Assembly (NCBI RefSeq): GCF_004364345.1 | Contig: NZ_SOCA01000008.1 | Coordinates: 1 to 64,000, forward strand | Direction of reading: 5' to 3' | Source: Prosthecobacter fusiformis | GTDB lineage: Bacteria; Verrucomicrobiota; Verrucomicrobiia; Verrucomicrobiales; Verrucomicrobiaceae | DNA length: 64,000 nt | Shown here: positions 1 to 64,000 of the stretch, piece after piece | Position numbering within the stretch: position 1 is the stretch's first letter | Layout of the letters: every line of letters starts with the position of its first letter | The notes under the pieces: generated by a model | The model's database searches: none | What the model was told of the DNA's origin: nothing | Seen by the model: only the letters and a program-made list of their open reading frames with translations | Made by a program: the position numbers and the translations under genes

Positions 1-363
1 AAGGACGTTCTTTTTGCGCACCAGACCACCGTAGAAAAGAGCCAAGCCAGGAAGGGTCATGAAAATGACCAGGGCAGTGCTCGTCATCTGCCAGGCGTTA
101 TGGCCAGGGCCAGGGCCTGCGATGTTGGACTTCCACTCGACATCACCGTCTTTACCGGCCTGGCCGTTGGTGACGTATTTTTCCAAGTCAAAGATCCGCT
201 GCTCAACCGTTGGAGCGGCGGGTTCAGCAGCCGGAGCTTCAGCGGCTGGCGCTGGGGCTTCTGGGGCGGCAGTCTCCTGAGCTACCATATGGCCCAGGGA
301 AAAAAGAGTAGTGACAGCGAGACCGCACACAAAGGTGCGCCAAGAGCGGGTGACCGGAATCAT
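1..363 (-). CDS. amtB: Ammonium transporter (Amt family), 5' part; runs off the left edge
   Basis: Integral membrane channel that takes up ammonium. Only the first 121 codons are in the window. The start is the ATG at 363. Residues 1 to about 28 look like a signal peptide ([19 protein letters not shown]), as in many Amt proteins. An Ala/Pro/Glu-rich stretch and a short '[12 protein letters not shown]' segment follow. The first core helix is diagnostic: '[20 protein letters not shown]' then '[11 protein letters not shown]', the conserved Amt N-terminal helix and loop. The long periplasmic head before it is seen in some Amt proteins; its role is unknown to me. A sigma-54 promoter lies at 433-450, which fits nitrogen control. 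The rest of the gene, and any glnK partner, is outside the window. Confidence 0.93.
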
Positions 364-432
364 AAGTGGTTGGTTATATGTTGAAGGTTAGCGGATGCGG
401 TTGGATCCGCTGAGCCATCAAAAATCAAACGG

Positions 433-450
433 AAGCACCATTCATGCCAA
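433..450 (-). promoter_or_regulatory. Sigma-54 (-24/-12) promoter of the ammonium transporter gene
   Basis: On the minus strand the sequence reads TTGGCATGAATGGTGCTT. The GG (448-447) and GC (436-435) are separated by exactly 10 nt, the strict spacing of RpoN promoters (consensus TGGCAC-N5-TTGC). The predicted transcription start, about 12 nt past the GC, leaves a leader of about 60 nt before the ATG at 363. Sigma-54 control of amt genes through NtrC-type activators is well known in proteobacteria. Its use here is inferred. Confidence 0.75.
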
Positions 451-529
451 GCCTTCATTTATTCATAACCCCTTGATCCACAAGCCTTTTTAGACCAACA
501 CAGTGCGCACATGAAGATTCTGAAACAGG

Positions 530-1396
530 TCATCCATCCAATACACCCATCTGCCCCTTCTGAAATTCCTCGAATGCCTGCTCGATCTCCTCATCCGTAT
601 TCATAACGAAGGGACCATGCCCCACCACGGGCTCGTTCAGCGGCTCGCCGTCCATGACCAGAAAATGAGTTTCCGCACGGGCATGGATATGGATGCTGTT
701 TCCCTCCTTTTTAAACATGACCAGATCTCCCTCCTCAGCCTGGCCTTCATCGTTGACCAAGATCTCTCCCGCCAGCAGCAGCAGGGCGGTCGTATGGCCA
801 TCCGGCACGGGCAGCGTCACCGTCTTCCCCGCCCCAAGGGTCACATCCCAAAGCTGAATGGGGGAAAACGTCTGGGCAGTGCCCGCGTGGCCATCGTATT
901 CCCCGGCGATCACCCGCAGGCTGCCCGCCCCGTCCGGCAACGCCACGGAGGGGATTTTTTCTTTGAGCAAAGTTTGGTAGCGGGCAGGAGCACCCTTGTC
1001 CGTAGAGCGTAGATTCACCCAAAGCTGCACCATCTGTAGCGTGCCGCCCTGACGGGTAAAATCAGCTGAATGGAACTCCTCATGGATGATCCCCCGCCCC
1101 GCCGTCATCCATTGCACATCCCCAGGGCCGATCTTGCCACCGCCGCCGCTGGAATCACGATGCTCCAGTTCCCCTTGGTAAACGATGGTCACCGTTTCAA
1201 AGCCCTTGTGCGGATGCGCCCCCACGCCGCGCTTTTCCTTTCCCGGGCGGAAGACGTGCGGGGCCGCATAATCAAGCAGAAGAAACGGGCTCAGCTCCCG
1301 GCCCAGGCCGTTGTAGTCAAAAACGGAGCGCACAGGAAAGCCGTTGCCCACCCAATGCATGGCGGAGCTGTGTTGGATACGATGGATCGATTTCAT
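530..1396 (-). CDS. Pirin family protein (cupin; possible quercetinase)
   Basis: Two-domain cupin of the pirin family, 288 residues from the ATG at 1396. The metal ligands expected in pirins are all present: H61 and H63 in 'HPHKGFETV', H105 and E107 in 'GRGIIHEEF'. The conserved 'MHWVGNGFPVRSVF' and 'LSPFLLLDY' segments are also there. Bacterial relatives such as YhhW have quercetin 2,3-dioxygenase activity, but the true substrate is unknown. An in-frame ATG at 1441 would add 15 residues; neither start has a clear ribosome site, and 1396 fits the family N-terminus better. The VOC gene (1466-1981) lies upstream on the same strand. Confidence 0.9.
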   Translation of the reverse strand: MKSIHRIQHSSAMHWVGNGFPVRSVFDYNGLGRELSPFLLLDYAAPHVFRPGKEKRGVGAHPHKGFETVTIVYQGELEHRDSSGGGGKIGPGDVQWMTAGRGIIHEEFHSADFTRQGGTLQMVQLWVNLRSTDKGAPARYQTLLKEKIPSVALPDGAGSLRVIAGEYDGHAGTAQTFSPIQLWDVTLGAGKTVTLPVPDGHTTALLLLAGEILVNDEGQAEEGDLVMFKKEGNSIHIHARAETHFLVMDGEPLNEPVVGHGPFVMNTDEEIEQAFEEFQKGQMGVLDG

Positions 1397-1465
1397 AGTT
1401 CTTAGATCGGTAGCGCAGTCTGGAGGGGATTCATCCGCCATCGGACCGCACAGGGGGTTGAAAAT

Positions 1466-1981
1466 TCAGTCGTTCGCCTGGAGCAGAGCCTGTAGATCCA
1501 GAGCACGTGTAAACATGGCCAAGCTGCCATCGGCATGGCGGGGCCATTCAGCCTCTGGCCGGTCCCAATAAAGCTCCACACCATTCTGGTCCGGGTCATG
1601 CAGATACAGCGCCATGCTCACGCCATGATCCGCTGCGCCATCCAGGGAGATGCCCGCCTTTTGCAATCGGCGCAGAGCATCCGCCAGGGCACTGCGGGTG
1701 GGGTAAAGGATGGCCGTGTGAAACAGTCCCGTCGTCCCCGGCGCAGGCGGCTTCCCCCCGCGGCTCTCCCAGGTATTCAGGCCGATGTGATGGTGATATC
1801 CGCCCGCCGAAATAAACGCCGCGTCTTTTCCATAACGCTGCATCAGCGTGAACCCCAGCACCCCTGTATAAAACTCCAGCGCCCGCTCCAGATCCGCCAC
1901 CTTCAGGTGGACATGACCGATGCGTACTTGCGGATGAATGGCCGGTGCTGCTTCAGGAATCATATTGCAACCATGACTCAT
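1466..1981 (-). CDS. VOC (glyoxalase/extradiol-dioxygenase fold) protein
   Basis: 171 residues. It begins with a typical VOC module: 'RIGHVHLKVADLERALEFYT' with the first metal-ligand His, then 'GLNTWESRG' and 'GLFHTAILYPTRSALADAL' with the second His, and 'YLHDPDQNGVELYWDRP' carrying the Glu ligand. This pattern matches the N-terminal half of CatE-like (catechol-2,3-dioxygenase-like) proteins. The family holds isomerases, dioxygenases and resistance proteins, so the reaction cannot be assigned. It precedes the pirin gene on the same strand with a gap of about 70 bp and is probably cotranscribed with it. Confidence 0.85.
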   Translation of the reverse strand: MSHGCNMIPEAAPAIHPQVRIGHVHLKVADLERALEFYTGVLGFTLMQRYGKDAAFISAGGYHHHIGLNTWESRGGKPPAPGTTGLFHTAILYPTRSALADALRRLQKAGISLDGAADHGVSMALYLHDPDQNGVELYWDRPEAEWPRHADGSLAMFTRALDLQALLQAND

Positions 1982-2048
1982 TCTATACTCCCCTAAAATG
2001 CCAGTTCCTTGGCCTCAGCATGTTTGTGCTTTGGTCTAGGATATAAAC

Positions 2049-2086
2049 AAAGACCCGCAGCACCGTTCGGCCACTGCGGGTCTTTT
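2049..2086 (-). terminator. Rho-independent terminator after the 2112-3227 esterase gene
   Basis: A perfect 12-bp inverted repeat, AAAGACCCGCAG (2049-2060) and CTGCGGGTCTTT (2074-2085), with a 13-nt loop. It starts about 25 bp past the stop codon of the minus-strand esterase gene. A/T stretches on both sides could let it work in either direction. Confidence 0.85.
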
Positions 2087-2111
2087 CGAATCTGTTTGGT
2101 GCGGTCGCTTC

Positions 2112-3227
2112 TTATTCAGCGGCTGTTTTGCGGATGGGCAGCATCTTTTGAGCAAAGGCGGCGGTGAGCTGATTGGAGGCGAAGCTGATAGCCGCACGAG
2201 CAGAGTCCACCACAGCAGCCATGCCGAAAAATTCGTGGGTCACACCTTCGTAGTTTTTGAGGGTGACGGTCACGCCTTGTTCCTTCAGTGCTGCGGCCAG
2301 CTTTTCACCATCGGAGCGCAGAGGGTCGATATCGGCGGTGATGATGGTGGTGGGTGGGCAGCTTTTCAAAGCGGCACCGGCCAGGGCAATGGAAAGCAGG
2401 GGATCCTTCGCATCCGCAGGGCTGGCCAGCGTGTGCTTGGCGAACCACTGCATCATCGGCAAGTTTAGGGGCTTGGCATTGGCGTGTTCACGATAGGAGG
2501 GCGTGTCCATGGTGGTTGCATCTGTCACCGGATAGACCAGCACTTGGTGCCGGGGCAATGGCAGGCCCTGGCGGGCGGCCATGAGGCTGACCCCCGCTGC
2601 CAGATTGCCACCAGCACTTTCACCTACCACGGCGACGCGGGACGCATCCCCGTTTAGCTCCTTGGCATTTTTCAGCAGCCATTGATACGCGGCAAAGACA
2701 TCATCATGCGCCGCCGGAAACTTATGCTCCGGGGCCTGCCGATAATGCGTGGAGACCACCACCATCCCGCCAGCATTGCAGAGCGCGCGTGGGGTGGCAT
2801 CATACGTATCCAGATCAGCAATGACCCAGCCGCCCCCATGGATGTATAGCACCATGGGAAAAGGGCCCTCACCAGCAGGGGTATAGATGCGCACCTTCAC
2901 ATCCACATCCCCATACTTGAAGGTTTCATTTTCCACATCGGCCACTTCTTCAGGAGCCTTAATGTCACGTTTTTTGATGAGGCTGGCGACAGCATCCGCA
3001 GGGCCGGGCTGCTTACGTGCCTCCGCTGGAGTCAGTGTTTCCAGCGGCTTGGGATTGAGCGCGGTCAGCTCATCGAGAACGGCCTGCATCTGGGGGTTTG
3101 GCACCGCCACAGAGGCTGCCGGGGTTTCGGTCTGCGCAGTCAAGGAGCCGCAGGTGAGAAGCATGGCAGCGATGCCTGCCGCCCCCTTGGCAATGCGGGG
3201 GATGGATGAGCGTGTGAAGTTTTTCAT
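2112..3227 (-). CDS. Secreted alpha/beta hydrolase of the hormone-sensitive-lipase type
   Basis: 371 residues. Residues 1 to about 32 form a signal peptide (RIAKGAAGIAAMLLTCGSLTA), so the enzyme is exported. The fold is family IV esterase: oxyanion motif HGGG at 130-133, nucleophile S204 in 'GESAGGN', an acid in 'DIDPLRSDGE' and a His in 'THEFFGM' near the C-terminus. Such enzymes cleave short-chain esters. The natural substrate is unknown. It is transcribed away from the NTF2-like gene at 3514 across a 286-bp shared promoter region, and ends in a strong terminator. Confidence 0.9.
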   Translation of the reverse strand: MKNFTRSSIPRIAKGAAGIAAMLLTCGSLTAQTETPAASVAVPNPQMQAVLDELTALNPKPLETLTPAEARKQPGPADAVASLIKKRDIKAPEEVADVENETFKYGDVDVKVRIYTPAGEGPFPMVLYIHGGGWVIADLDTYDATPRALCNAGGMVVVSTHYRQAPEHKFPAAHDDVFAAYQWLLKNAKELNGDASRVAVVGESAGGNLAAGVSLMAARQGLPLPRHQVLVYPVTDATTMDTPSYREHANAKPLNLPMMQWFAKHTLASPADAKDPLLSIALAGAALKSCPPTTIITADIDPLRSDGEKLAAALKEQGVTVTLKNYEGVTHEFFGMAAVVDSARAAISFASNQLTAAFAQKMLPIRKTAAE

Positions 3228-3513
3228 GTCAGAGTGAAGTTTCGTTTTCCAACGGCTTGCGGTGTCCTTTCAACATGAAGCACCCGCTCGGTTGACCGCT
3301 GAAGACAAAGGTGTTCGGCGGTGTGTCGGAAAGCGGTTGCATGCAATGCGCCTGCGGGATGAATCTTATTAGGCGCGACAGGTGTGCCATCCCCGATTTT
3401 ATCCAGGCAGCGGCAGAGATGTGTTTCTTCAAAAATATAAACCAAACCCTCCTGACATAGGATTGTCAGGCGCCTCTGGCATCCTCTCACTCAGCTTAGG
3501 AATAACCAAAAAG

Positions 3514-3843
3514 ATGAATACCGAACCCACTCCAGTGATCACCCGTTTTATTGAAGCCATGAACGCCCAGGATGGTGCCGCCTTTGTCACCTTGTTCACA
3601 CCGGCCGCCATCGTCCATGATGAAGGACACACCCACCAGGGCCACCCGGAGATCCAGGCCTGGATTGAAAAAGCCTGGTCCAGCTATTCCCCCAAGGTGG
3701 AATTGCGAGATGTGCTGACGGCTGGCCCCAGCACTGTCTTTGCTGGCGAGGTTTCGGGCTCATTTGATGGCAGCCCCATCGTGCTGAAGCATCACCTGAC
3801 CATCGCGGATGATCTGATCACGGAATTGCAGATCGCCCCCTGA
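3514..3843 (+). CDS. NTF2-like / SnoaL-like small protein
   Basis: 109 residues from the ATG at 3514. The sequence 'VITRFIEAMNAQDGAAFVTLFTPAAIVHDEGHTHQGH' followed by 'IQAWIEKAW' has the order of a SnoaL/NTF2 cone-fold domain: an N-terminal helix, 'D', then 'G...I..W' and a C-terminal sheet. Members act as isomerases or hydratases, or as binding pockets. No catalytic role can be named from sequence. It is followed 112 bp later by an oxidoreductase gene on the same strand. A longer in-frame reading from 3382 has no family support. Confidence 0.85.
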   Translation: MNTEPTPVITRFIEAMNAQDGAAFVTLFTPAAIVHDEGHTHQGHPEIQAWIEKAWSSYSPKVELRDVLTAGPSTVFAGEVSGSFDGSPIVLKHHLTIADDLITELQIAP

Positions 3844-3955
3844 GAACCGGGAATAAAAGTCCCGCCGGTGGCTCTGACGATGCACCTGACTACGACGGCT
3901 GAATGCCGCTGAATCCGTTGCATCGTCACCCCTCATCGCCATCGTTCACTCAACC

Positions 3956-4969
3956 ATGAAAGCCATCAGCTTCCACCAATCCCTGCCCTGCCAAGATCCT
4001 GAAAGCCTCGTCGATGTGACCCTCGCTGAACCTGTTCCGGGGCCTCGTGATCTGTTCGTGGAAGTGCGGGCCATCTCGGTGAATCCGGTGGATACCAAAA
4101 TCCGTGGTGGCGGCGGACCCGTGAGCCCTGGCCAGGCACTGAAAATCCTGGGTTGGGACGCCGCCGGGATCGTCAAAGCCGTGGGGGATGAAGTGACGCT
4201 TTTTGCCCCTGGGGATGAGGTCTATTATGCAGGTGACGTGGACCGCCCAGGCTCCTATGCAGAGCTGCAATGCGTGGATGAAAGACTGGTCGGTAAAAAG
4301 CCAAAAACGCTGAGCTTTGCGGAAGCTGCCGCACTGCCGCTCACCACCATCACCGCCTGGGAAATGATGTTTGATCGCATGCGCATCAGCGCCACGGAGC
4401 CGGGCGCCATCCTCATCGTCGGCGGGGCAGGCGGAGTCGGCTCCATCGCCATCCAGCTAGCCAGACAGCTCACCGCTTTAACCGTCATCGCCACCGCTTC
4501 ACGCCCAGAGACTCAGGCCTGGTGCCTGCAGATGGGTGCCCATCATGTGATTGATCATGGCCAGCCACTGGCCGCCCAGATCAAAGCCCTGGTGCCGGAT
4601 GGACTGACCCATGTGCTGGCGCTGACGAAAACGGAAGATCACTACGATGAAATCATCGAAGCCATGGCCCCGCAGAGCGCCATCGCCCTCATCGAAAATC
4701 CGGCCCGGCCTCTGGAACTGACAAAGCTCAAGGCCAAGAGCATCTCCCTGCACTGGGAGTTCATGTTCACCCGCGCCCGTTATCAGACGCCGGATATGGG
4801 CAAGCAGGGAGAGCTTCTCATCGAAGTGTCACGCTTGGCGGATGCAGGCCAGATCCAGACCACTTTAAAAACGGACCTCAGCCCGATCAATGCCGCGCAA
4901 TTACGCCAGGCCCATGCGCTTATCGAAAGTGGCCGTAGCATTGGCAAGGTGGTGTTGGCGGGCTTTTAA
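3956..4969 (+). CDS. Quinone-oxidoreductase-like MDR protein ('zinc-binding ADH family' subfamily)
   Basis: 337 residues, full length for the family. The N-terminal GroES-like domain starts 'MKAISFHQSLP' and has 'EVRAISVNPVDTKIR'. The NAD(P)-binding Rossmann motif is 'ILIVGGAGGVGSIAIQLA'. The opening closely resembles the medium-chain reductase subfamily called 'zinc-binding alcohol dehydrogenase family protein' in databases. The catalytic zinc Cys/His set is not evident, so it is probably a zinc-free NADPH:quinone or enone reductase. It may share a transcript with the NTF2-like gene upstream. Confidence 0.9.
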   Translation: MKAISFHQSLPCQDPESLVDVTLAEPVPGPRDLFVEVRAISVNPVDTKIRGGGGPVSPGQALKILGWDAAGIVKAVGDEVTLFAPGDEVYYAGDVDRPGSYAELQCVDERLVGKKPKTLSFAEAAALPLTTITAWEMMFDRMRISATEPGAILIVGGAGGVGSIAIQLARQLTALTVIATASRPETQAWCLQMGAHHVIDHGQPLAAQIKALVPDGLTHVLALTKTEDHYDEIIEAMAPQSAIALIENPARPLELTKLKAKSISLHWEFMFTRARYQTPDMGKQGELLIEVSRLADAGQIQTTLKTDLSPINAAQLRQAHALIESGRSIGKVVLAGF

Positions 4970-5029
4970 ACCTGACTGATTCACCACCGCTGCCTTCCTG
5001 CAAATCGCAAGTCTAACCAGCGGATTTGA

Positions 5030-5052
5030 TTGCAAAACGCAGCTGTTTGCAA
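5030..5052. promoter_or_regulatory. Inverted repeat, possible activator site
   Basis: TTGCAAA (5030-5036) and TTTGCAA (5046-5052) form a perfect 7-bp inverted repeat with a 9-bp spacer. Its centre is about 105 bp upstream of the start predicted for the sigma-54-like promoter at 5119, a usual distance for an enhancer-binding protein site. The activator is unknown. No such regulator is encoded in the window. Confidence 0.35.
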
Positions 5053-5118
5053 CCCTGCCAGACTCAGATGAAATTCGCAAGAATCTCACGCTGAACATGT
5101 TACGCCAATCGCTCTCCT

Positions 5119-5136
5119 TTGGCACTGTCTATGCAC
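5119..5136 (+). promoter_or_regulatory. Sigma-54-like promoter in an intergenic region
   Basis: The sequence TTGGCACTGTCTATGCAC has the GG (5121-5122) and GC (5133-5134) 10 nt apart, with a perfect TTGGCAC -24 box. The -12 box is ATGC rather than TTGC. Transcription would begin near 5146, just before two hairpins and a micro-ORF. No conventional gene follows on this strand. Confidence 0.5.
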
Positions 5137-5152
5137 TAATTAGCAATTACTG

Positions 5153-5211
5153 GTCGCCCCCTTAGTTTGATTCGCTGTCCGTGAGAGCAAGAGCAAACGG
5201 GGGCAAGCGAC
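5153..5211 (+). ncRNA. Predicted structured leader, stem-loop 1
   Basis: Three nested helices: GTCG (5153-5156) with CGAC (5208-5211), CCCCC (5157-5161) with GGGGG (5199-5203), and GTTTG (5165-5169) with CAAAC (5194-5198). They are separated by a TTA bulge and a CAAG bulge. Fourteen base pairs in register are unlikely by chance. A T-run (5222-5225 region) follows. I do not recognise a known riboswitch class. Confidence 0.4.
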
Positions 5212-5233
5212 TGGTGCAAATTTTTAGACTTTC

Positions 5234-5310
5234 GTCGCTCCGGGCCTGTCGGAGTGGTTTGATGGATTCGGGAGATCTTTCATAACCACTCCGCAGGCCG
5301 GAACGGCGAC
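5234..5310 (+). ncRNA. Predicted structured leader, large hairpin 2 (or REP-like palindrome)
   Basis: The arms 5234-5259 and 5284-5310 are nearly perfect reverse complements with a 24-nt loop. The stem ends in GGAGTGGTT paired with AACCACTCC and contains GGCCTG paired with CAGGCC plus one or two mismatches. It lies 31 bp upstream of the micro-ORF at 5342. It could be part of a structured 5' leader or a stand-alone palindromic repeat. Confidence 0.45.
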
Positions 5311-5341
5311 CAACTGCGACACTTCTCCAGTTTTCCTGACC

Positions 5342-5419
5342 ATGATTTTTGACCTCGTCCTCATCATCGCCTTATCAGGTGCCTTCGGCTTCACCGCAGC
5401 TTATACGCTGACACCTTGA
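5342..5419 (+). CDS. Possible 25-residue membrane peptide (KdpF-like?)
   Basis: ATG at 5342 to TGA at 5419. The peptide begins MIFDLVLIIAL and ends AAYTLTP; it is almost entirely hydrophobic and would form one transmembrane helix. Its size, 'MIFD' opening and 'Y-x-L-x-P' ending resemble KdpF, the small subunit that stabilises the Kdp potassium ATPase. No kdpA follows, however: repeats and a convergent gene come next. It may be a stranded remnant, a free-standing small membrane protein, or chance. There is no clear ribosome site. The promoter and hairpins upstream are the main reason to list it. Confidence 0.3.
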   Translation: MIFDLVLIIALSGAFGFTAAYTLTP

Positions 5420-5437
5420 GCGGTCGTGCAGATGAAG

Positions 5438-5706
5438 CGATGGATGTTTGACGCTCGACTTAGCCGCAGAGGGGCGGAGGAGCAGAGAGGGCTAATTTTT
5501 TGTTAGGCACGGAGGTTAAAAAGCCCCCCTCAAGCATGCAGGCAGGAGTGCCCGCATCACTTTCTGGCTCCACGCTACGAATGGCCAATTGATGAGTATT
5601 CTTCCTTCATCTCTCTGCCTGCTCTGCCCCTTGGCCTCTTTGCGGTGAATCGATCGATGTTTAATGCCCGCCTTACCCGCAGAGGGGCGGAGGAGCAGAG
5701 AGGGCC
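5438..5706. repeat. Interspersed repeat family, two direct copies plus an inverted relative
   Basis: A 55-bp unit occurs at 5438-5492 and 5651-5705. The two copies share CGAT..GATGTTT at the left and an identical 28-bp core around GCAGAGGGGCGGAGGAGC (cores about 5464-5491 and 5677-5704). Between them, 5613-5648 carries a diverged copy in the opposite direction (CTCTCTGCC.. to ..TTTGCGG), so 5613-5702 can fold as an imperfect hairpin. The right copy ends 12 bp short of the stop codon of the esterase gene at 5717. It resembles a REP/BIME-type intergenic family. Confidence 0.7.
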
Positions 5707-5716
5707 AAGCTGTCTA

Positions 5717-6511
5717 TTATGGTGCAGCTTTCGTGTGCGCTTTGAAGAACTTCACGATGATTGGCGAGGTGTCCTTGCGGAATTCATGCCCTCCCGGATG
5801 CAAGGCGGTGACGACTGGATTTCCCCGAGTGGATGGGTAAATGGTGCACCGGTCATCCGCCTCCCAGGTCTGCCCGGCAGCGCATTCATTCAGACGTTTC
5901 AGCACTTCGATCGTCGCCTTCTGCCAGGTGAACTTCACTAGCGGATCATTCTCCCCCGCGATGTGCATGACCGGTTTTGGCTTGAGCAGTGACATCACTT
6001 TGGGTGCTGCCGAGGCTGAAGGAGCCACGGCAGCGAATACATCGCCACGCGTCCCCCAGAGCAGGTAGGTGAAGCCGCCCCCGTTGGAATGCCCCGTCGA
6101 ATAAATGCGCCGCTCATCCACCTTCAAATCCGCCTTCAGACTGGCTAAAACGGCATCGAAGAATTTTAGATCGCGGTCTTCCATCGCCCCTGGTCCAGAC
6201 TGCCAGCCGGGCTTTTTCCCTTGAGGATCTGTCAATTGCCCCGGCGTATTCAGCCCCTGCATGTAAACCACCACCGCCTCCGGCCATAGGGACGGGAAAG
6301 GAAACATCCGGGAAGCGTTTCGCATGTTTCCGCCATGGCCATGAAAAGCAAAGATCAAGGGGGAGGGTTCCCTCAATGCCTGCGGCGGGACATAGAGCAG
6401 CGCCTCACGATTGACTTCATCCACCATCCAGGTTCTGGACTGCAAAGACTCGGCTGCATGGAGGCTGGCAGCGGCCGTTAATAGAATGAGAAAGGAAAAT
6501 ACCCGGTTCAT
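5717..6511 (-). CDS. Secreted PHB-depolymerase-like esterase (LpqC type)
   Basis: 264 residues from the ATG at 6511, beginning with a signal peptide (MNRVFSFLILLTAAASLHA). An alpha/beta hydrolase with 'LIFAFHGHGGN' as oxyanion region, nucleophile Ser in 'STGHSNGGGF', an Asp in 'GENDPLV' and a His in 'HPGGHEF'. This matches the LpqC/polyhydroxybutyrate depolymerase-like esterases, including the feruloyl-esterase relatives. The substrate is probably a polymer-bound ester, but this is inferred. An in-frame start at 6553 adds 14 residues before the signal peptide and is less likely. Its 3' end abuts the repeat at 5651-5705. Confidence 0.88.
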   Translation of the reverse strand: MNRVFSFLILLTAAASLHAAESLQSRTWMVDEVNREALLYVPPQALREPSPLIFAFHGHGGNMRNASRMFPFPSLWPEAVVVYMQGLNTPGQLTDPQGKKPGWQSGPGAMEDRDLKFFDAVLASLKADLKVDERRIYSTGHSNGGGFTYLLWGTRGDVFAAVAPSASAAPKVMSLLKPKPVMHIAGENDPLVKFTWQKATIEVLKRLNECAAGQTWEADDRCTIYPSTRGNPVVTALHPGGHEFRKDTSPIIVKFFKAHTKAAP

Positions 6512-6581
6512 GCAACCATGGAACACCGCCCAGGCGCACGGGTTGCACCTCAAAATTCAGTTCCGCTGCTTCACACAACCA

Positions 6582-6613
6582 CAAAAAAGCCCCGCTTTGC
6601 AGCGGGGCTTTTG
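6582..6613 (-). terminator. Rho-independent terminator of rplM-rpsI
   Basis: GCCCCGC and GCGGGGC arms with flanking A/T form an 11-bp stem (AAAAGCCCCGC 6585-6595, GCGGGGCTTTT 6602-6612). On the minus strand it is followed by a run of T. It lies about 35 bp past the rpsI stop. Confidence 0.9.
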
Positions 6614-6646
6614 AAAACAAAACAACGAAACAACGAACGCCAGCGG

Positions 6647-7039
6647 TTAACGCTTGGAGAACTGGAAGCGCTTGCGGGCACCTGGGCGACCTGGCTTCTT
6701 ACGCTCTTTAGCACGGGAGTCACGGGTCAGAAGGCCAGCCTTCTTGAGAATGCCACGATGCTCAGGATTCACAGTGATCAATGCGCGGGAGATGCCCAGC
6801 TTGACTGCGCCGACCTGACCGGTGATGCCACCGCCGCAGGCGTTGACATTGAAATCGAACTGCTGACGTGTGTTAGTCAGGGCCAGGGGGGTCAGGATCT
6901 GGTTCTGCAGGGCGACAGTCGGGAAGTATTCTTCGAAGTCGCGACCGTTGACCGTGATGGATCCGGAACCGGCCAGGATGTGCACGCGGGCGATGGCGGT
7001 CTTGCGGCGGCCAGTGGCGTTGGTGATGGGCTTGCTCAT
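6647..7039 (-). CDS. rpsI: Ribosomal protein S9
   Basis: 130 residues, full length. The family signatures are present: 'ATGRRKTAIARV' at the start, 'GGGITGQVGAVKLGISRAL' in the middle, and a C-terminal tail ending 'GARKRFQFSKR', which reaches the P-site tRNA in the 30S subunit. It follows rplM by 25 bp, the usual L13-S9 operon. A strong terminator follows. Confidence 0.98.
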   Translation of the reverse strand: MSKPITNATGRRKTAIARVHILAGSGSITVNGRDFEEYFPTVALQNQILTPLALTNTRQQFDFNVNACGGGITGQVGAVKLGISRALITVNPEHRGILKKAGLLTRDSRAKERKKPGRPGARKRFQFSKR

Positions 7040-7064
7040 GTAACGTGAATCTTAGAGGCTGAAA

Positions 7065-7502
7065 TTAGGCGACCACTGTGAATGGCTTTGGGTTCTGAGC
7101 AACGTGAGGATGCTCTTCACCGGCGTACACTTTCAGCTTGGTGATGATAGCGTTGCCCAGGCGGTTGTGGGGGACCATGCCTTTGACAGCGCGGTGCACG
7201 AGGAGAATAGGGCGGCGCTGGCGGACTTTTTCCACCGTCTCCACCTTCTGGTTACCGATGAAGCCACCACGCTTGCTGGTGTAAGTCTTCTGCTGCTCTT
7301 TTTTACCCGTCACGCGGACTTTGTCAGCATTGATGACGACGACGAAATCACCCGTGTCCACATGGGGGGTGAATGTAGGGCGGGTCTTGCCACGGATCAG
7401 GTTAGCGGCGGCCACGGCGACCTGGCCCAGGACTTGGTCCTTGGCGTCAATGACCCACCATTGGCGGTTCATGTCGTGGGCTTTGGCAGAGAATGTCTTC
7501 AT
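7065..7502 (-). CDS. rplM: Ribosomal protein L13
   Basis: 145 residues from the ATG at 7502 (MKTFSAKAHDMNRQWWVIDA). Typical motifs are 'LGQVAVAAANLIRGKTRPTFTPHVDTGDFVVVINA' and 'AVKGMVPHNRLGNAIITKLKVY'. It is an early-assembling protein of the 50S subunit and is cotranscribed with rpsI. An upstream in-frame start at 7583 would add an unrelated 27-residue leader and is rejected. A small hairpin (GCGAGA/TCTCGC, 7560-7580) lies in its leader and might be part of an L13 autoregulatory leader, which is inference. Confidence 0.98.
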   Translation of the reverse strand: MKTFSAKAHDMNRQWWVIDAKDQVLGQVAVAAANLIRGKTRPTFTPHVDTGDFVVVINADKVRVTGKKEQQKTYTSKRGGFIGNQKVETVEKVRQRRPILLVHRAVKGMVPHNRLGNAIITKLKVYAGEEHPHVAQNPKPFTVVA

Positions 7503-7855
7503 AAGGTTCTTGTGAAAGCGCGGTGAATGGCAACGAGCCGCCGCGTTAAAATGAGGGCCGCGAGAGTAAAAGTTTCTCGCCAAGTGTCAAACGGAAACTC
7601 GGTCTTATTCAGAGAGAATCTGTTTTCAGATCCATCCAAAAGGCCGCGCAGACCGTTTTTTCCTCCCCGTTGGATCGGGGTACCCTTCCCTCATAACTGG
7701 GGCGGAAGCGAAAAGAAAGCTTCTCTTGCACCTTTTTCCTCGCTCCATGGACGACTCATTTTATTTATTAAAATTATGAAATTTCTGTGGATCTTCTCAT
7801 TTATGCTAAAATAAGATGTTTTGATTCTCTCAGTGCCATTTCTCCCGTGAAATTC
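7503..7855. other. Divergent promoter region, rplM / sensor kinase
   Basis: 353 bp between rplM (minus) and the first sensor kinase (plus). The rplM-proximal part holds a 6-bp hairpin at 7560-7580. The kinase-proximal part (7760-7850) is visibly A/T-rich and carries TATGCT/TAAAAT -10-like strings. No gene or repeat was found. Confidence 0.5.
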
Positions 7856-9871
7856 ATGACTCCCCCCGTCCCCTTTGATGAGCAGGAAAGGCTCGCCGCT
7901 TTGCATGAACAAGCCATCCTGGACACTCCAACAGAGGGGGAGTTCGATGAAATCACTGCCCTGGCTGCAGAGATTTGCGGGACCCCTATCGCCCTCATCA
8001 CCCTCGTGGATGAGACTCGGCAGTGGTTCAAATCCCGCCTCGGAGTGAATGTACATGAGACCCCACGCGAGGTGGCCTTCTGCTCCTACTCCATTTGTGG
8101 GCAGGGGCTGTTCATCGTCCCGGACGCAGGTATCGACCCACGTTTCTCACAAAACCCGCTGGTGCAGGGGGATCCCCACATCCGCTTTTATGCCGGAGCT
8201 CCGCTGCTGAGTGATAGTGGTTCAGCCCTCGGCACCCTCTGCGTCATTGACCGGGTGCCCCGCCAGCTCACAGCGCGCCAGCAAAATGCCCTGGCAGTGC
8301 TCAGCCGCCAGGTCATGCGCCAGATGCAGTTCCGCAAGCAGGTACAGACCCTGAAAGAAAATGAGACCGTCCTGCGGGAGCAGGCCACCCTGCTGGACAA
8401 GGCGCAGGATGCCATCCTGGTGAGGGATCTCCATCACCGCATCCTCTACTGGAACCGCAGTGCCGAGCGGCTTTATGGCTGGAGCGCCCAGGAGGCCGCA
8501 GGCCGCAGCATCCATGAGCTCATCTATGATGATACGGACGCTTTTTTCTCCTCGCTGGCCCGCACTCTGGCAGAGGGGGAATGGACCGGAGAGCTGAAGC
8601 AGGTCAGTAAAACCGGCAGCCCGCTCACCGTCGAGAGCCGCTGGACACTCGTGAAGGATGACCAGGGAAAGCCCAAGTACATCCTCTCCATCAATACAGA
8701 CATCAGCGAGCGCAAAAGGATGGAGCAGCAGTTCCTCCGCGCTCAGCGCATGGAAAGCATCGGCACGCTGGCCGGCGGCATCGCCCATGACCTCAACAAC
8801 GTCCTGGCCCCCATCATGATGTCCATCGAGCTGCTTAAAATGGACGAGCGGGACCGCACGCGGCTTAATATTTTGACGACCATCGAGGCCAGTGCTCAGC
8901 GCGGGGCAGACATGGTGAAGCAGGTCCTTTCCTTCGCGCGTGGGCTGGAGACCCAGCAGATGAATATCGAAACCTCCCAATTGCTGCGCGAGATCGAAAA
9001 AATCTCTCAGGAGACCTTCAATAAGAGCATCGAAATCCGCAGCGACATAGCGGCAGACCTCTGGCATGTGGAGGGAGACCCCACCCAGCTCCATCAGGTG
9101 CTGATCAACCTTTGTGTGAATGCGCGGGATGCCATGGCGCACGGCGGCAGGCTGACCATCACGGCCAAAAATGTGAACCTGGATGCGGCCTATGAAGCCG
9201 CCAATATGGAGGCCCAAAAAGGGCCTTATGTACGCATCCAGGTGGAGGATACCGGCATCGGCATGAAACCCGAAATCCAGGAACGCATCTTTGAGCCCTT
9301 TTTCACCACCAAGGAGCTGGGAAAAGGCACCGGCCTGGGCCTGTCCACCACACTCGCCATCATCAAAAGCCACGGTGGATTCATCCGTGTCCACAGTGAG
9401 CCCGGCCACGGCACCCGCTTTCGTGTTTACCTGCCTGCCGCACCCAATGAGGCTGCCGTCTCTGTGCCCATGCCGGAGGCGGAACTGCCACGCGGCCACG
9501 GCGAATGCATCCTCGTCGTGGATGATGAAAGTGCCGTCCGCCAGATCACCCAGCAGACTCTTTTGGCCTTCGGCTATCGTGTACTCCTGGCAGCGGATGG
9601 TTCCGAAGCCATCGCCATTTATGCCAGCCGCCATCAGGAGATTACCGCCGTCATCACGGACATGATGATGCCGGAAATGGACGGCCCCGCTGTCATCCGG
9701 GTGATTAAGCGCATGAATCCAAAGGTGAAGATCATCGCCGCCAGCGGCCTCAATGCCCACAGCATGCTGGCCAGAGCCACCGCCGGGGGTGTCAATCATT
9801 TCATTCCTAAGCCCTACACTGCTGAAATACTTCTGAATACCGTTCACAGCGTATTGTCGGAGGCCGCCTGA
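7856..9871 (+). CDS. Soluble hybrid sensor kinase, GAF-PAS-HisKA-HATPase-REC
   Basis: 671 residues from the ATG at 7856 (MTPPVPFDEQERL). No membrane segment is seen. An N-terminal GAF domain ('ALAAEICGTPIALITLVDETRQWFKSR', 'RFYAGAPLLSDSGSALGTLCVID') is followed by a PAS domain ('DAILVRDLHHRILYWN'). Then come a histidine-phosphorylation helix with H311 in 'GGIAHDLNN', an ATPase with N box 'NLCVNARDAM' and 'KGTGLGLST', and a C-terminal receiver with phospho-acceptor D602 in 'TDMMMPEMDG' and Lys in 'PKPY'. It senses an unknown intracellular signal. The kinase-receiver module is a near copy of those in the genes at 10079 and 16250. Confidence 0.93.
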   Translation: MTPPVPFDEQERLAALHEQAILDTPTEGEFDEITALAAEICGTPIALITLVDETRQWFKSRLGVNVHETPREVAFCSYSICGQGLFIVPDAGIDPRFSQNPLVQGDPHIRFYAGAPLLSDSGSALGTLCVIDRVPRQLTARQQNALAVLSRQVMRQMQFRKQVQTLKENETVLREQATLLDKAQDAILVRDLHHRILYWNRSAERLYGWSAQEAAGRSIHELIYDDTDAFFSSLARTLAEGEWTGELKQVSKTGSPLTVESRWTLVKDDQGKPKYILSINTDISERKRMEQQFLRAQRMESIGTLAGGIAHDLNNVLAPIMMSIELLKMDERDRTRLNILTTIEASAQRGADMVKQVLSFARGLETQQMNIETSQLLREIEKISQETFNKSIEIRSDIAADLWHVEGDPTQLHQVLINLCVNARDAMAHGGRLTITAKNVNLDAAYEAANMEAQKGPYVRIQVEDTGIGMKPEIQERIFEPFFTTKELGKGTGLGLSTTLAIIKSHGGFIRVHSEPGHGTRFRVYLPAAPNEAAVSVPMPEAELPRGHGECILVVDDESAVRQITQQTLLAFGYRVLLAADGSEAIAIYASRHQEITAVITDMMMPEMDGPAVIRVIKRMNPKVKIIAASGLNAHSMLARATAGGVNHFIPKPYTAEILLNTVHSVLSEAA

Positions 9872-10078
9872 TCCCTGCCCACACAGCACAGCCCTTGTTT
9901 CCAGGCAGACTTCGGCGCTGGCACCCGTTATAACGTCCTACAAGAAAGGACAATATTGGCCGCATCATGCAGGTTGCACAGGGGGGCTGCATGCACGTCA
10001 CTTCGTTTGGTTTCAAATGAAATCATTTCTCCGATCCTTTCCCTTGTGAACTCCCCTATCGTCAATCCAAGTTCCCCC

Positions 10079-13000
10079 ATGCCTCTTCAGATGGAGTGGC
10101 AGGAGGCCGTGTTGGATTCGATTCCCGCTCACATTGCTCTGTTAAATAGTGCGGGAGTCATTCTCGCCGTTAATGAAGCGTGGAGGCGCTTTGCCAAAGC
10201 AAATTCTCTCCAGGACCCAAATTTCGGGATTGGTCAAAGCTATTTAAAAATCACTGCTGGGAGCTGTGGCGAACTGCCCCCAGTTGAGTTGCAGCCAGCC
10301 GAAGGTATTCGCCGCGTGCTCAATGGTGAATCCATGGAATACAGCCTGGAATACCCCTGCCATTCCCTCACTGAAAAAAGGTGGTTTCAGTTGCTGGTCA
10401 CTCCGCTGAACAGCCGCAGTTTCAAAGGGGCAGTGGTCATGCACATCGATGTGACCGAGCGCAGACTGGCCGAAGAAAAACTGAAGGTGAGTGAGGAAAG
10501 ATTCCGCGCCACTTTTGAGCAGTCCGCTATCGGCATCGCCCATGTCGCCATGGATGGCAGGTTCTTGAGGGTTAACGAAACGCTCTGCAACATCACTGGT
10601 TATGCGGAGGATGAACTGTTGGAAATGAAATTCCACCAGCTCACTCTACCGGAAGAGCTGGCGGACAGTGAGTCAGCACGCCAGGCCTTAGTGGCCGGGG
10701 AGATCCGCGTCTTTTCCACAGAGAAACGCTACCGCAGAAAAGACGGCAGCCTTATCTGGATCAATCTCGTCGTCACCTTGTCCGATGATGCCACGGCCAC
10801 TGAAAAATATTTCATTTCAGTCTTTAAAGACATCACCCCGCGCAAGCTCGCGGAATTTCGTCTTCAGCGTCTGAACCGTCTATACGGCGTCCTCAGCAAA
10901 GTCGCGGAGGCCATCGTCCGCACGGGGGATCTCCAGACTCTCCATCAAGAAGCCTGCCGCATCCTGGTGGAGGACGGGCAGCTCAAGATGGCCATGGTGA
11001 TAGAAGTGGAGCCCACCAGTGGCGAGTTGCACACTGTCGCCAGCCATGGAGAGACCGGAGATTACCTGACCGATTTAATCATCACTTCCAAAGATGAGCC
11101 CCATGGCAGAGGCACCATCGGCACTTCTATCCGCACGGGCACTTACGATGTTTGTAACGACTTCGCCACAGACCCACGAATGGCACCGTGGCGTGAGGTC
11201 GCCCTCAGGCATGGCTATCTAGCGACAGCCTCCTTTCCTCTGAAAATGGGAGACTCCACGATGGGAGCGCTCGTCATTTTTGCCGATGAAGCCGGGTATT
11301 TTGAAGAGGATGAAATTCGCCTCATGGTCACCGTCGCCCAGGATCTTTCCTTTGCCATCCAGACGCTGCGAAAGGAGCAGCAGCGTTTGCAAACGGAAAA
11401 GAAACTGCGGGTCAGCGAGTCCAACATGGCCCTGGCTCAGAGCATCGCCCATTTTGGCAGTTGGGAGTTGGATTTGGCCCAGGCTGAAGACATCGACGCC
11501 AATCCCCTGCGCTGGTCGGATGAAATGTACCGCATCGCTGGTTATGAGCCGGGCGGTGTGGAAGTGAGCAACGATTTGTTTTTTCAACTGGCCCATCCAG
11601 AGGATCATCAGATCATCCGTGAGACCATCCGGTCTGCTATCCAAGAACGCAGACCGTACTCCGTGGTGCACAGGCTCATCCGCCCCAGTGGAGAAATCCG
11701 GGTGGTGCATGAGACTGCCCAGCTTTTTACAGATGAAGCCAGCGGCCAGCCACTGCGCATGGTCGGTACGGCCCACGACATCACCGAAAGCCAGCGGGCG
11801 GAAGAGGCCCGCCGGGACAGTGAGGATAAATTCCGCCAGCTCGTGGATAACATGACGGATGTCTTCTGGATCACCTCCGCCGACTCGCAGTCTGTCCACT
11901 TCATCAGTGCCGCTTATCAGCAGATCTGGGGCCGGTCACCCGAAAGCCTGTGCTCTAATCCAAACCAGTGGTTAGAATCCATCGTCCCAGAAGATCAGGA
12001 GCGTGTGAGTACTCTCTTTGCCACCCTGCATACGGACGCCCCCAAAGTCTCCTGCGAGTACCGCATCCACCAGCCAGATGGCAGCATCCGCTGGATCCAT
12101 GACCGCGGATTTCAGATTCGCGATTCCGCAGGCCGCCTGCTCCGTCTGGCCGGCATCGCCACAGACATCACGGAGCGCAGGACCCTCCAGCAGCAGTTCC
12201 TCCGCGCCCAGCGTATGGAGAGCATCGGCACCCTCGCTGGAGGCATCGCCCATGACCTCAACAATGCCCTGACGCCCATCCTGATGTCCATTGAGCTGCT
12301 AAAGCTCAATGAAACAGATCCCTCACGCCTCAAGGTACTCAATACCATCGAGCAGAGTACCCAGCGCGGCTCAAACATGGTCCGGCAGGTGCTCAGCTTC
12401 GCCCGTGGTGTGGAAGGTCTGCAACTGGATCTCCAGGTGGAACCTCTCCTCCGGGAAGTCGAAAAAATCTGCAACGAGACCTTCCTCAAAAACATCCAGG
12501 TCCAGTGTCACATCCCCCCGGACATCTCCATCGTGCGCGGAGACCCTACCCAGTTGCATCAAGTACTGATCAATCTGTGCGTGAATGCCCGGGATGCGAT
12601 GCCCCATGGCGGCACGCTCAAGCTCGCTGCCAAAAACGTCCACCTGGATGAAAACTATGCCGCCATGAACATCGAGTCCAAGCCGGGCGACTATGTGCGG
12701 ATCCTGGTGGAGGATACCGGCGAGGGCATGCCGCAAGACGTGGTGGAGCGGATTTTCGAACCCTTCTTTACAACGAAGGAACTCGGCAAAGGCACCGGCC
12801 TCGGCCTTTCCACCACCCTGGCCATTGTGAAAAGCCACGGGGGATTCGTCCGTGTGTATAGCGAGCCGGGCACAGGTACGCGCTTCCATGTTTATCTCCC
12901 CGCGTACAAAGAAACTAGCGAAAGCACCGCAGATACAGTGCCCGAGGAGCTGCCGCGTGGGAAGGGGGAGCTTATCCTCCTGGTGGATGATGAGGATGCG

Positions 13001-13336
13001 GTGCGCCAGATCACGCGACAGACATTGGAATCCTTTGGCTACCGGGTGCTCCTCGCCGGGGACGGCTCAGAAGGCACCGCCGTGTATGCCACCAACCTGC
13101 AGGACATCTCCCTCGTCTTGACGGATATGATGATGCCCGTCATGGATGGGGCTACCCTGATCCGCATTTTGAAACGCATGAACCCACAGGTGAAAATCAT
13201 CGCCGCCAGTGGCCTGGGTGCCGGAAGTATGGTCGCCAATGCCGCTAAAGAAGGCGTGCATCATTTCATCATGAAGCCTTATACAGCCCGGACACTCCTC
13301 CTCAATGTACGGGATGCCCTCGCCAAGGATCCCTAA
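10079..13336 (+). CDS. Soluble hybrid sensor kinase with multiple PAS and a GAF domain
   Basis: 1085 residues from the ATG at 10079. The order is PAS ('SIPAHIALLNSAGVILAVNEAW'), PAS ('FEQSAIGIAHVAMDGRFLRVN'), GAF ('LKMAMVIEVEPTSGELHTVAS'), PAS ('IAHFGSWELDL'), PAS ('MTDVFWITSADSQSVHFIS'), then HisKA with H725 in 'GGIAHDLNN', an ATPase domain, and a receiver with D1016. PAS 'ITERR'-type exit motifs follow each sensor domain. No membrane span is seen. It lies 207 bp after the first kinase gene. A longer in-frame reading from 9956 has no domain support. Two sensor modules are shared with neighbouring kinases. Confidence 0.92.
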   Translation: MPLQMEWQEAVLDSIPAHIALLNSAGVILAVNEAWRRFAKANSLQDPNFGIGQSYLKITAGSCGELPPVELQPAEGIRRVLNGESMEYSLEYPCHSLTEKRWFQLLVTPLNSRSFKGAVVMHIDVTERRLAEEKLKVSEERFRATFEQSAIGIAHVAMDGRFLRVNETLCNITGYAEDELLEMKFHQLTLPEELADSESARQALVAGEIRVFSTEKRYRRKDGSLIWINLVVTLSDDATATEKYFISVFKDITPRKLAEFRLQRLNRLYGVLSKVAEAIVRTGDLQTLHQEACRILVEDGQLKMAMVIEVEPTSGELHTVASHGETGDYLTDLIITSKDEPHGRGTIGTSIRTGTYDVCNDFATDPRMAPWREVALRHGYLATASFPLKMGDSTMGALVIFADEAGYFEEDEIRLMVTVAQDLSFAIQTLRKEQQRLQTEKKLRVSESNMALAQSIAHFGSWELDLAQAEDIDANPLRWSDEMYRIAGYEPGGVEVSNDLFFQLAHPEDHQIIRETIRSAIQERRPYSVVHRLIRPSGEIRVVHETAQLFTDEASGQPLRMVGTAHDITESQRAEEARRDSEDKFRQLVDNMTDVFWITSADSQSVHFISAAYQQIWGRSPESLCSNPNQWLESIVPEDQERVSTLFATLHTDAPKVSCEYRIHQPDGSIRWIHDRGFQIRDSAGRLLRLAGIATDITERRTLQQQFLRAQRMESIGTLAGGIAHDLNNALTPILMSIELLKLNETDPSRLKVLNTIEQSTQRGSNMVRQVLSFARGVEGLQLDLQVEPLLREVEKICNETFLKNIQVQCHIPPDISIVRGDPTQLHQVLINLCVNARDAMPHGGTLKLAAKNVHLDENYAAMNIESKPGDYVRILVEDTGEGMPQDVVERIFEPFFTTKELGKGTGLGLSTTLAIVKSHGGFVRVYSEPGTGTRFHVYLPAYKETSESTADTVPEELPRGKGELILLVDDEDAVRQITRQTLESFGYRVLLAGDGSEGTAVYATNLQDISLVLTDMMMPVMDGATLIRILKRMNPQVKIIAASGLGAGSMVANAAKEGVHHFIMKPYTARTLLLNVRDALAKDP

Positions 13337-13479
13337 AAAGCCTCTTGCTCGCCACTGGCACGATTGATTGCCAACAGTCCTTTATTTAAAGGAAGTTAAA
13401 ATCCGTGAATAACCCGTAAATGACATGCAATTTTCACCAGGATTGTTTGACTCTCTAATCAATCGGATTATGGGCGCGT

Positions 13480-15876
13480 GTGGAATCAACAGCAACACGG
13501 CAGCTCAATTCTCCGATTAGGCCGTGGCAGACTCTGCTCAGTCTCTTCGGTAATACCAGTCTGCGCACCCGGGCCTGGTGCATCGCTGGCATCTATGCGG
13601 TGCTGGCCACCCTATGGATCTATTTTTCGGATGCCGCCCTTTTGGCCCTGCTTGATGCTCCTGAATTGATGGTCAAGTGGAGCGTCTATAAAGGCCTCGG
13701 CTTTGTCACCGTTACAGCCGTGGCGCTGCTGCTGATGATGCGCTGGGCCTTTGGCACTATCGGGGACGGCTATGAAGCACTCAAAATCCATGAGAAGGAA
13801 ATCGACCGGCTCAAGAAGCTTTATTCGGCCCTGAGCCACATCAACCAGTCCATCGTCTGGACAAAATCCCGGGAGGAGCTTTTCCCCCGCATCTGTGAAA
13901 GCCTGACGCTGCATGGCGGATTTAGCATGGCATGGATCGGCTGGTATGAAGCGGAATCCGGCACCCTGGCACCCGTTGCATCCTCTGGAGACGTAAACGG
14001 CTACCTCAAGGATATCCACATCAGTACAGATGACCGCCCGGAAGGCTGCGGAGCCGCAGGCACGGCCTATCGCGAAGCCCGACCCGTCATCAGTAATAAT
14101 CTGTCAGAAGACCCCTCTGCCCTTCCCTGGCATGCCAAGGCCCCCCGCCACGGGTTGCTGGCATCCGCCGTTCTTCCCATTCGCTTTAAAGGGACTGTCT
14201 GCGGCACCCTGAACGTTTATGCCAGTGAGGCAGGTTTCTTCCAGGAGCAGGAAAAGGAACTCCTGGCGGAGGCCGTCAACGACATCTCCTACGCGCTCGA
14301 AAACCTGGCCAGCGAAGCAGAGCGCCAGCGTGCTGAGGCACTGGCCCAAAGAGAGATGCAATTCTCCGCCACCATGATCGAGACCATGCCTGGCATCCTG
14401 TATTTTTACAATGACCAGGGCCGGTTCATGCGCTGGAACAAGAACTTCGAATCCGTCTCCGGTTATACCGCTGAGGAGATATCCACCATGCACCCCCTGG
14501 ACTTTTTTTCCAGTGAGGATCAGCGCCCTTTAGAGGAGCGCATCGCCGAAGTTTTTGACCAGGGAGAATCCTACATTGAGGCCCCCTTCCAGTCCAAAAA
14601 TGGGCGCAGCTCCCCCTATTATTTCACCGGCAGGCGGGTGGAATACGATGGTCAGCGGTGCCTCGTCGGTGTCGGCATTGATATCTCCGAGCGCATGCAG
14701 GCTGAGAAGGCCTTGAAGAAAAGTGAGCAGCGCTACCGCTCCACCCTGGAAAACATCCTCGAAGGTTGCCAGATCATCGGACACGACTGGACCTACCTTT
14801 ATCTGAATCACGCCGCCACAGTGCACAACCGTCGGCCACGCGAAGAGCTCATCGGCAAACCCATGATGGAAATGTGGCCGGGCATTGAAACCACGCCGAT
14901 CTTTACCCTTCTCCAGCGCAGTTTGAGGGAAGGAATCGCCCTGCATGAAGAAACTGAATTCACATTCCTGGACGGCACCAGCGGCTGGTTTGATGTCCGC
15001 GTCCAACCCGTGCCTGAAGGCATCTTCGTCCTCTCCATTGACATCACAGAGCGGCATCAGGCAGAAAAAGCCCTGCGCGATCTCAATGAAAGCCTGGAAC
15101 TGAAAGTCATCGAGCGCACAGGCCAGCTCCAGCAGGCCCTCGTACGCGCAGAGGCGGCAGACAGGTTGAAGTCAGCCTTCCTGGCCACCATGTCCCATGA
15201 GCTGCGCACCCCGCTGAACTCCATCATCGGCTTCACCGGCATCCTCCTCCAGGGGCTGGCAGGTCCTTTGAACCCTGAGCAAAACAAGCAGCTCGGCATG
15301 GTACGCGGCAGCGCCCGGCATCTGCTGGAACTCATCAATGATGTCCTGGATATCTCCAAGATCGAGGCCGGGCAGTTAGAAGTGCGCGTGGAACAATTCC
15401 CCCTGCCGGATTCCATTGAGCGCGTCCTCGCCTCCCTGAAGCCATTGGCGGAAAAAAAACGCCTCTCCCTCATATGCCATCTTTCCCCAGAGATAGGCAC
15501 CGTCACAGGAGACCGCCGCCGGGTGGAGCAGATCCTCATCAACCTCCTGAACAATGCCATCAAATTTACCGAGCATGGCAGCGTCACCCTCACCACAGAA
15601 ATGGAAACCACAGGCCCCTGCCCCGTCCTCCGCCTCAGCGTGGCAGATACCGGCATGGGCATCAAGGAGGAGGACCTAAACAATCTCTTCCAGCCCTTCC
15701 GCCAGATCGATACCGGCCTAGCGCGCCAACATGAAGGCACCGGCCTGGGACTGGCCATCTGCCGCCGCCTCATCGCGCTTATGGGCGGGGAAATTTCAGC
15801 TTCGAGTGAATGGGGTAAAGGCAGCCTCTTCACCGTCACCCTCCCGCAAAAACCCAAGCCTGCTTCCCAGCCATGA
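13480..15876 (+). CDS. Membrane-bound sensor histidine kinase, GAF-PAS-PAS
   Basis: 798 residues from a GTG at 13480. Two hydrophobic segments near residues 30-52 ('AWCIAGIYAVLATLWIYF') and 70-92 ('LGFVTVTAVALLLMM') anchor it with little periplasmic loop. A GAF domain, two PAS domains and a coiled 'LNESLELKVIERTGQLQQAL' linker follow. The transmitter is of the classic type, with H573 in 'MSHELRTPLNSIIGF' and ATPase boxes 'NLLNNAIKFTEHG' and 'EGTGLGLAIC'. It has no receiver of its own. Its stop overlaps the start of the receiver gene at 15873 by 4 bp (ATGA), so that protein is its likely partner. The start codon is uncertain. Confidence 0.9.
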   Translation: MESTATRQLNSPIRPWQTLLSLFGNTSLRTRAWCIAGIYAVLATLWIYFSDAALLALLDAPELMVKWSVYKGLGFVTVTAVALLLMMRWAFGTIGDGYEALKIHEKEIDRLKKLYSALSHINQSIVWTKSREELFPRICESLTLHGGFSMAWIGWYEAESGTLAPVASSGDVNGYLKDIHISTDDRPEGCGAAGTAYREARPVISNNLSEDPSALPWHAKAPRHGLLASAVLPIRFKGTVCGTLNVYASEAGFFQEQEKELLAEAVNDISYALENLASEAERQRAEALAQREMQFSATMIETMPGILYFYNDQGRFMRWNKNFESVSGYTAEEISTMHPLDFFSSEDQRPLEERIAEVFDQGESYIEAPFQSKNGRSSPYYFTGRRVEYDGQRCLVGVGIDISERMQAEKALKKSEQRYRSTLENILEGCQIIGHDWTYLYLNHAATVHNRRPREELIGKPMMEMWPGIETTPIFTLLQRSLREGIALHEETEFTFLDGTSGWFDVRVQPVPEGIFVLSIDITERHQAEKALRDLNESLELKVIERTGQLQQALVRAEAADRLKSAFLATMSHELRTPLNSIIGFTGILLQGLAGPLNPEQNKQLGMVRGSARHLLELINDVLDISKIEAGQLEVRVEQFPLPDSIERVLASLKPLAEKKRLSLICHLSPEIGTVTGDRRRVEQILINLLNNAIKFTEHGSVTLTTEMETTGPCPVLRLSVADTGMGIKEEDLNNLFQPFRQIDTGLARQHEGTGLGLAICRRLIALMGGEISASSEWGKGSLFTVTLPQKPKPASQP

Positions 15877-16253
15877 GCCGCACCATCCTGATGATTGAGG
15901 ACAATGAGCAGAACAGTTATCTGGCCACGTTTATCCTGGAAACGCAGGGCTACCGCGTTCACTCAGTGCCAGACGGCCTCCAGGGTATCGAACTGGCGCA
16001 AACTTTGAAGCCGGACATCATCCTTCTCGACATTCAACTGCCAAACATGGATGGTTATGCCGTGGCCAAAGCTCTGCGCTGTATTGACTCTTTAAAGCAG
16101 ACTCCCATCATCGCCGTGACCTCTTATGCCATGCAAGGGGACAGGGAAAAATCCCTGGATGCCGGTTGCACCGGTTACATCGAAAAGCCTATCAACCCCG
16201 ACACCTTCGTCACCGAGATCGAACATTTCGCCGCCCGCCCTTCTCTCCCATGA
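15873..16253 (+). CDS. Single-domain response regulator (DivK/CheY-like)
   Basis: 126 residues, one receiver domain with no output domain. Acidic pocket 'MIEDNEQN', phospho-acceptor D53 in 'IILLDIQLPNMDGY', the Thr/Ser switch in 'IIAVTSYAM', and K105 in 'GYIEKPINP'. The pattern resembles CpdR/DivK-type receivers found beside hybrid kinases. It overlaps both neighbours by ATGA (15873-15876 and 16250-16253), so translation of the three genes is probably coupled. It likely passes phosphate between the kinases at 13480 and 16250, which is inference. Confidence 0.92.
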   Translation: MSRTILMIEDNEQNSYLATFILETQGYRVHSVPDGLQGIELAQTLKPDIILLDIQLPNMDGYAVAKALRCIDSLKQTPIIAVTSYAMQGDREKSLDAGCTGYIEKPINPDTFVTEIEHFAARPSLP

Positions 16254-19200
16254 CCCACGTTCTGATCGTCGATGATAAGGAAGAAAATCTGTATTACCTC
16301 CAGGCCCTGCTGACGGGGCATGGCCATCAGGTCACAGCGGCGTGCCATGGCGCTGAGGCGCTGGTGAAGGCCCGGCAACAGCCACCGGATGTCATCATTT
16401 CGGACCTGCTCATGCCCGTCATGGATGGCTATACCCTGCTGCGTCACTGGAAGGCGGATGCACGGTTGAAAAAGATCCCCTTCATCGTCTATACCGCCAC
16501 TTATACCGAGGTGGAGGATGAAGAATTGGCCCTCAATCTAGGAGCGGATGCTTTCATCCTCAAACCGGCGGAGCCGGAGGACTTTCTGGAAAAACTCAGG
16601 GGTGTACAAGCGAATGCAGCAAGGCTCATCCCTGAACCGCCCCGCATCCCCAGCGCCGCCACGGAAGAGATTTTCCAGGTGTATAGCCAGACACTGATCC
16701 GCAAGCTGGAAGAAAAAACTCTCCAGCTTGAAGAGACTAACCGCGCCCTGGAAAAAGACATCCTCGAGCGCAAGCAGGTGGAAGCCTCCCTGCGCGCCAG
16801 TGAAGCCAGTCTAACCATCGCCCAAGGCATCGCCCATTTTGGCAGTTGGGAGCTGGATCTGGTGAGCCTGGACAAAATGGATGAGAACCCCCTTTCCTGG
16901 TCTGAGGAAATGTACCGCATCGCCGGTTTTGCACCCGGCTCCGTCGATGTGACACCCACCCTGTTCATGCAACTGACCCACCCGGATGACCGGACCCAGG
17001 TCAGGCAGGCAGTCTTGCGTGCCGTACGGGATCGTCAGGTCTATTCCATCGTCCACCGCCTCATCCGTCCAGATGGCCAGGAACGCATCCTCCATGAAAC
17101 GGCCCAGATCTTTTATGATGAGGAATCCGGCCGCCCTCTGCGCATGGTGGGCACTGCCCATGACATGACAGAGGAGAAGCAGGCGGAATTGGAGATCCAG
17201 CGGAAGACGGACCTCCTCCGCGCGGTCGCGGACAGCACTCCAGATGCCGTTTATATCAAAGACCTCCAGGGCCGCTATCTCCTTTTCAATGAAGGAGCGG
17301 CCAAACTCGTCGGCAAAAAAGTGGAGGAAGTCATCGGTCAGGATGATCTCTTTCTCTTCGGCCAGGAAGGTGCCCGCATTGTCCATGAAAGTGACCGTCA
17401 GGTCATGCAATCTGGCGAGGCCCTCACCACGGAGGAGATACTCACCGCAGATGGCGTCACCCGTACGTACATGGCCACCAAGGCCCCGTATCGCGACAGC
17501 CGTGGAAAGATCCTCGGCCTCGTCGGCATCTCCCGGGACATCACCGAAAGCCGTCGTACCCAGGAGGAGCTGAACAAGACTGCCGCCCGCCTTTCCACCA
17601 CCCTGGAAAACATGTCGGATGCCTTTTACCTCCTGGATCCACAGACCTGGACTTTTGTGTATCTGAACGCCGAAGCGGAAAAACTGCTGAAACGGAAGCG
17701 TGAGGAGCTGTTAGGCCACGTCATCTGGGAAGCTTTTCCTGAGGCGGTGGAATCTGACCTGTATCACACTTACCACCAGGCCGTGCAGGAGCATCGGACC
17801 CTCCGGCTCGAATTCTATTACCCTGAGTTGCAAAACTGGTTTGAACTCCATGCCCATGCCTCCAACGAGGGTCTGGCCGTTTATTTCCGCGTGGTCACCG
17901 AGCGCAAGCAGGCGGAGATCGCCCTGCGCACCATGGTGAAGGAAAATGGCGACCTGCGCTCCGCCCTGGACGAACACGCCATCGTCGCCCGCACGGATGC
18001 CAAGGGAAAGATCACCTATGTCAATGACCGGTTCTGCGCCATCTCCCAATACTCCCGCGAGGAGCTCATCGGGCAGGATCACCGTCTGGTAAACTCCGGT
18101 CATCATTCCAAGGAGTTTCTGGGGGACCTCTGGAAGACCATCAATGCAGGCCGTGTGTGGCGGGGTGAAATCAAAAACCGCGCCAAGGACGGCAGTAACT
18201 ACTGGGTGGAGACCACGATCGTCCCTTTCCTTGATGATGAAGGCAGGCCCGTACAACACGTGGCGATCCGGGCGGACATCACCGAACGAAAAAAAGCCGA
18301 AGAAGCCATCCAGGAAAGTGAAAGCCGTTACAAACACACAGCCAACCAACTGACCAACGTCCTGAACTCTTCCCTGGACGTGATTTGCACCGTTGATGCT
18401 GCGGGCAGATTTCTGCAGGTCAACCAAAGCTGCAAAACCATCCTTGGTTATACTGTCGAGGAGTTGTTGGGAACTCCTTACATGGACAAGGTGTTGCCGG
18501 AAGACCACACTAAAACGGTGGAGGCAGCCAAAGCCATCATGTCGGGAGAGGCGACCAGCCATTTCGAAAACCGCTATGTGCGCAAAGACGGCAGCATCGT
18601 CCACATCCAGTGGTCCGCGCGCTGGTCTGAGCTGGATAAGGTCATGTTCTGCGTCGCACGTGACATCACCGAATCCAAACTGAATGCCGAGCGCATCGCG
18701 GAGCAGGCAGCCCTCCTGGACAAGGCACAGGATGCTATCCTGGTGCGGGATCTCGATCACCACATCCTCTACTGGAATCGCAGCGCAGAGCGCCTCTATG
18801 GCTGGTCCGCACAGGAAGCCATCGGCAAGTCCATCCAGGAACTCCTTTACCGGGAGCCCTCCGCCTTCATCGCCGCCACCCAGGCCACCATTACGGCTGG
18901 CGAATGGACAGGTGAACTCCAGCAGATGACCAAGGACGGCAAGCCCATCACCATTGAAGCCCGCTGGACCCTGGTGCGCAACCAAGCTGGCGAGCCGAAG
19001 TCTATCCTCGCCATCAACACGGACATCACCGAGCGCAAAAAGCTGGAGCAGCAATTCCTCCGCGCGCAGCGCATGGAGAGCATCGGCACTCTGGCCGGTG
19101 GCATCGCCCACGATTTGAACAACGTCCTGGCCCCCATCATGATGTCCATCGAGCTGCTGAAGCTCAATGAACAAAACCCACAGCGCCTGAGCATCCTCAA

Positions 19201-20188
19201 CACCATCGAAACCAGCACTAAACGGGGTGCGGATATGGTGAAGCAGGTCCTCTCCTTTGCCCGGGGGATGGAGGGGCAGCAGCTCGAAGTGGCCGTGGCA
19301 CCGCTCCTGAAGGAAGTGGAAAAAATCTCCAACGAGACCTTCCTGAAAAACATCGAGGTCCGCAGCACCATCCCCAATGATCTTTGGACTGTAGAGGGAG
19401 ACCCCACCCAGCTCCATCAGGTGCTCATCAACCTCTGTGTAAATGCACGGGATGCCATGCCCAATGGCGGCACCCTCACCATCGCCGCCACCAATGTCCG
19501 CCTGGATGAGCATTATGTGGCCATGAACCTGGATGCCAGGGTGGGTCCATACGTGGTCGTCAATGTCGAGGATACCGGGACGGGCATGAGTCCGGAAGTG
19601 ATGGAGCGCATTTTTGAGCCGTTCTATACGACCAAGGAACTGGGCAAAGGCACCGGCCTGGGCCTCTCCACCACCCTGGCCATCATCAAAAGCCATGGCG
19701 GTTTTGTCCGCGTTTACAGTGAGGCAGGCCACGGCACCCGCTTTCACGTTTACCTCCCCGCCCACACCGAAATCCGCGCCAAAAACCCGGATGAATCCGT
19801 GGAGGAACTGCCACGCGGCAGTGGTGAGCAGATCCTCCTCGTGGATGATGAAGCCGCCGTGCGCCAGATCACCCGGCAGACGCTGGAGGCCTTTGGCTAT
19901 CGTGTCCTCCTGGCCGCCGATGGGGCTGAAGCCACGGCCCACTTCGCCATGCAAAAGGATGACATCTCCGTCGTGCTCACGGATATGATGATGCCCGTCA
20001 TGGACGGCCCCACCATGATCCCCGTACTCATGCGCATCAAGCCGGAAGTCCGCATCATCGCCGCCAGCGGACTGAATGCCAATGGCATGGTGGCCAAAGC
20101 CGCCAATGCAGGCGTGAAGCATTTTATTCCCAAGCCTTACACCGCCGAAACCCTGCTGAAGACACTCCGCAGCGTACTGGCCGAATAA
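16250..20188 (+). CDS. Large hybrid sensor kinase, REC-(PAS)6-HisKA-HATPase-REC
   Basis: 1312 residues from the ATG at 16250. It starts with a receiver (acidic pair in 'LIVDDKEEN', D52 in 'ISDLLMPVMDGY') and a coiled segment. About six PAS domains follow, with openings such as 'IAHFGSWELDL', 'STPDAVYIKDLQGRYLLFN', 'NMSDAFYLLDPQTWTF', 'EHAIVARTDAKGKITYVN', 'SLDVICTVDAAGRFLQVN' and 'DAILVRDLDHHILYWN'. The transmitter has H954, and the C-terminal receiver has D1245. With receivers at both ends it can both receive and pass on phosphate. An upstream in-frame start at 16166 lies inside the preceding gene and is rejected in favour of the ATGA overlap. No DNA-binding output is encoded nearby. Confidence 0.92.
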   Translation: MTHVLIVDDKEENLYYLQALLTGHGHQVTAACHGAEALVKARQQPPDVIISDLLMPVMDGYTLLRHWKADARLKKIPFIVYTATYTEVEDEELALNLGADAFILKPAEPEDFLEKLRGVQANAARLIPEPPRIPSAATEEIFQVYSQTLIRKLEEKTLQLEETNRALEKDILERKQVEASLRASEASLTIAQGIAHFGSWELDLVSLDKMDENPLSWSEEMYRIAGFAPGSVDVTPTLFMQLTHPDDRTQVRQAVLRAVRDRQVYSIVHRLIRPDGQERILHETAQIFYDEESGRPLRMVGTAHDMTEEKQAELEIQRKTDLLRAVADSTPDAVYIKDLQGRYLLFNEGAAKLVGKKVEEVIGQDDLFLFGQEGARIVHESDRQVMQSGEALTTEEILTADGVTRTYMATKAPYRDSRGKILGLVGISRDITESRRTQEELNKTAARLSTTLENMSDAFYLLDPQTWTFVYLNAEAEKLLKRKREELLGHVIWEAFPEAVESDLYHTYHQAVQEHRTLRLEFYYPELQNWFELHAHASNEGLAVYFRVVTERKQAEIALRTMVKENGDLRSALDEHAIVARTDAKGKITYVNDRFCAISQYSREELIGQDHRLVNSGHHSKEFLGDLWKTINAGRVWRGEIKNRAKDGSNYWVETTIVPFLDDEGRPVQHVAIRADITERKKAEEAIQESESRYKHTANQLTNVLNSSLDVICTVDAAGRFLQVNQSCKTILGYTVEELLGTPYMDKVLPEDHTKTVEAAKAIMSGEATSHFENRYVRKDGSIVHIQWSARWSELDKVMFCVARDITESKLNAERIAEQAALLDKAQDAILVRDLDHHILYWNRSAERLYGWSAQEAIGKSIQELLYREPSAFIAATQATITAGEWTGELQQMTKDGKPITIEARWTLVRNQAGEPKSILAINTDITERKKLEQQFLRAQRMESIGTLAGGIAHDLNNVLAPIMMSIELLKLNEQNPQRLSILNTIETSTKRGADMVKQVLSFARGMEGQQLEVAVAPLLKEVEKISNETFLKNIEVRSTIPNDLWTVEGDPTQLHQVLINLCVNARDAMPNGGTLTIAATNVRLDEHYVAMNLDARVGPYVVVNVEDTGTGMSPEVMERIFEPFYTTKELGKGTGLGLSTTLAIIKSHGGFVRVYSEAGHGTRFHVYLPAHTEIRAKNPDESVEELPRGSGEQILLVDDEAAVRQITRQTLEAFGYRVLLAADGAEATAHFAMQKDDISVVLTDMMMPVMDGPTMIPVLMRIKPEVRIIAASGLNANGMVAKAANAGVKHFIPKPYTAETLLKTLRSVLAE

Positions 20189-20214
20189 GCCCCGCCCTCG
20201 CCACCCGCCCAGTT

Positions 20215-21150
20215 TTAAAACTGCTCCACATCCCGGTAATGCCGCACCTGATACCCGCGCTGCCTCAGCAGCGGGATCAGCCCCTTGTCTGCGGCAAAGT
20301 GGCCCGTGCCCACCAGCAGCATCACCTTCTCCCCCTTCTTCAGCATCTCCTCCAGCCGCCCCATCCAGGCCAGATTGCGGTTAAAGAGGAAGAGATCCAT
20401 CAGGTCAGGAAACTTCGCCTGCTCGCGGAAAAGCATCTCACTCAGCGAATCCAGCTCCCCTTCTTTCCAGGAGGTGATCATCTCATCAAACTCCTTCGGC
20501 AGCGTGCTTACCTCCCCCAGCGTCTGCACCAGCATCTCATTCTGCTGCGCAGGAGTCAGCTTCGCAAAAAGCTGCAATTGGAATTCCACACTCTCCAGCC
20601 CATCCGCAGGTTTTTGATCCCGCTTCGCCCGCTCCTCAAAGTGGTGATCCACCCCCCACTCCGGCTTCGCCCCCAGCGCTGCGTATTCGGTGGAAGTGAT
20701 CAGCAGACTCACAAACCAGGGCCGGTAACGGTTCAGTGATCCTGGGGATATCCCCCGCGTCGCTGCCCACTGGCTATACTCCTTCCACGTCTCCGGCGTC
20801 ACATTCTGCTCCAGGGATTCACCCTCCGGATACATGCCCAGCTCCCGCATCCGCGTCGTCATGGATGGCCCCTCTCCCGCCCCAGGCGGCAGCTCGAAGA
20901 TCACCCGGTCCGAGTTCGCATACGCCGCCTCATACGCAGGGGAGAGCGGATAATCATCCTCCCTCAAAATATGGATCGTCCCGCACAGGAAGAGTCGTCC
21001 CCCCGTCTCCGGCGCATCCACCACCCACACACTGCCCGCCTGACTGGCCGCCGAAACAGGCGTATCCGGCGTGCGCTCCCCCCCCCTCTGGTTGCACGCA
21101 GAAAGGAAAAACAGGCAGGTCACTGCCAGCGGATGACGAATATTAAACAC
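20215..21150 (-). CDS. TraB/GumN-family lipoprotein (putative metalloprotease)
   Basis: 311 residues from a GTG at 21150. This start gives a lipoprotein signal 'HPLAVTCLFFLSAC' with the lipobox Cys, so the protein is probably membrane-anchored. The two halves of the TraB/GumN (ChaN/Tiki-like) fold are seen: 'LFLCGTIHILREDDYPL' with the GxxH motif, and 'VMLLVGTGHFAADKGLIPLLRQRGY'. Conserved 'WG.D..F' is also present ('EWGVDHHFEERA'). Related Tiki proteins are metalloproteases; activity here is untested. An in-frame ATG at 21219 would put 23 residues before the signal peptide. The PIN toxin gene ends 14-80 bp upstream, depending on the start. Confidence 0.82.
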   Translation of the reverse strand: MFNIRHPLAVTCLFFLSACNQRGGERTPDTPVSAASQAGSVWVVDAPETGGRLFLCGTIHILREDDYPLSPAYEAAYANSDRVIFELPPGAGEGPSMTTRMRELGMYPEGESLEQNVTPETWKEYSQWAATRGISPGSLNRYRPWFVSLLITSTEYAALGAKPEWGVDHHFEERAKRDQKPADGLESVEFQLQLFAKLTPAQQNEMLVQTLGEVSTLPKEFDEMITSWKEGELDSLSEMLFREQAKFPDLMDLFLFNRNLAWMGRLEEMLKKGEKVMLLVGTGHFAADKGLIPLLRQRGYQVRHYRDVEQF

Positions 21151-21232
21151 CCCCCGATTCAAACACGCACCCCACCCCGCTGGCAACCGCGATATAGAGA
21201 GAAACCAGTCCTGGCCCACTTGGCTTTTCCCC

Positions 21233-21784
21233 TCAATCTTTTGTAGTCCACTTGAGATGGAGACCCTGCCGGTTCAGCATTTCCAAATACTCTTCAGCCG
21301 TCAGTGCAGGATTTTTGAGGCTCTCATGTTGCATCCTCATCGCTTTGAGAACTGCCGTTGGCTCGCTCTCCATAAGCCTTGTTAAAAATAGATCCGGAGT
21401 GACAGCTTCGATGCCATACTCATTCAGGATCTGTTTTGGAAAGTCTTTCAAATTCCAGGTGATGATGAATTCCGCCCCACACTCGATAGCCGCAGCAAGA
21501 ACGTGCCGGTCATTCAAATCCGGAAGCACTAGCGCCGGGATGTGTCGCTCGTAATCAGTCACCACCGCATCCAAGGCGTGACGATTCATCAGGTCACGCG
21601 TGCGTTCCAATTGCGCGCGGCTCAAGTCCTGCCGCTCTCGAAGCACGGCCGTCATCCATTCTTCATGTATCCTCTCCGTCCATCGGGCATGGATGGTCTC
21701 GTTCACAGCAAGATACATGAACAGACTGCGCAAAGCGGCAGGATACAGAACACAGGCGTCCAGAATAACGGTCGGGGAAATCAT
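21233..21784 (-). CDS. PIN-domain toxin (probable RNase)
   Basis: 183 residues. The PIN fold is shown by 'VILDACVLYPAALRSLF' with the first catalytic Asp, 'DLNDRHVLAAAIECGAEFIITWNLKDFP' with the later acidic residues, and a C-terminal helical extension of about 50 residues. This matches the COG1569-like PIN family, predicted Mg-dependent RNases in toxin-antitoxin modules. Its ATG (21784) overlaps the antitoxin stop (21781) by 4 bp, so expression is coupled, antitoxin first. Confidence 0.88.
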   Translation of the reverse strand: MISPTVILDACVLYPAALRSLFMYLAVNETIHARWTERIHEEWMTAVLRERQDLSRAQLERTRDLMNRHALDAVVTDYERHIPALVLPDLNDRHVLAAAIECGAEFIITWNLKDFPKQILNEYGIEAVTPDLFLTRLMESEPTAVLKAMRMQHESLKNPALTAEEYLEMLNRQGLHLKWTTKD

Positions 21785-22227
21785 TGAATGCCCAAATTCA
21801 GACTTTGGTCATACGCTGCCAATTCCTCCAGGGCTTTGAGACGCGCCTGTTTCTCCCTCTCCTTATAGGCGATCACTTCACTGGCCAGGGCTCTACGGTG
21901 GCTCCCCACCTTGCGGCTAGGGAAGGCCCCTTCATCGAACAACCTTGCGGCAAATGGACGCGAGACATTCAATAATTCGGCAGCCTCCTGTGGGGACACT
22001 TCTTCCTCAATAGATTTGAGGGCAACCCCCTTCCCTTCAGCCACTTTGGCCAGCGCATCGAATAGAATACCGCACAATACCCCAGGAATCTCTACCTCCT
22101 GACCTCCAATCTTGATACCCATCGGAGCGTCGCGACCTTCGCTCAACTTTCCGAGTATGCGGTATGACTTTTGAGCAAGAAGCACATCACTTTGCGTGGG
22201 TACTATGGGATGATCGGTCGTTGGCAT
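21781..22227 (-). CDS. Antitoxin with excisionase-type helix-turn-helix
   Basis: 148 residues from the ATG at 22227, which has a good ribosome site (AAGGAAG, about 6 nt upstream). A C-terminal MerR/excisionase-like HTH is clear: 'VSPQEAAELLNVSRPFAARLFDEGAFPSRKVGSHRRALASEVIAYKE'-type order, split by the usual wing residues. The N-terminal half is helical and the acidic middle would bind the toxin. It is the upstream partner of the PIN toxin and probably represses its own promoter in 22228-22414. Reading from 22305 is possible but lacks a ribosome site. Confidence 0.85.
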   Translation of the reverse strand: MPTTDHPIVPTQSDVLLAQKSYRILGKLSEGRDAPMGIKIGGQEVEIPGVLCGILFDALAKVAEGKGVALKSIEEEVSPQEAAELLNVSRPFAARLFDEGAFPSRKVGSHRRALASEVIAYKEREKQARLKALEELAAYDQSLNLGIQ

Positions 22228-22414
22228 AAGCTTCTTCCTTTTCAAATCGTAGCATACGCTGATTCCAACTGCAATATCTGAAACAAACGTAACAATTGAA
22301 TGCATTCCCGCATAACCCAGGACACCCTATCGCACACCCAATAAGCCTCCCACCTTTCCCTCACTTCCCGGTTGCTCCCCTGCCCGGAAACTCCTACCGA
22401 ATCAGCATTCTACC

Positions 22415-23089
22415 ATGACACACGATACACCCCTCATCCTGCCCTCCCTCCTCGCTGCCGATTGGTCCAAGGTCGCCGCTGAAGTGAAACGCGCTGAAGA
22501 GGTGGGCGTACAATGGCTGCACCTGGACGTGATGGACGGCGCATTCGTGGATAACATCTCCTTTGGCCCCCAGATGGTGCAGACCGTGCGCAAGTGTACG
22601 GACATGTATCTGGACGTGCATCTCATGATCCACCGCCCGGACCATTTCCTGGAGCGATTCCTCCATGCGGGTGCGGATAACATCACCATCCATGTCGAGG
22701 CCCGTTATGACACCTCCGTCATCGAGACCCTGCGCCGCATCCGTGCCGCCGGAAAGCATGCCGGCATTGCCCTCCACCCGGACACCCCTTTTGAGGCCGC
22801 CATTCCATACGCGCATGAAATTGATCTCCTCCTCGTCATGACCGTCGTCCCCGGCTTCGGCGGGCAGCCGTTCATGGAAAAACAGACCATGCCAAAACTG
22901 GCCGCCGCGCGTGATTACCGGGATGCCCATGGCCTGAAATACCACCTCGAAGTGGATGGCGGCATTTACACCAACACCGCCCCCATCGCCAAGGCGAACG
23001 GAGCCAATCTCTTCGTCTGCGGCACCTCCTTTTACGGCCCCGCAGACACCCCACAGGCCATGGCTGAGCTGACCGCTTGCGTGGCCTGA
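22415..23089 (+). CDS. rpe: Ribulose-phosphate 3-epimerase
   Basis: 224 residues, standard length. A TIM barrel interconverting ribulose-5-phosphate and xylulose-5-phosphate in the pentose phosphate pathway. Conserved motifs are 'ILPSLLAADW', 'WLHLDVMDGAFV' with the catalytic Asp, 'DVHLMIHRP', 'VMTVVPGFGGQPFM' and 'LEVDGGI' with the second Asp. It is followed 30 bp later by a transporter gene on the same strand. Confidence 0.97.
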   Translation: MTHDTPLILPSLLAADWSKVAAEVKRAEEVGVQWLHLDVMDGAFVDNISFGPQMVQTVRKCTDMYLDVHLMIHRPDHFLERFLHAGADNITIHVEARYDTSVIETLRRIRAAGKHAGIALHPDTPFEAAIPYAHEIDLLLVMTVVPGFGGQPFMEKQTMPKLAAARDYRDAHGLKYHLEVDGGIYTNTAPIAKANGANLFVCGTSFYGPADTPQAMAELTACVA

Positions 23090-23119
23090 GGAAGCTCCTC
23101 CGCCTTCCCCTGCCCCTTT

Positions 23120-24019
23120 GTGCGTAACTACCTGCTGCTGCATTTGGTGATCCTCGCCTGGGGCTTCACCGCCATCCTGGGGAAGCTCATCACCCTGCCG
23201 CCCATTGAGGTGGTGCTTTGGCGCACTGCCATCGCCTCCGCAGGCTTTGCCATCCTGGTCCTGTGGCAAAAGCAGCGCCTCCAGGTCAGCCGGGCGGATC
23301 GCTGGAAAATGCTGGGCATCGGTGCCCTCCTGGGCCTGCACTGGATCCTCTTCTTCCAGTCGGCACGCCTCGCCACGGCCAGTGTCAGCCTGGCCGCACT
23401 GCCCACCGCCATGCTTTGGTGCAGCCTCATTGAGCCCCTCGTGGATGGCACCCGCCGCTGGCGTCCGCTGGAGCTGCTCGTCGGCACCGTCATCGTCGGT
23501 GCCGTGTGGATGATCTATGAGGTGGAGTTACGCTATTGGTTAGGCTTCACCGTCGGCATCATCTCAGCCTTCCTGGCCGCCCTCTTTTCCGTGACCAATA
23601 AGCAGCTCGTGGCCCGCCAGCAGTCCTTCGTCATGGGTTATTACCAGATGCAGGGTGCCCTGGTGGTCACCGCCCTGGCCTGGATCTGCACCACCCCATC
23701 CCAACTCACAGTTCCCGGCCCGTGGGATGCCCTCTGGCTCTTCATCCTGTCCACCGTCTGCACCGTCGGCGCCTACGCAGGGTATATGACCGCCCTCCGC
23801 CACATGTCCGTCTTCACCGTGAACGTGGTTTATAATTTGGAGCCTATCTATGGCATCGTCCTGGCCGTTCTCATCTTTGGCTCACAGGAGCACATGAGCA
23901 GCGGCTTTTACATCGGTGCCAGCATCATCATCGGCAGTGTCTTGCTCATCCCCTGGCTCAACCGATGGGTCACCGGAGAACGCACGGCTGCCGTTAAAGA
24001 GCCGCCTTTCATACCGTAA
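23120..24019 (+). CDS. DMT/EamA-family exporter
   Basis: 299 residues from a GTG at 23120. About ten hydrophobic helices in two EamA repeats. Family cues are 'LHLVILAWGFTAILGKLI', 'VVLWRTAIASAGFAIL', and in the second half 'SVFTVNVVYNLEPIYGIVLAVLIFG'. Members export amino acids, sugars or other metabolites; the substrate here is unknown. It sits between rpe (30 bp upstream) and an amidohydrolase gene (7 bp downstream), so the three are probably one operon. Confidence 0.9.
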   Translation: MRNYLLLHLVILAWGFTAILGKLITLPPIEVVLWRTAIASAGFAILVLWQKQRLQVSRADRWKMLGIGALLGLHWILFFQSARLATASVSLAALPTAMLWCSLIEPLVDGTRRWRPLELLVGTVIVGAVWMIYEVELRYWLGFTVGIISAFLAALFSVTNKQLVARQQSFVMGYYQMQGALVVTALAWICTTPSQLTVPGPWDALWLFILSTVCTVGAYAGYMTALRHMSVFTVNVVYNLEPIYGIVLAVLIFGSQEHMSSGFYIGASIIIGSVLLIPWLNRWVTGERTAAVKEPPFIP

Positions 24020-24026
24020 AGTCTGG

Positions 24027-24983
24027 ATGCTCCCATCCACCTCCCGCCGCGCCTTTCTCAGCAGCAGCCTCGCCTCCCTTGCTGCCACGGCCATGGCTCA
24101 GGAAAAAACGTCCCCACCAGGGACAGCCGCGCCGGAGCCGGTCATCGACATCCATCAGCACACCCATTTCCACCAGCGGGGGGATGACCACCTCCTCGCC
24201 CACCAGCAGGCCATGGGCATCACCACCACCATCCTCCTGCCCGCAGGCACGCCCACCAGCCGCCCCTCCACCCACGAAGGCCGCTCCAACGGCCTCGGTG
24301 CACAATGTTTGGGCACGGAAACTTGCCGCAAAATCGCCCAGGACCATCCCGGTGCCTATCTGTGGGGAGCCAACGAAGTCACCGACCAGGACACAGCTCC
24401 CGCCGAAATCGAAAAATGGCTCAAGCTCGGAGCCTGCATCATCGGCGAGCAAAAATTCGACGTGGAATGCGATTCCAGCCAAAGCCAAAAGCTCTACGAA
24501 CTAGCCGCTGCCTATCACGTGCCCATCCTGATGCACTTCCAAAACGAGCGTTACAATCGCGGTTACGAGCGCCTCCACACCATGCTCGCCAAGTATCCCC
24601 AGACCACCTTCATCGGCCATGCCCAGACCTTTTGGGGAAACATCGACAAACATCACCAGCCCAAAGATCTTTACCCCAAAGGCAAAATCACCCCCGGTGG
24701 CCTCACCGACCGTTTCCTGGCCGATTACCCCAATTTCTTCGCCGACATGTCTGCCGGTTCCGGCCTCAACGCCCTCACTCGGGATGAAGAGCACACAACC
24801 GCCTTCTTCCAGCGCCACCAGGATAAAATCCTCTACGGCAGCGACTGTGCCGACCACTTCGGCCGTGGACCCGGCTGCCAGGGTGCCCAGACCATCGCCA
24901 TGATCCGCAAGCTCTCCCCCACCCAGGCCATCGAGCGCAAAATCCTCTTCGCCAACGCCCAAAAGCTCTTCCGCCTGGGCTAA
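24027..24983 (+). CDS. Exported amidohydrolase (TIM-barrel metal hydrolase)
   Basis: 318 residues from the ATG at 24027. The N-terminus 'STSRRAFLSSSLASLAATAMA' is a twin-arginine-type signal (S-R-R-x-F-L), so the folded metalloenzyme is probably exported by Tat. Metal-binding motifs are 'IDIHQHTHFH' (HxH), 'IGHAQTFWG' and 'LYGSDCADHFGRG' with the late Asp. This is the Amidohydro_2 type, which includes decarboxylases and lactonases. The substrate cannot be named. It follows the DMT exporter by 7 bp. Confidence 0.88.
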   Translation: MLPSTSRRAFLSSSLASLAATAMAQEKTSPPGTAAPEPVIDIHQHTHFHQRGDDHLLAHQQAMGITTTILLPAGTPTSRPSTHEGRSNGLGAQCLGTETCRKIAQDHPGAYLWGANEVTDQDTAPAEIEKWLKLGACIIGEQKFDVECDSSQSQKLYELAAAYHVPILMHFQNERYNRGYERLHTMLAKYPQTTFIGHAQTFWGNIDKHHQPKDLYPKGKITPGGLTDRFLADYPNFFADMSAGSGLNALTRDEEHTTAFFQRHQDKILYGSDCADHFGRGPGCQGAQTIAMIRKLSPTQAIERKILFANAQKLFRLG

Positions 24984-25047
24984 CCGGAGATTGTCTAAAT
25001 TGGGATCCAGTACAAAACAGCCATTCCACAGTCCGCCTCCACTTGCC

Positions 25048-25290
25048 TCATTGTTTTTTCCTGAGTAAAATCGGCACTACTAAAAAACAGAATAGAAAGA
25101 CCGCTCCACTCAGTTGGGCTCCAGCCAGATCATCAGCCTCTGTCCTCGGCCGCTTTGGTTCATTCGCGACACTTAGCCAAAGTGCGATTGCAATGACAAA
25201 ATAGGCGAATAAGGCAAGCATGAAGGAACACCCACATCTCTGGGTATAGACGTACTTTAATTTTCCAAAGTATCGGTCCAATAGCTTCAT
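25048..25290 (-). CDS. Small two-helix membrane protein, unknown
   Basis: 80 residues with two predicted transmembrane helices ('SFMLALFAYFVIAIALWLSVA' and 'GAVFLFCFLVVPILL'), a short charged loop between them (NEPKRPRTEADD), and a basic tail 'RKKQ'. I do not recognise a family. The DNA is less GC-rich than its neighbours. It stands alone between two plus-strand genes. No convincing ribosome site is visible, so it is only probably real. Confidence 0.5.
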   Translation of the reverse strand: MKLLDRYFGKLKYVYTQRCGCSFMLALFAYFVIAIALWLSVANEPKRPRTEADDLAGAQLSGAVFLFCFLVVPILLRKKQ

Positions 25291-25475
25291 GAAGTGTTTT
25301 TACGCTCAAAGCTGAATCTAATCCACCAAGCGCAATCCGACATTGGCACGCCAGATGATCGCTATCCCAAAGAACTCTGTCACGCTTTAAATTGAATCAC
25401 CATCCTGTCAACTCACGCCCAATCCTCCGCCCCCAGTTGACCGCCGCCCTGCCTGCCCTTATCCTGTTCGCCCCC

Positions 25476-26237
25476 ATGCTCACCAAGCGCATCATTCCCT
25501 GTCTCGACGTCAAAGAAGGCCGTGTGGTCAAAGGCACCCAGTTTCTGCAACTGCGGGATGCCGGAGACCCTGTGGAATGCGCCAAAGTTTACAACGCCCA
25601 GGGTGCCGATGAACTCGTCTTCCTCGACATCACCGCCAGCCACGAAGAGCGCAAGACCATGGTGGATGTCGTCGCCCGTACCGCCGAATCCTGTTTCATG
25701 CCCCTCACCGTCGGGGGTGGCATCCGTACCGTCGCCGACATGCGGGAAATGCTCCTCGCCGGGGCAGACAAAGTCGGCATCAACACCGCCGCCGTCAAAA
25801 CCCCGGAAGTCATCGACGCCGCTGCTGAAGCTTTCGGCTGCCAGTGCCTCGTCGTCGCCATTGATGCCAAGCGCAACGAGCGCGGCTCCTGGACCGTTTA
25901 CACCCACGGCGGCCGTTATCCCACAGAGTTGGATGCCGTCGAATGGGCCGCCGAAGTCTGCCGCCGCGGTGCCGGGGAAATCCTCCTCACCAGCATGGAC
26001 TCCGATGGTACCAAAGCCGGTTACGACATCGCCCTCACCCGCGCCGTTAGCGAGGCCGTCACCATCCCCGTCATCGCCAGCGGCGGTGCCGGAAATATCC
26101 AGCACATGGCCGATGTCCTTAGCGCTGGCAAAGCCGATGCCGTCCTCGCCGCCAGCATCTTCCACTTCGGCGAATACACCGTCCGCGACGTCAAAAAATA
26201 CCTCGGCGACCAAGGCGTCCCCGTCCGCTTGGTCTAA
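25476..26237 (+). CDS. hisF: Imidazole glycerol phosphate synthase, cyclase subunit HisF
   Basis: 253 residues from the ATG at 25476 ([20 protein letters not shown]). A TIM barrel that, with HisH, makes imidazole glycerol phosphate and AICAR in histidine synthesis. The catalytic Asp pair is D11 in 'CLDV' and the Asp of 'VVAIDAKR'. 'VGGGIRTV', '[15 protein letters not shown]' and 'VIASGGAGN' are typical phosphate-binding loops. No other his gene is adjacent. A longer reading from 25392 lacks support. Confidence 0.97.
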
Positions 26238-26281
26238 AAATCCCGGGGCCCCGTTCTGCCGTTCTGTGCCGTTCTGTAGTC

Positions 26282-26535
26282 CCGGCTTCAGCCGGTCCCC
26301 TCCAAGGAGTAGGGGCGTCTCGCCTCTACAATGAGGCCCGGAGGGCCTCAGTCCGCCCGGTCTTAATCAACAAAAAAGCAACTATCCCCGCAGAGCAAAG
26401 CGAGGTGCCCCAGTCGGGGCGAGACGCCCCAACCCCTTGGGTTGGGCGGCGGGCATTGTACAAGGAGTGCGGGGCAACGCTGAAGCAAGGAGTAGGGGCG
26501 TCTCGCCCCTACAATGAGGCCAGGAGGCCTCACCC
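26282..26535. repeat. REP-like palindromic repeat cluster
   Basis: Two direct copies, 26303-26350 and 26486-26532, share about 44 of 47-48 positions. Each contains the palindrome GTAGGGGCG-TCT-CGCCCCTAC (with one mismatch in the left copy) followed by a GAGGCC..GGCCTC palindrome. A related inverted piece (GGGGCGAGACGCCCC) lies at about 26417-26431, and a short hairpin (CCGGCTTCAGCCGG) at 26282-26295. The cluster fills the 316-bp gap between convergent hisF and the peptidase gene. No gene is present. Confidence 0.8.
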
Positions 26536-26553
26536 CCTAGCCACACTCCCGCA

Positions 26554-28161
26554 TCACTTCCCCGAAGCCATCCGCACAAACTTCGCCAGGTCCTCCTTCT
26601 GCTTCTTCAGGTCCGGCAGGTTCAGGTACATCATGTGCCCCGACGTATAGTCATCCTCCGTGACGTTCTTCATCAGCTCCGGATGAATGTTCAGGTGTGA
26701 AAAGGTATAACGAGAAGCATAGTACGGCGTCGCCATGTCATAAAAACCGCTGGAGACATGCACCTTCAAAAACGGGTTCGAGGTCATGCTCTCCGCCAGC
26801 GTTTCAGAAACATTGGTAAACTCGTTTTCCGCATCCCAATTCCATTTTCCTGGGCTTGTCAGGATGTTATAAGGCTGGTCATCCTCAAACTTCAGATCGT
26901 TACGCACGTAATGATTAAAGGTGGAAGTAAACGCACTGAAAACAGCATCCGCACTCGGATCACGCTCAGCGGAGTTGTTCACCGCATCGCGCATGTAGCT
27001 CGTATATCGGCTGTCAAACCGGCCCACCACCAGACGTTGATCTCGCAGCAACTCCGCACTGAAGCGGTTCAGGGAAACCCGCAGGTCGGACGCATCCACA
27101 TAGCTCTCCTTCAGCCCCGTCAGCCGCGCCATTTGCTTCACCACCTGCACCCGCTGGGCCGCAGGCAGCGCCGCCCCCATGAGCAGCGCCTGATTATAGT
27201 CCCCGCTCGCAAAGGCCTCCACCTCCTTCAGCACCTCCGCCAGCGGCTTGCCCTGCAGATCCGCAGGCAGCTTTTGGTGATACCACGCCGTCGCCGTAAA
27301 GCTGGGCAGGTACAAAACAAACGGCAGATCATTCCCGTCCGCCCCCCAGATGGTCTGAAAGTTCAGCACCGTGGAGACCAGCATGATCCCATTTAGATTC
27401 ATCTTATGCGTCCGCAGCAGCTCCCCGCTCAGCGCCGCCGCCCGCGTCGTCCCATAGCTCTCGCCGATCAAAAACTTCGGCGACAACCACCGCGATTGCT
27501 TGGTCACATACAGGCGGATGAATTCGCCGATGCTCTTCGCATCCTCATTCACCCCATAAAAATTCTTCGCCTCCTCCGGCTTGCTCGCCCGGCTGTAGCC
27601 CGTCCCCACCGGATCAATAAAAACCAGGTCCGTTTCATCCAGCAGAGAGAACTCATTCTCCACCAGCTCATACGGCGGCGGCACCGCAAAGCCATCATCC
27701 CGCAGCTTCACCCGCTTCGGCCCCAGCAGCCCCAGGTGCATCCACACCGATGACGACCCCGGCCCACCATTGAAGGAAAACGTCAGCGGCCGCTTCGCCA
27801 GATCCGGCACCCCCTTCTTTGCATAGGCCACATAAAAAATGTCCGCCGTCACCTTCCCCGTCCCGTCCTTCAGGCTCAGCATCCCCGCCGTCGCCGTATA
27901 GTCCACCTTCTGGCCATTGATCACCAGACTGTGCTCCGTCACCTTATTCTTGTCCGCCGCATCCTTGCCCGGCTTCTCATCCTTCTTCTCATCGCCCTTC
28001 GCTTTCTCATCCTTCCCAGCCGCATCCCCCTTTTCCGCCGCATCCTTGGGCACCTCAGGTTTAGCCTCCCCCTCACCCCCACCCGGCGCTTGAGCCAGAG
28101 CCAGGGACGAAGTCACCGCAAACAATGAAAGGAACCGCAAAAAGGAGGTTGGAGGAAACAT
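26554..28161 (-). CDS. Secreted serine carboxypeptidase-like protein (peptidase S10)
   Basis: 535 residues from the ATG at 28161. A signal peptide (FLRFLSLFAVTSSLALAQ) is followed by a Lys/Asp/Glu/Pro-rich low-complexity linker of about 45 residues. The catalytic domain has 'FSFNGGPGSSSVWMHLGLLGP', nucleophile S235 in 'IGESYGTTRAAALSG', an Asp in 'YDMATPYYAS' and a His in 'YTSGHMMYL', the S10 triad order. S10 enzymes remove C-terminal residues at low pH. The charged linker may tether the domain in the periplasm, which is inference. Confidence 0.88.
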   Translation of the reverse strand: MFPPTSFLRFLSLFAVTSSLALAQAPGGGEGEAKPEVPKDAAEKGDAAGKDEKAKGDEKKDEKPGKDAADKNKVTEHSLVINGQKVDYTATAGMLSLKDGTGKVTADIFYVAYAKKGVPDLAKRPLTFSFNGGPGSSSVWMHLGLLGPKRVKLRDDGFAVPPPYELVENEFSLLDETDLVFIDPVGTGYSRASKPEEAKNFYGVNEDAKSIGEFIRLYVTKQSRWLSPKFLIGESYGTTRAAALSGELLRTHKMNLNGIMLVSTVLNFQTIWGADGNDLPFVLYLPSFTATAWYHQKLPADLQGKPLAEVLKEVEAFASGDYNQALLMGAALPAAQRVQVVKQMARLTGLKESYVDASDLRVSLNRFSAELLRDQRLVVGRFDSRYTSYMRDAVNNSAERDPSADAVFSAFTSTFNHYVRNDLKFEDDQPYNILTSPGKWNWDAENEFTNVSETLAESMTSNPFLKVHVSSGFYDMATPYYASRYTFSHLNIHPELMKNVTEDDYTSGHMMYLNLPDLKKQKEDLAKFVRMASGK

Positions 28162-28270
28162 AGCACCACCATAAACGGAAAACCCGCCCCGCATCTTTTG
28201 AATCCATCATTTCCTGAAAAAAGAACTGGCAAACCCTCCACAAGCAGCTTAACTCCTCGTCCACCCAATC

Positions 28271-28345
28271 GCGCGGTTAGCTCAGTGGTAGAGCATTGCC
28301 TTCACACGGCAAGGGTCGCAGGTTCGAACCCTGCACCGCGCACCA
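28271..28345 (+). tRNA. tRNA-Val (anticodon CAC)
   Basis: A full cloverleaf: acceptor GCGCGGT with ACCGCGC, D loop 'AGCTCAGTGGTAGAGC', anticodon loop TTCACAC on a TTGCC/GGCAA stem, and T arm 'GCAGGTTCGAACCCTGC'. The discriminator is A28342, and CCA is encoded at 28343-28345. It marks the left end of an accessory-looking segment. Confidence 0.97.
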
Positions 28346-28390
28346 TCCTCCTTCGCCACGTTGCGATATTTTGAGGTAACAGTTGATTTT

Positions 28391-28639
28391 TTAATTCAAT
28401 GGATAGTGAACACCATCCGTCGGTACAATTGGGTATTCAGGGTGACCGTCTCTAACATCCTCCCAATCCCAACCGTCAATAACGGTGCTTCCTTTACATT
28501 GAGGATATGGGCACATTTGAAAGCCATCTTCATCCCGATACTGTCCCCGATTATACGTTCGTTCGCAATGGAGGCACCATAGGAAGTCCGAGCGCCGCTC
28601 TTCAATAAATGCTTTGTCTCGATGATAAATTTTGTTCAT
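28391..28639 (-). CDS. Small zinc-ribbon-like protein, unknown
   Basis: 82 residues with two Cys pairs, 'CLHC' and 'CPYPQC', spaced as a zinc ribbon. A conserved-looking acidic/aromatic tail follows ('GWDWEDVRDGHPEYPIVP'). It probably binds one zinc ion; its role is unknown. It begins the AT-richer stretch right after tRNA-Val and is on the opposite strand to the tRNA. Confidence 0.75.
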   Translation of the reverse strand: MNKIYHRDKAFIEERRSDFLWCLHCERTYNRGQYRDEDGFQMCPYPQCKGSTVIDGWDWEDVRDGHPEYPIVPTDGVHYPLN

Positions 28640-28910
28640 GACTTTCCTCCATGTGTTGTTGACAACTGAGAAAGAACATACTCATTCGAACACGTCAAAC
28701 AAAAATTCGATTGTAAGAATTTCAAGCATACAATGAGGTCTGTAGAATGCTAGAGGCCCGGCCTCGTTAGCATTCGAAACGACAATGTCCCATGAAAACC
28801 ATGGGGCATCGAGGCGGGCAGGCGCTACGCTTGGCAAGTCCCGGTATCCCCTCAGGCCCGGGAGGGCTAATTCTTCTTAGCCTGTGAAGGGAACCGTCTT
28901 GTTCTGCTGG
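28640..28910. other. Gene-free gap with hairpins
   Basis: A near-perfect palindrome at 28745-28775 (GAATGCTA GAGGCC-C-GGCCTC GT TAGCATTC, with only the GT bulge unpaired) and a smaller hairpin CCCATG-AAAAC-CATGGG at 28789-28805. Both lie past the 3' end of the TIR gene. Neither is followed by a T-run, so they are not clear terminators. They could be an attachment or mobile-element end. Confidence 0.5.
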
Positions 28911-29609
28911 TTAAACCGGGATGGCAACAAGCTCGGCTATTTTTTCAGCAACCATTGCCAGTGAATCTTCTGCAGTATCCAATCCGGTTCTGGAAGCAAG
29001 CAAGGGACTAACGTTGCGAAGAGCTGCATACGTAGTGTTGTGCACGATTGGAACAAGGTTGTTACCTGCCAGGAGTGCAGATAGTTCTTTGTCGGCAACG
29101 CTCTCTTGAGGCAGTCGGGCTAGCAGTGCCGGGGTCACAAGCACAAGGCCGATTCGTGAATTTGCTAAGCCCTTGTCGATAGCGCGCATCATCGGAACTC
29201 CGAGGCCGAGATCCTTCTCGCTGAACCAAACTTTGACCCCAGCCGCCACGAGCAACTCGTGCAGTTCTTTGGCTACCCCCTGTCGGTCGCCCCACGCGTG
29301 GCATAGGAAAACGTCACGAAGATCAGATTGTTCAACTGCGCGCCTCTCAACGGTTTTGCGGATTGGCTCGAGTGATTGCACTTGGGCAGTCGTATATGAC
29401 ACGGAGGAGCCTGCTCTTGACCATCGCGGTTTTGCCCTACCTCCTGACCCACCGCCACTGCTCGTTGGTGGGGAGTAGGGAGCGTAGGAGGAGGACGCGT
29501 ATGACGAGCCGTAACCACCGTAGCTTCTGTTGCGGCCACGGCATGCAGGGCAGGCCTCTGCAGCGCTCGATAAGCGATGCCCATTTACTGGTGCTGTGCA
29601 TCTAGACAT
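28911..29609 (-). CDS. TIR-domain protein with N-terminal Cys/His motif
   Basis: 232 residues. Residues 4-23 hold C4, H11, C20 and C23 (C-x6-H-x8-C-x2-C), a likely zinc site. Residues 27-75 are a Tyr/Ser/Gly-rich, probably unstructured linker. The TIR domain follows from about 99: 'DVFLCHAWGDR', 'VKVWFSEKDLGLG' with E131 at the catalytic Glu position of TIR NADases, 'AIDKGLANSRIGLVLVTPALL' and 'KELSALL'. Bacterial TIR proteins cleave NAD+ or make cyclic ADP-ribose signals in antiphage defence. Function here is inferred from the family. It has no obvious operon partner and lies in AT-richer DNA near a tRNA. Confidence 0.88.
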   Translation of the reverse strand: MSRCTAPVNGHRLSSAAEACPACRGRNRSYGGYGSSYASSSYAPYSPPTSSGGGSGGRAKPRWSRAGSSVSYTTAQVQSLEPIRKTVERRAVEQSDLRDVFLCHAWGDRQGVAKELHELLVAAGVKVWFSEKDLGLGVPMMRAIDKGLANSRIGLVLVTPALLARLPQESVADKELSALLAGNNLVPIVHNTTYAALRNVSPLLASRTGLDTAEDSLAMVAEKIAELVAIPV

Positions 29610-29834
29610 ATGATTCTTAGTAGCGACAATTATTCATTACCTCAAGTGCTAAAATTAATTTTTATATATCGGAATCACACGAATTTTAAAAAAACAATAA
29701 ATCATCACATTAACAACAATCGCTGATCGTTCAACGCGCGATGGCAAGACCGCCCTGAAATTCCCCAACAATGCGATCCTGGAGCCGCCACCTAACAATC
29801 TATTGTTCCACATATAACAAAGTTACGATTATTG
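29610..29834. other. AT-rich intergenic gap upstream of the TIR gene
   Basis: About 225 bp of clearly A/T-rich DNA, including runs such as TTTTTATATA and a poly-A stretch near 29690. It contrasts with the GC-rich coding DNA on either side. It must hold the TIR gene promoter. I see no gene or repeat. Confidence 0.5.
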
Positions 29835-29920
29835 TTATCCCTGGCGTGACTGCTCCAAAAAAGAAGAAGATGGCCGATCTAATCGCTTCACGGCCCGCAC
29901 AAATAAATCAGCATCACACA

Positions 29921-30304
29921 TCATGCGCACCCGGTCATTGTTCCTTGGTTTCCAACGTTTGGGGAGCTTGCGAATATCTTTCCGAAGGAGATTGACCGAG
30001 AAAGTATGGTTCCTCCATGGATCCATAGGAACAACCTCCCGCCGTCCAGCTCGATGGCCTCCTTGTCTTGATACATCCAGAAGAGACGAGGGCTTCTCAG
30101 CTCTCCATGACGATCCAACTTTGAGTCCGAGCCATGTTTTACAGATTTCAATGTTTCCCAGAATAGACGTCCTCCAACGCGCCAGTACTGCTCATTTTCA
30201 GCCTTCAAGAATCGCTTCCAGCGACTGCTTTCGACATCCTTTTGCACCTTCTTGCGAGCGATGCGCCGGAGCTGGTTGGCGGTCCTTTTGTCCAGTTCTT
30301 CCAT
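29921..30304 (-). CDS. Small basic protein after the Fic gene; possibly frameshifted
   Basis: 127 residues from the ATG at 30304, which follows the Fic stop (30307-30309) by 2 nt, so it is translated right behind Fic. It opens with a basic helix (TANQLRRIARKKVQKD) and continues 'WKRFLKAENEQYWRVGGRLFWETL'. I do not recognise a family. After 'GGRLFLWIHGG' the sequence loses its charged/aromatic character, while another frame (29835 to about 30026) continues with 'FSVNLLRKDIRKLPKRWKPR' and 'MMCDADLFVRAVKRL'. A one-base shift near 30010-30030 may have split one gene of about 155 codons. Confidence 0.55.
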   Translation of the reverse strand: MEELDKRTANQLRRIARKKVQKDVESSRWKRFLKAENEQYWRVGGRLFWETLKSVKHGSDSKLDRHGELRSPRLFWMYQDKEAIELDGGRLFLWIHGGTILSRSISFGKIFASSPNVGNQGTMTGCA

Positions 30305-30306
30305 TT

Positions 30307-31413
30307 CTAGCTCCACTTCGCCAAACCATACGAAGTGTTGCGTCCCCCGCCTTCATTTTTGACCAGCACACCGCGATCAACCAGGATGCGGATATCGCGG
30401 AGGGCGGTGTCTTCGGAGCACTTGGCCATCTTGGCGTATTTGGAGGAGGTCAGTTTGCCTTCAAAGCCCATGAGCACCTTGTTCAGCACCTTTTGCTGGC
30501 GCTCATTCACGGGGCCTTGATTCACCATATGCCAGATCTTGGCTCTCCACAGCACGCCGGAGATGGTTTCTTCGGCCTGTTCGAGGGCGCGGGTGAGGCA
30601 CGCCAGGAACCATTGCAGCCATGGCGTAATGTCCAGATCGCTGCGCTGACTGCGCTCAAGTTGGAGGTAGTAGTCTTTGCGTTCCACCTCGATCTGGTCT
30701 GACATGCTGTAGAACCTCTCTGGCGTGCCGTCGGCTCTTGCCAGGGCCATATCCGCAATCGCCCGCGCGATGCGGCCGTTGCCATCTTCAAAAGGGTGGA
30801 TGGTCACAAACCAGAAATGAGCCACACCTGCCTTGAGGATGGAATCCACCCCGTCCTGTGCCTCGAACCACTCCAGAAAAGCCGCCATTTCATCATCCAG
30901 CCGCTCCGCCGGTGGGGCGACAAAGTGAACCGTTTCACGACCAAGGGGGCCAGACACCACCTGCATGGCCCCCGCCTCGGGTGGACGCCAGGCTCCCACC
31001 GTAATGCGGCTCAGGCCACTATAGCCCGCAGGAAACAAGGCAGCATGCCAGCCGAACAACCGCCCGGGCGTCAGCGGCTGCGCAAAATTTTGGGTGGCAT
31101 CCAGCATCATCTCCACAATGCCTTCCACATTCCGGTTCACCGCTTCTGTCCCGGCATAGTCCAAGCCGAGCCGACGGGCTATGGATGACCGCACTTCTTG
31201 GGCGTCCAGCTTTTCACCTTCAATCGCACAGGATTTGACCACATCTGCCGTCAGGGTGGAAAGAGTGGCTTCTGAGCGAAAAGAAAAGCCAAGATCCTTC
31301 ATGCGCCCCTGCAAATGCCCTTGGCGCTGCCTGATCCCCGCGACCTGAGGCCACAGCTTATCCTTGTCCCACTTTAAGTGAGGCCAGTTTCTCAGTTCGT
31401 GAATGTACTCCAT
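30307..31413 (-). CDS. Fic-domain AMP-transferase, self-inhibited (class II), with winged helix
   Basis: 368 residues. The N-terminus resembles DUF4172, and the Fic core has the complete active-site motif HPFEDGNGRIAR at 206-217. An inhibitory helix before it reads S-x-x-x-E-G at 61-66 ('SCAIEG'), the class II auto-inhibition motif that blocks ATP binding. The C-terminus ('YAKMAKCSEDTALRDIRILVDRGVLVKN') is a winged helix for DNA binding. Fic enzymes move AMP onto Tyr, Ser or Thr of target proteins. The winged helix and the operator-like array in its promoter suggest self-regulation. It is followed at once by a small gene at 30304. Confidence 0.93.
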   Translation of the reverse strand: MEYIHELRNWPHLKWDKDKLWPQVAGIRQRQGHLQGRMKDLGFSFRSEATLSTLTADVVKSCAIEGEKLDAQEVRSSIARRLGLDYAGTEAVNRNVEGIVEMMLDATQNFAQPLTPGRLFGWHAALFPAGYSGLSRITVGAWRPPEAGAMQVVSGPLGRETVHFVAPPAERLDDEMAAFLEWFEAQDGVDSILKAGVAHFWFVTIHPFEDGNGRIARAIADMALARADGTPERFYSMSDQIEVERKDYYLQLERSQRSDLDITPWLQWFLACLTRALEQAEETISGVLWRAKIWHMVNQGPVNERQQKVLNKVLMGFEGKLTSSKYAKMAKCSEDTALRDIRILVDRGVLVKNEGGGRNTSYGLAKWS

Positions 31414-31438
31414 AATCTCCGCTTCCTGTGCGGAGATT
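31414..31438 (-). promoter_or_regulatory. Hairpin carrying the Fic ribosome site in its loop
   Basis: Directly before the ATG at 31413, the minus strand reads AATCTCCGC-ACAGGAA-GCGGAGATT: a perfect 9-bp stem with AGGA in the 7-nt loop. Since the stem touches the start codon, folding should limit translation. The geometry is seen in sequence; the effect is inferred. Confidence 0.55.
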
Positions 31439-31506
31439 GTATCCGTATTCCCCGCAAATGCAATATTCCCCGCATCCGATGCGGCGAATAATCCATTTAT
31501 CCCCGC
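31436..31506 (-). promoter_or_regulatory. Fic gene promoter with repeated operator-like sites
   Basis: On the minus strand a -35 TTGCAT (31463-31458) and a -10 TACAAT (31441-31436) are 16 bp apart. Overlapping them are copies of TATTCCCCGC (plus-strand reading) at 31446-31455 and 31464-31473, a variant TTATCCCCGC at 31497-31506, and an inverted near-copy GCGGCGAATA at 31481-31490. One site lies between -35 and -10. This is the layout of a repressor-controlled promoter. The Fic winged helix is a candidate ligand. Confidence 0.5.
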
Positions 31507-31540
31507 AAGCCCCCTTATACGCGATGGCGTATATTTTCAG
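31504..31540 (+). repeat. Direct repeat, left copy (flanks the GH115-like gene)
   Basis: The 21-bp core ACGCGATGGCGTATATTTTC-A (31519-31539) recurs at 33828-33848 as ACGCGAGGGCGTATATTTTC-A, with 20 of 21 identical. Similarity extends left through a GCAAGCCCCCT-like stretch. The left copy contains the palindrome ATACGC-GATG-GCGTAT. Confidence 0.6.
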
Positions 31541-31595
31541 ATCCGCCGGTCCAATAGTAGCCTCTCCACGTTGGGGGGAGCGCGAGATCAGCTCA

Positions 31596-33644
31596 TCAAT
31601 TTGATTTAACCTTTACGTTCCCCGAGACACGACGCTGAATCATCTGCAGCGTCTCTGGAAGTCCAAAAATTTTCTCCGCTGAATACCAGTCCTGAAGAGG
31701 GCCTGTGGCATCAAGCTCCTTCAGGATAGCTGCCATCCCGTCCCCATTGACCTGGGCTTTGCGCATCCACTGATCATAGGTGCTCTTACCATTTCTAGCC
31801 TTGTAAGCCTCTGCACATGCAGCGGTGCAGGCAGATGCTGCTGCCATGAAACGAGCCTGTGCTCTCAGGCTTTGATTGAAGAACTGCTGGCCTTGATCAC
31901 CCAAGTGCGGGGCAAGATCGTCGCAGCGACGGGCCACTTGTGCGAAGCGCTCGGCTGCTTGTTGATTGCATTGGATCACAGCCTCGACCTTAGAGGTGGT
32001 GTCGCAGTTTTCGGGCACGATGCGATAGTAACCGATGCCGCGATCACCCAGCAGTTCTGATTCCTGCGAAGTATGGAGGGTGGCTCGCATGAGATCCCGG
32101 GCAGCGCGGACGACGCGAAGATCATGGAAGATGTATTGACGAGGGAAGCCGGGAATATCGGGCTTTCGCTGCTGCCAGTAGGCGTTGAAGAAGTCTCGGT
32201 ACAGGACGTCAATTTGAGGTCCGTACTTGGCTCCCCAGTAGCCCTTGCAGAAGTCCGCCAGAAAACGGTCACTCGTGTAGCTGGCGAAGTCCCACATCAT
32301 ACTGGCATGGGCCGATAGACTGAGAGGGAACTCACGGATGTTCCCGGAATTGACGATGGAAAGTTGCAAATTGGGGCCGGATTCCAGCAGCATACGGTGG
32401 TTTTGCTCCATCTTCCACGGGCCTTCACCATCGGCGAGGTGAGAGCCGGTATTGGTGAACTGCACATTGAAGTAGTAGCCGAGCGGACGAGCGGAGGGAG
32501 CACGATAATTCCGAAGATCAGCAGCCGGAAAGTGGTCATGCCGCGCGGCGCTAAAGTTCCAGATGAGGCTGGGCAGCTCAGGTGGATGCAGCAAGCCCGC
32601 AGCCATATAGTCTGAGGCTTCATCGTAGATCACCGTGCGCATGAGTGGATGCTGCTCACCTGTGACACGCTGCAAGAGTGCGATCTGACGGTGCAGCACG
32701 TCCTGAAGGACCCTGGCACGCGCGGCATCATCCGGCGGTGCATCGGTGAAGCTTTTGTAAAAACCTTTGTCACCATCCCCACGCAGGCCGATCATCCAGA
32801 TCATTTCAACCTTCTCCTGTTGGGCGAGGCGGATGTGGTGCTCCCAAAACTGCTCAAGCTGCGGCATGTCAGCCAGGCGGAGCGGCGGTGTGCTGGCACG
32901 GCCCTGTTTTGTCCAAAACTTCGCCCAATCACGCAAGGAAGCGCCAAAAGGGGCGAGATGAGTCGTGGTCACGGCCAGCCCCCGATCACGCGGCACGCGC
33001 AGCTTTCGCAGCGAGTCGTCAGAGAACTCGCCGACATCCAGCAGATTGAGTTTGAGCCGCAGCATGGTTTCGAGAACGCGGTCCCAGTGGGTGGCGTAAT
33101 TGCGCTGAATCCATGGAGACAGTAGATCCGTGTCATTTGGAAACCAGCCACGCCAGCGAACCTGCGGGGATTGCCAAGTGAGTTTAGCGTCTTCTGGAAT
33201 TTCAATTTGGGACTTCGTCTTTGGCTTCCACTCAGCCCAAAACCACCAGGGTGGTATATCCAGGAAGCGCTCGCAGAAGCTGTAGATGGCGTAAATGGTG
33301 CCACGCATGTCAGTCCCCAGAAGCTGCACCTGTGAGCCTCGGCGAATGATCGCATGCGACTCGGGACCCGTAATACCCCCCTCAGTGACTGAGCTGGAAA
33401 TGACGATGGCCGGGCTGGCATTGTCAGGCAGCTTCCTCATCAACGGGGATGGAACCTTCAACACCCATTCCAGATCACGGCATAGGTCGTGGGCAGCCTT
33501 CTGAACTGGAAGAGGCTCTGATTCATCAACGATGACTGGAACGCCGGGAGGCAGACGAAGGGCTCCCGCTGTCAGACTTGTGTCGAGCATTCCTCCCCAA
33601 ATAAACAAATGCAGAACAACTTTTAGAAGTGGAGATCGAAGCAT
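31596..33644 (-). CDS. GH115-like glycoside hydrolase (alpha-glucuronidase type), short form
   Basis: 682 residues with an N-terminal signal ('VVLHLFIWGGMLDTSLTAGA'). GH115 landmarks: 'DMRGTIYAIYSFCERFLDIPPWWFWAEW', 'VRWRGWFPNDTDL', 'LNLLDVGEFSDDSL', and 'MIGLRGDGDKGF'. GH115 enzymes remove 4-O-methyl-glucuronic acid from xylan. Family members usually run to about 850-1000 residues and end in an extra beta domain; this one stops after the helical region, so that domain appears missing. Several motifs differ from the canonical form (for example FPND for the usual F-N-D-E), so substrate is uncertain. It is flanked by a direct repeat. Confidence 0.75.
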   Translation of the reverse strand: MLRSPLLKVVLHLFIWGGMLDTSLTAGALRLPPGVPVIVDESEPLPVQKAAHDLCRDLEWVLKVPSPLMRKLPDNASPAIVISSSVTEGGITGPESHAIIRRGSQVQLLGTDMRGTIYAIYSFCERFLDIPPWWFWAEWKPKTKSQIEIPEDAKLTWQSPQVRWRGWFPNDTDLLSPWIQRNYATHWDRVLETMLRLKLNLLDVGEFSDDSLRKLRVPRDRGLAVTTTHLAPFGASLRDWAKFWTKQGRASTPPLRLADMPQLEQFWEHHIRLAQQEKVEMIWMIGLRGDGDKGFYKSFTDAPPDDAARARVLQDVLHRQIALLQRVTGEQHPLMRTVIYDEASDYMAAGLLHPPELPSLIWNFSAARHDHFPAADLRNYRAPSARPLGYYFNVQFTNTGSHLADGEGPWKMEQNHRMLLESGPNLQLSIVNSGNIREFPLSLSAHASMMWDFASYTSDRFLADFCKGYWGAKYGPQIDVLYRDFFNAYWQQRKPDIPGFPRQYIFHDLRVVRAARDLMRATLHTSQESELLGDRGIGYYRIVPENCDTTSKVEAVIQCNQQAAERFAQVARRCDDLAPHLGDQGQQFFNQSLRAQARFMAAASACTAACAEAYKARNGKSTYDQWMRKAQVNGDGMAAILKELDATGPLQDWYSAEKIFGLPETLQMIQRRVSGNVKVKSN

Positions 33645-34011
33645 GATATCGACTCAACTAAACGCTGAAGACAGTCGTCGCAAGCAGAGGAGGGAATCCG
33701 AACGGCTTCCGCCATTGAAGGATAGGCCACAGAACTCAGTGGTTATTCCCTGACACAAAGCGCTTTCAATGCCTAACGGACGATCTGCAAGAAGAAGCAA
33801 AGTCCTTTTACCGGCATGCACCCCTAAACGCGAGGGCGTATATTTTCATTTATACGCCCATTCGAACAGTCCTTTCTCCAGGATCTGCAAGCATACCCAC
33901 GATGCATCCCAGTGTATGAACCAGTACCAATGCGGCCAAATAAGCCATTACCTCGGACTGCGCCCTCATTTGAATCTATGATTGAGAAATTCATAGTTCC
34001 AAGCAATCAAC
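33645..34011. other. Intergenic region with repeat copy and terminator-like hairpin
   Basis: 367 bp upstream of the GH115-like gene. It holds the right copy of the direct repeat (33814-33849), which also overlaps a perfect 7-bp inverted repeat GCGTATA..TATACGC at 33837-33858. A hairpin at 33972-33999 (CTATGA..TCATAG) lies just past the stop of the minus-strand gene at 34012. Short open frames on the plus strand here look random. Confidence 0.5.
33814..33849 (+). repeat. Direct repeat, right copy (flanks the GH115-like gene)
   Basis: Partner of the copy at 31504-31540, same orientation, about 2.3 kb apart, one mismatch in the 21-bp core (33828-33848). Left of the core, GCATGCACCCCTA matches GCAAGCCCCCTTA at most positions. 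Confidence 0.6.
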
Positions 34012-34506
34012 TCACGACTTCTTCCTTTTCTTCTCCAGGCGGTTGATCAGCATGTGCAAAGGCAGTGCATCGGTTAGGTCATAGGTGCCGCAGCTTTCAT
34101 CAATATAGTTTTCAGTGGCGATGATCTTGCCGCCATTTTTCTGAACGATTTGAATCCAGTCTCTCGTCGTGCAACCGCCTCGGGTGTTATGTCGATAATA
34201 GGCTAACAGCCCGTCCAATTTCACCAGATCCTTGTCCTTGAGCTCCAGAGTGCCCAGGTCAATGGGCTGCAATGCCTGCTCCCGCATCAACTCCTTATTC
34301 CAGAGATGTGGGTGGTGGATGACCTTGACGCTCACCGCATCCTCTTTGGAAAATTCAAAGTCATAATGGTGATTGTGGATACAGCCCTGGCTTGAAAAAG
34401 TGACATAAATGGTCTCTCCCGCCGCCATCTTTTGAAACGATAGGGCTTCCGCAGCCCAGGTGAAGGCAGGGACAAAAAAGAGTAGGCTAACCAAAAAGGG
34501 GTTCAT
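34012..34506 (-). CDS. Secreted protein of unknown function
   Basis: 164 residues from the ATG at 34506, with a signal peptide 'MNPFLVSLLFFVPAFTWA'. The mature part has three Cys ('QGCIHNHHYDFEF', 'RGGCTTRDW', 'DESCGTYDL') and a very basic C-terminus 'RLEKKRKKS'. The order Cys-His-His and the later Cys residues could form disulfides or a metal site. No family is recognised. It follows the MOSC gene by about 63 bp on the same strand. Confidence 0.72.
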   Translation of the reverse strand: MNPFLVSLLFFVPAFTWAAEALSFQKMAAGETIYVTFSSQGCIHNHHYDFEFSKEDAVSVKVIHHPHLWNKELMREQALQPIDLGTLELKDKDLVKLDGLLAYYRHNTRGGCTTRDWIQIVQKNGGKIIATENYIDESCGTYDLTDALPLHMLINRLEKKRKKS

Positions 34507-34569
34507 CAGACTTGGAAGAATATCCAAAGCTCCGGCTTCAAGCAATCCTCAAAACTTCACTTATTCCGT

Positions 34570-35115
34570 TCACCCCACCCTCAACACCCCACTGCTGCGG
34601 ATCTTCGCTCTCAGGCCGCCGCGAAATTCGCCTTTCATAAAGGCCTCCGCACCATCCGCGATGACGCGGTCCATCCACTGGCAGGGTTTGCATTCCTGGC
34701 TGCCTTCAAATTCGATGCCTTGGAAGATGAACCTTTTTCCCAGTCCGGTCTTCAGGGGCATGCCACGGACGATGAGGTTGCGCCGGAAGACGGAGGCAGG
34801 CAGTTTCGGCAGTTTGAAGATGCGTCGGATTTCCTCCACCACCGCCGCATCGAAAAACGTCACCTGCCCTTTGAAGTCTGGGCGGAAGCCAAAGTAACGA
34901 TCCCCGCGAAGGCCCATACCAGCCACGCATTCGATTTCTCGAACCTCTGTGATCCCGCTCTGCATCCGGCCTTCTCCCTGCCGCCCCCAGTAATCATGGC
35001 CGCCGGAGATGTAAATGTGCACCAGATCCCCTGTCCACACCGGCACCTCCACCGGTAGCGATTCCGTCTCTGCGGCTGGGGTCTGGGGGTCCGGGGTTTC
35101 CATGGGCACGTCCAA
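34570..35115 (-). CDS. MOSC-domain protein
   Basis: 181 residues. The MOSC (molybdenum cofactor sulfurase C-terminal) pattern is visible: 'VAGMGLRGDRYFGF', 'FRRNLIVRGMPL', 'FEGSQECKPCQWMDRV' with the conserved Cys, and 'FRGGLRAKIRSSGVLRVG'. MOSC domains handle sulfur or the molybdenum cofactor, as in YiiM and the amidoxime reductases. It lacks the N-terminal beta-barrel partner of mARC proteins. A start at 35103 is also possible. It diverges from the FAD protein gene at 35272. Confidence 0.82.
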   Translation of the reverse strand: MDVPMETPDPQTPAAETESLPVEVPVWTGDLVHIYISGGHDYWGRQGEGRMQSGITEVREIECVAGMGLRGDRYFGFRPDFKGQVTFFDAAVVEEIRRIFKLPKLPASVFRRNLIVRGMPLKTGLGKRFIFQGIEFEGSQECKPCQWMDRVIADGAEAFMKGEFRGGLRAKIRSSGVLRVG

Positions 35116-35271
35116 TTGCGGATCTGATCAAAATTGTGAAGCTCATAAACACATCGCGCGAAGGCCGCTCCCTGGCCTCCATGCGATTCAGTGACGGTGC
35201 CTTTGCATCTGCATCCTCACGGCACCCCATTTTCCAGTCCTAGCCCTCAACGTCTCTGTGCCTCGCTCTGA

Positions 35272-37095
35272 ATGAACTCCCATGAACCTCTCGCCATCAT
35301 CGGCAGCGGCCCCTCCTGCATCTTCCTGTTAAAGCATCTCCTGGATCAGGCGGAGATCCTGAAGCCGCATTTTCCAGAAGTCGCCATCTTTGAAAAAAGC
35401 AGCCTCACCGGCATGGGCATGCCCTACAATCCGCAGACGACGGACCGGTATAACATGTCCAATATTTCCTCCGAGGAACTGCCAGAGCTGCCCACCACCC
35501 TGGTTGACTGGCTGCGCAATCTGGAGCCAGAAGCCCTGCGTGAGCTGGACTTGGAAAATGTCGAAATCAGTGAAAGCGAGGTGTATAGCCGCCTCGCGCT
35601 CGGCCAGTATTTAAAAGCCCAGTATGATGCCTTGATCGCCCTCCTGGCCCAGGCAGGCATCCGCGTCCGCGAGTATCCGGACAGCGCCATCACGGATGTG
35701 CAGGATCATCCCTCCGGCAGCGGCGTCACCCTCACCACGGCCACGGGCAGCACGCATCTCTTTGACCGCATTGTCATTGCCACCGGTCACCATTGGGCGG
35801 AGGAAGACAAACCTGCCCAGGGTTACTACGCCTCCCCCTGGCCCATAACCAAGCTGCTGCCACCGGAGGGCAAATTTCATAATTTTCCCATCGGCACCCT
35901 GGGGGCCTCCCTCAGCGCCTTTGATGTCGTTTCCTCCCTCACCCACCGGCATGGCCGTTTTGTAACGGAGGAGGATGGTCACATGACCTACCAACCTCAT
36001 CCAGGGACAGAAAACTTCAAAATCACCATGCACTCCTCCGAAGGTCTGCTGCCGCATTTGCAGTTCGATCAGGTGGAACCCATGAGAAAAATCTACCGCC
36101 ATCTGAATCGCAACTCCTTGTTAGGCCTGATTGATGATTCCGGGTTCCTACGCATTGAGACCTACTTTGACAAAATCTGCCGCCCGGCGCTACGCACCGC
36201 CTTTGAAAAGGACGAGATGAAAGAGATGGTCCAGCTCCTGGATGACTCGGATTTCAGCCTCACCGACTTCGTGGAAAAAATGAGTGCCAAGCACGAATAT
36301 GCGGATGCCTTCGAAGGCATGCGTACGGAGATGGTGGAGGCCAAGGAATCCGTGGAAAACCACCAGCCCGTGCACTGGAAGGAGGTCATGGATGACCTGA
36401 TGTACACGCTGAATTTCCATGCCGGGCTCATGCCAGCGGAGGATCATCTGCTGCTGCACTCCGAGGTGATGCCCTTCCTCCTGAATGTCGTCGCCGCCAT
36501 GCCGCTGAATTCGGCCGATACCATCCTGGCCCTGCATCAGGCGGGCAAGTTGGAGATTGTCGCTGGCAAGGTGACCGTGGCCGAAGAACAAAAAGAACCC
36601 GGCAGCACCACCATCACCGTGGCGGATGAAGACCAGGAAAGCACCCTCAGCTATCGCATGTTCATTGATTGCAGCGGGCAAAAGCCCCTGGAGCTGGAGG
36701 ACTATCCCTTCCCCAGTCTTGTCAAAGACGGCACTGCCCGCAAAGCCCGCACCACCTTTGATGATGCCCACACGGCCGCCCCCAAAATGCCAGACAGCAA
36801 AAAAGAGCACCTGTTTAAAGAAAATGGCCGATGGCTTTACCACACTGGCGGCATTGATATTGACGGTGCATACAGGCTCATTGATTCCAATGGCAAGTCC
36901 CACCCGCGCATCCACGATATTGCCTTCCCTCACACCTCGGGCAAACGGCCCTACTCTTATGGCCTGCAGGCCTGCAATGATACCAGTGCCATCGTCGTTC
37001 AGGCCTGGGTGGAGGAATGCCAGCGGTCCTCTCCCGTGAATGATTCCCCGGCCGCGATCACCCGCATTTACGAAAAAATACAGGCCGCAGACTAG
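35272..37095 (+). CDS. FAD/NAD(P)-binding oxidoreductase (COG4529-like)
   Basis: 607 residues. It opens with a dinucleotide-binding fold, 'PLAIIGSGPSCIFLLKHLL' then an acidic end 'VAIFEKSSLTGMGMPYN', and has 'FDRIVIATGHHW' before a long central region. 'IGTLGASLSAFDVVSSL' is a second binding motif typical of the NAD_binding_9 / HydN-like family, whose reaction is mostly unknown. Near the C-terminus 'GGIDIDGAYRLID' resembles an FAD-closing motif. Its stop is 2 bp from that of the convergent dinB gene. Confidence 0.8.
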   Translation: MNSHEPLAIIGSGPSCIFLLKHLLDQAEILKPHFPEVAIFEKSSLTGMGMPYNPQTTDRYNMSNISSEELPELPTTLVDWLRNLEPEALRELDLENVEISESEVYSRLALGQYLKAQYDALIALLAQAGIRVREYPDSAITDVQDHPSGSGVTLTTATGSTHLFDRIVIATGHHWAEEDKPAQGYYASPWPITKLLPPEGKFHNFPIGTLGASLSAFDVVSSLTHRHGRFVTEEDGHMTYQPHPGTENFKITMHSSEGLLPHLQFDQVEPMRKIYRHLNRNSLLGLIDDSGFLRIETYFDKICRPALRTAFEKDEMKEMVQLLDDSDFSLTDFVEKMSAKHEYADAFEGMRTEMVEAKESVENHQPVHWKEVMDDLMYTLNFHAGLMPAEDHLLLHSEVMPFLLNVVAAMPLNSADTILALHQAGKLEIVAGKVTVAEEQKEPGSTTITVADEDQESTLSYRMFIDCSGQKPLELEDYPFPSLVKDGTARKARTTFDDAHTAAPKMPDSKKEHLFKENGRWLYHTGGIDIDGAYRLIDSNGKSHPRIHDIAFPHTSGKRPYSYGLQACNDTSAIVVQAWVEECQRSSPVNDSPAAITRIYEKIQAAD

Positions 37096-37097
37096 CA

Positions 37098-38183
37098 TCA
37101 AATCGGCAGCCGAAGCTGCTGCTGCGTGGGCGGCACCAGAGTGGAAAGGCCGATGCCTAACAAACGCAGCGGCCCGGTCACCAACTGATGCCGCGCCAGT
37201 AAAAAACACGCCACCCGGTAGATCTCCGCCGCCGTGGTCACCGGATCATCCAGGCGCAACTGCCGCGTCAGGGTGGTGAAGTCACTGTAGCGTACTTTCA
37301 CCTGCACCGTCAGCGCCCCCACTCCGTGCTTGTCCAGCGTTTGCGAGACATCCTGCGCCATCTCTTTCAATGCGGATCGCAGCTCAGGCCGGTGATCCGT
37401 GTCCTTCAGAAAGGTATTCTCCGCACTGATGCTCTTGCGCTCATCACTCAGATCCACTGGCCGATCATCAATGCCCATGGCCCGTTCCTTCAGCTTCCAG
37501 GCAAAGGAGCCCGCCACGGATTCCAGGGACATCTTCGTATCCTGTAGATCGCCCACCGTCATCAGTCCCATCGCCTCCAGCCCCCGTGCCGTCACAGGCC
37601 CCACACCATGGACTGTGCCTACCGGCAGAGGTCTCAAGAAGGCCAGCTTGTCACGGTCCAGGATGACGGTCAGGCCATCCGGCTTTTGGAAATCACTGGC
37701 CAGCTTGGCCAGAAACTTATTGGAGCTTATACCCACACTTGCTGTTAGGCCGCATTCCTCCCGGATGCGTTTTTTAATGGCCGCCGCCATGGGCCGCGCA
37801 GCTTCGATCGCCTCATCCAGCTCTGTCTTTTCCGCGACCAATGCACTCACATCCAGATACGCCTCATCCACGGATACTTGCTCGATCAGCGGCGTGAACT
37901 CATGAAGAATCGTCATGATGCGTGCGGACTCCGCCCGGTAAACGTCCATGCGCGGCCTCACAAAAATCCCCTCTGGACACAGCTTGGCCGCCGTGCGGGA
38001 GGGCATCGCCGAGCGCACCTTAAATTTCCGGGCCTCATAGCTCGCCGCACAGACCACGCCACGCTTGTCCGGTGGCGACCCGACAATCACCGGCCTGCCC
38101 CGGTAAGACGGCTCATCACGCTGCTCCACGGATGCGTAAAATGCATCCATATCCATGTGCAGAATGACCCGTGGCGTACCCAT
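37098..38183 (-). CDS. dinB: DNA polymerase IV (Y-family, translesion)
   Basis: 361 residues from the ATG at 38183 (MGTPRVILHMDMDAFYASVE). Catalytic acids D11 and the D106-E107 pair in 'SVDEAYLD' are present, as are 'GVVCAASYEARKFKV' and the thumb region 'PVGTVHGVGPVTARGLEAMG'. The C-terminus ends 'QQLRLPI', a beta-clamp-binding motif. It copies damaged DNA with low fidelity. Usually SOS-controlled; no LexA box was identified. A longer reading from 38249 lacks family support. Confidence 0.96.
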   Translation of the reverse strand: MGTPRVILHMDMDAFYASVEQRDEPSYRGRPVIVGSPPDKRGVVCAASYEARKFKVRSAMPSRTAAKLCPEGIFVRPRMDVYRAESARIMTILHEFTPLIEQVSVDEAYLDVSALVAEKTELDEAIEAARPMAAAIKKRIREECGLTASVGISSNKFLAKLASDFQKPDGLTVILDRDKLAFLRPLPVGTVHGVGPVTARGLEAMGLMTVGDLQDTKMSLESVAGSFAWKLKERAMGIDDRPVDLSDERKSISAENTFLKDTDHRPELRSALKEMAQDVSQTLDKHGVGALTVQVKVRYSDFTTLTRQLRLDDPVTTAAEIYRVACFLLARHQLVTGPLRLLGIGLSTLVPPTQQQLRLPI

Positions 38184-38259
38184 ATCCGTAATACGCTCCA
38201 GATGGCCATGCCGCGCCTCCTCGTCAACCCCTGACCCGGAGAACCTCACCTGCTTGGCA

Positions 38260-39714
38260 TCACTCCGCCGCCTTCATGCTTCCCAGCATTTCCAGCAGGC
38301 GCGCCGTGATCTTCACACTGGCCTGCACCTCCAGCCGGTTGGTGCCCAGCCACGTCTCATACCCACCCAGTTCATGATGCTCCGGCGTCGGCAGGTATCC
38401 ATAATATCCACTGGCGATGCTATGAGTAAAAGTCGGCTTAAAAGGACTCTTCTGTTTCAGCTCCAGCCCGGTCTCCACAAAGGTTTCACAAGGTATCGCA
38501 CAGATACCCACCGCACCGATTCGCAATGTCTGTAACGGCAGGTCAATCTGCGGCGGTGCATCCTTCAGCTTCAGTGTCCGCTCCGCATAGGCGATCTCCA
38601 GCACGGAGGTCTTCCCGCCAATGAGACGTGGTTTGTCCAGCACTCCCTGAGCCCAGGTGACCAGCTCAGGCGTGGGCTTGCGGGCTTCCAGTTTCAGCTC
38701 GCTAAAGCGGGCATCCAGCGGCACCCAGTCCTGATACGTGATGCCCTTCATGGCCGCCACCGTCGCCTGCGCCACATCATCCGCCACCTCACGGATCTTG
38801 CTATAGGGACCGCCAGACTTTGCCGGCGTTTTGGAGTAATCGTTGTTGTTGATGTTCCCGCTCGTGCCGTTGCTCATCATCGCCACGAATGGCGGGTCCT
38901 GCCGGTCCGCGCCTAACAACTGTTGCAATCGGTCACAAAACACCCCGTAATAGTCCGAGGAGATGTGATTCGACCCCACGCCCCCCACATAGTGCAGGGA
39001 ATAATTCGCCAGCACCGCCAGCGGTTTTCCATCCAACGTCTGGAGGGAGATGATGCTCACCTCCGGATCCGTTGGCCCCGCAGGCTTTACCAGATTGGCA
39101 CCCCGTGGCGGATTCATCTTCACTTTGTCAATCCCGCCAAAGGGATTCGGCGGCACCGTTCCCTCCTTCATAAACCAGCGGCGATTAAACACCTGATCCG
39201 GCTCCTCCCCCACACCCCAGCCGATGCGCGCAGGCACCAGGTTATTCACCGCCCGCGTCACCCCGTCCGCGATGCGGCGTGCCACAAAGGTCTGGTATTC
39301 ACTTAGCGGCTCATCCAGCGAGTAACGGTTTTCACTCAGCGCACTGGAGGCGGAATGCGTATGCGTGGCGGACATCAGCAGCCGCTCACGTGGGATACCC
39401 GTTTGTGCCTCCACCAGCCGCGCCGCTTCATCATACATCTGCCGCGCAGCCCCCAGCAGGTCACACACCACGATCGCCACCCGCTTCTCCCCATTGTCCA
39501 GCACCAGGCAGCGCGCATGCAATTCATCATGCACATGCGTGGAGGCAGAAGGGCTGAACCCGCCCACCACCGGCATGCCGATGGGCGGCGTGATGTTGCT
39601 CGTCGCCGCTCCTGCGAGAAACTTTTTCGAAGGCTCCTGTGCAGAAACACAGGCGAGGCTAAGGGCGATCCAGAAGACGAGTTGGCGCATCCATGGAATA
39701 CGCCTTTTTTTCAT
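38260..39714 (-). CDS. Secreted neutral-ceramidase-like hydrolase
   Basis: 484 residues from the ATG at 39714, with a basic start and signal peptide 'MRQLVFWIALSLACVSA'. It matches the N-terminal domain of neutral/alkaline ceramidases: 'GAATSNITPPIGMPVVGG', 'LLMSATHTHSASSAL', and 'NYSLHYVGGVGSNHISSDYYG', with His residues that bind zinc in the family. True ceramidases are longer (about 650-750) with an Ig-like end, so this is the N-domain form common in Planctomycetes and Verrucomicrobia. Its substrate is unknown. Third gene of a likely run with those at 39885 and 40804. Confidence 0.85.
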   Translation of the reverse strand: MKKRRIPWMRQLVFWIALSLACVSAQEPSKKFLAGAATSNITPPIGMPVVGGFSPSASTHVHDELHARCLVLDNGEKRVAIVVCDLLGAARQMYDEAARLVEAQTGIPRERLLMSATHTHSASSALSENRYSLDEPLSEYQTFVARRIADGVTRAVNNLVPARIGWGVGEEPDQVFNRRWFMKEGTVPPNPFGGIDKVKMNPPRGANLVKPAGPTDPEVSIISLQTLDGKPLAVLANYSLHYVGGVGSNHISSDYYGVFCDRLQQLLGADRQDPPFVAMMSNGTSGNINNNDYSKTPAKSGGPYSKIREVADDVAQATVAAMKGITYQDWVPLDARFSELKLEARKPTPELVTWAQGVLDKPRLIGGKTSVLEIAYAERTLKLKDAPPQIDLPLQTLRIGAVGICAIPCETFVETGLELKQKSPFKPTFTHSIASGYYGYLPTPEHHELGGYETWLGTNRLEVQASVKITARLLEMLGSMKAAE

Positions 39715-39884
39715 CCCATCCTTCGTCCCATTGTGACCAAACACGATACCTTCGTGAGCAAAGTAGCCCGCTCAGTCCCCTGTGCAGATGCAGCGCCGAA
39801 GCCCCAGTCAATCACCAGCCAACACCCGGCGCCGAAGCCCCAGACCTCACCCCCTAAACACCCCCACCAACAGCCCGTCTCGTC

Positions 39885-40763
39885 CTACCGGAAATAACCA
39901 CTCACCTTCAGCTTGCGGCTGAAAATCTTATCCCCGGCGGCCACATAAAGAATGTCATGGTCCTTGCCGGCAAACTCCGTGCTCACCACCTTGCCATCCA
40001 TCACCGGTTTGGCGATGATGCCAGCTAGGCGACCCGCCGGATCAAAGATCTGGATGCCCAGCTCCGTGGTCACAAAATACCGTCCTTTGGACTCCGTGGT
40101 GGCTCCATCCCCAGAGGCCGTTTCCTTGCCTGTGGCCAGCCACATCGTCATGAAGGGAGCCCCGCTGGAAAGCGTGCCATCCTCCTCGATACGCCAGGTC
40201 CACACATGCTTGCCGCCGCTTTCGGAGACCGCCAGTGTGGCTTCATCCGGGGAGATGGTGATGCCGTTCGGCTTGGCCACGTGACCCTCATCGGCAATGA
40301 TGTGCTTCTTGTCCGCCGTGATCAGGTGGATGCGTTGCGTCGGTGTCTCAGTGAAATAAACATTCCCCTTCTTGCTCACCACTAGGTCATTGCACTTCAC
40401 ACCCGTGAGAAGCACTTCCACTTCCCCTTTCATCGTGATGGCGATGACTCGCTGCTCACGGTTATGGCAGGCGTAAAAGCGACCATCTGGCCCTATTTGC
40501 AGACCGCTGATCCCAGGCAGGTTATCCAGAAAAAGATCCGTCTTCCCCGTTTCAGCATCCAGTTTGTAGATCCCCTTCCCGGCCTTCACATCGGTGAAGT
40601 ACAAGTGGCCTGCCGCATCCGTGCACAGCCCGTCGGTAAAGGTATAGCCGCTCACCGCCTCCTTCCACGGCTGGTCATCGCTGAGGTATTCGTGCAGGGA
40701 GGTATCCTGCGCATCAGACAACAGCGGCAGAAAGGCGAGGGATAAAAAGGCGAGGTGTTTCAT
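39885..40763 (-). CDS. Secreted SMP-30/gluconolactonase-like beta-propeller
   Basis: 292 residues from the ATG at 40763, signal peptide 'MKHLAFLSLAFLPLLSDA'. Six-bladed propeller repeats show as 'FTDGLCTDAAGHLYFTDV', 'ISGLQIGPDGRFYAC', 'CNDLVVSKKGNVYFTET' and 'KPNGITISPDEATLAVSES'. The Asn/Asp residues of these loops bind the divalent metal of SMP-30-type lactonases. It lies 40 bp after the esterase gene at 40804 on the same strand, so both are probably cotranscribed. Confidence 0.88.
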   Translation of the reverse strand: MKHLAFLSLAFLPLLSDAQDTSLHEYLSDDQPWKEAVSGYTFTDGLCTDAAGHLYFTDVKAGKGIYKLDAETGKTDLFLDNLPGISGLQIGPDGRFYACHNREQRVIAITMKGEVEVLLTGVKCNDLVVSKKGNVYFTETPTQRIHLITADKKHIIADEGHVAKPNGITISPDEATLAVSESGGKHVWTWRIEEDGTLSSGAPFMTMWLATGKETASGDGATTESKGRYFVTTELGIQIFDPAGRLAGIIAKPVMDGKVVSTEFAGKDHDILYVAAGDKIFSRKLKVSGYFR

Positions 40764-40803
40764 GGTCGGTCTAACAAAATGAATGGTGTAATGACAAGGC
40801 TGC

Positions 40804-41670
40804 TTATTTCTTCCACAGCCAGCGCAACGTATCCGGCAGCATGGACGCCCCGTGCTTGCCATTGTGAGTGCCTTCCCCCAGGACAAACTGGAAATCGTAT
40901 CCGGCGAATTTCAGCGCCGCAGCCATGTCTTGGTTGGCCAGGGGCCAGTTACCAAACTGGTTATCCAGATCATTCTTGCCATCTTGCAGGAAGACCTTCA
41001 GAGGCTTCTTGTCACTCTTGCGGATCAGCGCTGGATACACATGACCGCCACGGATGTTGGTAAAGGAACCGATGTGGCTCACCACCTTGCGAAATTCATC
41101 CGGCCGCTCCCAGGCCACGGTAAATGCACAGATGCCACCGCTGCTGTTTCCACAAATCGCACGCTCATCCGGATTCGTCGTCAGAGTATAATCCTTCGCC
41201 ACGGCGGGCAGGATTTCTTCCAGCAGAAAGCGGGCATACAAATCACCCAGGGAATCATACTCATAGCTGCGATTGCTACGCGGCTTAACCTTCGGGTCCT
41301 GGTTCGCAAAGTTCCCCGGCTGGATGAAAATGCCGATGGTCACTGGCATCTCCCCTTTGGCGATCAGGTTGTCAAACACCACCGGTGCACGGAACTGGCC
41401 GTCTGGTTTGACAAAGCCCGCTCCGTCACAAAACACCATCACCGCCGCAGGCTTCTCCTTGGTGTATTGGGCTGGCACATAGATCCACCAGTCACGCGTG
41501 GTACCAGGAAAGATCTTGGATTCCGTCCAGGCGGGCATCTGCGTCACCTTTCCCTGGGGCACCCCGGCCTGCACTTGGGAATCTGGCCCCAGCACGTATT
41601 GATCATCCTGCGGGGCAGCGTGGAGTCCGAAAGAAAGGGCGAGAAAAAAACAGGCAGCGGAAAACTTCAT
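40804..41670 (-). CDS. Secreted esterase, enterochelin-esterase-like
   Basis: 288 residues from the ATG at 41670, signal peptide 'MKFSAACFFLALSFGLHA'. An alpha/beta hydrolase with 'WWIYVPAQYTKEKPAAVMVFCDG', nucleophile Ser in 'AICGNSSGGICAFTVAW', Asp in 'FLQDGKNDLDN', and His in 'GEGTHNGKHG'. The family (Fes/IroE-like, also xylan-acetyl and feruloyl esterases) cleaves siderophore or sugar esters. The link with a lactonase-like propeller suggests carbohydrate ester breakdown, as inference. It is the first gene of the 40804-38260 run. Confidence 0.88.
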   Translation of the reverse strand: MKFSAACFFLALSFGLHAAPQDDQYVLGPDSQVQAGVPQGKVTQMPAWTESKIFPGTTRDWWIYVPAQYTKEKPAAVMVFCDGAGFVKPDGQFRAPVVFDNLIAKGEMPVTIGIFIQPGNFANQDPKVKPRSNRSYEYDSLGDLYARFLLEEILPAVAKDYTLTTNPDERAICGNSSGGICAFTVAWERPDEFRKVVSHIGSFTNIRGGHVYPALIRKSDKKPLKVFLQDGKNDLDNQFGNWPLANQDMAAALKFAGYDFQFVLGEGTHNGKHGASMLPDTLRWLWKK

Positions 41671-41765
41671 ACAGAGCGTGAACAAACGCCACCCGATGCC
41701 TCATGTTGCAAAACACTTGGCCATTCTGGTGGCGCGTTCATTCATGGCTCACGCATTCACTGCCA

Positions 41766-41795
41766 CAGATGCGGGTGAATCTGCACCCGCATCTG
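41766..41795 (-). terminator. Strong hairpin after the 41813 repeat-protein gene
   Basis: Perfect 12-bp inverted repeat CAGATGCGGGTG (41766-41777) and CACCCGCATCTG (41784-41795) with a 6-nt loop, starting about 18 bp past the stop of the minus-strand gene. No T-run follows, so it could stabilise the 3' end rather than terminate by itself. Confidence 0.55.
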
Positions 41796-41812
41796 CACGC
41801 AAACTTGAGCCC

Positions 41813-44800
41813 TTACCCACCTTGCGGCAGCTTAAACAGGATCTCGCCACCCCGGATCTTATTAGCCGCATCCGCAGGCAGCGGTGGCAGTTGGAAATTC
41901 CCGGCACCGATGACCCCATCCGTATCCGTGACCGGCGGCTGACGCAGCACCCCAGTGAAGGGCACCGTGCGCTTCACCACCTTCGTCGCACTCGCATTGG
42001 CAGTCGTCGGCGCAGGCACCACATCAGACACAGAGAAGCTACCTTTAAAAGCACCCGTGGCCGGAGTGAACGTCACCGCCCACTTCGTCGGATTTGCAGG
42101 CACCAATGCTGGCAGCGTCACCAGGACTTTGTTCGTCGTTTGCAGCTGAACCTCCGTCGGCAGCGTAGCGAAGCCGTCTGTATCAAAATTACTGTGCTCC
42201 ACCTCGATCTTGGCATCCACACCCAGTCCCAACCGTTGGGAAAGAGGAATGGCCGTTACATTTCTGGAGGCAGCCACCGGAGGCAGCCACGGATCCAGGG
42301 TAAACTGTGAGTTCAAAGGACCGAAACCCAGGGGATAAGACTTGTCATTGCCACCTGGCTCTTTTTTCCAGACGAACTTGGCCTCAGAATCATAGTCCAC
42401 GTATTTGCGCCCGGAGAGCGTCGGATGATCTTCCAGTGAGATCTGCCCGGCCACAAAACTGTCCACCCGCTTATAGGGAATCAAGAACAGGCGATACCCG
42501 GCATCATAGTCAGCCGCCAGCGAGGCCGTGAGCACCGTGCCATCCGCCAGCATCCCGGCGATTTTCATCAGCCCTTTCGCATCAATGCTCACCGTCGCCT
42601 GCCCATAGCCGCCAGGCAGGACATCCGCAGAGACATTGATCTCCTCCCCAGGATCCAGCACCAAGGTATGCGCCCCCACATGGGAAAGCGTCTGCCCCTT
42701 GAGCAGCACCAGCAGTTCCTTCCCGGTTGTCGTCGAGCCGAGAGGCACTTCCACCAGGCCGTCCATAACGACCAAGTTTGCCTCAAACACGCCTTCCAGG
42801 CGCAGCGTAAAGTTCAGTCTGTATTCGGTCGTCCCTTTCTTGAACACCGATGAGCCAGTCACTTCTTCATCATCAGGATCAATGGTCAGATCGCCTTTAA
42901 AGGACAAAGCCGCCAGCTCCCGCGCCATCGTCACCTTGCCGCTGAAGGTCTTGCTCGTATTGACCACCGTCATCTCCAGCTTGGCGCAGGGCAGTGTGTC
43001 ACTGCCCGTCAAAAGAGCCTCATATTGACCGCCAAATCCATCCACCGTCAGCGTCCCGGGCACATAGACGAAGGCATAGTTCACGGCCACCGCTCCGGCC
43101 GCTTTGATGGGGTAAAGTCCGCCGGGGCTGGCCTCCTTGGCCGTCGTCGTCACCGTCGGTGCCTTCACGGCAGGGCTGGCCTGCGGATCAGCAAAGATGG
43201 TGTCTTTTGAATCCCCCGGCATAAAGCCACTGTACGACAGTGTCAGCTCAGGATTGACCGATCCCACCAGCTTGCGCTGGTCGTCCGCTTTCACGAAAAG
43301 CGGGGCCTTGTTGACTGTCAGGCTTCCGGTCTTCCGCACCGTACCGGCAGTCGCCACGATGGCATACTTACCGGCCTTGACCGGCGGATTTGGGCTGCCT
43401 GCATAAGTGATCGTCACTTCCGTCTCTTCATCCACGCCTGTATAGCCCACCACACGCGGTGTCCCATCATAGGTCTGCACCAGATTTGTCATCGTCAGGG
43501 CAGCGGGGCTGACCAGGATTTTGATTGTCTTGGCCACACTTTTCGCGGGCAGGTAGGCAGCCGTACCAGCTTGGCTGGCCGTGATTTTCACCGTCCCCAC
43601 AGCATCCAGACGCAGGGTCGTCGGCCCAGTCATCGTCCCTGGCCCGTCTGTCACAGTATAAGTCAGTGGCAGGCCAGAATTGCAATAGCCTGTCAGCTCC
43701 AACGTTTCATCATCCAGATAGACACTGGCGGGTGCCACCCAAGTGATGGTCTGGGCAGTCTTCACCACCGGAGTATTCCCGCTCATGAAAAAGCTCTGCG
43801 TCACAGGTGCTGCCGCTGCCCAGAGGTTATTCCCCGCCTGCTTCGCACGGATCGTCACCGCGCCGCTGGCCCCCTTCGGAGTCACCGTCGCACCTTCCAG
43901 AGTCACAGGACCAGATAGCAGTTCAAATTCCACCGGCAGACCGGAAGAAGCCGTCGCCGTCAGGGTGAAGTCACCATCCGCCACTAGGCGATCCGCCAGT
44001 GCTGCAAAGGTGATGCTCTGGGGTTCCGGGACAGGCGGGATGTCCAGGGCTTCAAAGCTCTGCACCACATCCACAGCCGCCGCATAGTTATCGTCCCCCG
44101 CCAGGCTCGCCACCAGGGTCACTTCGCCCACCGTGCCATCCAGAGTCAGCGTATTCCCATCCAAAGTTGCCGGACCAGACTGCTTCGTGATCGTCACCGG
44201 CCGCCCTGAGCTTGAAGTCGCACTCACCGTAAACGGCACACGGTACATCGACTGGTCACCAATCGTCGCAAAGGTGATCGTCTGGGGAGTCTTCGCCACC
44301 GTGAAGGTATGCACCACCGGCGTCGCCGCCGCGAAGTCATCATTCCCCGCCTGCGTCGCCGTCAGCGTCACCTCTCCCGCCCCGGTGATCGTCACCTTAT
44401 TGCCGGAGATTATCGCAGGATCCCCATCCGCCACTTCCACCGTTACCGGCAGTCCTGAACTGGAAGTCGCCGTGAAAGTAAAAGTATTCGCCGCCGGGTT
44501 AAACGTCCGGTCCGCCGGTTCTGCAAACGTGATCGTTTGTGGTGGCAGCAGTCCGTTCTTGGATTCAAACGCTCCACCTCCTAGAATGACAAACCGGTTC
44601 CTCGGCTGCCCATTGTAAGTGGTGAAAGCACCCCCGGCATAAATGCGACCTTGCGCGTCTATAGCCAACGCTTTGACCGAGTTGTTGAAGCCTGTGCCGA
44701 TGTTGAATGAAGAGTCCACCGTGCCATCCACCGCAGCACGGTAAAGATGGTTGGTAAAACCTAGAAAAGTCCCAAAACTGGTGTTGAACAAACCCCCAAT

Positions 44801-46033
44801 AATCAGTTTTCCATCTTCTTGCTGGACCGAAGCATAAACGAGCTGCCCCGGATTCGGGGTGAAGCCTAGCTGCGTCCCATTGGTAGCATGGTATCGCTGC
44901 CCATACACGCCAGGAGCATTCTGACCTGCAAAGATGCTCCCATCTTTCAATTCATTGAAATGCAGACCGGATTTCCCGAGACCCGCAGAAGCAAAGGCCG
45001 GATCAAGGTTACCATTTGAAGACACCAGAAAAACGCCAACTCCCGCCCCGAATGTGCCCCATGCGTTATTGCTAGCACCAATCAAAAGTTTGGTTCCTCT
45101 CAACATCAAGGCGAAGACTTCACCGTTGTCATTGATTTTGGATTTAAAGCCCGTGTCCCGGACACCCGTATTACCCAGCCTCACAACGGCACGCACATCT
45201 GCTGTAGTGACCCCACCGACATTTTCAAAATCTCCACCAACATATACACTTCCATTCCCAAGAGGTGCTAGAGCATTCACAGACCCCAATTGTGGCCCTG
45301 TCGTGGCCGTGTTAAACGTCGTATCCAAAACCCCGGATGAAGTGAAACGAGCTACCCGTCCCAACTGCGTGGTCACTCCGCCAATGGTCACACTTGTAAA
45401 GTCTCCACCCACAAAAATCTGGCCAGCCGCGTTTACCGCAATGGCTCTGACATTATTGTTAAAACTAGGGGTGAAATTAGGATCAAGAGTTCCGTCGGCC
45501 AAGAAGCGTGCCAGCCGTCCACGCGGCTGTGGCGTTCCGCCATCGACACGCACCTCGGTGAATCCGCCGCCCACCAAATAAGACCCATCAGGATACATGT
45601 GGATCGCGCTCACCTCATCGTTTCCGCCGTTAAAAGTGGGCTGAGGCCTGTCCTTCGACAGTCCCCCAGGCCTTTTTTCCACGGTCAAAATCGCCTCGGT
45701 GGTCATCACGCTTTCGTTATCCTCCGTGATACGCAGCTTGTAAGGTCCTGCACGGCTAAAGGTCACGTCAGAAATTGTCAACGTAGGAGAGGTCGCCCCC
45801 TCAATACCATTGCCATTCTCCACCATCGTCGTTCCGTAAAACCATTGGTAATAGAGTGTCCCTGCTCCCGTTCCCCCTCCTGTAAAAGTCACATCAGATC
45901 CATATTCCACGGACGTACTTTCTGGATTGTCATTCACCGTTGGTGCCGCCTGGATCTGGCAATTTGCCAGCATTCCAAAGACTAAAGTGAATATCAGCAG
46001 GAAGGTAGAGTGCCGAGCACGAGAAGTTGCCAT
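41813..46033 (-). CDS. Large exported repeat protein: Ig-like, delta-60 propeller, MBG domains
   Basis: 1406 residues from the ATG at 46033, signal peptide 'FLLIFTLVFGMLANCQIQA'. An Ig-like domain ('TVNDNPESTSVEYGSDVTF') is followed by delta-60-type repeats ('VGGDFTSV', 'ALAPLGNGSVYVGGDF', 'IYAGGAFTTYNGQPRNRFV') of the form seen in bacterial propellers. At least four PQTITF-led repeats ('AKTPQTITFA', 'PEPQSITFAALADR') and an MBG-type module ('TMTNLVQTYDGTPRVVGYTG') come next. The C-terminus carries about 400 residues of another repeat found in verrucomicrobial cell-surface proteins. It has no PEP-CTERM tail, so it is probably secreted or outer-surface attached. The role is likely adhesive or structural, as inference. 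Confidence 0.85.
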   Translation of the reverse strand: MATSRARHSTFLLIFTLVFGMLANCQIQAAPTVNDNPESTSVEYGSDVTFTGGGTGAGTLYYQWFYGTTMVENGNGIEGATSPTLTISDVTFSRAGPYKLRITEDNESVMTTEAILTVEKRPGGLSKDRPQPTFNGGNDEVSAIHMYPDGSYLVGGGFTEVRVDGGTPQPRGRLARFLADGTLDPNFTPSFNNNVRAIAVNAAGQIFVGGDFTSVTIGGVTTQLGRVARFTSSGVLDTTFNTATTGPQLGSVNALAPLGNGSVYVGGDFENVGGVTTADVRAVVRLGNTGVRDTGFKSKINDNGEVFALMLRGTKLLIGASNNAWGTFGAGVGVFLVSSNGNLDPAFASAGLGKSGLHFNELKDGSIFAGQNAPGVYGQRYHATNGTQLGFTPNPGQLVYASVQQEDGKLIIGGLFNTSFGTFLGFTNHLYRAAVDGTVDSSFNIGTGFNNSVKALAIDAQGRIYAGGAFTTYNGQPRNRFVILGGGAFESKNGLLPPQTITFAEPADRTFNPAANTFTFTATSSSGLPVTVEVADGDPAIISGNKVTITGAGEVTLTATQAGNDDFAAATPVVHTFTVAKTPQTITFATIGDQSMYRVPFTVSATSSSGRPVTITKQSGPATLDGNTLTLDGTVGEVTLVASLAGDDNYAAAVDVVQSFEALDIPPVPEPQSITFAALADRLVADGDFTLTATASSGLPVEFELLSGPVTLEGATVTPKGASGAVTIRAKQAGNNLWAAAAPVTQSFFMSGNTPVVKTAQTITWVAPASVYLDDETLELTGYCNSGLPLTYTVTDGPGTMTGPTTLRLDAVGTVKITASQAGTAAYLPAKSVAKTIKILVSPAALTMTNLVQTYDGTPRVVGYTGVDEETEVTITYAGSPNPPVKAGKYAIVATAGTVRKTGSLTVNKAPLFVKADDQRKLVGSVNPELTLSYSGFMPGDSKDTIFADPQASPAVKAPTVTTTAKEASPGGLYPIKAAGAVAVNYAFVYVPGTLTVDGFGGQYEALLTGSDTLPCAKLEMTVVNTSKTFSGKVTMARELAALSFKGDLTIDPDDEEVTGSSVFKKGTTEYRLNFTLRLEGVFEANLVVMDGLVEVPLGSTTTGKELLVLLKGQTLSHVGAHTLVLDPGEEINVSADVLPGGYGQATVSIDAKGLMKIAGMLADGTVLTASLAADYDAGYRLFLIPYKRVDSFVAGQISLEDHPTLSGRKYVDYDSEAKFVWKKEPGGNDKSYPLGFGPLNSQFTLDPWLPPVAASRNVTAIPLSQRLGLGVDAKIEVEHSNFDTDGFATLPTEVQLQTTNKVLVTLPALVPANPTKWAVTFTPATGAFKGSFSVSDVVPAPTTANASATKVVKRTVPFTGVLRQPPVTDTDGVIGAGNFQLPPLPADAANKIRGGEILFKLPQGG

Positions 46034-46064
46034 AGTTGAGAAAGTTGGGGTGTGTAACTTGGTC

Positions 46065-46092
46065 TCTATAGCAACGTTTTTTTCGGATGCAA
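46065..46092 (-). promoter_or_regulatory. Sigma-70-type promoter of the 41813-46033 gene
   Basis: Minus strand: TTGCAT (46092-46087), 16-bp spacer, TATAGA (46070-46065), about 32 bp before the ATG. The surrounding 46034-46240 gap is AT-rich and also holds the promoter of the divergent protease gene. Confidence 0.5.
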
Positions 46093-46240
46093 CTTACAGT
46101 CTAACTACTTATTTAACATCATCTGTAAACTAACTGTAACCTTACCTCTGACTTAGAGTATAAACCGAGCATTCTGCAATAAAATGACAAAATCACACTA
46201 CCTTTGGTGACATATAAAAAGATTCGCCTATGCTATTTGC

Positions 46241-47098
46241 ATGAGAAACATTTTTCAGCGGCTCCTAGCAAGCATCTCACCCTCCTTTGATGGCGAACAA
46301 CGGCGTGGCATTGGCTGCCATCCGCGCGTCATCATGGCCCTGCTCATCATTGGCGGCACGCTCGCTTATCATTACTTGGGCACCACGGAGTATGAGAATG
46401 AATTCACCGGTCGCACGCAGCGCCTAGCCTTTGCCACGCCGGAAGAAGAAATCGCCCTTGGCTTGCAGTCCGCACCCATGATGATCCGCGAGATGGGTGG
46501 CCAGTCACGCGATGCGAAAGCGCAGGCCCAGGTGGACCGCGTGGGTGCCAAGCTGGTGCAGAGTACCCTCGCTCGGCAGACACCTTATCGCTTTGAATTT
46601 CACCTGCTCGCCGATACCCAGACCATCAATGCCTTCGCCCTTCCGGGCGGACAGATCTTCATCACGGAGGCTCTCTATCGCCTCTTTAAAAATGAGGACC
46701 AACTCGCAGGTGTCCTCGGACACGAGATCGGCCATGTGGTGGGCCGTCATTCCAATGAACAAATGGCCACGACCAAGCTCTGGCAAGGACTGGCCCAGGG
46801 TGCAGGCGTTCTCCTTTCCGATGGCCAAAGCAGCGCCGGTCATCAAATCGCCAACATGGTGGCCAACATGCGTGTGATGAAATATGGCCGCGATGATGAA
46901 CTGGAGTCCGACGCCCTCGGCATCCGCTTCCTCATTGATGCCGGATACGATCCCGAAGCCATGATCGGCGTCATGGACATCCTGGCCAGCGCCTCCAAAG
47001 GCAGCGGCCAGCCTGAATTCATGAGCACCCATCCCGCGCCAGAAAACCGCGCCGAGCGTATTCGCCAACTCATCGCCGAATACCGGAAAAAAGGCTGA
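46241..47098 (+). CDS. M48-family zinc metalloprotease (membrane-anchored)
   Basis: 285 residues. An N-terminal hydrophobic segment ('VIMALLIIGGTLAYHYLG') anchors it. The zinc motif HExxH is 'HEIGH' at 161-165, and the third ligand Glu lies in the 'DELESDALG' helix. Conserved 'INAFALPGGQIFI' precedes the motif. This is the BepA/LoiP-like, M48 single-anchor group that degrades misfolded envelope proteins. It starts a gene pair with the DJ-1-like gene 38 bp downstream. Confidence 0.92.
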   Translation: MRNIFQRLLASISPSFDGEQRRGIGCHPRVIMALLIIGGTLAYHYLGTTEYENEFTGRTQRLAFATPEEEIALGLQSAPMMIREMGGQSRDAKAQAQVDRVGAKLVQSTLARQTPYRFEFHLLADTQTINAFALPGGQIFITEALYRLFKNEDQLAGVLGHEIGHVVGRHSNEQMATTKLWQGLAQGAGVLLSDGQSSAGHQIANMVANMRVMKYGRDDELESDALGIRFLIDAGYDPEAMIGVMDILASASKGSGQPEFMSTHPAPENRAERIRQLIAEYRKKG

Positions 47099-47136
47099 GC
47101 ATATCGAGAGCTTCTTCATCATCGACCTGCCGCACC

Positions 47137-47679
47137 ATGCCCAAACGTGTACTCTGCCTGCTAACCGATCACTTTGAAGAGATCGAAGCCATTACGCCCG
47201 TGGACCTCCTGCGCCGCGCCGGGGTGGAGGTCGTGATGGCCTCTATGCGCGAAAGCATCCAGGTCGTTGGCCGCAGTGGCATCCTCATCAAAGCAGACTC
47301 CCATTTCGCCAGCGTGGACCCGACCACCTTCGACCTCCTTTTTATCCCAGGAGGCCCCGCCGTCAAAGCCCTCCGTGAAGACGGACGCGCAGCCGCTTTA
47401 GCCCAATCATTCATCAGCGCTGGCAAAACTGTGGCCGCCATCTGCGCTGCGCCCCTGGTGCTGCATGATGCAGGTCTACTGACCGGTAAAAAATACACGG
47501 CGCATGATTCCACCTATGAGGAGCTGACAGAGGCGGACCCCGCCCAGGAGGTCGTGACGGATGGCCTCATCATCACTTCCCGTGGCGCAGGCACTGCACT
47601 CGCTTTTGGTCTTGCCCTAGTCGCCCAGCTCACCACTCCAGAAGAAGCCGCCAAAGTCGCCCGGGCCATCATGGCCTGA
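47137..47679 (+). CDS. DJ-1/PfpI-family protein (YajL-like)
   Basis: 180 residues. Nucleophilic Cys C103 in 'AAICAAPLVL', the elbow of the family, with the interacting acidic residue in 'FEEIEA' (14-17). 'DLLFIPGGPAVKAL' and 'TSRGAGTALAFGLAL' are typical of the YajL/DJ-1 branch. Members act as chaperones, deglycases or oxidative-stress proteins. It converges on the AraC regulator gene. Confidence 0.92.
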   Translation: MPKRVLCLLTDHFEEIEAITPVDLLRRAGVEVVMASMRESIQVVGRSGILIKADSHFASVDPTTFDLLFIPGGPAVKALREDGRAAALAQSFISAGKTVAAICAAPLVLHDAGLLTGKKYTAHDSTYEELTEADPAQEVVTDGLIITSRGAGTALAFGLALVAQLTTPEEAAKVARAIMA

Positions 47680-47704
47680 TCCTCCAAGCCCGTCCGTCAA
47701 TCCT

Positions 47705-48565
47705 TCACGCCGGTTTTTCCTGATCTCGAAATTGAGTCGGTGTCAGCTTCGTCATCCGCTTGAAATCCTTGCTGAAGAAAAACTGGTCCGCGTAACCCAC
47801 CTGACGTGCGATTTCCTTCACTGGATCATCAGATTCGATGAGGCGGCGCTTCGCCTGATTGATGCGTTCCCTGCGCAACCAGTCGATCGGGCTGGTGCCG
47901 ATGGCGGATTTAAACTGGCGGCTGAAATGGCTCTCGCTCATTCCTGCCAATTGCGCTAGTTCCACCACCCGGATCGGCTGGTGAAAATAAAGCCGCATTT
48001 TCTCCAGCGCCTTCTGCACTGGCATGGGCAAATCTGGACGAATGAGGTCAGGATCCGACAAACGCGCATCAAAAGCCTTGGCAATGATAGCCGCGATGGC
48101 CGCATTCACATTCGCCGCATCGCAGGGTCGATTGCCATCCAGATAATCAAAACTGCGTTCAAATTCCACCGCTGCTCCCGTGGCGTCAAATCCCCCCATC
48201 ACAGGCATGGAGCGCACCTCCAAAAGCTGCGCCAAACGGTCCAGCGACCGCCCCTCCACCCGCACCCAATACACCTCCCAGGGATCTTTTGAAATAGCCC
48301 CATACGCATGAGGATGATGGCAGTTCACCCACACAAGATCTTGTGGCCCCACCTCATGCCGCCGCCCGGCCACCTGCACCCACCCCTGCCCGCTGAGGCA
48401 GAGGATCAACTCATGCCCAGGATAGGTCTCCCGCTGGATGCGATGCTCCACACTCGCCTTCAAGTGCCCTGCCCTGACCACGGAATAAAACAAGTCCCGC
48501 TGCCAGTCCGCCGGGGTGGCATATAAGTTCTTGAGAAACAAAGTCTCTGGAGGCGGTACGTTCAT
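47705..48565 (-). CDS. AraC-family transcription regulator
   Basis: 286 residues from the ATG at 48565. The N-terminal half is a cupin-like ligand domain ('ELILCLSGQGWVQVAGRRHEVGPQDLVWVNCHHPHAY'). The C-terminal pair of HTHs shows as 'RVVELAQLAGMSESHFSRQFKSAIGTSPIDWL' and 'PVKEIARQVGYADQFFFSKDFKRMTKLTPTQFR', the second in the standard AraC form. Residues are typical of sugar-utilisation regulators; the ligand is unknown. Alternative starts are 48583 and 48676. A TATACT-like -10 lies next to the start, so the leader would be very short. Confidence 0.9.
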   Translation of the reverse strand: MNVPPPETLFLKNLYATPADWQRDLFYSVVRAGHLKASVEHRIQRETYPGHELILCLSGQGWVQVAGRRHEVGPQDLVWVNCHHPHAYGAISKDPWEVYWVRVEGRSLDRLAQLLEVRSMPVMGGFDATGAAVEFERSFDYLDGNRPCDAANVNAAIAAIIAKAFDARLSDPDLIRPDLPMPVQKALEKMRLYFHQPIRVVELAQLAGMSESHFSRQFKSAIGTSPIDWLRRERINQAKRRLIESDDPVKEIARQVGYADQFFFSKDFKRMTKLTPTQFRDQEKPA

Positions 48566-48765
48566 AGCAGTATAATACAACATGAGGGCCGCGCAAATAT
48601 TGACGGGGGCATGGTTTTTTTTGAGATCGACCTCCTCCTTCCTCCCCAGATCAAAAAAATTGCGTGTGACACTCACGACATCTCCAAGACATCTCTGGCG
48701 CTCCCCGAATCAGTGTGCTAAGGCAACCAGTTCCCCCGGTCTCTCCGCCGTGGGGCTTTGTGCTC

Positions 48766-51700
48766 ATGCCTGACTTTGCTACATCCCTCCCCAGCCTCCT
48801 CCAGTCCTTCGATCCACGTCTCCGCCAGGAGGCAGAAAGACTTGCCGATGATGATGCCATCCGCGGCCTCGACATTGTCGAAGATGAAGTCCTTGCCGAA
48901 GTCGTCCTGGATGACCGGCGGGTAAACGTCCGCTGGGCTTTGGAAAACGATGCCTGGCAGGCAGAAAGCGATTGTGACGAGGAACCGCTCCATTTTCTGG
49001 CCCTGTGCGCCACTCTGGTCGCCTCCCAGCGCCGCTTCGCCCGGCAGACTCAGGGCAGTGCCACCACTCCTTCCCTACCACCGGAAGAAACCTTCCAGCT
49101 TGGCCTGGAGCGCCGCCTCGCCCGCCAGCTCACCCCGGAGGAGGAAGGCTACCTCAGCAAGCTGGAAAAACGTTTCCAGCGCGTCCGCCAGAGCGGTCAT
49201 ATTTATGATCAGGACATGGTCCGCCTGCATCCGCGCTGGAGCATCCAGAGCGTGGATCCCCTGGCCCTCTGGCCCGAGCCTCCGGTGAATCTCAAGGAAT
49301 TCTGGGAATACGTGGCCCTGGCCCTGCATGAGCGCAGCCTGCCCGCCCCCTCCTTCCTCCGCGGCAGCGTGGACATTGATGCCGTGCGTGCCCGCCTCAG
49401 CGTCTGGCGTCAGGAGCGCACCCTGCCCCTCTGGCGTGAGCGTATTCGAGATCTCCTGCGCAGCCTCAATGATGCCCCGCCGAAGGGCCGCCGTAGCTGT
49501 GATTTCAGGCTCATCATCACCCCTTCGGAAGCCCGTCTGCAAATCCGCTCCAGCGATGACGCCGCCTTCCGCAATGTGGCTGGCAGCGAGCTGGCCAACC
49601 TGGAAAATGAATACGAACGCGGTGCCCTGAACCTCCCCGCCTCGGCGGAGCTCCTCCTCCTCGCCTGCATCAGCCAGACCGGGGCCAATCCGGGAGACGT
49701 TTGCCGTTTTGACCTGGAGACTCATAGCCGCTGGCTGGGCACCTTGTTCCAACAGCCCGCCCTCCAGGCCCGCCTGCTGACCCTGGATGAAATGCCCTTC
49801 CGCCGCGTCAGCGAGCCGCTGACCTGGTCCAGTGAAGAAAACACTGAAACCGGCCAGCTCAATCTCACCCTCATCCAGGCGGATGGCGCTCCCGCTCCGC
49901 TGCCTCTCCGCGTCATGCATGGCGCAGAGACCCTGTTCCTGTCGTCGGATTCTGTTTTCCCAGGCCCGCTTTGGTTTCCTGAAGAAACACGCCTGGAAGC
50001 TCCTACCGCCATTCCTTTGAATGCCCTGGCCACCCAGGACGGCATCGCCTTTCTGGATAAACTGGGCCTACCCCTGCCTGCGGACATCGCCGGGCGCATC
50101 CGCCATGAGCCCCTGCATGTGCAGATCCGCGCCGGATGTGTGGCCCGCTCCCATGCCACCAGCACTGAGCACGCCGTCTTTCAGGTGGAAGCCGCCACTC
50201 CAGATGGCACCATCCGCGAGGTCCTCCGCTATGGCGGCTGGCAGCCCACGGAAAACGCACGCCCGGAGGATGATGACCACAGCATCATCTGCCGTGACCG
50301 CAGCGCCCTAGCCACCGCTGAGGCCACCCTCCAGGAAATGCGCCCGGTTTATGACCCGGAGTATGAAGGCTTCCGCGTCCGCCTGACCAAGACCTTTCCA
50401 GACCAGTTCAACACCTGGGCCAAAGGTCTCCCCGAAGGCATGAGCCTCACCGCCGATGAACGCCTCCAGTCCATCCTGGCAGATCCACTCATCGCCCGCG
50501 TCCGCATTGAGGCTTCTCAAACAGCGAACATCGACTGGTTCGATCTCAAGATGGTCTTCGAAGTCGAAGGAGCAGACCTCAAAGCTGCCGATATCCGCCG
50601 CCTCATCTCCGCCAAAGGCGGGTTTGTGCAGCTTGCCGATGGCACCTGGCGCCGCGTCAAGCTGGAGCTGAGTGAAGAGCAGCAGGAAATGATGGACCAG
50701 CTAGGCCTGGACATGGATGAATTCAGCAATGAAGCCCACCGCCTGCACTGGCGCCAGCTCACCGGCCAGGGGGCCAAAGAGATCATCAATCCCCGTGCCT
50801 GGCAGAACCTGACCCAGCGCATGGAGCAGGCAAAGCTGGATGAAAAACCCGCCGTCCCGGAAGGCCTCGGCGTCACCCTGCGGCCTTATCAGGAGGAAGG
50901 CTTCCACTTCCTCTCCTACCTTAGTTTAAACAAATTTGGCGGCATCCTGGCGGATGACATGGGTCTGGGTAAAACCATCCAGAGCATCACCTGGATCCTC
51001 TGGTTGCGCGCCCGCTATCGCAACGCATGGCCCTGCCTCGTCGTCTGTCCCAAATCCGTCCTCGACGTGTGGGCCACTGAATTTGCCAAAGCGGCTCCCG
51101 GCTTGAAAGTGCAGGTCCTGCGTGACAAAGAGGAGCTGGATCTGGAAATCCTCTACAAAGACTATCACGTGATGGTCATGAACTACGCCCAGCTCCGTGG
51201 CTGCATCGAGCTGCTGGAATCCGTCAAATGGCTGGCCGTCATCCTGGATGAAGGGCAGCACATCAAAAACCCGGACAGCAAGGCCGCCAAGGCAGCGCGC
51301 ATGCTCAAGGCGGAAAGCCGCCTCGTCCTCAGCGGCACACCGGTGGAGAATCGTTTGTTAGACCTCTGGAGTCTGATGACCTTTGCCGCCCCCGGTGCGC
51401 TCGGTGACCGCAATTATTTCCACCGTCATTTTGACCGCCGTAAAGATGCCAAGGCCAGCGAGCGCCTCTCCGCCCGCCTGAAGCCCTTCCTTCTCCGCCG
51501 CACCAAATCCCAGGTGGCCAAGGATCTGCCAGCCCGCAGTGAGGAAGCCATGCTCTGCGAAATGAGCGGCACCCAGGAGCGCCTGTATCGTGAAGAACTG
51601 GCCAAGGCCCAGCACATGGTGCTCACCGCCTCCGGCTTTGAAGTCCTCACCCGCAAGCGCTTCGCCATCCTCCAGGCCCTCACCCGCCTGCGCCAGATCT

Positions 51701-52281
51701 GCTGCCATCCTGCCTTGGTGGATAAAACCGCCGGGGACGATGACAGCGCCAAGCTCACCGCCACCCTGGAGCTCATCGAAGGCCTCCATGCCGAAGGCCA
51801 CAAGGTCCTCCTCTTCAGCCAGTTCGTCACCATGCTCAGCATCATCCGTGACCGCCTGGATACGATGAAGATCCCGCATTACTGGCTCACCGGCAGTACG
51901 AATAACCGCTCCGAAGTCGTCCAAAGCTTCCAGGAAGATGCCGACCCATGCGTGTTCCTCCTGTCCCTGAAAGCCGGCGGCAGCGGTCTGAACCTCACCG
52001 CCGCCAGCTACGTAATCCTTTATGACCCCTGGTGGAATCCCGCAGTGGAAGCCCAGGCAATTGACCGAGCCCACCGTATCGGCCAGACGCAGCCCGTCAT
52101 GGCCTACCGGATGATCACCAAAGGCACGATCGAGGAAAAAATCATGCTGCTTCAGCAGAAAAAAACCCTCATGTCCGCCAATATCCTGGGCGAAGGCGGC
52201 TTCTCCAGCACCCTGGAGAAATCCGACTTCGAATTCCTCTTCGGACTGGAAGCTGAGGAAGCTATGAACGCCGAAGACTGA
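48766..52281 (+). CDS. SNF2-family ATP-dependent DNA translocase
   Basis: 1171 residues from the ATG at 48766. The last 460 residues are the helicase-like motor. Walker A with K736 in 'LADDMGLGKTIQSI', Walker B as D828-E-G-Q ('LDEGQHIKN', where most relatives have DEAQ or DEAH), 'LSGTPVENRLLDLW', 'LLFSQFVTMLSII' and the arginine-finger motif 'QAIDRAHRIGQ'. The first 700 residues are an uncharacterised region with no recognised motif, as in HepA/RapA-like and SWIM-less bacterial SNF2 proteins. It probably moves along DNA to displace proteins. It stands alone, away from restriction or defence genes. Confidence 0.92.
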   Translation: MPDFATSLPSLLQSFDPRLRQEAERLADDDAIRGLDIVEDEVLAEVVLDDRRVNVRWALENDAWQAESDCDEEPLHFLALCATLVASQRRFARQTQGSATTPSLPPEETFQLGLERRLARQLTPEEEGYLSKLEKRFQRVRQSGHIYDQDMVRLHPRWSIQSVDPLALWPEPPVNLKEFWEYVALALHERSLPAPSFLRGSVDIDAVRARLSVWRQERTLPLWRERIRDLLRSLNDAPPKGRRSCDFRLIITPSEARLQIRSSDDAAFRNVAGSELANLENEYERGALNLPASAELLLLACISQTGANPGDVCRFDLETHSRWLGTLFQQPALQARLLTLDEMPFRRVSEPLTWSSEENTETGQLNLTLIQADGAPAPLPLRVMHGAETLFLSSDSVFPGPLWFPEETRLEAPTAIPLNALATQDGIAFLDKLGLPLPADIAGRIRHEPLHVQIRAGCVARSHATSTEHAVFQVEAATPDGTIREVLRYGGWQPTENARPEDDDHSIICRDRSALATAEATLQEMRPVYDPEYEGFRVRLTKTFPDQFNTWAKGLPEGMSLTADERLQSILADPLIARVRIEASQTANIDWFDLKMVFEVEGADLKAADIRRLISAKGGFVQLADGTWRRVKLELSEEQQEMMDQLGLDMDEFSNEAHRLHWRQLTGQGAKEIINPRAWQNLTQRMEQAKLDEKPAVPEGLGVTLRPYQEEGFHFLSYLSLNKFGGILADDMGLGKTIQSITWILWLRARYRNAWPCLVVCPKSVLDVWATEFAKAAPGLKVQVLRDKEELDLEILYKDYHVMVMNYAQLRGCIELLESVKWLAVILDEGQHIKNPDSKAAKAARMLKAESRLVLSGTPVENRLLDLWSLMTFAAPGALGDRNYFHRHFDRRKDAKASERLSARLKPFLLRRTKSQVAKDLPARSEEAMLCEMSGTQERLYREELAKAQHMVLTASGFEVLTRKRFAILQALTRLRQICCHPALVDKTAGDDDSAKLTATLELIEGLHAEGHKVLLFSQFVTMLSIIRDRLDTMKIPHYWLTGSTNNRSEVVQSFQEDADPCVFLLSLKAGGSGLNLTAASYVILYDPWWNPAVEAQAIDRAHRIGQTQPVMAYRMITKGTIEEKIMLLQQKKTLMSANILGEGGFSSTLEKSDFEFLFGLEAEEAMNAED

Positions 52282-52410
52282 GTGGTCTCATAGGATTGCA
52301 TTTTGCCGGAACGCATTGGGAAAAGGGGATCAGATATTCCCTTATCCTGATGCGTCTGTGTATTTTTATGCTGAAAACGGGGCTAGGCTGGCTATATTGG
52401 TCTGCCCCCC

Positions 52411-55400
52411 ATGAAAACAAATGCCTTTAAATCGGCCCATGGCCTAGCCATGCACCGGATCCATCTGTGCAGCACCTTCGGGGCGCTACTTTGCCTGCTC
52501 TTCGCAGGAAACCTTTCCGCCCAGTCCCTCACCTGGGATGCCAATGGCGACACGACCAACGTCATTGATGGTGGCGGCACCTGGAACACCACCAACTACA
52601 ACTGGTGGGATGGCTCTGATAACGTCCAGTGGGATAACGCAGCCAATAACATCGCCATTTTCGGTAACAATACCGTTGTTGGGACCGATGAAGCGACCTC
52701 CACCGTCACCGTCAGCGGCACCGTCAATGCAGGTGGCCTCCGGTTTGCCCGGATTGCAGGCACCTATTCTTACCGCCTCACCGGTGGCACTATCGCCCTC
52801 ACGGATGGGGCTGTGATTCAGGTCGATGACAATACCACGAGCACAAGTACAGCAGGCCGTCTGACCATCAGTTCTTCATTGTCCGGGAACGATATCTCAT
52901 TCACCAAGTCTGGTGGAGGCACTTCTTATACGACTTTAAGCGGGAACAATACTTGGACTGGAACCTTGACCCTGACCAGCGGCGGTGGCGGCAGCTTCCT
53001 CAACATCGGCAACGTGAATTCCGTCAATACCCTCAGTTCCATTGATGTTCAGTCGGGTAATACTTTGGTTCTGGGATACTCGACAGGGGTCTTGAATACC
53101 GCACTCTCCCTGGCAGGAACCGGCATCGGCAATCGCGGAGCTATTCGTTTTGACCGCGTTTATACACTGGACAGCGATATCACCCTGACTGCGAATACCG
53201 GCATCTCCGTCAACAATAACACCATCACTGGTACCATCGCCGGGGATATTGGAGAATCCGGCGGTAGTCGTACCCTCAGCATTAACACGTCAAGCATTAC
53301 TGACGGTGCAACAACAGGTGCCACTATCGTGCTGAGCGGGAACAACACCTTCACCGGCGGCGTTAACCTGACCCGGGGCACTCTGCGGATCGGCAGCACA
53401 GGCGCATTGAACTCGGCCAACCCCAATCTCCTTTCCTTCACCAACAGCGCCGAGCCCAAATCCGTCGTGTTGAACGGATTCTCCGTCGCCGTCAGCGGCC
53501 TTTCCACCTCAGGCACTTTGGGTTCTGTCACCGTGCAGAACATCAGTGCCACGTCTGCCACCCTCACCATCAGTGGCAGCGCCACCAATACCTTCAGCGG
53601 CGTGCTCGCCAATGGCACCGGCGCAGGAACATTGTCGTTACTTAAGACCGGTACGGGCACCCAGATCCTGACGGGGGCCAGCACCTATACAGGGACAACC
53701 ACCGTCGCCGCAGGCACCTTGAATCTGGACTTTAGTGGCACGGGTGCACCCGCAGCCAACATCCTCGGCAGCGGTACCAGCCTGGTCATGAGCGGCGGTA
53801 CCCTCACCCTCACCGGAGGGAGCACCACAGCCAATTCACAGACCGTCAACGGGCTCACAGTCGCCGCTGGTCAGTCCACGATTTCTCTCATCACGAATGC
53901 CACCGCCCAGGACCTTCTGCTCAATTTGGGAACCATTACAGCTCAGGCAGGAGGCACCTTTAATTTCCTTTTGCCTACAGGCACCCAAACAGTCACCAAC
54001 GGCATTCGCACCACCAGCAGCAACGATGCCAGCGGTATCCTTGGCACCTGGGCCACAGTCAATGGCACTGAGTTCGCCACCGTGAATGCCAATGGCAACA
54101 TCGTCGCTTATGACGACTACGACTTAGTCACCGTCCATAGCGCCGGAGCAGGTGCCGTCGGTCCCATCCCCAACGATGCCACCGCCAATATCAAAATCAT
54201 TGATGGTGGCCAAACCGGTAACATCAATCTCGCGGTCGCCACCGGCACCACCGATATCAATACCCTCCTGAAGACGGCGACAGAAGCAGCCACCATTAAC
54301 ATTGGCACCGGCCAGACTCTGCGCCTTGGCGTGGATGGCATCATCCGTCTGGCTCAGGGTGCGGGCAACCTCACCATCGGCAGTTCCAGTGGTAAACTCA
54401 CCGCTGGCGGCACCGGCACGGATACCCCTGGTCGCCTAGTTTTTAACGACTTTGCCTCCACTCAAAACACCACCGTCAATGCCACCATTGTGAACAATGG
54501 CAGCGGTGCCATCAGCGTCGTCAAGAACGGCCCCGGCAGCCTGAACCTCGCCAATGGCAGCACCTACAGCGGTGGCATAGTCATTAACGGCGGCACCGTC
54601 ATCATCGGTGCAGATTCGGCCCTCGGGGCCGTACCCAGCGCCGTGGATGCAGACAATCTCACCTTCAATGGAGGCATCCTCCAAATGACCACAAGCTTCA
54701 ACCTGAATGCCCTGCGTGGCATCACCCTGCTGGAAAACGGCGGCACCATCGATACTGGCACTTTGGCAGGCACTTACAACATGACTTATGATGGAATCAT
54801 CACCGGGTCAGGCCCTCTCATCAAAAAAACCACCTATCCCGCCGGCACCCAGGCCACCACCGTTTCAGGCACTCTGACCCTGACGGGTGCCAATACTTAT
54901 ACAGGAGAAACCATCGTACAGACCGGCATCCTTGTGGTGTCGAATAATCAGGCACTTGGCTCCACGAGTGGAGGCACCGTGGTCGCCACCAATGGCATCC
55001 TGCGTCTGACACCCGGCATTAGAATCACTGGTGAAACCCTCACCATCAACGGGAATGGCAACAATCAAGGAAACCTTCAGGTCCAGGGTGGCGGTGCTGA
55101 ATGGGCAGGCAATATCATCCTCGCCAACAATGCGGCTCGCATCGGCACCGGCACTGGCGGCATCCTGACTATTAGCGGCATCATCCAAAACGGCGCTGGC
55201 ACCAAACTCAACATCAGTGCCCAGAATGGAACCGTCATCTTCACCAACGTCAATACCTACACGGGTTATACCGAGATGATCCGGGGCACTCTCCAACTTG
55301 GCATCGACAACGCCTTGTCCTCCTCCACCGTCCTTTCCCTCTTGACCAACAATATCGTCACGGAAACCGTAGCCGTGGATCTTTACGGATACGACCTGAC

Positions 55401-56361
55401 CGTCGCCGGCTTGCGTCATGATGTTGTCAGCCTAGTGGACAACCTCTCCATCACCAATTCCAGGCAGAATACCGAAACCGAATCCTTTGAATCGACACTC
55501 ACCATCGACCAGCCCCTCAACCACACCTATGCCGGCAAAATCACCGGCAACCTGGCCCTCATCAAGGACGGTGTTGGCACCCTGACATTGACCAACACCT
55601 ACAACTCCACCATGGCCAGTGTCAGCACTTACACCGGCAAAACCACCATCCAGGGCGGCACCCTGGCCCTCTCTGGCCGGGGGAATCTGACGGGCACTCC
55701 CTGGATTCAGGTGGATCAAGGAGCCACCTTCAGCATCTCCGCACGTACCAGTGGGGACTATACCCTCAATAACCAGGTCCTCTCGGGCCGTGGCACCGTC
55801 AATGGACAGCTCATCCTCACCGGTAGCAGTTATCTCAGCCCCGGTGATTCCAGCGGCCTCATCGCCAATGCGGGTGATGGCCTGGGTGAGCTGACCCTCA
55901 ATAACGTCACTCTCACCGGCGGCACGCCTACTGTTCGTGCCCTTCTCGAGCTCGGAGGCACCAGCAGTAATCTCGCCAATAATACCTTTGCTGAACTCTC
56001 CCTGGCAAGTTCCGGCGGTCTCTATGACAGCATCCAGGTCAATGGTGCACTCGCCCTCAATGCAGGCAGCACCATCAAAGTGACCGTGTCGGATTCCTAC
56101 GTCGCCCAGGAAGGGGATGTCTTCAATCTCTTCGACTGGGCCAGCCTCGTTCTTGATGGCGATGGTGCTAACGGCAATGCCCCCTGGACCCTGGCCGATC
56201 TCGACCTCTCCGAAGCCAACGCTGCCCTCAATACCAACTGGTATTTCGCCACCGACCAGTTCCTGCAACACGGCATCATTTACGTCGTCATCCCGGAACC
56301 CTCCCGCGTCCTCTTCCTCCTCTTCGGCCTAACCATCCTAATCCATCGCCGCCGTCGATAA
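52411..56361 (+). CDS. Autotransporter-associated beta-strand repeat protein with PEP-CTERM tail
   Basis: 1316 residues. A long N-terminal signal ('STFGALLCLLFAGNLSAQS') is followed by about 1200 residues of right-handed beta-helix with Gly/Thr/Asn-rich repeats. Typical repeat phrases are 'SGNNTFTGGVNLTRGTLRIGS', 'TLTLTGANTYTGETIVQTG' and 'NGGTVIIGADSALGA', as in the passenger of autotransporter-associated repeats. The C-terminus 'VIPEPSRVLFLLFG..RRRR' is a PEP-CTERM tail: Pro-Glu-Pro, a hydrophobic stretch, then four Arg. It would be sorted by an exosortase, which is not in this window. The role is likely in cell surface or extracellular matrix. Confidence 0.92.
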   Translation: MKTNAFKSAHGLAMHRIHLCSTFGALLCLLFAGNLSAQSLTWDANGDTTNVIDGGGTWNTTNYNWWDGSDNVQWDNAANNIAIFGNNTVVGTDEATSTVTVSGTVNAGGLRFARIAGTYSYRLTGGTIALTDGAVIQVDDNTTSTSTAGRLTISSSLSGNDISFTKSGGGTSYTTLSGNNTWTGTLTLTSGGGGSFLNIGNVNSVNTLSSIDVQSGNTLVLGYSTGVLNTALSLAGTGIGNRGAIRFDRVYTLDSDITLTANTGISVNNNTITGTIAGDIGESGGSRTLSINTSSITDGATTGATIVLSGNNTFTGGVNLTRGTLRIGSTGALNSANPNLLSFTNSAEPKSVVLNGFSVAVSGLSTSGTLGSVTVQNISATSATLTISGSATNTFSGVLANGTGAGTLSLLKTGTGTQILTGASTYTGTTTVAAGTLNLDFSGTGAPAANILGSGTSLVMSGGTLTLTGGSTTANSQTVNGLTVAAGQSTISLITNATAQDLLLNLGTITAQAGGTFNFLLPTGTQTVTNGIRTTSSNDASGILGTWATVNGTEFATVNANGNIVAYDDYDLVTVHSAGAGAVGPIPNDATANIKIIDGGQTGNINLAVATGTTDINTLLKTATEAATINIGTGQTLRLGVDGIIRLAQGAGNLTIGSSSGKLTAGGTGTDTPGRLVFNDFASTQNTTVNATIVNNGSGAISVVKNGPGSLNLANGSTYSGGIVINGGTVIIGADSALGAVPSAVDADNLTFNGGILQMTTSFNLNALRGITLLENGGTIDTGTLAGTYNMTYDGIITGSGPLIKKTTYPAGTQATTVSGTLTLTGANTYTGETIVQTGILVVSNNQALGSTSGGTVVATNGILRLTPGIRITGETLTINGNGNNQGNLQVQGGGAEWAGNIILANNAARIGTGTGGILTISGIIQNGAGTKLNISAQNGTVIFTNVNTYTGYTEMIRGTLQLGIDNALSSSTVLSLLTNNIVTETVAVDLYGYDLTVAGLRHDVVSLVDNLSITNSRQNTETESFESTLTIDQPLNHTYAGKITGNLALIKDGVGTLTLTNTYNSTMASVSTYTGKTTIQGGTLALSGRGNLTGTPWIQVDQGATFSISARTSGDYTLNNQVLSGRGTVNGQLILTGSSYLSPGDSSGLIANAGDGLGELTLNNVTLTGGTPTVRALLELGGTSSNLANNTFAELSLASSGGLYDSIQVNGALALNAGSTIKVTVSDSYVAQEGDVFNLFDWASLVLDGDGANGNAPWTLADLDLSEANAALNTNWYFATDQFLQHGIIYVVIPEPSRVLFLLFGLTILIHRRRR

Positions 56362-56381
56362 GGTCGCAATTCCGTCCGGCG

Positions 56382-56567
56382 CTACTTCAACTTCGCCCGC
56401 CGTTTGGCCTCTTGGATTTCCTCAACCCCGGCACTCTTGAGAGATCCTTTTCCAGTCTTGGCATAAACCGGCTCTGGAGAAAACCGGTCCTGGATCGCCA
56501 GCCCCTCCTTCAGAATCATCTGGGCAAGAGGATGGTTGGCATACTTTGCTTTGAGTGCCGTGTTCAT
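56382..56567 (-). CDS. Small protein of unknown function
   Basis: 61 residues from the ATG at 56567 ('MNTALKAKYANHPLAQMIL'), rich in Lys/Ala with a basic C-terminus 'EAKRRAKLK'. No family or signal is recognised. A longer in-frame reading from 56675 overlaps the end of the next gene. It is minus strand, just past the convergent beta-strand gene. Its composition is normal for coding DNA, but nothing else supports it. Confidence 0.4.
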   Translation of the reverse strand: MNTALKAKYANHPLAQMILKEGLAIQDRFSPEPVYAKTGKGSLKSAGVEEIQEAKRRAKLK

Positions 56568-56656
56568 ACTAAAAATTAACGCCTCCCTGCCAAAAGACCA
56601 CCCGGAGGTTTGTCTCTCCACAAGGAGGCGTGCATCAATGCAAAAAGGTAATCTAC

Positions 56657-58663
56657 TTACTTCGCCTTTTTCCATTCCCAGGCTTCACCAAAGAAACCTG
56701 CATCGGCGATGCCGCCCGGAGCACGCGTGGTCTTCGGCTGTGTCAGGTCCACGATGGCCCAGTCTGGCAGCTTGGCCACCTGGCGGGCGTTGTTCAAGTA
56801 ATCGTATTCACGGTAGGTGAAGCTGCTGTTGATGACCACATAGCGCTTTGGGTTCAGCGGATTGGGATACACCAGCACGGGCGCGTGGGTATTCACATCA
56901 TAGGTCTTGCCATTGGCCACCAGCTTGTCCTTCGTCCATTCGATGGGCAGTTTCGCAATGACTTTCGCCATCACCGCATTGCTCTGTGGATCGCCCCAAA
57001 GCACCAGATTGTTCGCGGCGATGTCCGCATCGCTGATGTCCTTGTCAGCCTTGGACAAGGCATCTCCACGGAACTGGCGACGCCATTCGAAGGCCGCGCG
57101 CTCCATCTCCGCCTTCGACCATGCGCCTACCTTGTCATTCATCGCCTTGCCTGTCGGGGTCACATTCATGAAGCTGTCCATGAAGGCATCGTCAATCGGC
57201 CCGGAAAGACCATGATGCTTGGCCAGTTGGCCCTCTTCCTGCGCGCTCGCCACCTGGGTCCAAGCGCCCTTCACCTGGCGCAAATGCACCTGCCATGAGC
57301 GGTCGGATTTCGGCTTGGCCACACTCAGTTCCTTGCCATCAATCTTCACCACCGGCACATCCAGCACGCTGAACGGGCAATGGCCCGCTGGCATGTCCAG
57401 GGTCAGCGCCGTGACGTTTTCCGTCTTGAGGGTCACCTCTTTTTCACCCGTGATCTTCGCATGCACGCGGGCCTTTTTCCAGCTCTCGCCCAGACCATCC
57501 ACGCTGATCCAGTGCATTTTGTTATACCGCAGGAACCACGTGGTGAAATGAATCTCCTCCGGGGTTCGGTCACGGCCCACCGCTGTGATGTCAGCCAGGC
57601 GGCGCTCAATCTCGATCAGCGAATCCGGATGCATCTTGTGCGCCGTCTGCGGCCCAATGATGTGGATCATCTCGATGTTCTCCGCCTTCAGGTATTTCTC
57701 CATGATGTCGGCGGCCTGCTTCTGCTTATCGATCTCGCCACTGTAGGCAATGGTCGGCGTGTTGAAGAGATTCAGTGCGCTGTCCGTTGCGTTATACCAA
57801 TGCCAGAGAGTCTTTTCATACTCGGGGATGGCGCTGACATCTTCGGTTTGGAAGACCTTCAGGAACTCAGGTGTCTCGGCAAATCCCGCACCTGGGCTGG
57901 CTGCACACCATTTGTCTGAATAGTTCACGGCGAACTGCCAGACGGCCGCGCCTCCCATGCTGAAGCCGCGAATGACCATGCGGTCCTCATCCAGGTTGTA
58001 GAATTTCTTGGAGTGCGCCAAGGCCTCAAGAAGGTCGATTTCACCGGCAAATTTGTTGGCGCAGCAGTAGCGGCCATAGAGATGCAGGACGATGGCATTG
58101 GCAGGAGTCGCCAGCCCGCTTTGCTTGCGCCGCTGATCCACAAAGGCCAGCTCACTCAGCATCTCGCTGCGGCCATGGCACCACACATCCAGCCGCGTGG
58201 CTGCACCGCTGTAGCTTTCTGGAATCACCAGGCCATAAGGCTGGATGGAACCGTCGATCTTGGAGCGATAAGCCCGCACCACCAGGCCCTTTTGTGTCGT
58301 CCAGGGGGTCTTGCCCTCCTTCAGTTGCCCCGCACGCAGTTTGCCTTCCGCCAGCGCTTCCTGGGCTGTCTTTAGCTCCGTCAGTTTATGCACTTCCTGA
58401 TACTTCAGCGCCCAGTCCACGGATTTATAAAAGATCTCCACATCCGGCAGCAGATCCGCCAGCTTCGGATTCTTCGCCTGCGCTTTGGCTGCGGCATCAA
58501 TGGCGCTGCGCAGTTCTTTCAGGCCTTGCTTCAGTGCATCTGCATCCGCCGCAGGCACCTCGACACCCAAAGGCGGCACAGGCCGCACATCGTCTGCCAG
58601 ATTGTCCTTCGGTCCATCGGCCAGGGCCAATGCGGGAATGAGTAAAAGAGGGAGGTATTTCAT
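56657..58663 (-). CDS. Secreted prolyl-oligopeptidase-like hydrolase with C-terminal extension
   Basis: 668 residues from the ATG at 58663, signal peptide 'MKYLPLLLIPALALA'. A central alpha/beta hydrolase has nucleophile S235 in 'VIRGFSMGGAAVWQFA', an Asp in 'YSGEIDKQKQAADIM' and a His near 'GPQTAHKMHPDS'. The C-terminal 250 residues ('DISDADIAANNLVLWGDPQSNAV', 'YVVINSSFTYREYDY') are shared with verrucomicrobial and planctomycete peptidase-like proteins. The ligand is unknown. It is 22 bp after the HslV-like gene on the same strand, so both are likely one transcript. Confidence 0.82.
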   Translation of the reverse strand: MKYLPLLLIPALALADGPKDNLADDVRPVPPLGVEVPAADADALKQGLKELRSAIDAAAKAQAKNPKLADLLPDVEIFYKSVDWALKYQEVHKLTELKTAQEALAEGKLRAGQLKEGKTPWTTQKGLVVRAYRSKIDGSIQPYGLVIPESYSGAATRLDVWCHGRSEMLSELAFVDQRRKQSGLATPANAIVLHLYGRYCCANKFAGEIDLLEALAHSKKFYNLDEDRMVIRGFSMGGAAVWQFAVNYSDKWCAASPGAGFAETPEFLKVFQTEDVSAIPEYEKTLWHWYNATDSALNLFNTPTIAYSGEIDKQKQAADIMEKYLKAENIEMIHIIGPQTAHKMHPDSLIEIERRLADITAVGRDRTPEEIHFTTWFLRYNKMHWISVDGLGESWKKARVHAKITGEKEVTLKTENVTALTLDMPAGHCPFSVLDVPVVKIDGKELSVAKPKSDRSWQVHLRQVKGAWTQVASAQEEGQLAKHHGLSGPIDDAFMDSFMNVTPTGKAMNDKVGAWSKAEMERAAFEWRRQFRGDALSKADKDISDADIAANNLVLWGDPQSNAVMAKVIAKLPIEWTKDKLVANGKTYDVNTHAPVLVYPNPLNPKRYVVINSSFTYREYDYLNNARQVAKLPDWAIVDLTQPKTTRAPGGIADAGFFGEAWEWKKAK

Positions 58664-58685
58664 GGTTGGGGAAAACGGGAGAGGG

Positions 58686-59303
58686 CTACGCTTTACGACG
58701 GGTCTTTTTGGCAGGTTTTGTGGCTTTCGCTGGCACGATGAGATCGCAGCTATGGATTTCAAAAGGAGCACCTGTGGCACTGTCAAACTCGGCTGAGGCT
58801 TGAAGCCCTGCTTTGACGATATCCACCGCGCTCTCACAGTCATCATAGGCCGTATGCATAGCCCCCAGCGCAAAGTCCCGCCCTGAACCCGCCGCCCAGA
58901 ATTTATTAAATTGCTGGGCACTGCGGTAAGAGTATAGGGCGAAGATACCATGAGGATTCGCAATCAAACCATAGAACTGCGTCGTCTCATACTCCTCCCC
59001 CTTGTCCGCCATCGTGGACATGAAGTACTCCGCCTTCATCCAATGATGCGCATGGCGGAAGGTCTCAAAAATCATGTCCGTGGATGAGAAGTCACGCGGC
59101 CGCTCCGGATTAGCAAAGTAGCTGTTCATCACCACTAGGCTGGTGGAGGTGCCCGTCAGCCCCACATAGGTATCCCCGAGCTGGATGATCTTGCTCTTGT
59201 TGACGATGTGATGAGCCTTCTGGCGCAGCGAGCCCAGACAGCTCATGGTATCTGCGCCGATGCAGGCGACTCCGTTCTTTTGGGCGACGACGATGGTGGA
59301 CAT
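58686..59303 (-). CDS. Proteasome-fold (HslV-like) Ntn hydrolase
   Basis: 205 residues from the ATG at 59303. 'MSTIVVAQKNGVACIGADTMS' matches the start of HslV and proteasome beta subunits, where removal of the leader would expose S2/T3 as the nucleophile. 'NKSKIIQLGD' supplies the lysine (K33 position in the family) and 'YVGLTGTSTS' the next strand. The tail ends with a Lys-rich 'KATKPAKKTRRKA'. No HslU ATPase is adjacent. It may be a stand-alone peptidase like Anbu or BPH, or regulated by the hydrolase gene downstream. Confidence 0.78.
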   Translation of the reverse strand: MSTIVVAQKNGVACIGADTMSCLGSLRQKAHHIVNKSKIIQLGDTYVGLTGTSTSLVVMNSYFANPERPRDFSSTDMIFETFRHAHHWMKAEYFMSTMADKGEEYETTQFYGLIANPHGIFALYSYRSAQQFNKFWAAGSGRDFALGAMHTAYDDCESAVDIVKAGLQASAEFDSATGAPFEIHSCDLIVPAKATKPAKKTRRKA

Positions 59304-59429
59304 GATGGGCCGGGAGTGTGGCAGGTCCTGATTTCCGCGCAAGAGCCATCACGGAATGGATCTTGCGCAGAGGTTGACAGAAACCTTACCTCCGAGAAAT
59401 CTGCTACCTCGGTCATCAATAAGCCCGCT

Positions 59430-59810
59430 ATGAACATCCCGGAAGCCAAACTCCAGTCCATTCAGGACCAGGTAAACTCCAAAATCCATTGGGATACTGC
59501 CGAAGACGAAGTGGCAGATTGGCTGGAGGAAAAACATGGCATCGCCGGAGAACTCGCCACTTCCATGATCACCCAGGCCTTGCGTAAGCGCAGGAAGGAA
59601 ATTCGCGAGCGCGCTTTTTATCTCCTCATCTTCTCCGCCGTGGGCATGAGTATTCCCGGCAGTTATCTGGCCATGCAATGGATGACCCGGCGAATCTCCC
59701 TGTTCCTCACGCCCATTGCCGCCGTGGTTTTCCTTATCTGCTTCGCATCCTTCTTGCGAGCCCTTTCCCGTTTACTTTCCGGGCAGACTGACGCCCCGAT
59801 TGATCCATAA
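59430..59810 (+). CDS. Small membrane protein of unknown function
   Basis: 126 residues from the ATG at 59430. A soluble helical head ('DEVADWLEEKHGIAGELATSMITQALRKRRKEIRER') is followed by two transmembrane helices ('AFYLLIFSAVGMSIPGSYLAMQW' and 'SLFLTPIAAVVFLICFASFL'). I recognise no family. It diverges from the proteasome-like gene with a 126-bp gap and is followed by a cytochrome gene 81 bp downstream. Confidence 0.68.
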   Translation: MNIPEAKLQSIQDQVNSKIHWDTAEDEVADWLEEKHGIAGELATSMITQALRKRRKEIRERAFYLLIFSAVGMSIPGSYLAMQWMTRRISLFLTPIAAVVFLICFASFLRALSRLLSGQTDAPIDP

Positions 59811-59891
59811 ACCAGACCTGCCATACCCTGCGCGGATCTTGCGCTGACAAAGAACTCCGTGAGACTTTTCCATCGCGGACGTTTGTTTTCC

Positions 59892-60521
59892 ATGCCCCGC
59901 TTCATCCTCCTTTTCAGCCTCTGCCTGCTGGCCACCAGCAGTCACGCTCAAGAGGACGGAGCAGCACTTTTCAAAACTGTTTGCGCCCAATGCCACGGCC
60001 CTCAAGGCGAGGGGAATGAGGTCCTTAAAACACCCTCCATCGCCAATCTGCCCCACTGGTATGTCGAGCGTCAGCTCACCAATTTCCACGAAGGCAAAAG
60101 AGGCAGCGATGCACAGGCAGACCCTCAGGGTGCCTTGATGGCCGCCATCGCCAAAACCCTGAATCCGGATCAGATCACCGCCGTCGCCAGCCACGTCCAG
60201 TCGCTGACTCTTGTCGTACCGCAGGAGCGCATCCTCGCCGGGGCCGATGTCAAAGCTGGAGGCGAACTCTTCTACGAACGCTGCATGGAATGCCATCGCT
60301 ACAACGCCAGCGGTGAGCAACTCTTCGGCAGCCCGCCCCTCGTTGGCAGGCAGGGCTGGTATTTGCTGGCCCAGCTCAAGAAATTCAAAAGCCTGCACCG
60401 GGGCAATGCCAAGGGGGATGAAAAGGGTGCCAAGATGGTGATGATGACCACGCTATTCGTCGAGGATGAACAGGTGATGAAAAACGTCGTGAGTTACATC
60501 CTGACTTTAAATCCGCCGTGA
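59892..60521 (+). CDS. Dihaem cytochrome c (c4-like)
   Basis: 209 residues from the ATG at 59892, signal peptide 'MPRFILLFSLCLLATSSHA'. Two haem-attachment motifs, C31-x-x-C-H35 ('CAQCH') and C131-x-x-C-H135 ('CMECH'), and Met ligands later. The two-domain layout is that of cytochrome c4-type electron carriers, which serve oxidases in the periplasm. No oxidase gene is nearby. A longer reading from 59859 would place 11 residues before the signal. Confidence 0.93.
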   Translation: MPRFILLFSLCLLATSSHAQEDGAALFKTVCAQCHGPQGEGNEVLKTPSIANLPHWYVERQLTNFHEGKRGSDAQADPQGALMAAIAKTLNPDQITAVASHVQSLTLVVPQERILAGADVKAGGELFYERCMECHRYNASGEQLFGSPPLVGRQGWYLLAQLKKFKSLHRGNAKGDEKGAKMVMMTTLFVEDEQVMKNVVSYILTLNPP

Positions 60522-60618
60522 TCAGCCTGGGGCGCAGGGTGCGGCATAAAAAGACCGAAATGCTCACCGCTACAGGCGATAAATCCGACCCATGCCTACC
60601 CACAGACGTAAAGTGGCC

Positions 60619-61551
60619 ATGCCCAAAATCGCCATCATCGGGGCCGGACTCGCAGGCATCGCCTGCGCGCGCCTTCTGACCCAACGCGGAGCCAGTGTCA
60701 CTGTGTTTGAGAAATCACGTGGCTTTGGCGGCCGCTGTGCCACCAAGCGCTGGCTGGACTGCCGTGTGGACCATGGCGCACAGTATTTCACCATGCGCGA
60801 CGGCGAATTTAAACAGGCCATCGAAGAAGCTTGCGGTGATCAGGTAAGCACGCTCAATGCTCCCCTTTTTCATCGTGAAAGCGGGGAGTCGTCCATCAGC
60901 CCGCGCTATTATCATCGGCTGGGCAATAGCCATCTCTGCCGTGACTTGGCTCAGGGACTGGAGGTGCGATTTGAACAGATCATCGACCAGGTCACACCTG
61001 ATGGATACTGCTGGAAAGTTTTAGGGGAGGCTTTTGACCAAGTTGTCAGCACGGCCCCCCTGCCTCAAACACTCCGGCTTTTGGGGCAGCCGCCGATCCG
61101 CGATTCATACATTCCCTGCCTTGCCTTGCTGCTGATGTATCGTAACCCGCCGCAAGGTCTCACTGCCAAATATTATGGCATGACCAGCAGGCCGGATGAG
61201 GACATCGCCTGGTCTGCATGCGAAAATCACAAGGAGGGTCGGGTCACTCCCGGGCACTCGGTCATGGTGGTTCATGCAGGGGAAAAATTCAGCCGCCAGC
61301 ATCTGGAAGAAGCCCCCGAAGCCTGGTCTGCATTGCTGCGGCAACAGCTTGAGCGCCTGTGGGAAATACCCGCACAAGACTTCCACGCCCAGGCCACCCA
61401 CCGGTGGAAATTTGCCCGCGTAAACGCCCCGGTGTCCCCTCCCATCCTGCCTGCGGGACTTCACTTTTGCGGGGATGCATTGGGTGAATCGCGGGTGGAA
61501 TCCGCATGGTTGCAAGGACGGGCCAAAGCAGATGCGGTGATGGTTTTCTAA
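60619..61551 (+). CDS. FAD-dependent oxidoreductase, renalase-like (COG3380)
   Basis: 310 residues from the ATG at 60619. The dinucleotide motif 'KIAIIGAGLAGIACARLL' is followed by 'VTVFEKSRGFGGRCATKR' and 'RVDHGAQYFTMRD', the COG3380/renalase signature. The C-terminus 'GLHFCGDALGESRVESAWLQG' closes the FAD site. Renalase relatives oxidise abnormal NAD(P)H forms, which may apply here. Its stop touches that of the LacI gene on the other strand, with no gap. Confidence 0.9.
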   Translation: MPKIAIIGAGLAGIACARLLTQRGASVTVFEKSRGFGGRCATKRWLDCRVDHGAQYFTMRDGEFKQAIEEACGDQVSTLNAPLFHRESGESSISPRYYHRLGNSHLCRDLAQGLEVRFEQIIDQVTPDGYCWKVLGEAFDQVVSTAPLPQTLRLLGQPPIRDSYIPCLALLLMYRNPPQGLTAKYYGMTSRPDEDIAWSACENHKEGRVTPGHSVMVVHAGEKFSRQHLEEAPEAWSALLRQQLERLWEIPAQDFHAQATHRWKFARVNAPVSPPILPAGLHFCGDALGESRVESAWLQGRAKADAVMVF

Positions 61552-62586
61552 CTAAGCGGCCCGCGCCCTTACCGAAGGCCCCTCAATCCACTCCGGTGGA
61601 ATCAAAATCTGCCGAGGCACCTCCGGCACACCGCACTCATTTTGCAGCAGTTGCGTCGCCACCAGATCCACACCCGCAGCCGCCACATGATCCCGCCGCT
61701 GATGGATGCCCGCATAGCTTTTCATCGCCGGAGTCCAGTCATGCACCACCAGGCCGATGTCCTCCGGCACCCGCAGCCCCAGGCTCTGCAACCACTCTGG
61801 AATATGCTGATCAAAGGTGATCAACGCATCCGGCTGCTCAGTCTTCATCCAGTCGATAAACACCTTTCGGCAGCGGCTGAATTCATTGTGAGGAAAAAGC
61901 AAAACTGGCACCCGCTGCGCCACCGGGATGCTCTGCTGCACATGCAGCATCGCCCCACTGTAAGATCCCTCTGCACGATGATCCACCCACTGCGTGACCG
62001 CCAGGCCGATGCGCTGATAGCCCCTGGCCCGCAGTTCCCTCACGGCCAATTGAATACCCAGATTCATGTTACCCGCCGCACGGTGGAGCGACGGATTCGT
62101 CAGCCCGAAACCAAAGGTCGCCGCCGCAAAGGGCGTGTAATCAAGCTGCGCGCACAGCATCTGGGATGACTGGGGGGAAACGATAATCCCCTCGATCCCC
62201 CGCGCCCGCAGGATGCTGCCCAGCCGCACAGCATCCAGCCCATCGCGGCCTAACCAAAATTCCTCCGCGTGATAGCCATGCTGCTCCGCACGCCTGCGGA
62301 TGGCCTCAATCGGCACATACTGATACACCGTCTTTTGCAGCGCATCCTCCGGCACGGTCTCACGAATGACCGCGATGACCGCACGTACACGGGATTTCTT
62401 CCGCCCGCGCACCATCGTCATCATGCGCGCCAGATGCGGATCCGGCTGATACCCCAGCGCCTCAATGGCCTGCTGCACCCGCTCACGTGTCGCCGCCGAG
62501 ACACGCGGCGAGTGGTGCATCACCCGGGAGACCGTCATCGACGAGACGCCTGCCGCCTGGGCGATTTGCTGGAGGGTGACCGACAT
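61552..62586 (-). CDS. LacI-family transcription regulator
   Basis: 344 residues. The N-terminal HTH is canonical: 'VTLQQIAQAAGVSSMTVSRVMHHSPRVSAATRERVQQAIEALGY'-type order, hinge included. The sugar-binding fold follows ('VRAVIAVIRETVPED', 'RGIEGIIVSPQSS', 'RIGLAVTQWVDHRAE', 'LITFDQHIPEWLQSLGLRVPEDIGLVVHDW'). It lies 24 bp downstream of the sialidase/acetylesterase gene on the same strand, so it may control it. The ligand is unknown; a sialic-acid-related sugar is one possibility. Confidence 0.93.
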   Translation of the reverse strand: MSVTLQQIAQAAGVSSMTVSRVMHHSPRVSAATRERVQQAIEALGYQPDPHLARMMTMVRGRKKSRVRAVIAVIRETVPEDALQKTVYQYVPIEAIRRRAEQHGYHAEEFWLGRDGLDAVRLGSILRARGIEGIIVSPQSSQMLCAQLDYTPFAAATFGFGLTNPSLHRAAGNMNLGIQLAVRELRARGYQRIGLAVTQWVDHRAEGSYSGAMLHVQQSIPVAQRVPVLLFPHNEFSRCRKVFIDWMKTEQPDALITFDQHIPEWLQSLGLRVPEDIGLVVHDWTPAMKSYAGIHQRRDHVAAAGVDLVATQLLQNECGVPEVPRQILIPPEWIEGPSVRARAA

Positions 62587-62610
62587 GTGCCACGCACTAA
62601 GCGCAAAGCG

Positions 62611-64000
62611 CTACTTCTGCAAAAGCTTCATCGCCTCCGCATAGCGCACCCCAAAAGTCCTCAAGGATGGAGTATCAAAGTGGACTTTATCCCCCTTGTC
62701 CTTCAGCCCTGTGGATTCCACCACCGCCGTCTTAGCCACCCGTGACGGGATGGAGGCGATCTGTTCATTCACCAGCGGCCAGTAGCAGGGCGTCTGAGTC
62801 TTCGTTTCCATCGCCAGGAATTCTCCCAGCTTGCCTGCCACAAAAGGCACTTCCCCGGCACCCAGGTCCGCACGCAGATCCACGATCATCTTGGCCAGCC
62901 GGTCCGCATAGGATTTGGATTTTCCCTCATCCCCGGAATCCCCTTCCCCCTGGTGCCACAGGATGCCCTTCAGTGTACCGTCCTTCATGGCCAGCCGTGC
63001 CCGCTCCAGAGCTTGGGCATACAGATCACCGCCTTTTACCCATCGCTCCAGCGGCGTCCCGCCCACCGCGCACGGGATGACGCCCACGGTCACACCACGA
63101 TTCGCATCCGCCATTTCGCGGGCAAAGCTCATGCCCAGCCCGGCACCCACAGCCGCCGGTTTGTCATAATGCAAAGGCTCCACTCCATAAGTCCACTTAT
63201 TGTTAGGCGAGAACTTCAACACCCGCAGCTTGGACACGCTTTTCTCCGTATCCAGCAGCCCGCGCCCGGCCATGTTGGACTGGCCGATGAGCAAATACAG
63301 ATCCAGCTTCTCCTTCGGCGGCAGCTTGGTCGCCAGGTCATTTTCAGTCCGAATGTCCGAATGATTTCCATAGCCCAGGGCCCGGCTCACCAGCAACCGC
63401 TGGGCCGACCCTGCGGAGGTAATCTTGCCTGCACGGATGTCGGCCTCACTGATGATGGCCACCAGCACCTCCTTCTCCCCCGCATTGTAGCGGCCATGAT
63501 CATAGGTGATGTAGATGCGTCCGTCCGGGGCCTGGATCGCATCCGGATAGGACACGCTGCTGCGCTCATCCACCATCACCTTGTGCGGCCAGGTGCGCCC
63601 TTCATCATCGGAAAGCCAGGCCATCAAGCGCGTACGGGGATAGGCCCCATTTTCGTTCTTCTTCGCATCGTGATAGATGAGCATGAAAGCTCCAGAGGCC
63701 AGCTTCATCATGCAGGCACGTGTGGACGGCCCTTCATAGGCAGGCATCGCGATGGCATCCGACCAGGTTTTCCCACCATCCGTGGAGGTGCTTTCATAGA
63801 GGCCTTTCGTGGTGCGGATGACTGTCCAGATACTGCCATCCTTGCGCTGGGCCAGGGTGGCCTCACTGAAGTTACGCAGGTCTTCCGGGATGCTGGTACC
63901 GCCGTGCCACTCCCAGGTCTCACCTTCATTGCTGCTCAGCAGAGTGCATGTCTCCGGCCTTCCCGCCTGATTGCCCATCAGGAAAAACGGTGCCAGCCAA
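62611..64000 (-). CDS. Sialidase-like / sialate O-acetylesterase fusion, 5' end missing
   Basis: At least 462 residues in the window, reading in frame past 64000, so the start lies outside. The first half is a sialidase-type beta-propeller with Asp-box repeats 'SSNEGETW', 'STDGGKTW' and 'SDDEGRTW'. The second half is a SASA (sialic-acid acetylesterase) domain: 'LLIGQSNMAGRG' with the nucleophile Ser, 'GILWHQGEGDSGDEG', and 'KVHFDTPSLRTFGVRYAEAM' with the His/Asp. Both domains in one protein would strip acetyl groups and release sialic or related sugars from host or plant glycans. The visible part has no break. Confidence 0.9.
   Translation of the reverse strand, partial: WLAPFFLMGNQAGRPETCTLLSSNEGETWEWHGGTSIPEDLRNFSEATLAQRKDGSIWTVIRTTKGLYESTSTDGGKTWSDAIAMPAYEGPSTRACMMKLASGAFMLIYHDAKKNENGAYPRTRLMAWLSDDEGRTWPHKVMVDERSSVSYPDAIQAPDGRIYITYDHGRYNAGEKEVLVAIISEADIRAGKITSAGSAQRLLVSRALGYGNHSDIRTENDLATKLPPKEKLDLYLLIGQSNMAGRGLLDTEKSVSKLRVLKFSPNNKWTYGVEPLHYDKPAAVGAGLGMSFAREMADANRGVTVGVIPCAVGGTPLERWVKGGDLYAQALERARLAMKDGTLKGILWHQGEGDSGDEGKSKSYADRLAKMIVDLRADLGAGEVPFVAGKLGEFLAMETKTQTPCYWPLVNEQIASIPSRVAKTAVVESTGLKDKGDKVHFDTPSLRTFGVRYAEAMKLLQK

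Follow-up and report, generated by a model that had tools for sequence, protein, structure and literature searches.

A sigma-54-type promoter, a conserved two-hairpin RNA and a 25-codon membrane-peptide ORF in one bacterial genus: a candidate dual-function RNA

We analysed a 64,000-nucleotide stretch of Prosthecobacter fusiformis DNA (contig NZ_SOCA01000008.1, positions 1 to 64,000; hereafter the window) at an intergenic locus located between an upstream alcohol dehydrogenase gene and a downstream depolymerase-like esterase gene. No kdpABC operon follows, as an earlier reading of the sequence alone (the sequence-only reading) had stated. The four elements of that reading, an inverted repeat, a promoter, hairpins and an ORF, were confirmed in their order, and the complete array consists of two activator-type sites, a sigma-54-type promoter, a two-hairpin leader and a 25-codon ORF:

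4998 to 5010, plus strand: distal activator-type site CTGCAAATCGCAA, with 8 of 10 matches to TTGCANNNTGCAA
5030 to 5042, plus strand: proximal activator-type site TTGCAAAACGCAG, within the inverted repeat of the sequence-only reading
5120 to 5135, plus strand: putative sigma-54 promoter TGGCACTGTCTATGCA, with GGCAY-N6-TGCA kept in six species
5140 to 5313, plus strand: conserved two-hairpin RNA, matched by a held-out covariance model, with double changes in its pairs
5149 to 5215, plus strand: hairpin 1, with apical loop CCGUG at 5179-5183 and covarying outer and inner stems
5234 to 5310, plus strand: hairpin 2, with apical loop CGGGAG at 5269-5274 and a single-base bulge in the lower stem, present in six species
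5342 to 5419, plus strand: 25-codon ORF for a predicted single-span membrane micro-protein MIFDLVLIIALSGAFGFTAAYTLTP, supported by orthologues and dN/dS

The unit occurs once in the window's genome, and a search of 48 genomes of the genus showed the same array in six species (6 of 48 genomes), namely the window's genome (G000), G034, G057, G018, G196 and G019. Hairpin 1 was found in five of the six, and the ORF was lost in one. The flanking dehydrogenase and esterase genes are shared with G034 and G019, and a sulfatase gene flanks the unit on one side in G057 and G018. Since the arrangement, from the activator sites through the folded RNA, is kept in six species, we regard it as a real working unit and no leftover. 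Peptide patterns searched against genome and viral contig collections, from which near relatives may be omitted, gave no confirmed relative outside the genus. When the hairpin-2 model was run on 387 genomes of the order, all matches outside the genus were weak and fell in apparently coding stretches that lacked the loop motif. Model matches in G031 and G007 were rejected because they lacked the loop motif, and one in G015 (E = 2.5e-5) because it was a dispersed 'CAGAGGGGCAGAG' palindrome different from the unit RNA. The window itself has a dispersed, palindromic intergenic repeat (CCGCAGAGGGGCGGAGGAGCAGAGAGGGC) at 5455-5510 and again at 5605-5715; in the model search, hairpin 2 is mimicked by a repeat of similar kind in G015 (L076).

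The promoter, proposed earlier as TTGGCAC-N10-GC, was found as TGGCAC-N6-TGCA, with the -24 GG at 5121-5122, a spacing of N10 and the -12 GC at 5133-5134. Exact matches to this pattern numbered 23 in the genome, this one included, versus 10 for the reversed pattern, so the promoter alone is weak evidence; it gains weight because it is conserved in five other species. We infer that the unit is transcribed by sigma-54, and the start would be expected near 5145-5146.

In each of the six species the best matches to TTGCA-N3-TGCAA were two sites upstream of the promoter GG, one at -91 to -93 and the other at -123 to -125, with an identical spacing of 32 bp between them. The aligned site scores summed over species were 49 for the proximal and 47 for the distal site, against a maximum of 37 in 300 shuffle sets, a comparison that is somewhat favourable because the TTGCANNNTGCAA consensus was picked after viewing these sequences; we consider the 32-bp spacing in six species to be the stronger argument. 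The sites were weakest in G018, where the distal one is a degenerate GTGCAATTCACCG. The inverted repeat described earlier at 5030-5052 does contain an activator-type site, but it is better read as part of a pair of 13-bp sites, at 4998-5010 and 5030-5042. In both the window's genome and G057, rpoN has a sigma-54-type promoter preceded by similar sites (TTGC-N5-GCAA-like sites at L115, G000:C5:131419-131521, and at L125, G057:C9), which suggests that rpoN is autoregulated by the same or a related activator. Shared control with the ammonium transporters was rejected, since their sigma-54-type promoters lack TTGCA-N3-TGCAA sites, and for the same reason the activator of the unit probably differs from the ammonium transporter regulator.

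The 25-codon membrane-peptide ORF of the sequence-only reading was present at its predicted place, and its product, with one hydrophobic span, zero positive charge and an uncharged C-terminus (...TLTP), ranked near the top for hydrophobicity: only 3 of the 467 ATG-initiated ORFs of 20-35 codons in the window were equally hydrophobic. DNA and protein searches showed orthologues in G034 (MFFDLALIVFLSGAFGLTAAFTLTP), G057 (MIFDLALIVALSGVFGITAAYTLTP) and G018 (MILDLTCIVVLSTVFGVTAAYTLTP), and a copy cut by the contig end in G196 (MILDFVLIVFLAGA...). All complete copies are exactly 25 codons long. The dN/dS of the peptide was about 0.08-0.23 for the pairs where it could be computed, with changes concentrated at third codon positions, while the neighbouring dehydrogenase gave a dS of 1.1-1.9 between these species, near synonymous saturation, so that sequence free of constraint would by now be nearly random. 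The peptide is, on these comparisons, under purifying selection; the ORF is probably translated and its product probably located in the membrane. A search of Pfam and NCBIfam with the peptide matched no model.

The peptide had been compared to KdpF, and the likeness held for size and hydrophobicity, KdpF (PF09604) also being 25-30 residues long with one membrane span, but it went no further. The PF09604 profile did not match the peptide, and the genome has its own intact kdpF (MEPLITGVIALALLAYLLVAMLRPEKF) directly before kdpA on contig C4. The genome's own KdpF ends in RPEKF, whereas the unit's peptide lacks that end and is located away from kdpABC. Size and hydrophobicity alone point to an orphan KdpF or to the decaying rest of a kdp operon, and this reading is very improbable given the separate kdpF-kdpA, the missing profile match and a unit that is conserved and under selection. 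The suggestion that the unit might be a remnant was likewise not upheld.

The 5140-5345 segment folded at -86.5 kcal/mol, against -63.8 +/- 4.8 kcal/mol for its shuffles (z = -4.75, with 0 of 200 shuffles as good), and this value, together with covariation in relatives, bore out the two strong hairpins proposed earlier. A covariance model of both hairpins, built on four other species and not on the window, found 5140-5313 with an E-value of 3.3e-12 when the window was searched and 3.0e-10 when the genome was. A five-species alignment was fitted to this model and so leans towards the structure. In it, double changes were seen in 25 of 45 base pairs, 82.7% of the cells were paired (70.4% when shuffled and at most 42.5% when slid) and the covariation score was 0.511 (0.298 when shuffled and at most 0.180 when slid); a fresh structure prediction on this model-fitted alignment again gave 25 doubly changed pairs. 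For hairpin 2 in four species, 12 of 22 pairs were doubly changed and the score was 0.568, versus 0.300 after shuffling and no more than 0.250 after sliding. While the stems varied, the two apical loops, CCGUG and CGGGAG, remained constant; where hairpin 1 is present (five species), they were located 58-60 and 143-155 nt, respectively, past the promoter GG. Rfam at the gathering score matched no family in 5000-5720, and relaxed thresholds gave chance matches only, mostly to microRNA families. A kissing interaction between CCG of loop 1 and CGG of loop 2 is possible, but both loops are invariant and loop 2 is unchanged in G018, which lacks hairpin 1.

The strongest rival to a dual function is that of a leader acting in cis only, in which the hairpins, as a riboswitch-like element, a protein-binding element or a ribosome standby site, would control the translation or stability of the micro-protein mRNA and the peptide would be the sole output. 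The distance from the expected start to the ATG was 195-203 nt in the four species with both hairpin 1 and an ORF start to measure to (the window, G034, G057 and G196), a constancy that fits such a leader. Apart from the GGGAG in the hairpin-2 loop, no Shine-Dalgarno-like sequence precedes the ORF in any species, and in four of the six species this loop could form a pseudoknot with a CUCC shortly before the ORF. However, the pairing amounts to 4-6 bp and is missing from G196 and G019, occlusion of the start codon region is inconsistent (unpaired fraction 0.36-0.73), and G019, a single case, keeps the sites, the promoter and both hairpins without the ORF. We consider a purely cis-acting leader possible, though rather doubtful.

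The deletion in G019 extends from hairpin 2 to the end of the downstream gene and includes the ORF and the place of a terminator-like hairpin, which is strong in its close relative G034 (z = -5.7). Between these two genomes three double changes kept the pairs, and the loss of the ORF in this single case may be recent, which limits its weight as a sign of lasting selection on the RNA. The RNA of G019 is also the observation on which a regulatory RNA with an incidental ORF could be built; this is quite unlikely, as the peptide is under purifying selection in four species and complete ORF copies are all of one length. G018 keeps the promoter, hairpin 2 and the ORF, and a second small membrane ORF (MKTTYLPREPSASLPGRLAWILIWVLGVPLPTLIILYLLLGR, 42 residues), with a sigma-54 site directly upstream, replaces hairpin 1. 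The family of its product is present elsewhere in the genus: a widespread 40-odd-residue membrane protein family (MKTx...GKIGWVLLWLVGIPVPILLILFLLRGCT) was seen in several genomes of the genus (L095-L106), with one member in the G018 unit, and the member tested had no Pfam or NCBIfam match.

We favour a dual-function RNA, serving as a putative regulatory RNA and as the mRNA of the micro-protein, because G019 lost the ORF but kept the promoter and hairpins and because hairpin 1 was replaced in G018; our confidence in this reading is about even. It is also supported by the conservation of the sites, promoter and hairpin 2 in six species, by the leader length where hairpin 1 and the ORF are kept, by covariation beyond the controls, the held-out model match, the constant loops and the selection on the peptide, and by the similar sites before the rpoN promoter in two species. 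Against it stand the restriction of the matches to 6 of the 48 genus genomes and the finding of no clear terminator at the unit in the window. Conservation, covariation and purifying selection also support the earlier proposals of an undescribed unit and of a micro-protein encoded together with a regulated small RNA or a riboswitch-like leader; the stems were checked for covariation and the ORF for conservation in close relatives, and both were found.

Under the dual-function reading, the locus would be transcribed as a free-standing unit. Its sigma-54 promoter would be opened by a dedicated bacterial enhancer-binding protein bound to the two conserved sites, which are separated by three helical turns and precede the -24 element by about 92 and 124 bp. 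The RNA would start near 5145 with a leader of about 197 nt, folded into the two covarying hairpins and followed by the 25-residue single-span membrane peptide, whose translation the purifying selection suggests. The constant loops CCGUG and CGGGAG could be where a target RNA or an RNA-binding protein attaches. The peptide could act on a partner in the membrane, in response to the stress or nutrient signal that also governs the RNA. A more specific proposal, which we make tentatively and with less confidence than dual function itself, is that of a new family of dual-function RNAs controlled by sigma-54 and an enhancer-binding protein, in which a trans-acting two-hairpin domain is joined to a new 25-residue membrane peptide in an undescribed stress or nutrient response of the genus. 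If true, the RNA and the micro-protein would each represent a new family, governed by a control region with clear limits; the variants that occur in nature (loss of the ORF, replacement of hairpin 1) would allow the role of each part to be separated, and the fixed activator sites would offer a handle on their enhancer-binding protein.

Type I toxins are small, with a single hydrophobic span and a structured leader, and sigma-54 control with two activator sites is unusual among them. The unit resembles TisB and DinQ in its tiny hydrophobic peptide behind a structured 5' leader, and could encode a toxin-like peptide silenced by that leader or by an antisense RNA. We consider this unlikely, given the sigma-54-type control, the uncharged C-terminus, in which it differs from TisB/DinQ, and the single copy per genome; a scan of both strands of 4950-5760 for sigma-70-like promoters showed none, and hence none of this type in antisense. 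DinQ (PMC3567139) is one member of this class.

In systems of the SgrS/SgrT type, one transcript combines regulatory RNA with the coding sequence of a very short peptide that acts at the membrane. The unit likewise pairs an RNA part with a tiny membrane peptide, but the SgrS ORF is 5' and its base-pairing part 3', whereas the order is the opposite here, with the structured part 5' of the ORF; there is no sequence relation, and the unit is under putative sigma-54 control. GlrR sites read TGTC-N10-GACA, and GlmY is not known to encode a peptide. GlmY is described in PMC6075780 as a sigma-54-dependent small RNA of Enterobacteriaceae activated by QseF (GlrR) via upstream activating sequences, and the unit shares with it a structured RNA, a sigma-54-type promoter and putative enhancer-binding protein sites upstream. 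The unit RNA differs in having no Rfam match to GlmY or to any family, and in its activator sites. A search of the open-licence literature found no paper on sigma-54-controlled RNAs in this bacterial group.

Other sigma-54-type loci were seen in these genomes. At L056 and L057 (G000:C3), such promoters precede genes for a membrane protein of the transglycosylase-associated (YmgE/GlsB-like) type and for an Hsp20-like protein, the latter so called by eye (its first 70 residues had no Pfam match); the two loci share a different upstream repeat, GTTGATA-N2-CAAC, and may form a sigma-54 stress regulon. At L118, L123 and L126 (G028, G031 and G006), the gene for the same 434-residue protein, possibly a phosphofructokinase as judged by eye (no Pfam match to its first 80 residues), follows a TTGCAACCYGCAT site and a promoter of the TGGCACTT type. 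At L116 and L121 (G005 and G143), TTGC-N5-GCAA sites and a sigma-54-type promoter precede an amidase-like gene whose first 80 residues match Pfam Amidase below the cut-off, and a link to nitrogen is possible for these loci.
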